32,969 nt of DNA from Clostridia bacterium (GTDB taxonomy: Bacteria; Bacillota; Clostridia; JAQVDB01), in assembly GCA_028698525.1 (NCBI GenBank), contig JAQVDB010000023.1, forward strand, positions 1-32,969, given 5' to 3'. Under the pieces are notes generated by a model. The model was given only the letters and a program-made list of their open reading frames with translations. It was not told where the DNA came from and ran no database searches. This document shows, in pieces, positions 1 through 32,969 of this stretch. How positions within the stretch are numbered: the first letter of the stretch is position 1; every line of letters begins with the position of its first letter. Both the position numbers and the translations under genes were made by a program.

Positions 1-715
1 CATCTCTGCACTTCAACGGGGATCTGTCGGCACAAGAAAATGCTATTTGATGAATACTCTTTATTTTTGCAGGTCTGTTTGTGAGCACTACTACTCTATC
101 GGCCATAGATATAGCTTCTGCTATGTCGTGGGTTACAAACAAGATTGTTTTTCCGCGATTTTTTAATATGGTATATACCTCATCTGCTATAGCTAGCCTA
201 GTCTGATAATCTAAAGCAGAAAATGGTTCATCTAGCAGAAATATTTCCGGCTCTAAGGCTAGGGTTCGTATCAGAGCAGCTCTTTGTCTCATTCCACCGG
301 ATAGTTGGTATGGATATGCGTTTTTAAATTCTTCCAAACCATAAGTTTTCAAAAGCCTTTCAATCTTTGCTAGGTCTTTTTTATTATTTTTATGTTGTAT
401 TTCTAAACCAAGCATAGCATTTTGAATTATAGTTCTCCATGGGAAAAGGTGGTCGTGTTGAAACATATACCCGATTTTGGAGCAGTTTGTTTCTACAGGA
501 TCGCCGAATATTTTGATCTCTCCGGAAGAAGGTTTGATGAGTCCGGCAACTAGCGACAATAACGTAGATTTTCCACAGCCGCTGGGGCCGACGATGCTTA
601 TAAATTCTCCTTGATTTACAGATAAAGATAAATTATCTATAGCTTTTGTTTCACCACTTAAATCATGGTATTTCATGGTTATATTTTTTATTTCTATCGA
701 TTTAGGGATACCCAC
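1..715 (-). CDS. ABC transporter ATP-binding protein, SsuB/TauB/ThiZ-like (3' end off the left edge)
   Basis: ATPase that should power a nitrate/sulfonate/taurine/pyrimidine-type importer at the inner face of the membrane. The reading frame is open from 715 to the left edge, about 238 codons. It shows a Walker A (GPSGCGKST), a Q-loop region (GYMFQHD), the signature LSGGMRQRAAL, a Walker B (IFLLDEPFSALD) and the switch His (FVTHD), followed by the R-P segment typical of the SsuB/TauB group. I chose GTG at 715 because GGAGGT lies 8 nt upstream (723-728). An in-frame ATG at 730 has no ribosome binding site. It follows the substrate-binding lipoprotein gene after 99 bp holding a hairpin. The permease is presumably beyond the window. 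Substrate cannot be read from the sequence. Family call is firm; specificity is open. Confidence 0.92.
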   Translation of the reverse strand, partial: MGIPKSIEIKNITMKYHDLSGETKAIDNLSLSVNQGEFISIVGPSGCGKSTLLSLVAGLIKPSSGEIKIFGDPVETNCSKIGYMFQHDHLFPWRTIIQNAMLGLEIQHKNNKKDLAKIERLLKTYGLEEFKNAYPYQLSGGMRQRAALIRTLALEPEIFLLDEPFSALDYQTRLAIADEVYTILKNRGKTILFVTHDIAEAISMADRVVVLTNRPAKIKSIHQIAFSCADRSPLKCRD

Positions 716-790
716 CAGTTTTACCTCCATAAATTGTAAGTTTAATTTATTATATTCACGAAATGCTTTATTGGTGAAAGCACATATTAA

Positions 791-822
791 TAAAATAAGC
801 CGGTTGATGCCGGCTTATTTTA
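791..822 (-). terminator. Hairpin terminator/attenuator between the binding-protein and ATPase genes
   Basis: A 13-bp perfect inverted repeat (791-803 with 810-822, 6-nt loop) overlaps the TAA stop of the lipoprotein gene. On the minus strand the downstream arm ends in a T-rich run (CTTATTTTA). It looks like an intrinsic terminator, probably leaky, that would make the binding protein more abundant than the ATPase. A stabilising 3' hairpin after RNA processing is the other reading. Confidence 0.7.
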
Positions 823-1816
823 TTAAATCGATTGATCTTTCTGCGAATTCATTGTTAACTAGTTTTTCGAACGGCGCTCTGTTATCTAATTCACCTGCTA
901 ATTCTATTATTTCTTGCAGATGATAAAAGGATTCCTCTGTGAGTATGGGATTTTTCACCCAAGTATCCTGTTCTTTATATCGTTTTACTACAGTAGTTAG
1001 CAAATCTAGATCCGAGTCGGGAAATGAGGGTTGTATCGTTTTTGCAATATTTTCTGGTGAATTATTTTCCACCCACTGTTGCCCCTTGTATATAGCATTA
1101 GTAAATCTTTGTATAAGGTCCCTGTTTTTCTCGATAAAACTTTTTTTAGCTGAATAAACAGTATATGCAACTTCCCCTGCTGCCTGACCAACAGAAGCTA
1201 CAATATATCCCTTGTTTTCTATTTCCATTTGAGATGCTACCGGTTCAAATAGAGTGACATAATCCTCTGTTCCCCCTTCAAAAGCTCCAGCCATCAGCGC
1301 AAATTGTACATTTGTAAGTACATCAACATCTTCACCGGGAGTCAATCCGTGGTTTTTAAGTACGTATTCCAATGTCATTTCAGGTACTCCGCCTTTTCTT
1401 CCACCTATTATTGATTTTCCTTTTAAATTTTCCCACTTAAAATCCGGTTCCGGTTTTCTCCCCACTAGGAAGGAACCATCTTTTTGGGTAAGGCGGGCAA
1501 AATTAACTGCGTAGTCCTCTTTGCCTTCATTATAAACATATATTGATGCTTCTGGTCCCATAAATCCTATATCTGCTTGATTGGATAGCAGTGCAGTCAT
1601 GACTTTATCGGCACCCTGGCCGTTGGAAAGCTCTATTTTTATTCCTTCTTCTTCAAAGAACCCTTTGTTTATAGCCACATATTGTGGTGCATAGAATATA
1701 GAGTGCGTTACTTCGCATAATCTGACCTCTGTGAGTTGGTCTTTCTGACATCCTGTAAAGGTGAGAAAAGTCACAAGTATGATTATCATTAAGAGCATAG
1801 CAAAAAACTTTTTCAT
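815..1816 (-). CDS. ABC transporter substrate-binding lipoprotein, NMT1/THI5-SsuA-like
   Basis: Extracellular solute-binding protein of 333 aa anchored by a lipid. The N-terminus has a basic start (MKK), a hydrophobic core at residues 4-20 and a lipobox ending FTGC with Cys23 as the lipidation site. The mature part has the fold pattern of the NMT1/THI5/SsuA family: an opening with APQYVAINKGFFEEEGI, then GADKVMTALLSNQADIGFMGPEA, then LKGKSIIGGRKGG. Such proteins bind pyrimidine precursors, sulfonates, nitrate or related small molecules; which one cannot be told here. Start ATG 1816 has GAAGGAGG 6 nt upstream (1823-1830). It is the first gene of the minus-strand unit, with the ATPase downstream, and is divergent from the tRNA-Thr gene. 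No riboswitch is recognisable in the short leader. Confidence 0.9.
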   Translation of the reverse strand: MKKFFAMLLMIIILVTFLTFTGCQKDQLTEVRLCEVTHSIFYAPQYVAINKGFFEEEGIKIELSNGQGADKVMTALLSNQADIGFMGPEASIYVYNEGKEDYAVNFARLTQKDGSFLVGRKPEPDFKWENLKGKSIIGGRKGGVPEMTLEYVLKNHGLTPGEDVDVLTNVQFALMAGAFEGGTEDYVTLFEPVASQMEIENKGYIVASVGQAAGEVAYTVYSAKKSFIEKNRDLIQRFTNAIYKGQQWVENNSPENIAKTIQPSFPDSDLDLLTTVVKRYKEQDTWVKNPILTEESFYHLQEIIELAGELDNRAPFEKLVNNEFAERSIDLIK

Positions 1817-1894
1817 TCAAATCCTCCTTCCATTTAAAATGATATAATTTATTATATTCAACACAAAATAGATTGGTGAGTTTTGATTTGTCTA

Positions 1895-1923
1895 TTGACT
1901 AAAGTGATTTAAGTCTTTATAAT
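1895..1923 (+). promoter_or_regulatory. Housekeeping promoter of tRNA-Thr
   Basis: TTGACT (1895-1900), a 17-nt spacer and a perfect TATAAT (1918-1923), 26 bp before the tRNA. Near-consensus vegetative sigma factor promoter. Confidence 0.85.
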
Positions 1924-1949
1924 TTTATTTGTAACTTTTATAAATTCAT

Positions 1950-2024
<75 letters not shown>

Positions 2025-2029
2025 CTGAT

Positions 2030-2058
2030 ACCAAGGCTTTGGAGGTCTTGGTTTTTTT
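2030..2058 (+). terminator. Intrinsic terminator after tRNA-Thr
   Basis: ACCAAG (2030-2035) pairs with CTTGGT (2047-2052), extended by a G-T and a C-G pair, followed directly by a run of seven T (2052-2058). It begins 5 bp after the tRNA CCA end. Confidence 0.85.
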
Positions 2059-2115
2059 ATTTTTGAAGGATGGTTGGCACTTTTGTTGACACTCTATATA
2101 TAATACATAAAAAAT

Positions 2116-2230
2116 AAACGCCTTAATTGGCGTTTTCTCTTTTTCTGATAAGCGTATTCGCAAGTGTCTCTGCTGCTTTTTCGTTGGTTTTTTGTAACAT
2201 ATCTGCACCTGTTCTTTTAAACACTTCGAA
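2116..2230 (-). pseudogene. Relic of a minus-strand gene 3' end, possibly a tyrosine integrase C-terminus
   Basis: On the minus strand a frame open from 2230 to a TAA at 2123 encodes 35 residues, beginning FEVFKRTGADMLQ and ending LIRKRENAN. It follows an in-frame TGA and has no usable start. The stop codon sits inside a GC-rich hairpin (AAACGCC 2116-2122 with GGCGTTT 2129-2135) that on this strand runs into TTTATTTTTT, as at the end of a real gene. An amphipathic Lys/Glu/Ala-rich tail just downstream of a tRNA 3' end resembles the C-terminus of tRNA-targeting integrases. That identity is an inference from position and composition; no catalytic residue survives. Confidence 0.35.
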
Positions 2231-2438
2231 TCACATAAATTCATAAATACTAAATAAATAATCGCTATAAAATATATAAAGTGTCAATATTATTTTTAAA
2301 AAATCAACTGTCTTTATGGGGTGAATGAATAAAAATGGGCGAAATAATATATAATATCCATTAATTAGATATAGGAAGAAAATAATGGATTGTTTCCGTT
2401 AGAAAGTCATAAATTTAACATAGAATAAAAAAATATAT
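2231..2438. other. AT-rich intergenic remainder between the two tRNA genes
   Basis: No credible gene on either strand. The only structure seen is an 8-bp inverted repeat, ATCCATTA (2356-2363) with TAATGGAT (2383-2390), 19 nt apart, of unknown meaning. No second copy of the tRNA-Thr 3' end that would mark an attachment site was noticed. Confidence 0.6.
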
Positions 2439-2467
2439 TTGACAAAACCAGACTAATTGATTATCAT
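2439..2467 (+). promoter_or_regulatory. Housekeeping promoter of tRNA-Pro
   Basis: Perfect TTGACA (2439-2444), a 17-nt spacer and TATCAT (2462-2467), 40 bp before the tRNA. Strong vegetative promoter. Confidence 0.8.
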
Positions 2468-2507
2468 ATAGAATGAATTTAACTTAGTAGTTATCCAAGT
2501 TTAAAGT

Positions 2508-2584
2508 CGGGGTGTAGCGCAGTTTGGTAGCGCGTCTGGTTCGGGACCAGAAGGTCGCAAGTTCGAATCTTGTCACTCCGACCA
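2508..2584 (+). tRNA. tRNA-Pro, anticodon CGG
   Basis: Cloverleaf: acceptor 2508-2514 with 2574-2580 (one G-T pair), D stem 2517-2520/2530-2533, anticodon stem 2535-2539/2547-2551, loop TTCGGGA with anticodon CGG at 2542-2544, T stem GCAAG/CTTGT around TTCGAAT. A2581 and an encoded CCA (2582-2584) follow. It decodes CCG only. No clear terminator separates it from pgsA, so some read-through into pgsA is possible. Confidence 0.97.
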
Positions 2585-2696
2585 TTTTTATATCTATAGA
2601 TTTTAAGAAGGATTTTATTCTTTTATGGTGAAACTATATTTTATACATATTCAGCAATAATATATGCAATATATTAAATAGAGAAGGGTTTTTTAC

Positions 2697-3215
2697 ATGA
2701 GCATACCTAATATTATTACAATGTTTAGATTTTTCCTGGTGTTTCTTTTTGTATATTTTTTTTATAGTCCTGAAAGAAATTCCTCATTATATGCTACCAT
2801 TACTTTTATAGTAGCGGGCATATCTGATTTTTTAGATGGCTATATAGCAAGAAAATATAATATGGTTACGGAATGGGGCAAATTGCTAGATCCTCTTGCT
2901 GATAAGCTTATGATAATCGCAGTGCTTTATTGTCTAACTAGCAGGGGTGTTTTGCCTCCTGCAATAATTATAATCGTGGTTATAAAAGAGATGCTTATGG
3001 GTTTAGGGGCTGTTTTCCTTTATAAAAAGGGAAAGATAGTAGTAGGTGCGAAGTGGTATGGGAAGATAGCTACTGTTTTATTTTACATAGCGATAATAAT
3101 GATAGTTTTTGAAATTAAATATGGAGAAGAATTGTTGTTAATTGCTATAGCTTCTACAATTCTGGCGTTTATCAGGTATGCAATAGATTATTTTAAACTA
3201 AAAAAGACCATTTAA
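2697..3215 (+). CDS. pgsA: CDP-diacylglycerol-glycerol-3-phosphate 3-phosphatidyltransferase
   Basis: Integral membrane enzyme that makes phosphatidylglycerophosphate from CDP-diacylglycerol and glycerol-3-phosphate, the committed step to anionic phospholipids. The 172-aa protein opens with SIPNIITMFRF, usual for this family, and carries the full CDP-alcohol phosphotransferase motif: Asp44, Asp47, Gly48, Ala51, Arg52, Gly61, Asp65, Asp69. Four or more hydrophobic segments follow (about 12-24, 30-42, 90-105, 122-140, 147-165). It is slightly short for bacterial PgsA but complete. Start ATG 2697 follows GAGAAGGG. In many Firmicutes pgsA sits elsewhere, near rny/cinA; here its downstream neighbour is a nucleotidyltransferase-fold gene 33 bp away, probably co-transcribed. 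A related CDP-alcohol transferase cannot be strictly excluded, but the length and N-terminus favour PgsA. Confidence 0.9.
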   Translation: MSIPNIITMFRFFLVFLFVYFFYSPERNSSLYATITFIVAGISDFLDGYIARKYNMVTEWGKLLDPLADKLMIIAVLYCLTSRGVLPPAIIIIVVIKEMLMGLGAVFLYKKGKIVVGAKWYGKIATVLFYIAIIMIVFEIKYGEELLLIAIASTILAFIRYAIDYFKLKKTI

Positions 3216-3248
3216 ATAGAGTAGTATAGAAAAGGTAGGTGTAGGAAT

Positions 3249-4139
3249 TTGAAAGACCGGTTTGATGCGGTATTAACCAAATATAAAGAAGGCTTGTCAA
3301 AAAATAAAAATGTACAGGGAATAATACACTTTGGAAGTACATACCATAAAAATTTGTGGGAAAAATCAGATCTAGATTTGATGGTAATAACAAACTGTGA
3401 ACAAGAGAGGTTCGAGCCTATATATGTGAGAGAAAACAATGGTGTACTGATACATATACAATATATCAGCAGGAATGTATTTGATAATTATATCAAAAAC
3501 AACAGAGGTGGAAGATTTCATTATATAGTAGCTGACGGAGAGTTAATACATGATAGCGATGGAACTATTTTAGAACAAATCAATGCACTCAAGCTTGACC
3601 CATCTAAAAATTTTAGATTGAGAATATTAAAGGAGTTTTCTCAGCTTATAGATAAATATAGGATAAGCCAGAAATTTTCACAAAACAAAAAGATAATGGA
3701 TGCATATAGACAGCTTTTGGCTAGCACGGTTCACTGGGCTAGAATTGAAATATATCAGTCCGGTCAATATCCTAGGAGGGATTTATGGAATCAAGTATAT
3801 GATGTAAATATTGGGGTATATAAGATATACGAAGAACTTTTATTTGGTACCGAACCGGTGGAAAAAAAAGTAGAGCTGATGCAGATTATTTATTTGAATA
3901 TGATAGCGGCTAATTCAACTACTTATGCCAAACCTTTGCTCGATATATTGAGGAAAAAAAGCCGAGCTATGAGATTTATTGAGATACAAAGCTGTGAAGA
4001 GCTTAAAGGTCTGGATGTAAATTTAGAGATCTTATTGGAAGAATTAGTGAGATTAGGTATCGTAAAGGAGCAGAAGTCAGTTTTTGTACCTCTTTCATCC
4101 GACAATTTTAATGTATATGAAGTTAAATATAGCATCTGA
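3249..4139 (+). CDS. Nucleotidyltransferase-fold protein, YgxA-like
   Basis: A 296-aa cytosolic protein of the polymerase-beta nucleotidyltransferase superfamily. The N-terminal domain has the hallmark Gly29-Ser30 followed by Ser40-Asp41-Leu-Asp43, the pattern that holds two catalytic metals. A third acidic residue, usual on a later strand, is not evident: the candidate strand reads VLIHIQYIS. The middle (about 115-230) is helical and resembles the four-helix substrate-binding part of such proteins; the end (about 255-296) could be a small winged-helix unit. Size and layout resemble Bacillus YgxA, of unknown function; this link is from memory and tentative. Start is TTG 3249 behind GGTAGGTGTAGG. 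It likely shares a transcript with pgsA. The promoter of valS starts at its last base. Confidence 0.7.
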   Translation: MKDRFDAVLTKYKEGLSKNKNVQGIIHFGSTYHKNLWEKSDLDLMVITNCEQERFEPIYVRENNGVLIHIQYISRNVFDNYIKNNRGGRFHYIVADGELIHDSDGTILEQINALKLDPSKNFRLRILKEFSQLIDKYRISQKFSQNKKIMDAYRQLLASTVHWARIEIYQSGQYPRRDLWNQVYDVNIGVYKIYEELLFGTEPVEKKVELMQIIYLNMIAANSTTYAKPLLDILRKKSRAMRFIEIQSCEELKGLDVNLEILLEELVRLGIVKEQKSVFVPLSSDNFNVYEVKYSI

Positions 4140-4167
4140 TTGACAAATATCGCTTTTAGTTTATAAT
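4140..4167 (+). promoter_or_regulatory. Promoter of the valS T-box leader
   Basis: Perfect TTGACA (4140-4145), 16-nt spacer, perfect TATAAT (4162-4167). It begins one base after the stop codon of the preceding gene. Transcription should start near 4174. Confidence 0.88.
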
Positions 4168-4173
4168 AAAAAA

Positions 4174-4430
4174 TAAAAACGCAGTGAAGGAGAGGAGTAG
4201 GATTATTTTCATGCAAAGAGAGGGAATCCCGTAGGCTGGAAGGATCCTGCAGTGGAATTTTCCGAAGGTAGCTCCGGAGCATCTATTCTCAAAGCTCGTT
4301 TAAGCTGTAGGAATAGACGGCTATTTCCGTTATAATATTGAAGAGCATGCGCTTTTGTGCATGAATTAAGGTGGTACCGCGAAAACAACCCCATTCGTCC
4401 TTAAAATAAGGAGTGTGGGGTTTTATTATT
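4174..4430 (+). promoter_or_regulatory. T-box riboswitch controlling valS (specifier GUA)
   Basis: RNA leader that senses uncharged tRNA-Val. Visible parts are a kink-turn-like GTGAAGGAGAGGAGTAG near the start, an AGAGAG motif (from about 4214), a purine-rich specifier region with GTA (Val) at 4268-4270, and the conserved T-box AAGGTGGTACCGCG at 4368-4381. The TGGT in that core can pair with a tRNA ending ACCA. A terminator (4387-4424) follows and competes with the antiterminator. The specifier matches the downstream gene exactly. Uncharged tRNA-Val would favour read-through into valS. Confidence 0.93.
4387..4430 (+). terminator. Regulated terminator of the valS T-box
   Basis: AACCCCA (4387-4393) pairs with TGGGGTT (4416-4422) and TCCTTA with TAAGGA inside, followed by TTTTATTATTTTT. 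Its 5' side lies just after the T-box core, as in a transcription-attenuating T-box. Confidence 0.88.
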
Positions 4431-4459
4431 TTTATAATGATACATCAAGGAGGAGAATT

Positions 4460-7102
4460 ATGTCGAACAATATAGCTAAAAAATATGACCCAACAGATGT
4501 AGAAGATAGGCTGTACAAGAAATGGATGGATGAAGGCTACTTTAAGGCAGTTATCGATAAAAACAAGCAGCCCTTTACAATAGTTATTCCACCGCCTAAT
4601 ATAACAGGTCAGCTCCATATGGGGCATGCCTTGGATAATACTTTGCAGGATATTCTAATCCGATGGAAAAGGATGCAGGGATATGCTGCTCTCTGGCTTC
4701 CTGGCACTGATCATGCCAGCATAGCTACAGAGGTAAAGATAGTTGAAGAATTGAGAGAACAAGGAATATCAAAATATGATCTGGGAAGGGAAAAGTTCCT
4801 AGAAAAGGCATGGGAATGGAAAGGAAAATATGGAGATAGGATTGTAAATCAGTTAAAGAAATTAGGAAGTTCATGTGATTGGTCCAGAGAAAGGTTTACG
4901 ATGGATGAAGGATGCAGCCAGGCTGTCAATCAGGTATTTGTAAATCTATATAATAAAGGACTCATTTATAGAGGGAATAGAATAATCAATTGGTGTCCTG
5001 TTTGCCAAACTGCTTTATCTGATGCGGAAGTAGACCACGAAGAACAACAGGGACATTTTTGGCATATAAAATATTATATTTCCGGTGAGAGCGAATATAT
5101 AACAATTGCAACTACACGGCCTGAGACTATGCTGGGGGATACAGCGGTTGCTGTAAATCCGAAAGATGAAAGATACAGTCATCTTGTGGGCAAAAAAGTT
5201 GTGCTACCACTGCTTAACAAAGAAATACCTGTAATAGAAGATGAATATGTGGATATGGACTTTGGCACCGGCATAGTGAAGATAACCCCTGCTCACGATC
5301 CTAACGATTTTGAAGTAGGATTAAGACATAATTTAGAGCAGATAAGGGTTATCAACGACGATGGTACTATGAATGAATTAGCCGGTCATTATGCAGGATT
5401 AGATAGGTTTGAGGCCAGAAAACTGATAGTAAATGATTTGGAAGAACAAGGTATGTTAGTTCATGTGAAGGAACATACGCACAATGTGGGACATTGTTAT
5501 AGATGTCATACTGTAGTAGAACCCATTATTTCAAAACAGTGGTTCGTAAAGATGAAACCTTTGGCACAGCCTGCAATAGATGCGGTAAAAGAAGGCCAAG
5601 TAGAATTTGTGCCTGAAAGATTTGAAAAGATTTATTTTAATTGGATGGAAAATATACAGGACTGGTGTATATCAAGGCAGTTGTGGTGGGGCCATAGAAT
5701 TCCTGCATACTATTGTCAAGAATGTGGAAATATAATCGTTTCTAAGGATGCTCCACAAAGCTGTGATAAGTGTGGTTCTGGCAAATTAGAGCAAGATCAA
5801 GATGTGCTGGATACGTGGTTTAGCTCTGCGCTGTGGCCGTTTTCTACTTTGGGTTGGCCGGATCAGACAGAAGATTTAAAGTTTTTCTATCCTACAGATG
5901 TATTAGTCACAGGATATGATATTATATTTTTCTGGGTAGCAAGAATGATTTTTTCCGGGATAGAACATACCGGACAGGTTCCCTTTAAACATGTGTTAAT
6001 CCACGGTATTGTCAGAGATTCAGAGGGCAGAAAGATGAGTAAATCGTTGGGCAACGGTATAGATCCGTTGGAGGTAATTGATCAATATGGAACAGATGCC
6101 TTGAGATTTACACTTGCCAATGGCAATACTCCAGGAAATGATATGAGGTTTTACAAGCAAAGGGTGGAAGCCAGCAGAAACTTTGCAAACAAAATATGGA
6201 ATGCTTCCAGATTCATACTGATGAATGTGGAAGACAAGGATTACTCCGATGTAGATAAAAATAAGATTTTATTCACAGATAAATGGATTATAAGCAGATA
6301 CAATACTTTGGTGAAAGAAGTAACTCACAATCTTGAGAAATTTGAACTGGGGATAGCGGCACAAAAGTTGTATGACTTTATATGGAATGAATACTGTGAT
6401 TGGTATATAGAAATAGTAAAACCTAGATTATACGGAGATGATGCTGAAAGTAAGGATGCAGCCATGTATACTTTAACATATGTGCTTTCAAATACATTGA
6501 AGCTGCTACATCCGTTTATGCCATTTATAACCGAAGAAATATGGCAGCATCTGCCCCATACAGGAGAAAGTATAATGATTTCCGATTGGCCTGTAGAACA
6601 CCAAGAAGAAATAGATACCGATGCTGTAGACAAGATGGAAATAGTAATGAATATTGTAAAAGCCGTTAGAAATATAAGAGCTGAAATGAACATAAATCCC
6701 GGGAAGAAAGCCCAGGCTGTTTTTGTTACCAAATCAAAAAAAGTAATAGACACAGTGAATGAGGGGATGGAATATATACAAAAACTTGCCGGTATTTCGG
6801 CTATTTCTATGGCTGATGATAAAAAAAGTATACCGGATGACGCTATATCAGCAGTAATACCAGACCTAGAGATTTATATGCCGTTGCGTGAATTGATAGA
6901 TATAGATAAAGAGATTGAAAGATTAGAAAAAGAAAAGCAGACACTTGAGAAAGAATTAAATCTTGTCGATAAAAAGTTAGGAAACAAGAACTTCATTAAT
7001 AAGGCGCCTGCTAATGTGGTTCAAAAGGAAAGGGATAAGAAGATAAAGTACCAAGAGATGTATAAAAAAGTGATTGAAAGGCTAAAAACAATAGATGATT
7101 GA
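4460..7102 (+). CDS. valS: Valyl-tRNA synthetase
   Basis: Class I aminoacyl-tRNA synthetase that charges tRNA-Val and edits mischarged threonine. It is 880 aa long, the usual size. The Rossmann catalytic domain has HMGH at residues 53-56 after PPPNITGQL, and KMSKS at 525-529. The inserted editing domain (about 190-340) contains [18 protein letters not shown] zinc-ribbon-like cluster CQECG...CDKCG lies between the halves. The anticodon-binding domain follows, with [11 protein letters not shown], and the C-terminus is the ValRS coiled coil (about 805-880), rich in Glu/Lys heptads. Start is ATG 4460 with AAGGAGGA at 4448-4455. An in-frame GTG at 4415 lies inside the terminator stem and is not credible. 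Expression is governed by the T-box leader; folC follows. Confidence 0.98.
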
Positions 7103-7108
7103 TATTAT

Positions 7109-7134
7109 GGGGCGGGTACTGAAGTGCCGCCCTT
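7109..7134 (+). terminator. GC-rich hairpin after valS, weak terminator or processing signal
   Basis: GGGCGG (7110-7115) pairs with CCGCCC (7127-7132), and TACT with AGTG inside past a bulged G. It is very GC-rich for this DNA. Only CTTAATT follows, so there is no proper T run. It may be a leaky terminator or an mRNA stabiliser before folC. Confidence 0.4.
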
Positions 7135-7205
7135 AATTATCCTACTAGAGCAAATGATGAATAATTTGTTAAGATAATCGTAGAAATTAAAGATGAGGTA
7201 GATAA

Positions 7206-8504
7206 ATGAATTATAAACAAGCGATAGAATATATACATTCTGCAAATCAATTTGGTATGAAACTCGGCTTGGAAAACATTATCAAGCTTTTGCAAGAATT
7301 GGATAATCCCCATCAGGGGATTAAGGTCATCCATGTAGCGGGTACAAACGGAAAAGGATCAGTCTCCTCCATGATAAGCTCTATTTTAATAGAGAGCGGA
7401 TATAAAGTAGGATTGTTTACTTCGCCTTATCTAGAAAACTTTAATGAAAGAATAAAGATTAATGGTATAAATGTTTCGGATGAGCAAATTTCCAATAATA
7501 TAACATTGATCAAAGAAAAAATAGATCATATGATAAATATGGGATATCAACATCCTACGGAGTTTGAAATCGTCACTGCCTTGGGATTTCTAATTTTCAA
7601 ACAGAGCAAAGTAGACTTCATAGTGTTAGAGGTAGGGCTGGGGGGCAGACTGGATTCTACTAATGTTGTAACTCCGCTTATATGCGTTTTGACTTCCATT
7701 GGTATGGATCATATGAACATATTGGGCAACGATATTGAAAAAATTGCATTGGAAAAAGCAGCAATAATCAAGCCGGGCTCCATAGCTGTAAGCTACCCCC
7801 AGACAAAAAACGTATATAAAATTATAGAGAATGAATGTGCAAAAAAAGATGTGGTTTTGAATAGAGTAGAGTGCGCAGAGATTAAACGGATCGGGTTTTC
7901 AGAATCCGGTCAGATATTTGATTTTAAATATGATAATTTAGTATTAAAGAACTTGAAATTAAATCTCATAGGCAGGCATCAGATATTAAATGCAGCTACG
8001 GCAATTATTGCAGTGATGAGTCTAAAGAAACATGATATAAAGATTTGTGAAAAGGCTATAGAAAAGGGTTTAGAAAACGTAAAATGGCCAGGGAGGCTTG
8101 AAATCATAAGTAAACAGCCATTAATCTTGATAGATGGCGCACACAATATTGACGGTGCAAAAAGTTTGAAACTGGCTTTAAAGGAGCATTTTAATAAAAG
8201 GAAAATACTTATGGTTATAGGGATGCTGGAGGATAAGGATGTTGAAGGAGTTGTTGAAGTGCTCGCTCCCATTGCTGAAAGTATAATTACCAGCCAGCCT
8301 GAAAACAAAAGGGCACTGAACCCTGAAAAAATGGCTTTGCTTGTAAACAAATACTGTGAAAATGTTCATATAAGCGATAGTGTGGAACAAGCTGTGGATA
8401 AAGCACTATATATGTGTAATGATGATCAGATGATAGTATTTTGTGGTTCTCTGTATCTAGTGGGGAAAGTAAGGACAATAATAAAAGAAATAAAAAACCT
8501 GTAA
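7206..8504 (+). CDS. folC: Folylpolyglutamate synthase / dihydrofolate synthase
   Basis: Cytosolic ATP-dependent ligase of the Mur ligase family that adds glutamate to dihydropteroate and to folates. The 432-aa protein has the P-loop GTNGKGSVSS at residues 46-55, the FolC segment GLFTSPYLENFNERIKING, the GLGGRLDSTNV motif, and the linker/C-terminal signatures WPGRLEII and LIDGAHNIDGAKSL. These cover both the central ATPase and the C-terminal Rossmann domain. Start ATG 7206 is preceded by AGATGAGG. valS-folC is a very common pair in Firmicutes. Whether it has dihydrofolate synthase activity as well cannot be read directly, though single-copy FolC proteins usually do. Confidence 0.96.
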   Translation: MNYKQAIEYIHSANQFGMKLGLENIIKLLQELDNPHQGIKVIHVAGTNGKGSVSSMISSILIESGYKVGLFTSPYLENFNERIKINGINVSDEQISNNITLIKEKIDHMINMGYQHPTEFEIVTALGFLIFKQSKVDFIVLEVGLGGRLDSTNVVTPLICVLTSIGMDHMNILGNDIEKIALEKAAIIKPGSIAVSYPQTKNVYKIIENECAKKDVVLNRVECAEIKRIGFSESGQIFDFKYDNLVLKNLKLNLIGRHQILNAATAIIAVMSLKKHDIKICEKAIEKGLENVKWPGRLEIISKQPLILIDGAHNIDGAKSLKLALKEHFNKRKILMVIGMLEDKDVEGVVEVLAPIAESIITSQPENKRALNPEKMALLVNKYCENVHISDSVEQAVDKALYMCNDDQMIVFCGSLYLVGKVRTIIKEIKNL

Positions 8505-8567
8505 TTAATAGTATAACAAATGAATAATAATATTATATGATTCTAAATTTTAGGATTGTGATATTAT

Positions 8568-8819
8568 ATGAATGTTTTTGATAGTAAAAAGAGGAATGCA
8601 CTGGAAGAACAAGCTTTATTGTTAGAAATGATAGATAAGGCACAACGTCAATTAAGAATGAGTTATAATAGTTGTAGTGATATGAGTAATATGCATATAA
8701 AAAGAGCCAAGAGGTGCTATGATATAGCTATAATTCAGGCTAGGATCAAAAAGATAAAATGTCCATGGAGTGTAATAATAAAAAGAATATTATTTTTCAC
8801 AGTCTTGTCCAAGATTTAA
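8568..8819 (+). CDS. Small hypothetical protein (83 aa), basic and helical
   Basis: Not recognised with confidence. It is an 83-aa protein with a charged amphipathic helix over about residues 8-60 (LEEQALLLEMIDKAQRQL, then a helix with KRAKRCYDIAIIQARIKK) and a short hydrophobic tail (IIKRILFFTVL). Three Cys and many Lys/Arg are present. The layout, two helices with a paired break, faintly recalls the DUF2508 (YaaL) family; that is a guess. The ribosome binding site is poor (TTAGGATTG, far from ATG 8568), so expression may be low or the start leaderless: a TGTGATATTAT sequence directly upstream resembles an extended -10 box. A strong terminator lies 2 bp after the stop, which supports a real gene end. 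Confidence 0.55.
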   Translation: MNVFDSKKRNALEEQALLLEMIDKAQRQLRMSYNSCSDMSNMHIKRAKRCYDIAIIQARIKKIKCPWSVIIKRILFFTVLSKI

Positions 8820-8821
8820 AA

Positions 8822-8859
8822 AAAGAGAGGTTGAGGGTTATCCCTTAACCTCTCTTTTT
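8822..8859 (+). terminator. Strong intrinsic terminator after the 83-aa gene
   Basis: A stem of 14 pairs (AGAGAGGTTGAGGG at 8824-8837 with CCCTTAACCTCTCT at 8842-8855, one G-T) with a TTAT loop and five T at the end. A-rich sequence upstream would also let it work in reverse. Confidence 0.92.
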
Positions 8860-8861
8860 GC

Positions 8862-8897
8862 ACTAATGTAGCGTTTAATTCATATTATAAATTAAAC
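8862..8897 (+). promoter_or_regulatory. Inverted repeat and sigma-K-like promoter before the beta-propeller gene
   Basis: GTTTAATT (8873-8880) and AATTAAAC (8890-8897) form a perfect 8-bp inverted repeat around CATATTATA (8881-8889). That centre matches the sigma-K -10 pattern CATANNNTA, with AC 17 nt before it (8862-8863). The match has little information content and is only suggestive. The repeat could be an operator or a leader stem; it ends 6 bp before the ribosome binding site. Confidence 0.3.
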
Positions 8898-8917
8898 TTA
8901 TTTTGGAGGGATGAGAC

Positions 8918-9874
8918 TTGAAAAATGATCATCATCATGGGAAATTAATTGTAAGCAATAGAGCCAGTGATACAATTTCTATAATAGATTCAAAGACATT
9001 TTTGCACATTTCAGATATTAAGATAAAACCTTTAGGGAATGGATTTGATAAAATCAATTATTATAAGAAAGGGTATGCAGTTGGCCCTCATAATTTAGCG
9101 TATAATGCTAAAAATGGAATGGTCTATTCTACTAATTGTTTTGATGATAGTATGTCTGTAATTGATATAGAAAAAAACTCTGTAAGTGCAACTTTTTTTG
9201 TAGGTGTAAACCCAAATGATCTTGCTATTGATAGCCATTCTTCCAATATTTATATAACAAATTCTGATTCAAATACCGTTTCAATAGTAAATTCTGATGA
9301 AAACAGGCTGATCGGACAGCTGCCAGTAGGACTGATGCCTCAAGGGATATGTATAAATCGAGATGGGAGTATATTAGCAGTTGCTAATACTGATTCTAAT
9401 AGTATTTCCATCATTAATATATATCAAGGATATAGTGTGTCGGATATAAAGTTGGATTTTAGTCCAATAAAAGTGATATTCTCTAGAGATAATGATAGAC
9501 TTTTTATTTCAATGTTGGGAGATAATAGCGTAGGATTTATTTACATTGTAGATACAAATGATTTTAAGATAGTCTCTCAGATAAAAGTGATGCAAAACCC
9601 TATACACATGGCGGAAATCAGCCGGCAAAAGCTGCTTTATGTATGTTGTATGGGAGATGGATATTTATGCGCTGTTGACTTAAGCCAGAACAAGATGCTG
9701 GACTGTATAAAGATCGGATGTATGCCACATGCGATTGCTTGTGATCCTGAACGTGAGTATATGTATATAACCGATATGAAAAACGATGATATTATTAAAT
9801 TTAACATTAAAGACTTCAAGGAAGAGGATCACATTTATTGCGGCAAGGAGCCTAACGGTATTATATTTATATAA
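8918..9874 (+). CDS. Seven-bladed beta-propeller protein, YVTN/YncE-like
   Basis: A 318-aa protein made of about seven repeats of roughly 40-45 residues, each with a pattern like N-x-YITN-S/T-D-SNT-V-S-I-V/I followed by a P-x-G/D-I/L-A-I strand. Examples are NIYITNSDSNTVSIVN, ILAVANTDSNSISIIN and YMYITDMKNDDIIKFN. This is the YVTN beta-propeller family. The N-terminal strand (GKLIVSNRASDTISIID) probably closes the ring with the C-terminal GKEPNGIIFI. There is no signal peptide, so it is cytosolic; the start has three His (NDHHHG). Start is TTG 8918 with GGAGGG 7 nt upstream; an ATG at 8911 is out of frame. Its own upstream region and preceding terminator make it a single-gene unit, convergent with the DUF4364 gene 3 bp away. 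Function is unknown. A late-sporulation role is a speculation based on the promoter-like sequence. Confidence 0.82.
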   Translation: MKNDHHHGKLIVSNRASDTISIIDSKTFLHISDIKIKPLGNGFDKINYYKKGYAVGPHNLAYNAKNGMVYSTNCFDDSMSVIDIEKNSVSATFFVGVNPNDLAIDSHSSNIYITNSDSNTVSIVNSDENRLIGQLPVGLMPQGICINRDGSILAVANTDSNSISIINIYQGYSVSDIKLDFSPIKVIFSRDNDRLFISMLGDNSVGFIYIVDTNDFKIVSQIKVMQNPIHMAEISRQKLLYVCCMGDGYLCAVDLSQNKMLDCIKIGCMPHAIACDPEREYMYITDMKNDDIIKFNIKDFKEEDHIYCGKEPNGIIFI

Positions 9875-9877
9875 AGG

Positions 9878-10402
9878 TTATTTTATAATGTTATCAATGA
9901 TGTTTTTATAAATAGCTGTTGCGTTTGTTTCCCATTTATCACATATTATTTTAGCTTGTTTGCTGGATACTACGTTAAGTTTTAAATCAATGAGAGTGAT
10001 TTGATTTTCAATTACCTTACAGTTTACTATATATTCTTTATCATTGATTTTTTCATATTGGGCAGTTATTTGCAATTGTTTTTTTATAGCCTCTTTATTT
10101 TTATCTATATAGTTATCCATCAATATCCTGGTGTTATCAGGTATGCGGGAAACAAAACAATCTAAGGTTTTTTTGCCTTTTTCTGTCATGGAGTAGAGAT
10201 ATTTATTGGTGAACTTTGCTTTGCTCAACAAATCGTTTTTCACCAGCTCATCCAATATCTGTTGAAGCAAGAAAAAGTTTATCAAATTGTTTTGGAGTAT
10301 AAACTGAGTTATTTGAGAGTTGGACAAGTGTATACCAATCCTATCAACAAAATAAAGTATTATTAGTTTATTTTCTGCTACTTCCTTAAAATCGAAGCTC
10401 AT
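9878..10402 (-). CDS. DUF4364 family protein, winged-helix type
   Basis: A 174-aa protein resembling the clostridial DUF4364 family. The N-terminal half (about 1-85) reads as a winged helix: AENKLIILYFVDRIG, then NSQITQFILQNNL, then LQQILDELVKNDLL and the wing with YSMTEKGKKTL, as in PadR/MarR-like repressors. The C-terminal half has a helix (about 100-120) and a beta-rich segment IVNCKVIENQITLIDLKLNV. Partner and DNA site are unknown. Start ATG 10402 is chosen because AAGGTGAT lies just upstream; a longer frame opens at 10438 without a ribosome binding site. It ends 3 bp from the convergent beta-propeller gene with no hairpin between them. The SASP gene lies upstream on the same strand, separated by a terminator. 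Confidence 0.75.
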   Translation of the reverse strand: MSFDFKEVAENKLIILYFVDRIGIHLSNSQITQFILQNNLINFFLLQQILDELVKNDLLSKAKFTNKYLYSMTEKGKKTLDCFVSRIPDNTRILMDNYIDKNKEAIKKQLQITAQYEKINDKEYIVNCKVIENQITLIDLKLNVVSSKQAKIICDKWETNATAIYKNIIDNIIK

Positions 10403-10472
10403 CGTATCACCTTGCGGATAAATATATATTAATAACAAATATATTATAACATACTAGCACTTAAAGCAAATA

Positions 10473-10507
10473 TAAAAGGGATCTGTAATTAGAACAGTTC
10501 CCTTTTA
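10473..10507 (-). terminator. Terminator of the SASP gene
   Basis: TAAAAGGGATCTG (10473-10485) pairs with CAGTTCCCTTTTA (10495-10507) with one T-T mismatch and a 9-nt loop. On the minus strand it ends in CCCTTTTATATTT. It lies 8 bp past the SASP stop codon. Confidence 0.8.
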
Positions 10508-10514
10508 TTATTAG

Positions 10515-10742
10515 TTATTTATTGTTAAGGGTATCTTCAGCCATTGATATCAATCTTTTTACCATCTGACCTCCCACTCTACCGCAATCTCTTGCAGTGA
10601 GATTACCCCAGTAGTCTTCTGATCCTTGTTGTACTGGCAGTTTCAATTCTGATGCGATCTCGTATTTCATATTATCCAATTCTTTATGTGCATTTGGATT
10701 TAATTGTCTGTTTCTGCCTGTATTGCTACTTCCAGCAGCCAT
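10515..10742 (-). CDS. Alpha/beta-type small acid-soluble spore protein
   Basis: DNA-binding protein that coats and protects the chromosome of the dormant spore and is degraded at germination. The 75-aa sequence has both family signatures: KYEIASELKLP (residues 26-36), which holds the Glu-Ile-Ala site cut by the germination protease GPR, and GRVGGQMVKRLISMAE near the C-terminus, the DNA-binding helix. The N-terminal stretch rich in Ser/Asn/Gly is also typical. Start ATG 10742 has AAGGAGG upstream (10751-10757). It is monocistronic, bounded by its own terminator. A forespore (sigma-G) promoter is expected, but I found no clear match in the 194 bp upstream, shared with the divergent ftsW-like gene. 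It shows that the organism forms endospores. Confidence 0.96.
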   Translation of the reverse strand: MAAGSSNTGRNRQLNPNAHKELDNMKYEIASELKLPVQQGSEDYWGNLTARDCGRVGGQMVKRLISMAEDTLNNK

Positions 10743-10883
10743 TTTTGAATCCTCCTTATTAATGAAATTATTGCTTTTGTATTATTAATTTAACCTTATG
10801 TTAATCTTTATATACTAGAATATATTTGTAATTTAACTAGCTATATATAACATCATTAGTAATTAAGGTAATATTCAAAAGTC

Positions 10884-10894
10884 TGTGATATAAT
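10884..10894 (+). promoter_or_regulatory. Extended -10 promoter for the ftsW-pbp gene train
   Basis: TGTGATATAAT contains TGA-TATAAT, a perfect -10 box (10889-10894) with the TG extension (10886-10887). No good -35 box is seen 17 nt upstream, as allowed for extended -10 promoters. It lies 42 bp before the first gene of the long operon. Confidence 0.55.
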
Positions 10895-10936
10895 ATTAAA
10901 AAAATAGATGTTTAGGCATTGACTTGAGGTGTTGTC

Positions 10937-12382
10937 ATGTTTTTGCAAATAGTAAAGGTGCTGAATTTTTTATCCAGATATCTTTTAGTTATAATAGCTT
11001 ATGTTTTTTTGATAAATATTATAATCAGAAGCAAAAGGGAAGACCAATATTTTAAATATCTAATTTCAGGTTCTGATGATGAACAAAATCAATATAGTGG
11101 TGAAGATGATGAAGAGGATGAAGAATATTATGGAATACAATCAAAATGGGATTTACTTTTTTTGATAATAATATTTAATATTATATCATTTCTAATATTA
11201 GCATTGAAGCATAGTCCCACGGATAAGAAAACTCTTATTTTTTGTGCTCTTTTATGTGGTGCACATATATTTTGCTATGTTGTGCTCACTGTGTTGTTTA
11301 AATACATGGATAAATATATACTGTTAATATACCAATTTTTGACAAATATTGGTCTTGTGATGCTTTATAGATTGAATTATGACTTAGCATTTAAGCAATT
11401 AGAACATTTTATAGTTGCTATAGCAGTATTTGCTGCCGGTTATGCTGCATTTAAAACCTTTAAAACAGCATATAAATATGGAATGTTTTATGTAATCGTT
11501 TCTATTGTATTGTTGATTGCTACTTTGATTTTTGGCAGTGAAAAAGGAGGGGCGAAAAACTGGATTATCGTTAATGGCTATGGCTTTCAGCCTTCAGAAG
11601 TTATAAAGCTGTTGATAGTTTTAGCTGTTTCCTCCTTTGTTACGAAATATCATTCGTTTAAAAAGTTGCTCCCTGCTTTTGTATTTATAGCTTTTACAAT
11701 TTTGATTTCATTGTTTCAAAGGGATCTTGGGTCTGCTCTTTTGTATTTTTTAATATCGCTGATAATTGTATATACATCAACTTCTAATATAATATATCTG
11801 CTGGGCAGTGGGGCTTTTATAACACTAGGTTCTATTATTAGTTTTTATTTATTTTCCCATGTTAGAAGGCGGGTTTATGCGTGGAGAAACCCTTGGGCAG
11901 ATGCATCAGGTGGTGGGTACCAGATAATACAAAGTCTTATTGCAATTGCTTGGGGTGGTTTTTTTGGAACCGGTTATGGAAGGGGTTTTCCACATTATAT
12001 ACCGGTTGTGACCACCGATTTTATTTTTTCTGCTATTTGTGAAGAGTTCGGTGTTCTTACCGTTATTGCGATAATAATGATGTATCTTTATTTTATAATA
12101 AGGGGTTTGAACTTGGCAGCCAAGGTTGAAAATAAATTTAACTCATTAGTAGCAGTAGGCATAGTGAGCACCATAGGGATACAGGCCTTTGTGATAATAG
12201 GCGGTGTAACAAAACTGATTCCTTTGACTGGTATCACACTTCCGTTTATAAGCTATGGAGGCAGTTCATTTATTGTAACCAGTGGATTCATGGGGATTCT
12301 TGAAAATATATACAGCTCAAATCATAGGGCTATGTTGACAGAAAGAAAAGTTTACCTTGCAGATAGAGGAAGTGAAGGTTAG
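10937..12382 (+). CDS. FtsW/RodA/SpoVE family peptidoglycan glycosyltransferase with acidic N-terminal loop
   Basis: SEDS-family membrane enzyme that polymerises lipid II into glycan strands with a partner class B PBP, which is the next gene. The 481 aa exceed the usual 370-410 because of an extra N-terminal part. The SEDS core is clear: NWIIVNGYGFQPSEVIKLL, LISLFQRDLGSALLYFL, the extracellular loop with GTGYGRGFPHYIP ending in the catalytic Asp of TTDFIFSAICEEFG, and LPFISYGGSSF. Hydrophobic segments occur throughout. Between the first membrane segment (about 11-30) and the second (about 72-90), residues 47-63 hold eleven Asp/Glu. Start ATG 10937 follows TTGAGGTG. FtsW, RodA and SpoVE cannot be separated by eye, so no symbol is given. 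The next gene starts 1 bp after its stop, which implies translational coupling. Confidence 0.93.
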   Translation: MFLQIVKVLNFLSRYLLVIIAYVFLINIIIRSKREDQYFKYLISGSDDEQNQYSGEDDEEDEEYYGIQSKWDLLFLIIIFNIISFLILALKHSPTDKKTLIFCALLCGAHIFCYVVLTVLFKYMDKYILLIYQFLTNIGLVMLYRLNYDLAFKQLEHFIVAIAVFAAGYAAFKTFKTAYKYGMFYVIVSIVLLIATLIFGSEKGGAKNWIIVNGYGFQPSEVIKLLIVLAVSSFVTKYHSFKKLLPAFVFIAFTILISLFQRDLGSALLYFLISLIIVYTSTSNIIYLLGSGAFITLGSIISFYLFSHVRRRVYAWRNPWADASGGGYQIIQSLIAIAWGGFFGTGYGRGFPHYIPVVTTDFIFSAICEEFGVLTVIAIIMMYLYFIIRGLNLAAKVENKFNSLVAVGIVSTIGIQAFVIIGGVTKLIPLTGITLPFISYGGSSFIVTSGFMGILENIYSSNHRAMLTERKVYLADRGSEG

Positions 12383-12383
12383 T

Positions 12384-13823
12384 ATGGAAAAAATCAGGAA
12401 GAATATAGTGAAATTATTGGTATGCTTTGTAGTCATGTTTGGTGTGCTGATTGTATATATTGTAAATTTCCAGTTAACCAACGGTAAAAATGTGGTATTA
12501 AGTTCTTACAACAGAAGATTGACCGGTTTGGCAGAAGTAAGGGTTTTAGGAGATATATTTGATAGAAATGGAGACCTGCTTGCCACAGCAACAGAAGATG
12601 GACAAAGCTTCCCTAGATTTTATAAAGGGGGTAGCTCTGGCAATCCACGTGCATTTTCACACGTTGTGGGATACAATGATTTAAACAGGGGTAGAAGCGG
12701 AGCTGAACAGTATTATGCTTACCACTTGCTTGGAATGGACAGCAATTTGATATCCAATATAATTCAAGAGTATAGGTATGGAAAAATAAAAGGAAATGAT
12801 GTTCATTTAACAATAGATTCTAGACTTCAGGTAAAAGCAGAAAGAGCACTTGCTAGCATGTTAAAATCTTTGAATACAAATAGGGCTGCATTAGTCGTAA
12901 TGAATGCTCAGACAGGTGAAATATTGAGCATGGTGAGCAAGCCTGACTACAACCCTAACGATATCAGTGAGGATGTTTTGGACGATAAAGATAAACCTCT
13001 TTTAAATAGGGCGATACAAGGAAGATACGCGCCTGGTTCTACTTTTAAAATTGTAACTGCAGCTTCTGCTTTAATGAAAGACGAAGCTTTATTAACCAAG
13101 ACATACCATTGTGATGGGATGATAAACATAGGCAAAGATACTCTATCGTGCTTGAACAACAAGGCTCATGGTGATATAGACATGAACAGGGCAATGGAGG
13201 TGTCATGCAATACCACTTTTACCAAGCTGGGACAGGATGCTGGATATCAATCGATAAAGCAAACAGCCGGATTGTTTGGATTTAATAAAAAGGTCCATGT
13301 GGATCAAATGCCGATAAGTCAAAGCACTTTTAAGGATAAAACCGAAAAGTCTGAAATGGCCAGAACATGGCAATATATAGGTCAAGGGGATATATCAGTT
13401 ACTCCTTTACATGTAGCCATGATCACATCCGCTGTAGTAAATGATGGTAAAATAATGGCTCCGGTTATGATAGAAAAGGTAAAGAATTATAGAGGTGTAC
13501 CATTGCATGTTGCCAAACCTTCAGTGTTGTACAATCCTATAACACCAAAAGTATCCCAACAAATAAAGGATATGCTTATAAATGTAGTAAAAAACGGATC
13601 TGGCAAGAATTTTATGATAAATGGAATAGAAACCGGAGGAAAGACGGGTACTGCTCAGGTAAAAGATGCACCTTCCCATACATGGTTTACCGGTTTTGCC
13701 AATGGGAAAAATGGTTATATAGTAGTTACTGTAGTCATAGAAAACGGAGGTGGAACTGGAGGCGGGCAGGCTGCTCCAGTAGCAAGAGATGTGGCTATGG
13801 AAGCTATTAGGCTAGGATATTAG
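12384..13823 (+). CDS. Class B penicillin-binding protein (peptidoglycan D,D-transpeptidase)
   Basis: Membrane-anchored transpeptidase that cross-links peptidoglycan and is the target of beta-lactams. The 479-aa protein has a short cytosolic tail, one membrane helix (about 7-27), a small N-terminal dimerisation part, and a transpeptidase domain with all three motifs: Ser219-Thr-Phe-Lys222 (active-site Ser), Ser274-Cys-Asn276 and Lys420-Thr-Gly422. It lacks the long N-terminal domain and PASTA repeats of large PBP2x, so it is of the short PbpA type seen next to FtsW genes in clostridia and actinobacteria. Start ATG 12384 follows AGGAAGTGAAGG within the end of the upstream gene, 1 bp past its stop. 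A longer frame opens with TTG at 12357 but is less likely. It should work as the cognate partner of the upstream SEDS enzyme. Confidence 0.93.
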   Translation: MEKIRKNIVKLLVCFVVMFGVLIVYIVNFQLTNGKNVVLSSYNRRLTGLAEVRVLGDIFDRNGDLLATATEDGQSFPRFYKGGSSGNPRAFSHVVGYNDLNRGRSGAEQYYAYHLLGMDSNLISNIIQEYRYGKIKGNDVHLTIDSRLQVKAERALASMLKSLNTNRAALVVMNAQTGEILSMVSKPDYNPNDISEDVLDDKDKPLLNRAIQGRYAPGSTFKIVTAASALMKDEALLTKTYHCDGMINIGKDTLSCLNNKAHGDIDMNRAMEVSCNTTFTKLGQDAGYQSIKQTAGLFGFNKKVHVDQMPISQSTFKDKTEKSEMARTWQYIGQGDISVTPLHVAMITSAVVNDGKIMAPVMIEKVKNYRGVPLHVAKPSVLYNPITPKVSQQIKDMLINVVKNGSGKNFMINGIETGGKTGTAQVKDAPSHTWFTGFANGKNGYIVVTVVIENGGGTGGGQAAPVARDVAMEAIRLGY

Positions 13824-13844
13824 AAGACAGTAGGGAGTGGTTTG

Positions 13845-15662
13845 ATGCCTATTACAAAAGAACAACTTGATATGCTTCCGGAAAACCCTGGGGTTTATAT
13901 AATGAAAGATAAATCCGGCAATATAATATATATAGGTAAGGCTAAGTCGTTGAAAAGCAGAGTAAAGCAATATTTTCATTCAACGATACATCATCCCCCT
14001 AAAGTAAGAGTTATGGTGAAAAAGATAGATGATATCGAATTTATACTTACCGACACAGAGGTTGAAGCACTTATATTGGAATGTAACCTCATCAAGGAAC
14101 ATAGACCTAAATACAATGTAATGCTCAAGGATGATAAAAGTTATCCATATATAAAAATCACCATGAATGAAGAATATCCCAGAATATTTCTTACCAGGGA
14201 TTTGAAGAAAGACGGAGCAAAGTATTTTGGTCCATATACAAATGTTTCAGCTGTTAGGCAGACTATTGATGTTATTAAAAAACTTTTTCCCATAAGAACC
14301 TGTAAAAAAAAGATAGAATATGGAGATAAAAATGGAAGACCTTGCCTTAATTATCATATAAAACAATGTATGGCTCCTTGTCAAGGGAAAGTGAGCAAAA
14401 ATGAATATAATGATATGATAAGGCATATATCTCTATTTTTAAATGGCAAGTATGGCGAATTAATAGATAAAATGAATCAGGAGATGGTCCAGGCCTCTAA
14501 AAATATGAACTTTGAAAAGGCTGCGGTGATAAGAGATAAGATAGAATCGGTAATGCAGGTGATGGAAAGACAGAAGATAATCTCAAATGATTTTGAAGAT
14601 CAAGATGTTATTGCTTGTGCTGTAGAAGACGTTCATGTTTGCATCCAGTTGTTTTTCATAAGAAACGGGAAGTTGATAGGGACTAAACATTTTATGTTGG
14701 AAGACATTTGTCAAACAGATATCGCAGAAGTGCTCTCCTCTTTTATAAAACAATTTTACTCTGATGCAATATTTATACCAAAATATATATTGCTTCAATC
14801 GGATATCAGCGAAGCAGAGGTGATATCAAAATGGTTAACTGATAAAAGAGGTGATAAGGTATATATAAAGGTTCCACTCAAGGGTAGAAAGAAAGAGCTG
14901 ATAGAACTGGTTAAAAAAAATGCGCAGCAAACTTTGGAGGACTTTCTTGAAAAAAGACAATGGGAACTACAAAGAACCCATGGTGCGGTGCGAGAATTAA
15001 AGCAATCTTTGTCTCTTAATAATCTGCCTACCAGGATTGAGGCATTCGATATATCGAATATACAGGGCACTCAAAGTGTTGGTTCTATGGTAGTATTTGA
15101 GGATGGAAGGCCTGTGAAAAAGGATTATAGGAGATTTAGAATAAAAACAGTTGAAGGGACGGATGATTTTGCAAGTATTGCTGAAATAATACAAAGAAGG
15201 TATAAAAATTTAGATAAAGACGGTAAAAAGCCTGATCTTATTCTGATAGACGGTGGAAAAGGGCAGCTTAATGCTGCATTATCTGCATTAAAGAGGCTTG
15301 GATGGACAGACATTGATATCATAGGTCTTGCGGAGAAATTTGATGAGATATATTTTCCGGATAAAAAAGAACCTGTGATATTGCCCAAGAAGTCTCATGG
15401 TTTGCATCTGATTCAGAGAATAAGGGATGAAGCCCATAGATTTGCTATAACATACCATAGATCCTTGAGGTCTAAAAACACAGTTAAGTCAATTCTAGAC
15501 GATGTGCCCGGGGTAGGCCCGAAGAGAAAAAAACTTCTTATAAAACATTTTGGCAGCCTAGATAAGATAAGAGATGCAAGTATCGATGAACTTATGGAGG
15601 TAGACGGGATAAACTTTAATGTTGCACAAAATATTTATCTTTTTTTTCATGAAAACTATTAA
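13845..15662 (+). CDS. uvrC: Excinuclease ABC subunit C
   Basis: Nuclease of nucleotide excision repair that makes the 3' and 5' cuts beside UvrB-marked lesions. The 605-aa protein has an N-terminal GIY-YIG domain (GVY at 16-18, YIG at 29-31, catalytic Arg39), the RTC...RPCLNYHIKQCMAPC cysteine segment that can bind an iron-sulfur cluster in UvrC proteins, a UVR motif (about 200-235, NFEKAAVIRDKI), the RNase H-like endonuclease domain (EAFDISNIQGTQSVGSMVVF, LILIDGGKGQL, HRFAITYHR) and C-terminal double helix-hairpin-helix (VPGVGPKRKKLLIKHFGS). ATG 13845 is chosen over TTG 13842 by spacing from AGGGAGTGG. It sits 21 bp after the PBP gene, in the operon. It is full length, with no oddities. Confidence 0.98.
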   Translation: MPITKEQLDMLPENPGVYIMKDKSGNIIYIGKAKSLKSRVKQYFHSTIHHPPKVRVMVKKIDDIEFILTDTEVEALILECNLIKEHRPKYNVMLKDDKSYPYIKITMNEEYPRIFLTRDLKKDGAKYFGPYTNVSAVRQTIDVIKKLFPIRTCKKKIEYGDKNGRPCLNYHIKQCMAPCQGKVSKNEYNDMIRHISLFLNGKYGELIDKMNQEMVQASKNMNFEKAAVIRDKIESVMQVMERQKIISNDFEDQDVIACAVEDVHVCIQLFFIRNGKLIGTKHFMLEDICQTDIAEVLSSFIKQFYSDAIFIPKYILLQSDISEAEVISKWLTDKRGDKVYIKVPLKGRKKELIELVKKNAQQTLEDFLEKRQWELQRTHGAVRELKQSLSLNNLPTRIEAFDISNIQGTQSVGSMVVFEDGRPVKKDYRRFRIKTVEGTDDFASIAEIIQRRYKNLDKDGKKPDLILIDGGKGQLNAALSALKRLGWTDIDIIGLAEKFDEIYFPDKKEPVILPKKSHGLHLIQRIRDEAHRFAITYHRSLRSKNTVKSILDDVPGVGPKRKKLLIKHFGSLDKIRDASIDELMEVDGINFNVAQNIYLFFHENY

Positions 15663-15717
15663 GGTTTTTAATATAAGATATATAATATAAATGGGCAAAA
15701 TAATAATTTTTTCGGGG

Positions 15718-16533
15718 GTGTACAAAATAGAGTATAAATTAATTTTCGTAGATTTGGATGATTCATTACTGGGCAATGATTTAAAGATAAGCCAGCAAAA
15801 CAAATCATCCATAAATAAAGCTATCAAAAAGGGTGTTAAAGTGATTATAACCACCGGACGGATGTATAAAGCAGCACTTCCTTTTCATAAGGAATTAGAC
15901 TTGGATACTCCAATTGTATCTTTTCAGGGAGCTTTGATTAAAAACCCTTGTACTGAAGAAATTCTGTTTTATAAGCCTTTGGATATTGAACAGGCTAGAC
16001 AAGTATTAGAGTTTGGCGAGCAACTGGATATTCATATGCAGATTTACCACGATGATGGATATTATGTAAAAGATGAAAATAAATATTCAAAGATGTATCA
16101 ACAACAAAACAAAATAAAACCCTTTGTTGTAGGCAAAAGTTTGACCGAATTTTTGAGTATGCCACCGGCAAAGATAATTTTTATCGATGAACCGAATAGA
16201 ATCTTGAAGATATACAATGATATAGCTACTTCTAATATATTTTCCGGCGAACAGTTATCGATATGCACTTCGAAACCCCATTATTTAGAGTTTAATAGGG
16301 CAGGTATAACAAAAGGCCATGGAGTAGAATTTTTATGCGATTATTATGGGGCAAGTCGTAAACAGGCGATAGCTATAGGGGATAGCTACAATGATTTACC
16401 TATGATAAAACAGGCAGGGTTAGGGGTTGCCGTGGGGAATGCTGCCCCAGATATAATAGAGGAGGCAGATTATGTAACAGCTACCAATGAAGAGCAGGGG
16501 GTAGCTGAAGTAATAAACAGATTTGTATTATAA
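15718..16533 (+). CDS. Cof-type HAD-family phosphatase
   Basis: Cytosolic sugar- or nucleotide-phosphatase of the HAD superfamily, Cof/YkrA-like subclass IIB. It has motif I FVDLDDSLLG (nucleophile Asp in DLD), motif II ITTGR, a large C2 cap in the middle, and motif IV with GDSYNDLPMI, then GVAVGNAAPDI. Length is about 270 aa, normal for the family. The physiological substrate is not predictable. The start is uncertain. ATG 15691 and GTG 15718 are in frame, but neither has a ribosome binding site; GTG lies inside the GGGGGTG sequence that itself looks like one. The codon placed correctly behind it, and where homologues begin (xEYKLIFVDLDD), is ATA at 15727. I give the GTG as a compromise. It follows uvrC and precedes hprK on the same strand. 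Confidence 0.88.
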   Translation: MYKIEYKLIFVDLDDSLLGNDLKISQQNKSSINKAIKKGVKVIITTGRMYKAALPFHKELDLDTPIVSFQGALIKNPCTEEILFYKPLDIEQARQVLEFGEQLDIHMQIYHDDGYYVKDENKYSKMYQQQNKIKPFVVGKSLTEFLSMPPAKIIFIDEPNRILKIYNDIATSNIFSGEQLSICTSKPHYLEFNRAGITKGHGVEFLCDYYGASRKQAIAIGDSYNDLPMIKQAGLGVAVGNAAPDIIEEADYVTATNEEQGVAEVINRFVL

Positions 16534-16557
16534 GTACTAGATAGTGGGGGATTATTT

Positions 16558-17514
16558 ATGGAAGATATAAATAAAGGTTGTTATATAAAGATCGATGAAT
16601 GGGTAGAGACGTTGAAACTAGAGCCAGTATATGTAGGTAAGAATGATTCTATAAAAGTTATTACAAGTGATGTAAACAGGCCAGGGCTCCAGTTTTCCGG
16701 GTTTTTTGATTATTTTCCTTTTAATAGGGTGCAGGTATTAGGAAAGGTTGAGATGACTTATCTTTCAAGAATGAGCAGCGATAAAATCCTTGAAAGAGCA
16801 AGAGAAGTATATAAGTATGATATACCTTGTACAATTGTTACTAGGGGAATGGATATCCCCCCTGAAATATTGGAAGCTTGTAAGCAATACAATAGACCAG
16901 TATTTAAATCTAGCAAGGTGACTACCCAGATAATGGGCAAACTTGTTAATTTCCTAGATAATAAGTTAGCTCCACAGATCACCAGGCATGGAGTATTAGT
17001 GGATGTATATGGGGTAGGAGTGTTGCTCATGGGCGAGAGCGGGATAGGTAAGAGCGAAACCGCCTTGGAGCTTGTCAAAAGGGGGCACAGATTGGTAGCA
17101 GATGATGCTGTAGAAATAAGAAAGGTATCAGAAGATAGACTGGTAGGCAAATCCCCTGAGTTGACCAAGCATTTTATGGAGATCAGGGGGGTTGGAATAA
17201 TAGATATAAAAACCTTGTTCGGGGTAGGAGCGATTATCGATAGCAAGTCAATAGATTTAGTGATTGAACTGGAAAAGTGGGATGAGCATAAAGAATACGA
17301 TAGATTAGGTCTTTCTGATGAGAGCATTGAAATATTAGGCGTTAAAATAACCAGACTCAGCATACCGGTAAGGCCAGGGAGAAATTTAGCCATTATCGCT
17401 GAGATAACTGCCAGGAATCATAGACAGAAAGCCATGGGATATAACGCAGCTAGAGAGCTTAACAACAGATTGATTGAAAAAATAAGTAAGAGTAAAGAAG
17501 AATCAGATCATTAG
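16558..17514 (+). CDS. hprK: HPr(Ser) kinase/phosphorylase
   Basis: Bifunctional sensor enzyme that phosphorylates Ser46 of HPr or Crh with ATP and removes it by phosphorolysis; the master switch of Firmicute carbon catabolite control. The 318-aa protein has the N-terminal domain (about 1-130), the conserved RHGVLVDVYGVG before the Walker A Gly159-Glu-Ser-Gly-Ile-Gly-Lys165-Ser166, the HPrK signature IRGVGIIDIKTLFGVGAI, and the C-terminal segment RLSIPVRPGRNLAIIAE. Length matches Bacillus HPrK. Start ATG 16558 follows TGGGGGA. In the same gene train lies the HPr-like gene at 24050, a likely substrate, and glucokinase at 18284. The next gene begins 10 bp after its stop. Confidence 0.97.
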   Translation: MEDINKGCYIKIDEWVETLKLEPVYVGKNDSIKVITSDVNRPGLQFSGFFDYFPFNRVQVLGKVEMTYLSRMSSDKILERAREVYKYDIPCTIVTRGMDIPPEILEACKQYNRPVFKSSKVTTQIMGKLVNFLDNKLAPQITRHGVLVDVYGVGVLLMGESGIGKSETALELVKRGHRLVADDAVEIRKVSEDRLVGKSPELTKHFMEIRGVGIIDIKTLFGVGAIIDSKSIDLVIELEKWDEHKEYDRLGLSDESIEILGVKITRLSIPVRPGRNLAIIAEITARNHRQKAMGYNAARELNNRLIEKISKSKEESDH

Positions 17515-17524
17515 AGGTGATAAT

Positions 17525-18247
17525 TTGAATATATTAATTGACACTCATTGTCATACTATTGCAAGCGGACATGGATATAGCACTATTCAAGAGATAGCAT
17601 ATGAGGCTTCTAAAAAAGGTTTAAAGATGGTATGTATAACTGAACATGGACCTGCTTTACCGGGAGGACCTCACGAATTTTTCTTTGGAAACATCCGAGT
17701 AGTACCTGAAGAAATTTATGGTGTGAGAATTTTAAAGGGCGTAGAGGCAAACATAATAGATAGTAAAGGAAATCTGGATGTAGATGAAAAATATTTAAAA
17801 AATCTAGATATAGTTGTAGCAAGTATGCACAGTCCTGTATTAAAAAGCAGTGGCAGGGAAGAAGATACTGATGCTGTAGTAAATGCTATTAAAAATCCTT
17901 ATGTAGATATAATAGGACATCCGGGTAATCCCTATTACGATATAGATTATAAAAAGATGGTATTGACTGCGGCAAAGTATAATAAACTTATAGAGATAAA
18001 TAACAGTTCTTTTTTTACAAGAAAAGGCAGTGATGAAAATTGTAGAACAATTGCAAAACTGGCGATAGAGGCAGGGGCCAACTTTGCGATAGGTAGTGAC
18101 TCACATATTTCATTCGATGTAGGCAATTTTGAAGACAGTTTAAGCTTGTTAGAAGAAATAGGATGTACCGAAGAGCCGGTGATGAATATTTCAGTAGAAA
18201 AGTTTATTGGATATTTAAATAAAAGAGGACGAGACATAGAAATTTGA
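17525..18247 (+). CDS. PHP-domain phosphoesterase, YcdX-like (first of two)
   Basis: Metal-dependent phosphoesterase of the PHP superfamily, 240 aa, one domain, cytosolic. All metal-binding motifs are present: DTHCHT (residues 6-11), TEHGP, GVEANI, the VASMHSPV segment, IIGHPGNP and GSDSH near the end. The arrangement matches YcdX-type proteins with a trinuclear metal site. The YcdX substrate is not firmly known, so function stays at phosphatase or phosphodiesterase. Start is TTG 17525 behind AGAGGTGAT, which overlaps the hprK stop region. A second PHP protein of the same family is encoded 1.9 kb downstream, with the ROK kinase and murB between them. Confidence 0.88.
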   Translation: MNILIDTHCHTIASGHGYSTIQEIAYEASKKGLKMVCITEHGPALPGGPHEFFFGNIRVVPEEIYGVRILKGVEANIIDSKGNLDVDEKYLKNLDIVVASMHSPVLKSSGREEDTDAVVNAIKNPYVDIIGHPGNPYYDIDYKKMVLTAAKYNKLIEINNSSFFTRKGSDENCRTIAKLAIEAGANFAIGSDSHISFDVGNFEDSLSLLEEIGCTEEPVMNISVEKFIGYLNKRGRDIEI

Positions 18248-18283
18248 AGCAATATAGGATTATGGCATTGGGGGATATGTTAT

Positions 18284-19219
18284 ATGAATATAGGAATAGA
18301 CCTCGGTGGAACACATATAGGGGCAGGACTTGTAGATAATGATGGAAAAATAGTTATCCAAGATGAACTGCCAACAGAGAGACAAAGGGATTCTGATGAA
18401 ATTATAAAAGATATGGCAGCATTGGTAAGATCATTGACAACAAAAGCAGGATATTCTATGGATGAGATAGAAACAGTAGGGATTGGGTGTCCCGGAGTGG
18501 TAGATTTAAAAGGTGACAAGGTGGTATTTGCCGATAATTTGAATTGGCACGATGTTCCGCTGAGAAAAGAGATGGAAAGTTATTTAAATTTGCCTGTATA
18601 CATTGACAACGATGCAAATGCTGCTGCGCTGGCTGAAAATATATGCGGAGCCGCTGCCGGGGCGGCTTGTTCAGTGATGTTGACTTTAGGTACGGGTGTA
18701 GGCTCGGGAATAATATTGGATGGCAATATATTTTGTGGTTTTCATGGCGTGGGCGCCGAATTAGGTCATACGATAATTGATGTGGATGGGCCATTGTGTG
18801 CATGCGGTAATAGAGGCTGTTTGGAGCAATATGCATCGGCAACCGGGTTGGTGAGAATAGCTAAAGAGATTTTACATAATACAGCGAACAGCAAAACACT
18901 CTTACATTCAGAAAGTATAACAGCGAAAGATGTGATAGATGCTGCAAAAAGTCATGATCAGGTGGCATTAGAAATATTTAATTTGTATATTAAATATCTT
19001 TGTATAGGCATAATAAATATTATAAACAGTTTTGATCCTGAAGTGGTGGTTATAGGGGGAGGAATATCCAAGGCAGGTAATTTTTTGTTGGATGCGTTAA
19101 AATGGGAAGTGAGAAAAAATTTATTTTGTAAAGGAGTTTCTCATGCAAGTATACGATTGGGAAAGCTAGGAAATGATGCAGGGATAATAGGTGCTGCAAT
19201 GTTATCCGGACACAACTAA
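18284..19219 (+). CDS. ROK-family sugar kinase, probably glucokinase
   Basis: Cytosolic kinase, 311 aa, likely phosphorylating glucose with ATP. The ROK features are all there: phosphate-binding GIDLGGTHIGAGLV at the N-terminus, GIGCPGVVD, PVYIDNDANAAALAE with the catalytic Asp, LGTGVGSGIILDG, the zinc motif Cys172-Ala-Cys174-Gly-x-x-Gly-Cys179-Leu-Glu, and VVIGGGIS. With no DNA-binding domain at the N-terminus it is an enzyme and not a ROK repressor. Glucokinase fits its place in a carbon-control operon, but N-acetyl sugar or allose kinases share these motifs. Start ATG 18284 follows GGGGGATATG. It should act on sugar that enters without phosphorylation by a PTS. Confidence 0.9.
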   Translation: MNIGIDLGGTHIGAGLVDNDGKIVIQDELPTERQRDSDEIIKDMAALVRSLTTKAGYSMDEIETVGIGCPGVVDLKGDKVVFADNLNWHDVPLRKEMESYLNLPVYIDNDANAAALAENICGAAAGAACSVMLTLGTGVGSGIILDGNIFCGFHGVGAELGHTIIDVDGPLCACGNRGCLEQYASATGLVRIAKEILHNTANSKTLLHSESITAKDVIDAAKSHDQVALEIFNLYIKYLCIGIINIINSFDPEVVVIGGGISKAGNFLLDALKWEVRKNLFCKGVSHASIRLGKLGNDAGIIGAAMLSGHN

Positions 19220-19238
19220 TACGAATGGGGTTGGTAGG

Positions 19239-20153
19239 TTGGATGTATCAAAAGCATATGATATGCTGAAACAAATTATAGATGAGCAATATATAAAGTT
19301 AGATGAGCCTATGAGAAAGCATACTTCGTTTAGGATAGGTGGTCCTGCAGATATTCTTGTTATGCCTTCAACTACAGGGCAGTTAACGAGTATTATTCAA
19401 ATGTGCAGACAACAGAGTATACCATATTATATAGTGGGCAACGGGACTAATTTGTTGGTTAGAGATAAAGGGATAAGAGGCTTGGTAATAAAGATTGGTG
19501 AAAGAATGAAGAAGGTCAGCATACAAGGGAATGTCATATATGCGCAAGCAGGAGTTTTTTTATCATCCCTTTCGAATATGGCAGTGAAAAATTCCTTAAA
19601 AGGGTTAGAATTTGCCAGCGGGATACCCGGTAGCCTTGGTGGTGCTATTGCCATGAATGCAGGAGCTTACGGTGGAGAGATGAAAGATGTGGTTACAAAG
19701 GTAGAACTATTGGATTGTCAGGGCAAATATATTGAACTGGATAATGTACATATGGATTTTGGTTATCGCAGCAGTATAGTGCAAAAAAATAACTATATAG
19801 TATTAGGTGCGGCTTTATCATTGGAATACGGAGAATATGAAATCTGCAGGGCAATGGTTAATGAGTTTACAAAGAGGAGAACGGGCAAGCAGCCATTGAA
19901 TATGCCTAATGCAGGGAGTATTTTCAAAAGACCTAAGGGATTTTACGCTGGAAAGCTTATACAGGACTCAGGTCTTAAAGGTTTTACCATTGGAGATGCT
20001 ATGGTCTCTGATATACATTGTGGATTTATTGTCAATAAAGGAAAAGCCACTGCACAAGATGTGATTTCCCTAATAAGGCATATACAAAAAGAAGTAAAAA
20101 ATAATTTTGGGGTAGAGTTAAACACTGAGGTAAAGATCCTAGGAGAAGAATAG
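19239..20153 (+). CDS. murB: UDP-N-acetylenolpyruvoylglucosamine reductase
   Basis: FAD- and NADPH-dependent enzyme that makes UDP-N-acetylmuramate, the second step of peptidoglycan precursor synthesis. The protein shows HTSFRIGGPAD at the N-terminal side, the FAD-binding GNGTNLLVRDKGIRGLVI and GIPGSLGGAIAMNAGAYGGEM, the catalytic Ser in PNAGSIFKRP, and GFIVNKGKATAQDVI near the end. It is a type II MurB of 304 aa. I chose TTG 19239, with GGGG 8 nt upstream and a product starting as MurB homologues do (MDVSKAYDMLKQ). An open frame back to GTG 19191 would overlap the kinase gene, and ATG 19263 lacks a ribosome binding site. It links the operon to wall synthesis together with the SEDS/PBP pair. 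Confidence 0.95.
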   Translation: MDVSKAYDMLKQIIDEQYIKLDEPMRKHTSFRIGGPADILVMPSTTGQLTSIIQMCRQQSIPYYIVGNGTNLLVRDKGIRGLVIKIGERMKKVSIQGNVIYAQAGVFLSSLSNMAVKNSLKGLEFASGIPGSLGGAIAMNAGAYGGEMKDVVTKVELLDCQGKYIELDNVHMDFGYRSSIVQKNNYIVLGAALSLEYGEYEICRAMVNEFTKRRTGKQPLNMPNAGSIFKRPKGFYAGKLIQDSGLKGFTIGDAMVSDIHCGFIVNKGKATAQDVISLIRHIQKEVKNNFGVELNTEVKILGEE

Positions 20154-20169
20154 CAGGGAGATGACATAT

Positions 20170-20910
20170 TTGCTGAAAATATTCGCAGACTATCATACAC
20201 ATACCCGATACAGTCATGGTAAAGGTACAATACGTGACAATGTGTTAGTAGCTAGAAAAAAAGGATTAAACAGAATAGCAATTTCAGATCACGGTCCTGG
20301 ACATATAGGATATGGGGTATCTAATAAAAATATTTTGAAAATGAAATCTGAAATATATAAAATAAATCAAGAATTTGATGACATAGAGGTTTTGCTTGCT
20401 GTAGAGGCGAACATCATCAATACAGAAGGAGACATAGATATCTCTCAAGATTTAATTAGTGAACTGGATATGGTATTGTTGGGGTATCATAAGATGGTTC
20501 GTACAAGTTCAATAAAAGATTGGTATCAAATATTTTTAAAGAATTTATTATTTAAGAGAGCAAAAAGCCAGATACAAGATTTAATCGATGACAATACACG
20601 AATGTTTATAAAGGCTATAAACAAATATAAAATTGATATAATTACCCATCCCGGCTGCGGAATCCTGATAGATACTGCTAAATTAGCGAGGGAATGTGCT
20701 AATTTAGGTACTGCACTTGAGATCAATAGCCATCATGGATTGCTCAATCAGGAATATGTAAGGATTGCTATGCAGCAGGATGTTAAATTTGCAATAAGCA
20801 GTGATGCACACAAACCTGAAGATGTAGGAAATTTCGATAAGGGGATAGATATAGCTGTTAAAGCAGGGCTCACCGCAGATAGAATAATCAATGCAAAACC
20901 GTATATGTAA
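20170..20910 (+). CDS. PHP-domain phosphoesterase (second of two)
   Basis: A second single-domain PHP protein, about 246 aa, with metal motifs DYHTHTRYSHGKGT, ISDHGPGHIG, AVEANIINTEGDIDIS, ITHPGCG and SSDAHKPEDVG. It is clearly related to the protein encoded at 17525 but diverged, for example by an insert around LKNLLFKRAKSQIQDLIDDN. All metal ligands look intact, so it should be an active phosphoesterase with unknown substrate. ATG 20161 touches the AGGGAG ribosome binding site directly, so TTG 20170, 9 nt away, is the better start. It comes 16 bp after murB and 23 bp before rapZ, inside the operon. PHP genes next to rapZ-yvcK-whiA are known in clostridia. Confidence 0.87.
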   Translation: MLKIFADYHTHTRYSHGKGTIRDNVLVARKKGLNRIAISDHGPGHIGYGVSNKNILKMKSEIYKINQEFDDIEVLLAVEANIINTEGDIDISQDLISELDMVLLGYHKMVRTSSIKDWYQIFLKNLLFKRAKSQIQDLIDDNTRMFIKAINKYKIDIITHPGCGILIDTAKLARECANLGTALEINSHHGLLNQEYVRIAMQQDVKFAISSDAHKPEDVGNFDKGIDIAVKAGLTADRIINAKPYM

Positions 20911-20933
20911 AAATATTTTAAGAAGGTGTTTAT

Positions 20934-21791
20934 ATGCGTTTTATTATAGTTACGGGAATGTCAGGAGCAGGCAAAAGCCAGGCGATAAAATTCATGGAGG
21001 ACTTGGGGTTCTTTTGTGTAGACAATCTCCCCCCTGCACTTTTACCTAAATTTGCAGAGCTTTGTCTGCATTCCGATGATGCTGTTGAGAAAGTAGCAGT
21101 GGTTGTAGACATAAGAGGGAGGGCGTTTTTTGACGATCTTTTTGAGAGTTTAGCGCTGCTTAAAGAAAACGGCTATGATTATGAAATACTTTTCTTGGAT
21201 GCCTCTGATGAGGTTTTGATAAAAAGATTTAAAGAAACCAGAAGAAAACCCCCCCTATTTATCGATGGGAGAATAATTAACAGCATAAGAGAAGAGAGAA
21301 GCAAATTACAAAAGCTTAAAGAAAAAGCTAATAATATAATAGATACTTCTAATCTCATTCCTAGGCAGCTTAGGGAAGAAATAGTGAGTATCTTTATAGA
21401 TGAAGAGAATTTTCAGGCATTGACTATCTCTGTTATGTCATTTGGTTTCAAATATGGCATACCTTTAGATGCCGATTTAGTATTCGATGTCAGATTCCTT
21501 CCCAATCCATTCTATATAAAGGAACTAAAACAATACACCGGTCGGGAATCCAAAGTGCGTGAATATGTGATGAAATGGCCGTTGACAAAAAAATTTCTTG
21601 AAAAACTTCAGGATCTTTTAGATTTTTTAATTCCCCAATATATAAAAGAAGGCAAAAATCAATTAGTCATCTGTATAGGATGTACAGGAGGAAAGCATAG
21701 ATCTGTAATTATTGCTGATGAGTTATACGATGCATTAAAAAAGAACAAGTACAGTGTTACGATAAATCACAGAGATATACCCGAGGAATAA
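20934..21791 (+). CDS. rapZ: RNase adapter/nucleotide-binding protein RapZ (YvcJ)
   Basis: A 285-aa P-loop protein. In E. coli RapZ guides RNase E to the GlmZ small RNA and so sets glucosamine-6-phosphate synthase levels; in Bacillus the equivalent YvcJ is a nucleotide hydrolase with a less clear role. Visible are Walker A GMSGAGKS (8-15), VDNLPP, the [20 protein letters not shown] segment, and the C-terminal domain with [24 protein letters not shown] and [11 protein letters not shown]. It is complete. Start ATG 20934 follows GAAGGTG. Its neighbours yvcK, whiA and an HPr-like gene form the widely conserved Firmicute block. The E. coli RNA function should not be assumed here. Confidence 0.95.
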
Positions 21792-21806
21792 AGAGAAGGG
21801 ATGAAT

Positions 21807-23072
21807 ATGAAATTTATTCAGCTGTTAAAAAGCAGTGTTGGAATTAAAAGATGGATATTTACAGTTATTTTAGGTATATTTGCTGTAGCCGCTGGGATAG
21901 TCATAATATATGAGAAAATATTTTATACAACAGCGATAAATTATGTGGTCTCAATATTAGTTATTGCTGCCGGTTTTATATTTATATATATAGCGGTTGT
22001 AAATATAATAAAGTCTGTATTGAATTTAGCTGAGACCAAAAATTTTAACAACGGCATGGATTATAAAAAGATAAAAAGGATAATATACAAAAAAGCAGTA
22101 TTGAATTCAGGGCCTAATATTGTGGTGATAGGCGGGGGTACTGGATTATCGGTGCTGCTCAGAGGCTTAAAACAATACAGCTCCAACCTAACTGCAGTGG
22201 TAACAGTTTCTGATGATGGGGGAAGTTCCGGAATGTTGAGAGACGATATGGGTATTTTGCCTCCTGGGGATATCAGAAATTGTGTGTTGGCTCTAGCGGA
22301 TGTTGAACCGTTGATGGAGAAGCTGATTCAATACAGGTTTAAAGAAGGAAATTTGAAAGGGCAGAATTTTGGTAATTTATTTATTGCAGCGCTGACAGAT
22401 ATTACAGATAATTTTGAGCAAGCTATAAAGGAGATCAGCAGTGTGCTCGCAGTGGGAGGTAAAGTGCTTCCTGTGTCTTTACAGGACATCAGATTAAACG
22501 CTGAATTGGAAGACGGGTTTATTGTAAAAGGAGAATCTAGCATTCCTTTACAATCTTCATTGAGGCAATCACCGATAAAAAGAGTATTTGTTACTCCTGA
22601 TAATTGTATGCCTATACTCGATGTGTTGGATGCGATAGAAAAAGCGGACTGTATTGTATTAGGACCTGGAAGTCTGTTTACCAGCATAGTTCCTAATTTT
22701 TTAGTTAACAAAGTTTCAGATAGCATATCCAAGGCAAAGGCAATAAAAATATATGTGTGCAATATTATGACACAGCCAGGAGAAACTGATAATTTTAGTG
22801 TATCTGATCATGTAAAGGTTATTCATGAATATGCCGGCAGGAGGTCTATACAGTACGTTGTTGCTAATAATGCAGACATACCTGAACACATATTGGATAA
22901 ATACAAAGAAGATGGGTCAATACCGGTTCAACATGATGTTGAACAGCTTAAAAGATTAGGAGTAGAGCTAGTTGAACAGGATTTTCTTGATATTTCAGAC
23001 GGATTGATAAGACATAATTCAAACAAATTAGCTAAGACTATAATAAAACTCGTATACGATAAAAAGCTCTGA
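21807..23072 (+). CDS. yvcK: YvcK/CofD-like gluconeogenesis factor with N-terminal membrane domain
   Basis: YvcK is needed in Bacillus for growth on gluconeogenic carbon and for cell shape, and binds UDP-sugars. The CofD-like domain (from about residue 103) shows GGGTG at 109-113 followed by LSVLLRGLK, then VTVSDDGGSSGMLRDDMG, LPPGDIRNC, GPGSLFTSIVPN and MTQPGETDNFSVSDH. The first 100 residues are unlike Bacillus YvcK (about 317 aa) and hold two hydrophobic helices (about 14-36 and 45-68), making a membrane-anchored 421-aa form. ATG 21807 is 6 nt from GAGAAGGG; ATG 21801 directly touches it. It follows rapZ by 15 bp. Anchoring would place this wall-precursor regulator at the membrane next to the synthesis machinery, which is an inference. 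Confidence 0.94.
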   Translation: MKFIQLLKSSVGIKRWIFTVILGIFAVAAGIVIIYEKIFYTTAINYVVSILVIAAGFIFIYIAVVNIIKSVLNLAETKNFNNGMDYKKIKRIIYKKAVLNSGPNIVVIGGGTGLSVLLRGLKQYSSNLTAVVTVSDDGGSSGMLRDDMGILPPGDIRNCVLALADVEPLMEKLIQYRFKEGNLKGQNFGNLFIAALTDITDNFEQAIKEISSVLAVGGKVLPVSLQDIRLNAELEDGFIVKGESSIPLQSSLRQSPIKRVFVTPDNCMPILDVLDAIEKADCIVLGPGSLFTSIVPNFLVNKVSDSISKAKAIKIYVCNIMTQPGETDNFSVSDHVKVIHEYAGRRSIQYVVANNADIPEHILDKYKEDGSIPVQHDVEQLKRLGVELVEQDFLDISDGLIRHNSNKLAKTIIKLVYDKKL

Positions 23073-23085
23073 AGAGGTGAATGAC

Positions 23086-24057
23086 TTGTCATTTTCTACT
23101 AAGGTTAAGAATGAGCTAGCAAGAATTGAGGGCGATAATGCAGCAGATAAAAAAGCAGAACTTGCAGCTTTTGTTCAAATGGCCGGTACTATACAGATAA
23201 AAGGCAATAAAAGGATGAATTTGCTGGTATCTACTGAAAATGCTGCCATTGCACGTAGAATATATTCATCTATCAAAAAGCTATACAGGGTACAAAGCGA
23301 TGTTATTGTCAGAAAAGGGAAAAAGCTTAAAAAATGCAATAGATATATAATAGCTATTACATATCCAGGAATGGCCAGGAAAGTGCTTGTTGATTTGGGT
23401 ATACTAGAAAAAAGTAAAAGTGGTACTATGCAGCTGAGCAATAGCATAAAAGAGGATATGATAAAGAGCGAATCGGCTAAAAGAGCTTATTTAAGAGGCG
23501 CTTTTATAGGTGGTGGTTCTGTAAGCAATCCTGAAAAGACGTATCACATGGAATTTGTATGTCATAACAGGGAATTTTCCCAATGTCTTTCGCAGCTGAT
23601 AAATTCATATAATCTATCATCTAAAATAATTGATAGAAAGGGTAACTATGTAGTATACTTAAAGGAAGGAGAACAAGTTGCAGAGGTGTTGAAAATAATT
23701 GGTGCTTTTTCATCTCTTTTAAAGTTTGAGGATATTAGGGTATATAAAGACATCAGAAATAATATCAATCGTCTGGTTAATTGTGAGACGGCTAATATCA
23801 GCAAAACCATCGATGCTGCAGTTAGACAGATAGACAACATAATGTACATTAAAGAAAGCATAGGATTTAATAAACTTCCTGATAATCTAAGAGAGATTGC
23901 TCGTTTGAGACTGGAAAATACCCATGCTAGTTTAAAAGAATTAGGGCAGATGTTATCACCTCCTATCGGAAAATCTGGTGTCAACCACAGATTGAGGAGA
24001 TTAGAGAAGATTGCACAGGATTTAAAAATGAGAAGGGGGAGTTTTAAGCATGATTGA
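23086..24057 (+). CDS. whiA: DNA-binding protein WhiA
   Basis: WhiA is a conserved Gram-positive DNA-binding protein; in Streptomyces it activates sporulation septation genes, in Bacillus it affects division and chromosome segregation. The 323-aa protein starts MSFSTKVKNELARI, exactly like homologues. It has the LAGLIDADG-like domain (about 10-210, AYLRGAFIGGGSVSNPE) without the nuclease acid pattern, and a C-terminal helix-turn-helix with LPDNLREIARLRLENTHASLKELG and GKSGVNHRLRRLEKIA. Start is TTG 23086, 5 nt after GAAGAGGTGA; GTG 23077 lies inside that ribosome binding site. It ends in an 8-nt overlap with the HPr-like gene, so their translation is coupled. Confidence 0.96.
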   Translation: MSFSTKVKNELARIEGDNAADKKAELAAFVQMAGTIQIKGNKRMNLLVSTENAAIARRIYSSIKKLYRVQSDVIVRKGKKLKKCNRYIIAITYPGMARKVLVDLGILEKSKSGTMQLSNSIKEDMIKSESAKRAYLRGAFIGGGSVSNPEKTYHMEFVCHNREFSQCLSQLINSYNLSSKIIDRKGNYVVYLKEGEQVAEVLKIIGAFSSLLKFEDIRVYKDIRNNINRLVNCETANISKTIDAAVRQIDNIMYIKESIGFNKLPDNLREIARLRLENTHASLKELGQMLSPPIGKSGVNHRLRRLEKIAQDLKMRRGSFKHD

Positions 24058-24313
24058 AAAAAAAGTGGTAGTTAAAAATAAAGATGGCTTATATGCGAGA
24101 TTGGCTGCAGTATTGGTACAAGTAGCTAGCAAGTATTCTTCGAAAGTTTGGATAAAAAAAGATGACAAGCAGGTTAATGCTAAAAGCATCATGGGTATTA
24201 TGTCACTTGGAATATCACAGGGAGAAACTGTTGTGATAGGTGCAGAAGGGAAAGATGAACAAAAGGCAGTAGAAGAATTGTATGATATAATGAATTCTGA
24301 GTTTAAAGAATAA
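24050..24313 (+). CDS. Crh-type HPr-like protein with Tyr15 in place of the catalytic His
   Basis: An 87-aa HPr-fold protein. In HPr, His15 takes phosphate from enzyme I; here the motif reads KDGLYARLAA with Tyr15 and Leu18 in place of His and Pro. The regulatory site AKSIMGIMSLG with Ser46 is intact. This is the same logic as Bacillus Crh, where Gln replaces His15: no role in sugar transport, but a target of HPrK that can act with CcpA. Position after whiA also equals that of crh in Bacillus. hprK is in the same gene train. Start ATG 24050 overlaps the whiA end by 8 nt and follows AAGGGGG. A terminator follows. Crh function is inferred; no CcpA gene is in the window. The symbol crh is avoided because the residue at 15 differs. 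Confidence 0.9.
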   Translation: MIEKKVVVKNKDGLYARLAAVLVQVASKYSSKVWIKKDDKQVNAKSIMGIMSLGISQGETVVIGAEGKDEQKAVEELYDIMNSEFKE

Positions 24314-24319
24314 ATAGGG

Positions 24320-24339
24320 CCTCCTTTTAAGGAGGTTTT
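24320..24339 (+). terminator. Terminator at the end of the ftsW-to-HPr-like operon
   Basis: CCTCCTT (24320-24326) pairs with AAGGAGG (24329-24335), followed by TTTTG. The loop is very tight and the T run short, so termination may be partial and allow read-through to the next gene 35 bp on. Confidence 0.6.
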
Positions 24340-24373
24340 GTATTATTTCCATATAGCGAGCAGGTGAGTATCT

Positions 24374-25675
24374 ATGACTACAAAACATAATAAAATTTTA
24401 GAATATATTGAAAGTCTCAAAGCAGGTACTCGTATTTCAGTGAGAAAAGTAGCAGCAAAATTAAACGTGAGTGAGGGAACTGCATACAGAGCGATAAAAG
24501 AGGCAGAAAACAGGAAATTAGTGAGCACTATACAAAGAGTTGGGACTGTAAGAATTGAAAAGATCGAGAAAAAGAATATCGAGAAGCTGAGCTTTGGGGA
24601 GATAACAAATATTGTTGATGGTACCGTTTTAGGCGGATTTGAAGGTTTAGGTAAAACCTTGAATAAATTCTTAATAGGTGCTATGACGGTAGATGAAGCA
24701 GAAAAATATATAAATCGGGGAGATCTATTGATTGTAGGTAATAGAGAAGAGTGTTATCGTTTAGCCCTAGAAAAAGATGCGTCAGTGCTAATAACAGGAG
24801 GATTTGGTTGTAGTGATGAAATAAAAGAGATTGCAAACAAAAAGAAGCTTCCTATAATCACCTCTAGTTATGATACATTTACCATCGCAACCCTTATCAA
24901 TAAAGCTATATATGAAAGACTTGCAAAGAAAGATATACTTTTAGTAGAAGATATAATGGCAAAAGACCCCTTTTACCTAAAAGAAACGGATAAGGTAGAA
25001 CAATGGAAAAACCTCTTTTATAGCACTACCCATACTAGATTTCCGGTAGTAGATAAAAAAAACAATGTAGTTGGTATAATTACCGCAAAAGACGTGACGG
25101 AAGCCCAAAATGATGAAATGATAAAAAACAGGATGACACGAGATTTGATAACTTTGGATCAGAAGACTACCGTTGCATATGCTTCATATATAATGATATG
25201 GGAAGGAATTGAACTTATTCCTATAGTTGAGGACGGAAAGCTCATTGGGGTGATAAGCCGAAGAGATGTCATGAAGGCTATGCAATACATGAGAAGCCAG
25301 CCCCAAGTGGGAGAGACTATGGAAGATTTGTTGTTGAGCAATTTTTCTATAACTTCTAATTCTAAGGTTGTAAAGTTTACCGGTGAAGTGGAGCCGGCAA
25401 TGTTAAACCGGCTGGGAGTTGCCAGTTGGAGTGCTATTATAATGCTCATGTCTACTGCTGCTGTTGTGGCTACAAAAAGACAGAGAAAATTAGAGCCTAT
25501 GCCGGATAGCTTCATAGTATATTTTATAAAACCTGTACAGATAGAGGACAAAATTTCATTGATAGTGAATACTATCGATTCTGGAAGACATTATTGCAAG
25601 ATTGAAGTAGAGGTCAGGGATCGCTATAAGACCCTAGCAAGGGGAATGATGTCAGCTAAAATATTCAGGAGGTAG
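24374..25675 (+). CDS. YtoI-like regulator: HTH, DRTGG, two CBS domains and a hotdog domain
   Basis: A 433-aa multidomain protein like Bacillus YtoI. In order: a GntR-like winged helix (about 1-65, ISVRKVAAKLNVSEGTAYRAIKEAE), a DRTGG domain (about 75-185), a CBS pair (about 190-310, with IMAKDPFYLKETDKVEQW and TRFPVVDKKNNVVGIITAKDV), and a hotdog-fold thioesterase-like domain (about 320-433, MLNRLGVASWSAIIMLMSTAA). CBS pairs bind adenine nucleotides, and DRTGG domains occur with them, so it is plausibly a nucleotide-sensing transcription factor. Its ligand and target genes are not known to me. Start ATG 24374 follows GAGCAGGTGAG. Its stop lies beside the dnaE ribosome binding site, so the two are co-transcribed. 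Confidence 0.88.
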   Translation: MTTKHNKILEYIESLKAGTRISVRKVAAKLNVSEGTAYRAIKEAENRKLVSTIQRVGTVRIEKIEKKNIEKLSFGEITNIVDGTVLGGFEGLGKTLNKFLIGAMTVDEAEKYINRGDLLIVGNREECYRLALEKDASVLITGGFGCSDEIKEIANKKKLPIITSSYDTFTIATLINKAIYERLAKKDILLVEDIMAKDPFYLKETDKVEQWKNLFYSTTHTRFPVVDKKNNVVGIITAKDVTEAQNDEMIKNRMTRDLITLDQKTTVAYASYIMIWEGIELIPIVEDGKLIGVISRRDVMKAMQYMRSQPQVGETMEDLLLSNFSITSNSKVVKFTGEVEPAMLNRLGVASWSAIIMLMSTAAVVATKRQRKLEPMPDSFIVYFIKPVQIEDKISLIVNTIDSGRHYCKIEVEVRDRYKTLARGMMSAKIFRR

Positions 25676-25681
25676 TATACA

Positions 25682-28600
25682 GTGATTGATTTTACACATT
25701 TGCATGTTCATACAGAATACAGCCTTTTAGACGGGGCCTCCAGGATAAAAGATATTATAAAAAAATGTAAACAGTTTGGCATGGACAGTATAGCTATAAC
25801 TGACCATGGGGTGATGTATGGGGTTATAGAGTTTTACAAACAAGCTGTCAATAACGGAATAAAGCCGATAATAGGCTGTGAAGTATATATGGCAAAAAGG
25901 TCCATGCATGACAAGGAGTCTAAACAAGACAGTGAATATTCACATCTAGTGTTATTAGCAGAAAACAATACAGGCTACAAGAATTTAGTTAAGATTGTAT
26001 CTAAAGCTTGCCTAGAAGGATTTTATTACAAGCCTAGGGTGGATACACAGCTATTGAGCCAGTATAATGAGGGAATAATAGCTCTGAGCGCTTGTCTTGC
26101 AGGAGATGTGCAAAAGGCGATTTTATCGGATGATATGGACAAGGCTGAGAAACTGGCGTTGACTTATAATAAGATTTTTGGTGAAGGAAATTTCTATCTT
26201 GAATTACAAGACCATGGGTTGCAGGAACAAAAGATGGTCAACAGCCAGCTAATAGGATTGAGCGAAAAGCTCAATATACCTTTGGTGGCCACCAATGATG
26301 TTCATTATATAAACAAAGAGGATGCATCGGCACATGACGTGTTGTTATGTATTCAAACAGGTAGGACGGTAGATGAAAAGGATAGATTGAAATTTGATAC
26401 AGATGAATTCTACTTAAAGTCCCAACAAGAAATGCAGGAATTATTCAGATATGCACCAACTGCTTTGGAAAATACCAAACAGATAGCCCAGAGGTGTAAC
26501 GTTGAATTCGAGTTTAACAAACTTTATTTACCGGAATTTAAAGCTCCTAAGTCAAACTCATTAGAATATTTGACAGAGCTATGTTACAAAGGGCTGGAGA
26601 AAAAATATGATGAAATAACGCCTGAGGTTAAAGAAAGACTAGAATACGAATTAGGGATAATACATCAGATGGGTTATGTAGACTATTTTTTGATAGTTTG
26701 GGATTTTATAAGGTTTGCAAAGTCAAAAGGCATAATGGTGGGGCCGGGGAGAGGATCGGCGGCAGGTAGTATAGTAGCATATTGTCTAGATATTACAAAT
26801 ATAGATCCTGTAAAATACAATCTGTTATTCGAAAGGTTTTTAAACCCTGAAAGGGTTACTATGCCGGATATTGATATAGATTTTTGTTATGAGCGCAGAT
26901 CTGAAGTAATAGATTACGTTATTGGCAAATATGGAAGTGACCATGTAGCACAAATAATAACTTTTGGGACCATGGCTGCACGAGCTGTTATTAGGGACGT
27001 AGGCAGGGCTTTAAATATGCCCTATGCACAGGTGGATTATATAGCAAAGCAGATACCTTTTGAGATAGGAATGAACATAGAAAAGGCACTAAAGGTAAAC
27101 CCTAAGTTAGATGAAATGTATCATCAGGACCAGGAAATTAAAAAACTGATCGATATGTCAAAAAAGCTTGAAGGACTTCCTAGACATGCTTCTACCCATG
27201 CTGCAGGTGTGGTTATATCCAAGATGCCGATTATGGAGTATGTGCCTTTACAGAAAAATGATGATATAGTCACCACCCAGTTTTCCATGGGAATACTGGA
27301 GGAGCTAGGCCTTTTAAAGATGGACTTTTTAGGCTTGCGGACCCTGACTGTGATCAGGGATACACTGAATATAATAAAATCTGTACACGGTAAAAAGATA
27401 GATTTAAACAATATATCGTTGGAAGATCCAAAAGTATTTGAACTGATAGGTTCAGGGGAGACTGATGGAGTATTTCAGCTGGAAAGCAGTGGCATGAAGC
27501 AATTTATGAAGGAGCTAAATCCCGATAAATTTGAAGATATAATAGCAGGTATTTCCTTATATAGACCAGGTCCCATGGATCAAATACCACGGTATATTGA
27601 AAACAAAAAACATCCTAAAAATATCAACTATACAGATGCTGCCCTGGAACCTATCTTAAAAGTCACCTATGGCTGTATGGTTTATCAGGAGCAGGTAATG
27701 CAAATAGTTAGAGATTTAGCAGGTTATTCTTTGGGAAGATCAGATTTAGTCAGAAGGGCTATGGCCAAAAAAAAGACCGATATAATGGAAAGGGAAAGAA
27801 AAAACTTCATCTATGGCAATGCTGACTCTAAAGAGGATATAATAATAAAGGGTGCTGTGAACAATGGAGTATCAGAGGAAAATGCAAATCGTATATTCGA
27901 TGAGATGATGGAATTTGCAAAGTATGCGTTCAACAAATCCCATGCTGCTGCATATGCACTTATCGCATATCATACTGCATGGCTTAAATGTTATTATCCG
28001 GTTGAATTTATGGCAGCGCTGATGACCAGTGTTATGCATAACACAAATAAGATAGCTAACTATATAAACAATTGTAAAACTATGGGCATATCCATATTGC
28101 CTCCGGATGTCAATGAAAGTTTTGGAAACTTTACTGTGGTAGATAACAAGATCAGATTTGGACTTGCCGCAGTCAAAAATGTGGGTAGTAATGCGATTGA
28201 TGAGATAGTGAGAATTAGGAAAAAAGATGGCCCCTACAAAAGCTTTGTGGATTTTTGTGAACGAGTGGATTATAAATATATAAATAAAAAAGCGATAGAG
28301 AGTTTGATAAAATGTGGGGCCTTTGATTCAATGGGAGTATACAGGTCTCAGCTGATGGCAATATATGAAAAAACAATAGATAGCGTTCAGCAATCCAGGC
28401 GCAGGAACATTGACGGTCAGCTTTCCCTATTTGAATCTCAAACGGAACAGTTGAACCATGGGATGTTGCCGGATATTAATGAGTACCCTCAAAAGCTGAT
28501 GCTATCAATGGAAAAAGAGATATTAGGTATATATATAAGTGGACATCCATTGTCTGAATATAAATATGAACTTAAAAAATTGACCACTACAAACAGCTAT

Positions 28601-29155
28601 ATGTTATCCAGTCTTGCCGAAGAATCGGAACACGATGAGAATATCTCAAATGTAACCAACATAAGGGATAGAGATATTGTTACCATAGGTGGAATCATTG
28701 TTGAGAAAAGAACTAAGGCCACGAAGAACAATGAGATAATGTGCTTTATAGGACTGGAAGATTTATATGGTGTCACTGAAGTGGTAATATTTCCAAGAGT
28801 ATATAATCAATATATGCAAATTTTGGACAATGATAGCATTGTTTTAATAAAAGGTATGATAGATTTAAAAGAAGGGGAGCAACCTAAAATATTGTGCAGA
28901 TATGTAGAGCCTTTATATAAGATCGATAACAAAAGATTGTATCTTAAGATTTCGAATACAATACAAAAGGATGTATCAAAAAAGATAAAACCGATTTTAA
29001 AGAGATATTCAGGCAATATTCCTGTTTTCATATATATTGAAAGAAATAATAAAAGTAAAATGGCAAAAAGAAATCTGTGGGTGAGTGAAGATCAACAATT
29101 GATGAGAGAATTAAAAGCCCTGCTAGGTGAAGAGAGTGTGAAGTTATGTAAATAA
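25682..29155 (+). CDS. dnaE: DNA polymerase III alpha subunit, DnaE type
   Basis: Replicative polymerase subunit; Firmicutes carry DnaE beside PolC, with DnaE extending primers on the lagging strand. The 1157-aa protein has an N-terminal PHP domain with seemingly intact metal ligands (HLHVHTEYS, TDHGVMYG, ATNDVHYI), the catalytic core with Pro395-Asp396-Ile-Asp398-Ile-Asp400, GPGRGSAAGS, GLLKMDFLGLRTL and DGVFQLESSGMKQFM, a tandem HhH region (about 830-880), and an OB domain (about 990-1080, VTIGGIIVEKRTKATKNNEIMCF). Start is GTG 25682, with AGGAGG overlapping the stop of the upstream gene. No hairpin is seen after it. The preserved PHP ligands suggest it could still hydrolyse phosphoesters, as some DnaE enzymes proofread this way. 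Confidence 0.98.
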   Translation: MIDFTHLHVHTEYSLLDGASRIKDIIKKCKQFGMDSIAITDHGVMYGVIEFYKQAVNNGIKPIIGCEVYMAKRSMHDKESKQDSEYSHLVLLAENNTGYKNLVKIVSKACLEGFYYKPRVDTQLLSQYNEGIIALSACLAGDVQKAILSDDMDKAEKLALTYNKIFGEGNFYLELQDHGLQEQKMVNSQLIGLSEKLNIPLVATNDVHYINKEDASAHDVLLCIQTGRTVDEKDRLKFDTDEFYLKSQQEMQELFRYAPTALENTKQIAQRCNVEFEFNKLYLPEFKAPKSNSLEYLTELCYKGLEKKYDEITPEVKERLEYELGIIHQMGYVDYFLIVWDFIRFAKSKGIMVGPGRGSAAGSIVAYCLDITNIDPVKYNLLFERFLNPERVTMPDIDIDFCYERRSEVIDYVIGKYGSDHVAQIITFGTMAARAVIRDVGRALNMPYAQVDYIAKQIPFEIGMNIEKALKVNPKLDEMYHQDQEIKKLIDMSKKLEGLPRHASTHAAGVVISKMPIMEYVPLQKNDDIVTTQFSMGILEELGLLKMDFLGLRTLTVIRDTLNIIKSVHGKKIDLNNISLEDPKVFELIGSGETDGVFQLESSGMKQFMKELNPDKFEDIIAGISLYRPGPMDQIPRYIENKKHPKNINYTDAALEPILKVTYGCMVYQEQVMQIVRDLAGYSLGRSDLVRRAMAKKKTDIMERERKNFIYGNADSKEDIIIKGAVNNGVSEENANRIFDEMMEFAKYAFNKSHAAAYALIAYHTAWLKCYYPVEFMAALMTSVMHNTNKIANYINNCKTMGISILPPDVNESFGNFTVVDNKIRFGLAAVKNVGSNAIDEIVRIRKKDGPYKSFVDFCERVDYKYINKKAIESLIKCGAFDSMGVYRSQLMAIYEKTIDSVQQSRRRNIDGQLSLFESQTEQLNHGMLPDINEYPQKLMLSMEKEILGIYISGHPLSEYKYELKKLTTTNSYMLSSLAEESEHDENISNVTNIRDRDIVTIGGIIVEKRTKATKNNEIMCFIGLEDLYGVTEVVIFPRVYNQYMQILDNDSIVLIKGMIDLKEGEQPKILCRYVEPLYKIDNKRLYLKISNTIQKDVSKKIKPILKRYSGNIPVFIYIERNNKSKMAKRNLWVSEDQQLMRELKALLGEESVKLCK

Positions 29156-29192
29156 AACAAATCTCTTTTGGTGGATTATTTGAGTGGTATTA

Positions 29193-29201
29193 TGATATAA
29201 T
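29193..29201 (+). promoter_or_regulatory. Extended -10 promoter before mtrB
   Basis: TGA followed by a perfect TATAAT (29196-29201), the same TGATATAAT core as before the ftsW-like gene. No good -35 box is visible. It lies 35 bp before the start codon and inside the 81-bp gap after dnaE. Confidence 0.5.
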
Positions 29202-29236
29202 ATTTGTTAAGAAATTAGCGTTAGGAGGAATAATTT

Positions 29237-29464
29237 ATGGAGCCAACTGGGTATGCTGGAGAATTTATTTGTATTAAGGCTCTAGAAAATGGTGTGAGTA
29301 TCATAGGCATGACTAGAGGAAAAGACACAAAATTTCACCACACTGAAAAGCTGGACAAGGGTCAAGTGATGTTGGCTCAATTTACTGAAAACACATCAGC
29401 AATAAAGATAGTAGGAAAAGCTAAAATAATTACTTCTTTTGGACAAATGGAATCCGGGGATTAA
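29237..29464 (+). CDS. mtrB: Tryptophan RNA-binding attenuation protein (TRAP)
   Basis: TRAP forms an 11-subunit ring that, when loaded with tryptophan, wraps RNA carrying (G/U)AG repeats and shuts off trp genes. The 75-aa protein aligns along its whole length with Bacillus Mtr[31 protein letters not shown]... The equivalents of Thr25, Thr30, Gln47, Thr49 and Ser53, which hold tryptophan, are present (Thr26, Thr31, Gln48, Thr50, Ser54, one residue offset). Of the RNA-binding Lys37-Lys56-Arg58, the two Lys remain (Lys38, Lys57) but Arg58 is replaced by Val59; Lys61 lies near. Start ATG 29237 has TTAGGAGG. In Bacillus mtrB follows mtrA (folE); here it lies between dnaE and a DUF2007-like gene before pfkA, with no trp gene in sight. 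Confidence 0.93.
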
Positions 29465-29494
29465 TAAAATCTTCAAACCGGGGGTGAGCATCGT

Positions 29495-29692
29495 ATGTGG
29501 ACGGTTATATATATGGCTCATAACAAGAATGATGCGGATTCTTTACGAGACATATTGACAAAAGAGGGTTTTCTGGTAAAATTAAAACCTGTATACAAGA
29601 ATGTAGATGAACGGAGAAACTGCTATCAGATATTAGTGCCCCAAACAGAGTCAGAAGAAGCTCAAGAGGTCATTATGAAAGCAGGATATTGA
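29495..29692 (+). CDS. Small DUF2007-like protein (65 aa)
   Basis: A 65-aa soluble protein with the beta-alpha-beta-beta-alpha layout of DUF2007 (putative signal-transducing family): WTVIYMAHNKNDADSLRDIL, TKEGFLVKLKPV, CYQILVPQTESEEAQEVIM. Such proteins resemble ACT-like or PII-like small sensors but have no firm function. Start ATG 29495 follows GGGGGTGAGC. It is 30 bp after mtrB and likely on the same transcript. Its steady place beside a tryptophan-responsive regulator is worth noting, but no functional link can be shown from sequence. Confidence 0.75.
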   Translation: MWTVIYMAHNKNDADSLRDILTKEGFLVKLKPVYKNVDERRNCYQILVPQTESEEAQEVIMKAGY

Positions 29693-29771
29693 CTTATTAT
29701 TTTTTTAAAAACATTTTTTAATAAATAAAAAATGTTCTCATGGGATAACGACTAGAGTTAGGAGGATTTCA

Positions 29772-30731
29772 GTGAAAACAATAGGAGTTTTAACCAGTGG
29801 AGGGGACGCTCCCGGGATGAATGCCGCTATAAGGTCAGTAGTTAGAACAGCAAAATATTATGACCTTAAAGTGTTAGGAGTACAAAGAGGATATAATGGA
29901 TTAATAAATGGAGAAATGAAGGAATTGAATTTATCTTCTGTTGCTGATATATTGCATAAAGGAGGCACTATCTTAAGAACTGCCCGATGTGAAGAGTTTA
30001 AAACAGAAAAAGGACAAGAGAGAGCTGCAGGAGTAATAGATGTGCTTAAAATGGATGGACTGGTAGTAATAGGAGGAGACGGTTCCTTCCAAGGCGCCGA
30101 GGCTTTGAGCAATAGAGGAATTCCTACTGTAGGTATACCTGGAACGATAGATAATGATATAGACTGTACAGATTACAGCATTGGCTTTGATACTGCGGTG
30201 AATACAGCTATAGATGCTATAAATAAAATAAGAGATACTGCCACATCTCATGAAAGAGTCAATATAATAGAAGTAATGGGTAGAAATGCAGGAGATATCG
30301 CCCTATACTCAGGAGTGGCAGGAGGGGCAGAAAGCATACTTGTACCTGAGGTAGAATTTAATATTGAAAATGTCTGCAAAAAAATAATAGAAGGCAAGAA
30401 CAGAGGCAAACTGCACAGTATAGTGGTGTTGGCAGAAGGAGCGGGAGACGCTCTTGACCTATGTAGAGAGATACAGGTATTGACAGGCATAGATACTAGG
30501 GCGACTATTTTAGGCTATATACAAAGAGGCGGAAGTCCTTCAGCCTATGATAGGATACTGGCCAGCAAGATGGGTGCAAAAGCTGTTGAGTTGTTGGTAC
30601 AAGGAAAAGGCAAGAGAGTGGTCGCAACAGTTAAGGGTGATATAGTAGATTTTGATATTCAAGAAGCACTAGCAATGAAAAGAGAGTTCAGCATGGATCT
30701 CTATGAATTAGCTGATATATTATCGCAATAA
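29772..30731 (+). CDS. pfkA: ATP-dependent 6-phosphofructokinase
   Basis: Key glycolytic kinase making fructose-1,6-bisphosphate. The 319-aa protein has the usual prokaryotic PfkA length and all signatures: [17 protein letters not shown] at the N-terminus, [22 protein letters not shown] with the Gly-Gly-Asp-Gly of ATP-type enzymes, the catalytic [22 protein letters not shown], and [17 protein letters not shown] near the end. Gly after GGDGS positions and the short length argue against a pyrophosphate-dependent enzyme. Start is GTG 29772 with TTAGGAGG. pyk, its common partner, does not follow; a strong terminator does. The product activates HPrK in Bacillus, which ties this gene to the carbon-control genes of the upstream operon. 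Confidence 0.97.
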
Positions 30732-30745
30732 ATATACTACATTCT

Positions 30746-30780
30746 AAAAAGCAGAAAACTATGTTAGTTTTTTGCTTTTT
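30746..30780 (+). terminator. Strong intrinsic terminator after pfkA
   Basis: A 16-pair stem (30746-30761 with 30765-30780, one G-T pair) and a 3-nt loop TGT; the 3' arm ends GCTTTTT. It ends the mtrB-DUF2007-pfkA region and could also serve the opposite strand. Confidence 0.9.
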
Positions 30781-30800
30781 GCGTAAAGGGGTGTTTTTTT

Positions 30801-31214
30801 ATGTATACAAGTGAATCGCACATAGAAGTCCGATACAAGGAAACTGACAGAATGGGAATAGTTTACCATTCAAACTACTATGTATGGTTCGATGTGGGAA
30901 GGACTGATTTTTTAAGATCTGTAGGTTGGGATTATAAGGATCTGGAAGAAGAGGGCATATTGTTTCCTGTAATAGAAACCCGCTGTTTTTATAAATCGCC
31001 CTCTCATTATTCAGATAAACTAATAGTAAGAACGTGTATTGAAAAAATAAAGGGTATAAGGATTACTTTTAAATATAAAATAATAAGAGAGACAGATAGT
31101 GCAGTTATAGCAGAGGGTAATACAGTGCATGCTTTTGCTGATCAAAATCTTAAACCTATAAACATAAAAAAGAGAAATCCTGAGCTGCTGGAAGCACTAA
31201 ATAATTGTATATAA
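30801..31214 (+). CDS. Acyl-CoA thioesterase, YbgC/FadM-like hotdog family
   Basis: A 137-aa single hotdog-domain protein of the 4HBT family. The N-terminal part has the active-site region VRYKETDRMGIVYHSNYYVWFDVGRTDFL, in which Asp (TDRMG) and the GIVYHSNY stretch mark the YbgC subfamily, and a beta-rich core follows (FYKSPSHYSDKLIVRTCI). It should hydrolyse short or medium acyl-CoA or acyl-ACP thioesters; the in vivo substrate is not readable. Start ATG 30801 has AAAGGGG 9 nt upstream. It begins a new unit after the pfkA terminator and is followed by fxsA after 12 bp. It lacks tol-pal neighbours, as expected for a Gram-positive. Confidence 0.9.
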   Translation: MYTSESHIEVRYKETDRMGIVYHSNYYVWFDVGRTDFLRSVGWDYKDLEEEGILFPVIETRCFYKSPSHYSDKLIVRTCIEKIKGIRITFKYKIIRETDSAVIAEGNTVHAFADQNLKPINIKKRNPELLEALNNCI

Positions 31215-31226
31215 AGAGGTATATGT

Positions 31227-31625
31227 ATGTTTGCGAAGCTTTTGTTGTTGTTCACAATAATACCTATTGTTGAGCTGGTGTTATTGATAAATCTAGGGGA
31301 AAGAATAGGTACACTTTATACTGTATTGATAATAGTAATCACCGGGTTGTTGGGAGTATTTCTTGCAAAATCCCAAGGCTTGATTGTAATACGCAGGATA
31401 AAAGATGAGCTGTGTTATGGGAATATGCCGGAAAAGCAACTGCTGGACGGATTGCTGGTTTTGGTGGGAGGAATATTACTTGTTACCCCCGGCATCATAA
31501 CTGATATTACGGGATTTCTATGTATACTTCCCAGAAGCAGAGATTTTATAAGAAAGCTATTGATCAAGAAATTAAGACATATGTTCAGCGATGGTACAAT
31601 AAATATCTTTATAAATAGGTGGTAA
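31227..31625 (+). CDS. fxsA: FxsA family membrane protein
   Basis: A 132-aa membrane protein of the FxsA (YtzA) family, named for E. coli FxsA whose overproduction blocks F-exclusion of phage T7. Features are the opening FTIIPIVELVLLINLGERIG, hydrophobic segments at about 3-20, 27-45 and 72-96, the central LLDGLLVLVGGILLVTPGIITDITGFL, and the R-rich tail. The role in Firmicutes is unknown. Start ATG 31227 follows AAAGAGG. It lies between the thioesterase and the rRNA methyltransferase gene (7 bp on), probably in one operon. Confidence 0.9.
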   Translation: MFAKLLLLFTIIPIVELVLLINLGERIGTLYTVLIIVITGLLGVFLAKSQGLIVIRRIKDELCYGNMPEKQLLDGLLVLVGGILLVTPGIITDITGFLCILPRSRDFIRKLLIKKLRHMFSDGTINIFINRW

Positions 31626-31632
31626 TTGGCAT

Positions 31633-32969
31633 ATGAAAAAATCCAATGTTGTTGAAAAAAACGAATATTATGATGTTGTTATTTCAGATTTAAACAGTGA
31701 AGCCCAGGGAGTGGCAAAAGTCAACGGCTTCACTCTTTTTATAGAAGGAGCACTTCCGGGAGAACAGGTCAAGATAAAAGTAGTCAAAGTAAAGAAGCGC
31801 TTTGGCTATGGTAAATTAATAGAGGTAATAAAGCCATCTTCCAAAAGACAATCTGTTTTCTGTAAAGCAAGCAAAAGATGCGGTGGTTGCAAGTTGCAAC
31901 ATATGGATTATAAATTGCAGCTTGAATTTAAAAAAAAGAAGGTAGAGGACGCCTTAAAACGGATCGGCGGGATGAAAGATATAAAGGTAAATCCGGTAAT
32001 TGGAATGGATCACCATAAAAGATATAGAAATAAGGCACAATTTCCAGTTGGTTATTCAGGAGGACAGCTTTCCATCGGTTTTTTTGCGGAAAGAAGCCAT
32101 GACATCATAGATATTGATTCTTGTTCTATACAAGCAAAACAAAACGATCAAATTATAAGATTGGTTAAAGAATTTATACAAAAATATGATATATCAGTAT
32201 ATGATGAAAGCAGCGATAGTGGGCTGATAAGACATGTGGTGACCAGGGTTGCTTATAAGACCGGAGAGACTATGGTTATTTTGGTGATAAATGGGGACCG
32301 TATTCCGCATGAAAAAGAGCTTATCCAATTATTCAAAGATAACATACCTGACCTTAAAACAATAGTCCTGAATGTCAATACAAAGAAAACAAACGTTATA
32401 TTGGGTTATCAGAACATCATTTTATATGGAGATGGTTTTATAACAGACTATATCGGAAATCTTAAGTTTAAGATTTCTCCTCTTTCCTTTTTTCAGGTAA
32501 ACCCTGTACAGACAGAAGTGCTGTACAATAAGGTGATAGAATATTGTGCATTGACAGGCCAAGAAGTGATTGTTGATGCATATTGCGGTATTGGTACTAT
32601 AACATTGTTTTTAGCTGGTGAGTGTAAAAAAATATACGGTATTGAGGAGGTAGGACAAGCAGTACAAGATGCACAGGACAATGCTATTTTAAACCGTATT
32701 GATAATGCTAAATTTATATGTGGCAAAAGCGAGGATGTGCTACCTAAACTTGTAGATAAAGGTCTAAAGCCGAATATAGTGGTAGTGGATCCACCTAGAA
32801 AAGGTTGTGATAAAAAGGTGTTAGATGCCATATATAATGCACAACCTTCAAAAATAGTCTATGTTTCGTGCAATCCTTCAACTCTTGCCAGAGATTTAAA
32901 ATACTTAGGCAATAACGTATATGCTGTTGAACGGGTTCAACCGGTGGATATGTTCCCGTATACAAGCCA
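31633..32969 (+). CDS. 23S rRNA (uracil-5-)-methyltransferase, RlmD/RlmCD-like (3' end off the right edge)
   Basis: SAM-dependent enzyme that methylates C5 of a uracil in 23S rRNA (U1939, and in Bacillus RlmCD also U747). From ATG 31633 the frame is open to the window edge, 445 codons. In order: a TRAM-like domain (about 10-65, with the usual EAQGVAKVNGFTLFIEGALPGE), an iron-sulfur cluster motif Cys-x5-Cys-Gly-Gly-Cys (CKASKRCGGC), RYRNKAQFPV, the SAM-binding DAYCGIGTITL, the DPPRKGC motif and the nucleophile Cys in YVSCNPSTLARDL. Very little of the C-terminus is missing. The ribosome binding site is AGGTGG 10 nt upstream. TrmA-type tRNA enzymes lack the FeS motif, which favours RlmD. Which uracils are modified cannot be told from sequence. 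Confidence 0.95.
   Translation, partial: MKKSNVVEKNEYYDVVISDLNSEAQGVAKVNGFTLFIEGALPGEQVKIKVVKVKKRFGYGKLIEVIKPSSKRQSVFCKASKRCGGCKLQHMDYKLQLEFKKKKVEDALKRIGGMKDIKVNPVIGMDHHKRYRNKAQFPVGYSGGQLSIGFFAERSHDIIDIDSCSIQAKQNDQIIRLVKEFIQKYDISVYDESSDSGLIRHVVTRVAYKTGETMVILVINGDRIPHEKELIQLFKDNIPDLKTIVLNVNTKKTNVILGYQNIILYGDGFITDYIGNLKFKISPLSFFQVNPVQTEVLYNKVIEYCALTGQEVIVDAYCGIGTITLFLAGECKKIYGIEEVGQAVQDAQDNAILNRIDNAKFICGKSEDVLPKLVDKGLKPNIVVVDPPRKGCDKKVLDAIYNAQPSKIVYVSCNPSTLARDLKYLGNNVYAVERVQPVDMFPYTS

Follow-up and report, generated by a model that had tools for sequence, protein, structure and literature searches.

When an HPr-family protein is encoded at the position of crh but carries Tyr in place of the phospho-accepting His15, does it still take part in phosphate transfer, or does it serve signalling only? 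The question is raised by a gene in the 32,969-nucleotide stretch of clostridial DNA analysed here (the window), the key positions of which are as follows:

24,050 to 24,313, plus strand: intact open reading frame for an HPr-like (Crh-position) protein of 87 aa with Tyr15, Arg17, Leu18 and Ser46
24,092 to 24,094, plus strand: codon 15, TAT (Tyr), replacing the phospho-accepting His
24,101 to 24,103, plus strand: codon 18, TTG (Leu), where the usual residue is Pro
24,185 to 24,187, plus strand: codon 46, AGC (Ser), with the helix context NAKSIMGIMSLG intact

Reading of the codons confirmed every residue named in an earlier note on this DNA, i.e. Tyr15, Leu18 and a conserved Ser46 with its surroundings; residues 16 and 17 are Ala and Arg (HPr numbering). 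The protein belongs to the HPr family by both models used, scoring 103.7 bits against TIGR01003 (cut-off 47.9) and 107.9 bits against PF00381 (cut-off 23). With Tyr15 and Leu18 it lacks the His15 that a PTS phosphocarrier HPr requires and, like Crh, it is an HPr homologue without His15 that has kept Ser46, the target site of HprK in known HPr and Crh proteins. Its best homologues are 57–59% identical, its nearest solved structures are 3le1 and 3le5 (101.5 bits), and it is closer to Bacillus Crh (75.6 bits) than to Bacillus HPr (about 60–67 bits). Against NF010354, which we take to be the NCBIfam Crh model, it scores 103.5 bits, below the cut-off of 123 bits; since this score measures likeness to the Bacillus group and not mechanism, we refer to the protein as Crh-like, and not as Crh in the strict equivalog sense. 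PHROGs gave no match.

The gene is probably the last of a co-directional run that also holds hprK:

16,558 to 17,514, plus strand: hprK, HPr(Ser) kinase/phosphorylase with an intact P-loop, GESGIGKSE (TIGR00679, 391.6 bits, cut-off 240)
18,284 to 19,219, plus strand: ROK-family, sugar kinase-like protein (PF00480, 257.9 bits)
20,934 to 21,791, plus strand: yvcJ/rapZ (PF03668, PF22740)
21,801 to 23,072, plus strand: yvcK/glmR, CofD-like (PF01933)
23,077 to 24,057, plus strand: whiA (PF02650, PF14527, PF10298)
24,314 to 24,341, plus strand: strong terminator-like hairpin 3' of the HPr-like gene (fold z = −3.6 over 24,300 to 24,350)

Both genomic features expected of a Crh are thus present, namely an hprK gene, the product of which matches the solved HprK 1ko7 over nearly the whole length (residues 16–311), and the gene order yvcJ-yvcK-whiA-crh. 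In B. subtilis, whiA shares an operon with the upstream glmR/yvcK and the downstream crh (PMC10714963). The run bounded by hprK and the HPr-like gene comprises nine genes, both ends included, all on the plus strand and separated by gaps of −29 to +36 nt, with an overlap of 8 nt between whiA and the HPr-like gene; the ROK-family gene, murB and two PHP-domain genes (17,525 to 18,247 and 20,161 to 20,910 of the window) stand between hprK and the rapZ/yvcJ-yvcK-whiA-HPr block. The HPr-like gene had been placed in one gene train with hprK and with a ROK protein: the ROK gene is indeed there, and the train holds as a co-directional run, which is probably transcribed as a single unit from hprK onwards. 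The terminator-like hairpin after the HPr-like gene makes this gene probably the last of the run; a simple terminator scan returned about as many terminator-like sites as it did in shuffles, and the fold of the hairpin is therefore the better evidence for a terminator. Adjoining the HPr-like gene, at 24,374 to 25,675 of the window, is a gene for a single protein with an HTH (GntR-like), a DRTGG and two CBS domains, and a gene of this type also adjoins whiA-HPr in L014 and L033–L035.

The source genome, a 2.18-Mb draft in 136 contigs that is 97% complete, is the sole member of its own family and order among the genomes searched. It has two PF00381 matches only, the HPr-like gene and a second one on contig C7 (658 to 831, minus strand). 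The product of the latter is a second HPr-family protein without the active-site His15 loop that keeps DAKSILGIFSLDL around the Ser46 position, and is possibly a second substrate of HprK. A genome search for a His15 HPr and for enzyme I, proposed in the earlier note, returned neither: in the 97% complete draft no PF00381 match carries His15, and there is no match to the N-terminal (PF05524) or the C-terminal (PF02896) enzyme I domain. PTS_EIIC (PF02378) gave no match in this genome either. The searches with PF05524, PF02896 and PF02378 do give matches in control genomes; with 136 contigs, the absences in the source genome are not absolute. With neither enzyme I nor PTS_EIIC found, there is no PTS in sight for the HPr-like protein to serve, let alone a complete one working through it.

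To follow residue 15 at this locus elsewhere, HPr-like genes were gathered from named GTDB genomes as well as from 391 genomes of the class; for those with a whiA gene just before them, residue 15 was set against the presence of enzyme I in the same genome. The homologues were chosen for their likeness to the window protein, which makes the sample a biased one. All 14 whiA-adjacent homologues in Clostridia without His15 come from genomes without enzyme I, and among them position 15 is taken by eight different residues: Q (5), N (2), K (2), R, D, S, T and Y (e.g. N in L007, R in L009, D in L010, Q in L149, K in L161, T in L148 and S in L144). Position 15 ranks seventh in variability among the 83 columns of this non-His set. 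Lys45, Ser46, Ile47, Ser52 and Leu53, on the other hand, are invariant in all 24 sequences tabulated column by column, so that the alignment proposed earlier shows a site that varies where His is gone and a Ser46 region that does not. In genomes with enzyme I, His15 is found in 14 of 16 (7/7 in the class sample and 7/9 among the named tree genomes), these being the seven class genomes together with Thermoanaerobacter, Pseudobacteroides, Acetoanaerobium and Paenibacillus-type genomes; the two exceptions, Planococcus and Sporosarcina, are Bacilli and carry Gln15, the same residue as Bacillus Crh. His15 is still present at the whiA-adjacent locus of six genomes without enzyme I, and loss of enzyme I therefore does not force a change at residue 15.

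Across the 36 rows of the WhiA tree, genomes with enzyme I divide into 14 His and 2 non-His, and those without it into 6 and 14 (Fisher p = 0.0008, ignoring relatedness). Changes between His and non-His number at least six on this tree. Independent contrasts on well-supported branches number three and run mostly in the expected direction (median p of the sign test, 0.25); with only three of them, significance is out of reach. One instructive pair is Pseudobacteroides (L036), with His15 and enzyme I, which is sister to L007/G015, with Asn15 and without enzyme I; both sit on long branches. A link between the state of residue 15 and the presence of enzyme I, as judged from sequence comparison, is plausible and consistent, not proven. 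The pattern seen across clostridia at the crh locus is an expected consequence of losing enzyme I. Neither a description of this pattern nor any survey of the Clostridia for residue 15 at that locus turned up in the literature searched, which omits most subscription journals.

Does Tyr itself carry a meaning? The earlier note had regarded it as another 'solution' for this site, a view that the survey does not bear out, given that relatives without enzyme I carry D, K, N, Q, R, S or T. It had also raised the prospect of Tyr15 as a phosphorylation site for a tyrosine kinase, which would be a new input. With a kinase of the BY type, the HPrK/HPr switch would take an input besides glycolytic state. 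There are two BY-kinase-family proteins above the cut-off (TIGR01007) in the source genome, and a second Tyr15 HPr does occur in a separate clostridial lineage (L207 of G117, with GLYARP). However, the latter belongs to a different HPr subfamily (NAKSLLG), is not next to whiA and comes from a genome with enzyme I; BY-type kinases are usually tied to exopolysaccharide synthesis, nothing links the two found here to the HPr-like protein, and Tyr is not conserved at the same locus in relatives. We consider a tyrosine-kinase input very unlikely and set it aside for this lack of Tyr conservation at residue 15. The His codon CAT and the Tyr codon TAT are one base apart, and since the residues at position 15 of relatives are chemically diverse and Tyr15 occurs in an enzyme I-containing lineage as well, Tyr appears to be one of many results of relaxed constraint, most likely a neutral or near-neutral change that followed the loss of enzyme I, and not a new input.

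An error in sequencing or assembly could also have turned His into Tyr15 by that same single base. This is exceedingly unlikely, since Leu18 is a second active-site change, its codon TTG being convertible into a Pro codon by no fewer than two base changes, and since enzyme I is missing independently. A gene in decay that has lost its function would fit the loss of the active-site His and Pro, but this is very improbable in view of the intact open reading frame with 57–59% identity to its best homologues, the Ser46 region that is invariant across the group, the 8-nt overlap that couples the gene tightly to whiA, and the retention of hprK. Finally, the protein might be a PTS component in disguise that takes part in a phosphate relay via another residue or an enzyme I that escaped detection. 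The 97% completeness of the draft leaves some room for the latter; with PTS_EIIC absent along with both of the enzyme I domains searched for, and with the active-site His15 and Pro18 both gone, we regard such a relay as extremely improbable.

With no His15 HPr, enzyme I or PTS_EIIC found, and with the His loop lacking in the other HPr-family protein, the best reading is a signalling-only HPr that depends on HPrK, as had been suggested earlier; the intact HprK, the invariant flanks of Ser46 and the crh position agree with it. Judging from the sequence data, we hold it highly probable that the protein is a Crh-position HPr in a clostridium with no detectable PTS, that it acts only via HprK and Ser46, and that its Tyr15 is neutral or near-neutral. 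The protein cannot carry phosphate on a position-15 His, and no enzyme I was found to load it. Most likely, the HprK from the same run of genes would phosphorylate and dephosphorylate Ser46 as glycolytic state changes, and the phosphorylated form would in turn be expected to alter the binding of a partner, which might be a CcpA-like LacI regulator or a metabolic target, as with Bacillus Crh. The residues, the locus, the intact HprK and the failure to find enzyme I, EIIC or a His15 HPr are read directly, by contrast with the action of HprK on this protein, the signalling metabolite and the target, which are predicted.

As for the output, a search for ccpA was also proposed in the earlier note. 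None of the seven LacI-family regulators found in the source genome reaches the CcpA equivalog cut-off of 442 bits, which is possibly too stringent for clostridial CcpA (best score 236, L116 on contig C55); for another of them, L119 on contig C111, CcpA is the best family over most of its length, and this protein runs into a contig end right at the start of the HPr-contacting helix of the Bacillus complex. A CcpA-like partner is therefore possible, though unproven. Among the proteins under the control of Bacillus Crh is the methylglyoxal synthase MgsA (PMC9631020).

Signalling-only HPr proteins of the Crh type are already known from Bacillus, and a Crh-like protein has been described from the PTS-poor clostridium C. 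cellulolyticum (PMC3656788); the Tyr15 variant adds a member to this kind. The protein described here shares with Bacillus Crh the fold family, the lack of His15, the retention of Ser46 and the location after yvcJ-yvcK-whiA. It differs in having Tyr15 instead of Gln15 and Leu in place of Pro18, and whereas in Bacillus Crh exists alongside a His15 HPr and a complete PTS, neither was found in the source genome. C. cellulolyticum is reported to encode the Crh-like Ccel_0806 and CcpA homologues and to lack both an HPr ortholog and a cognate PTS EII, and Ccel_0806 has been proposed to act in catabolite repression together with the CcpA homologues (PMC3656788). By its published description, and in a different organism, Ccel_0806 is a comparable case of a Crh-like protein in a clostridium reported to be PTS-poor (PMC3656788). 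The Thermoanaerobacter-type HPr (3le1, 3le5; L033–L035) is the nearest solved structure and is also whiA-adjacent, but has His15 and Pro18 and comes from genomes with enzyme I. The whiA-adjacent HPr-like proteins of other Clostridia without enzyme I share the locus and the invariant Ser46 region and differ in residue 15.

The HprK/Ser46 branch is thus kept at a crh locus where enzyme I, EIIC and a His15 HPr were not found. At this locus across Clostridia, residue 15 drifts where enzyme I is missing and the Ser46 region is frozen, so that the two functions of HPr have in effect been separated by nature. This is also a warning for annotation, as many clostridial entries named 'phosphocarrier protein HPr' cannot be phosphocarriers. 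L011, L015–L019, L021, L023–L027 and loci like them belong to another HPr subfamily (NAKSLLGVLSLG) with His15 and Pro18, which occurs in many clostridial genomes without a PF05524 match. A further HPr-like subfamily (L028 and L120–L132, group f7) has Glu15-Ser16-Lys17 (ESKM/ESKV) and a conserved Ser46, and this triplet is constant across one family, with or without enzyme I.
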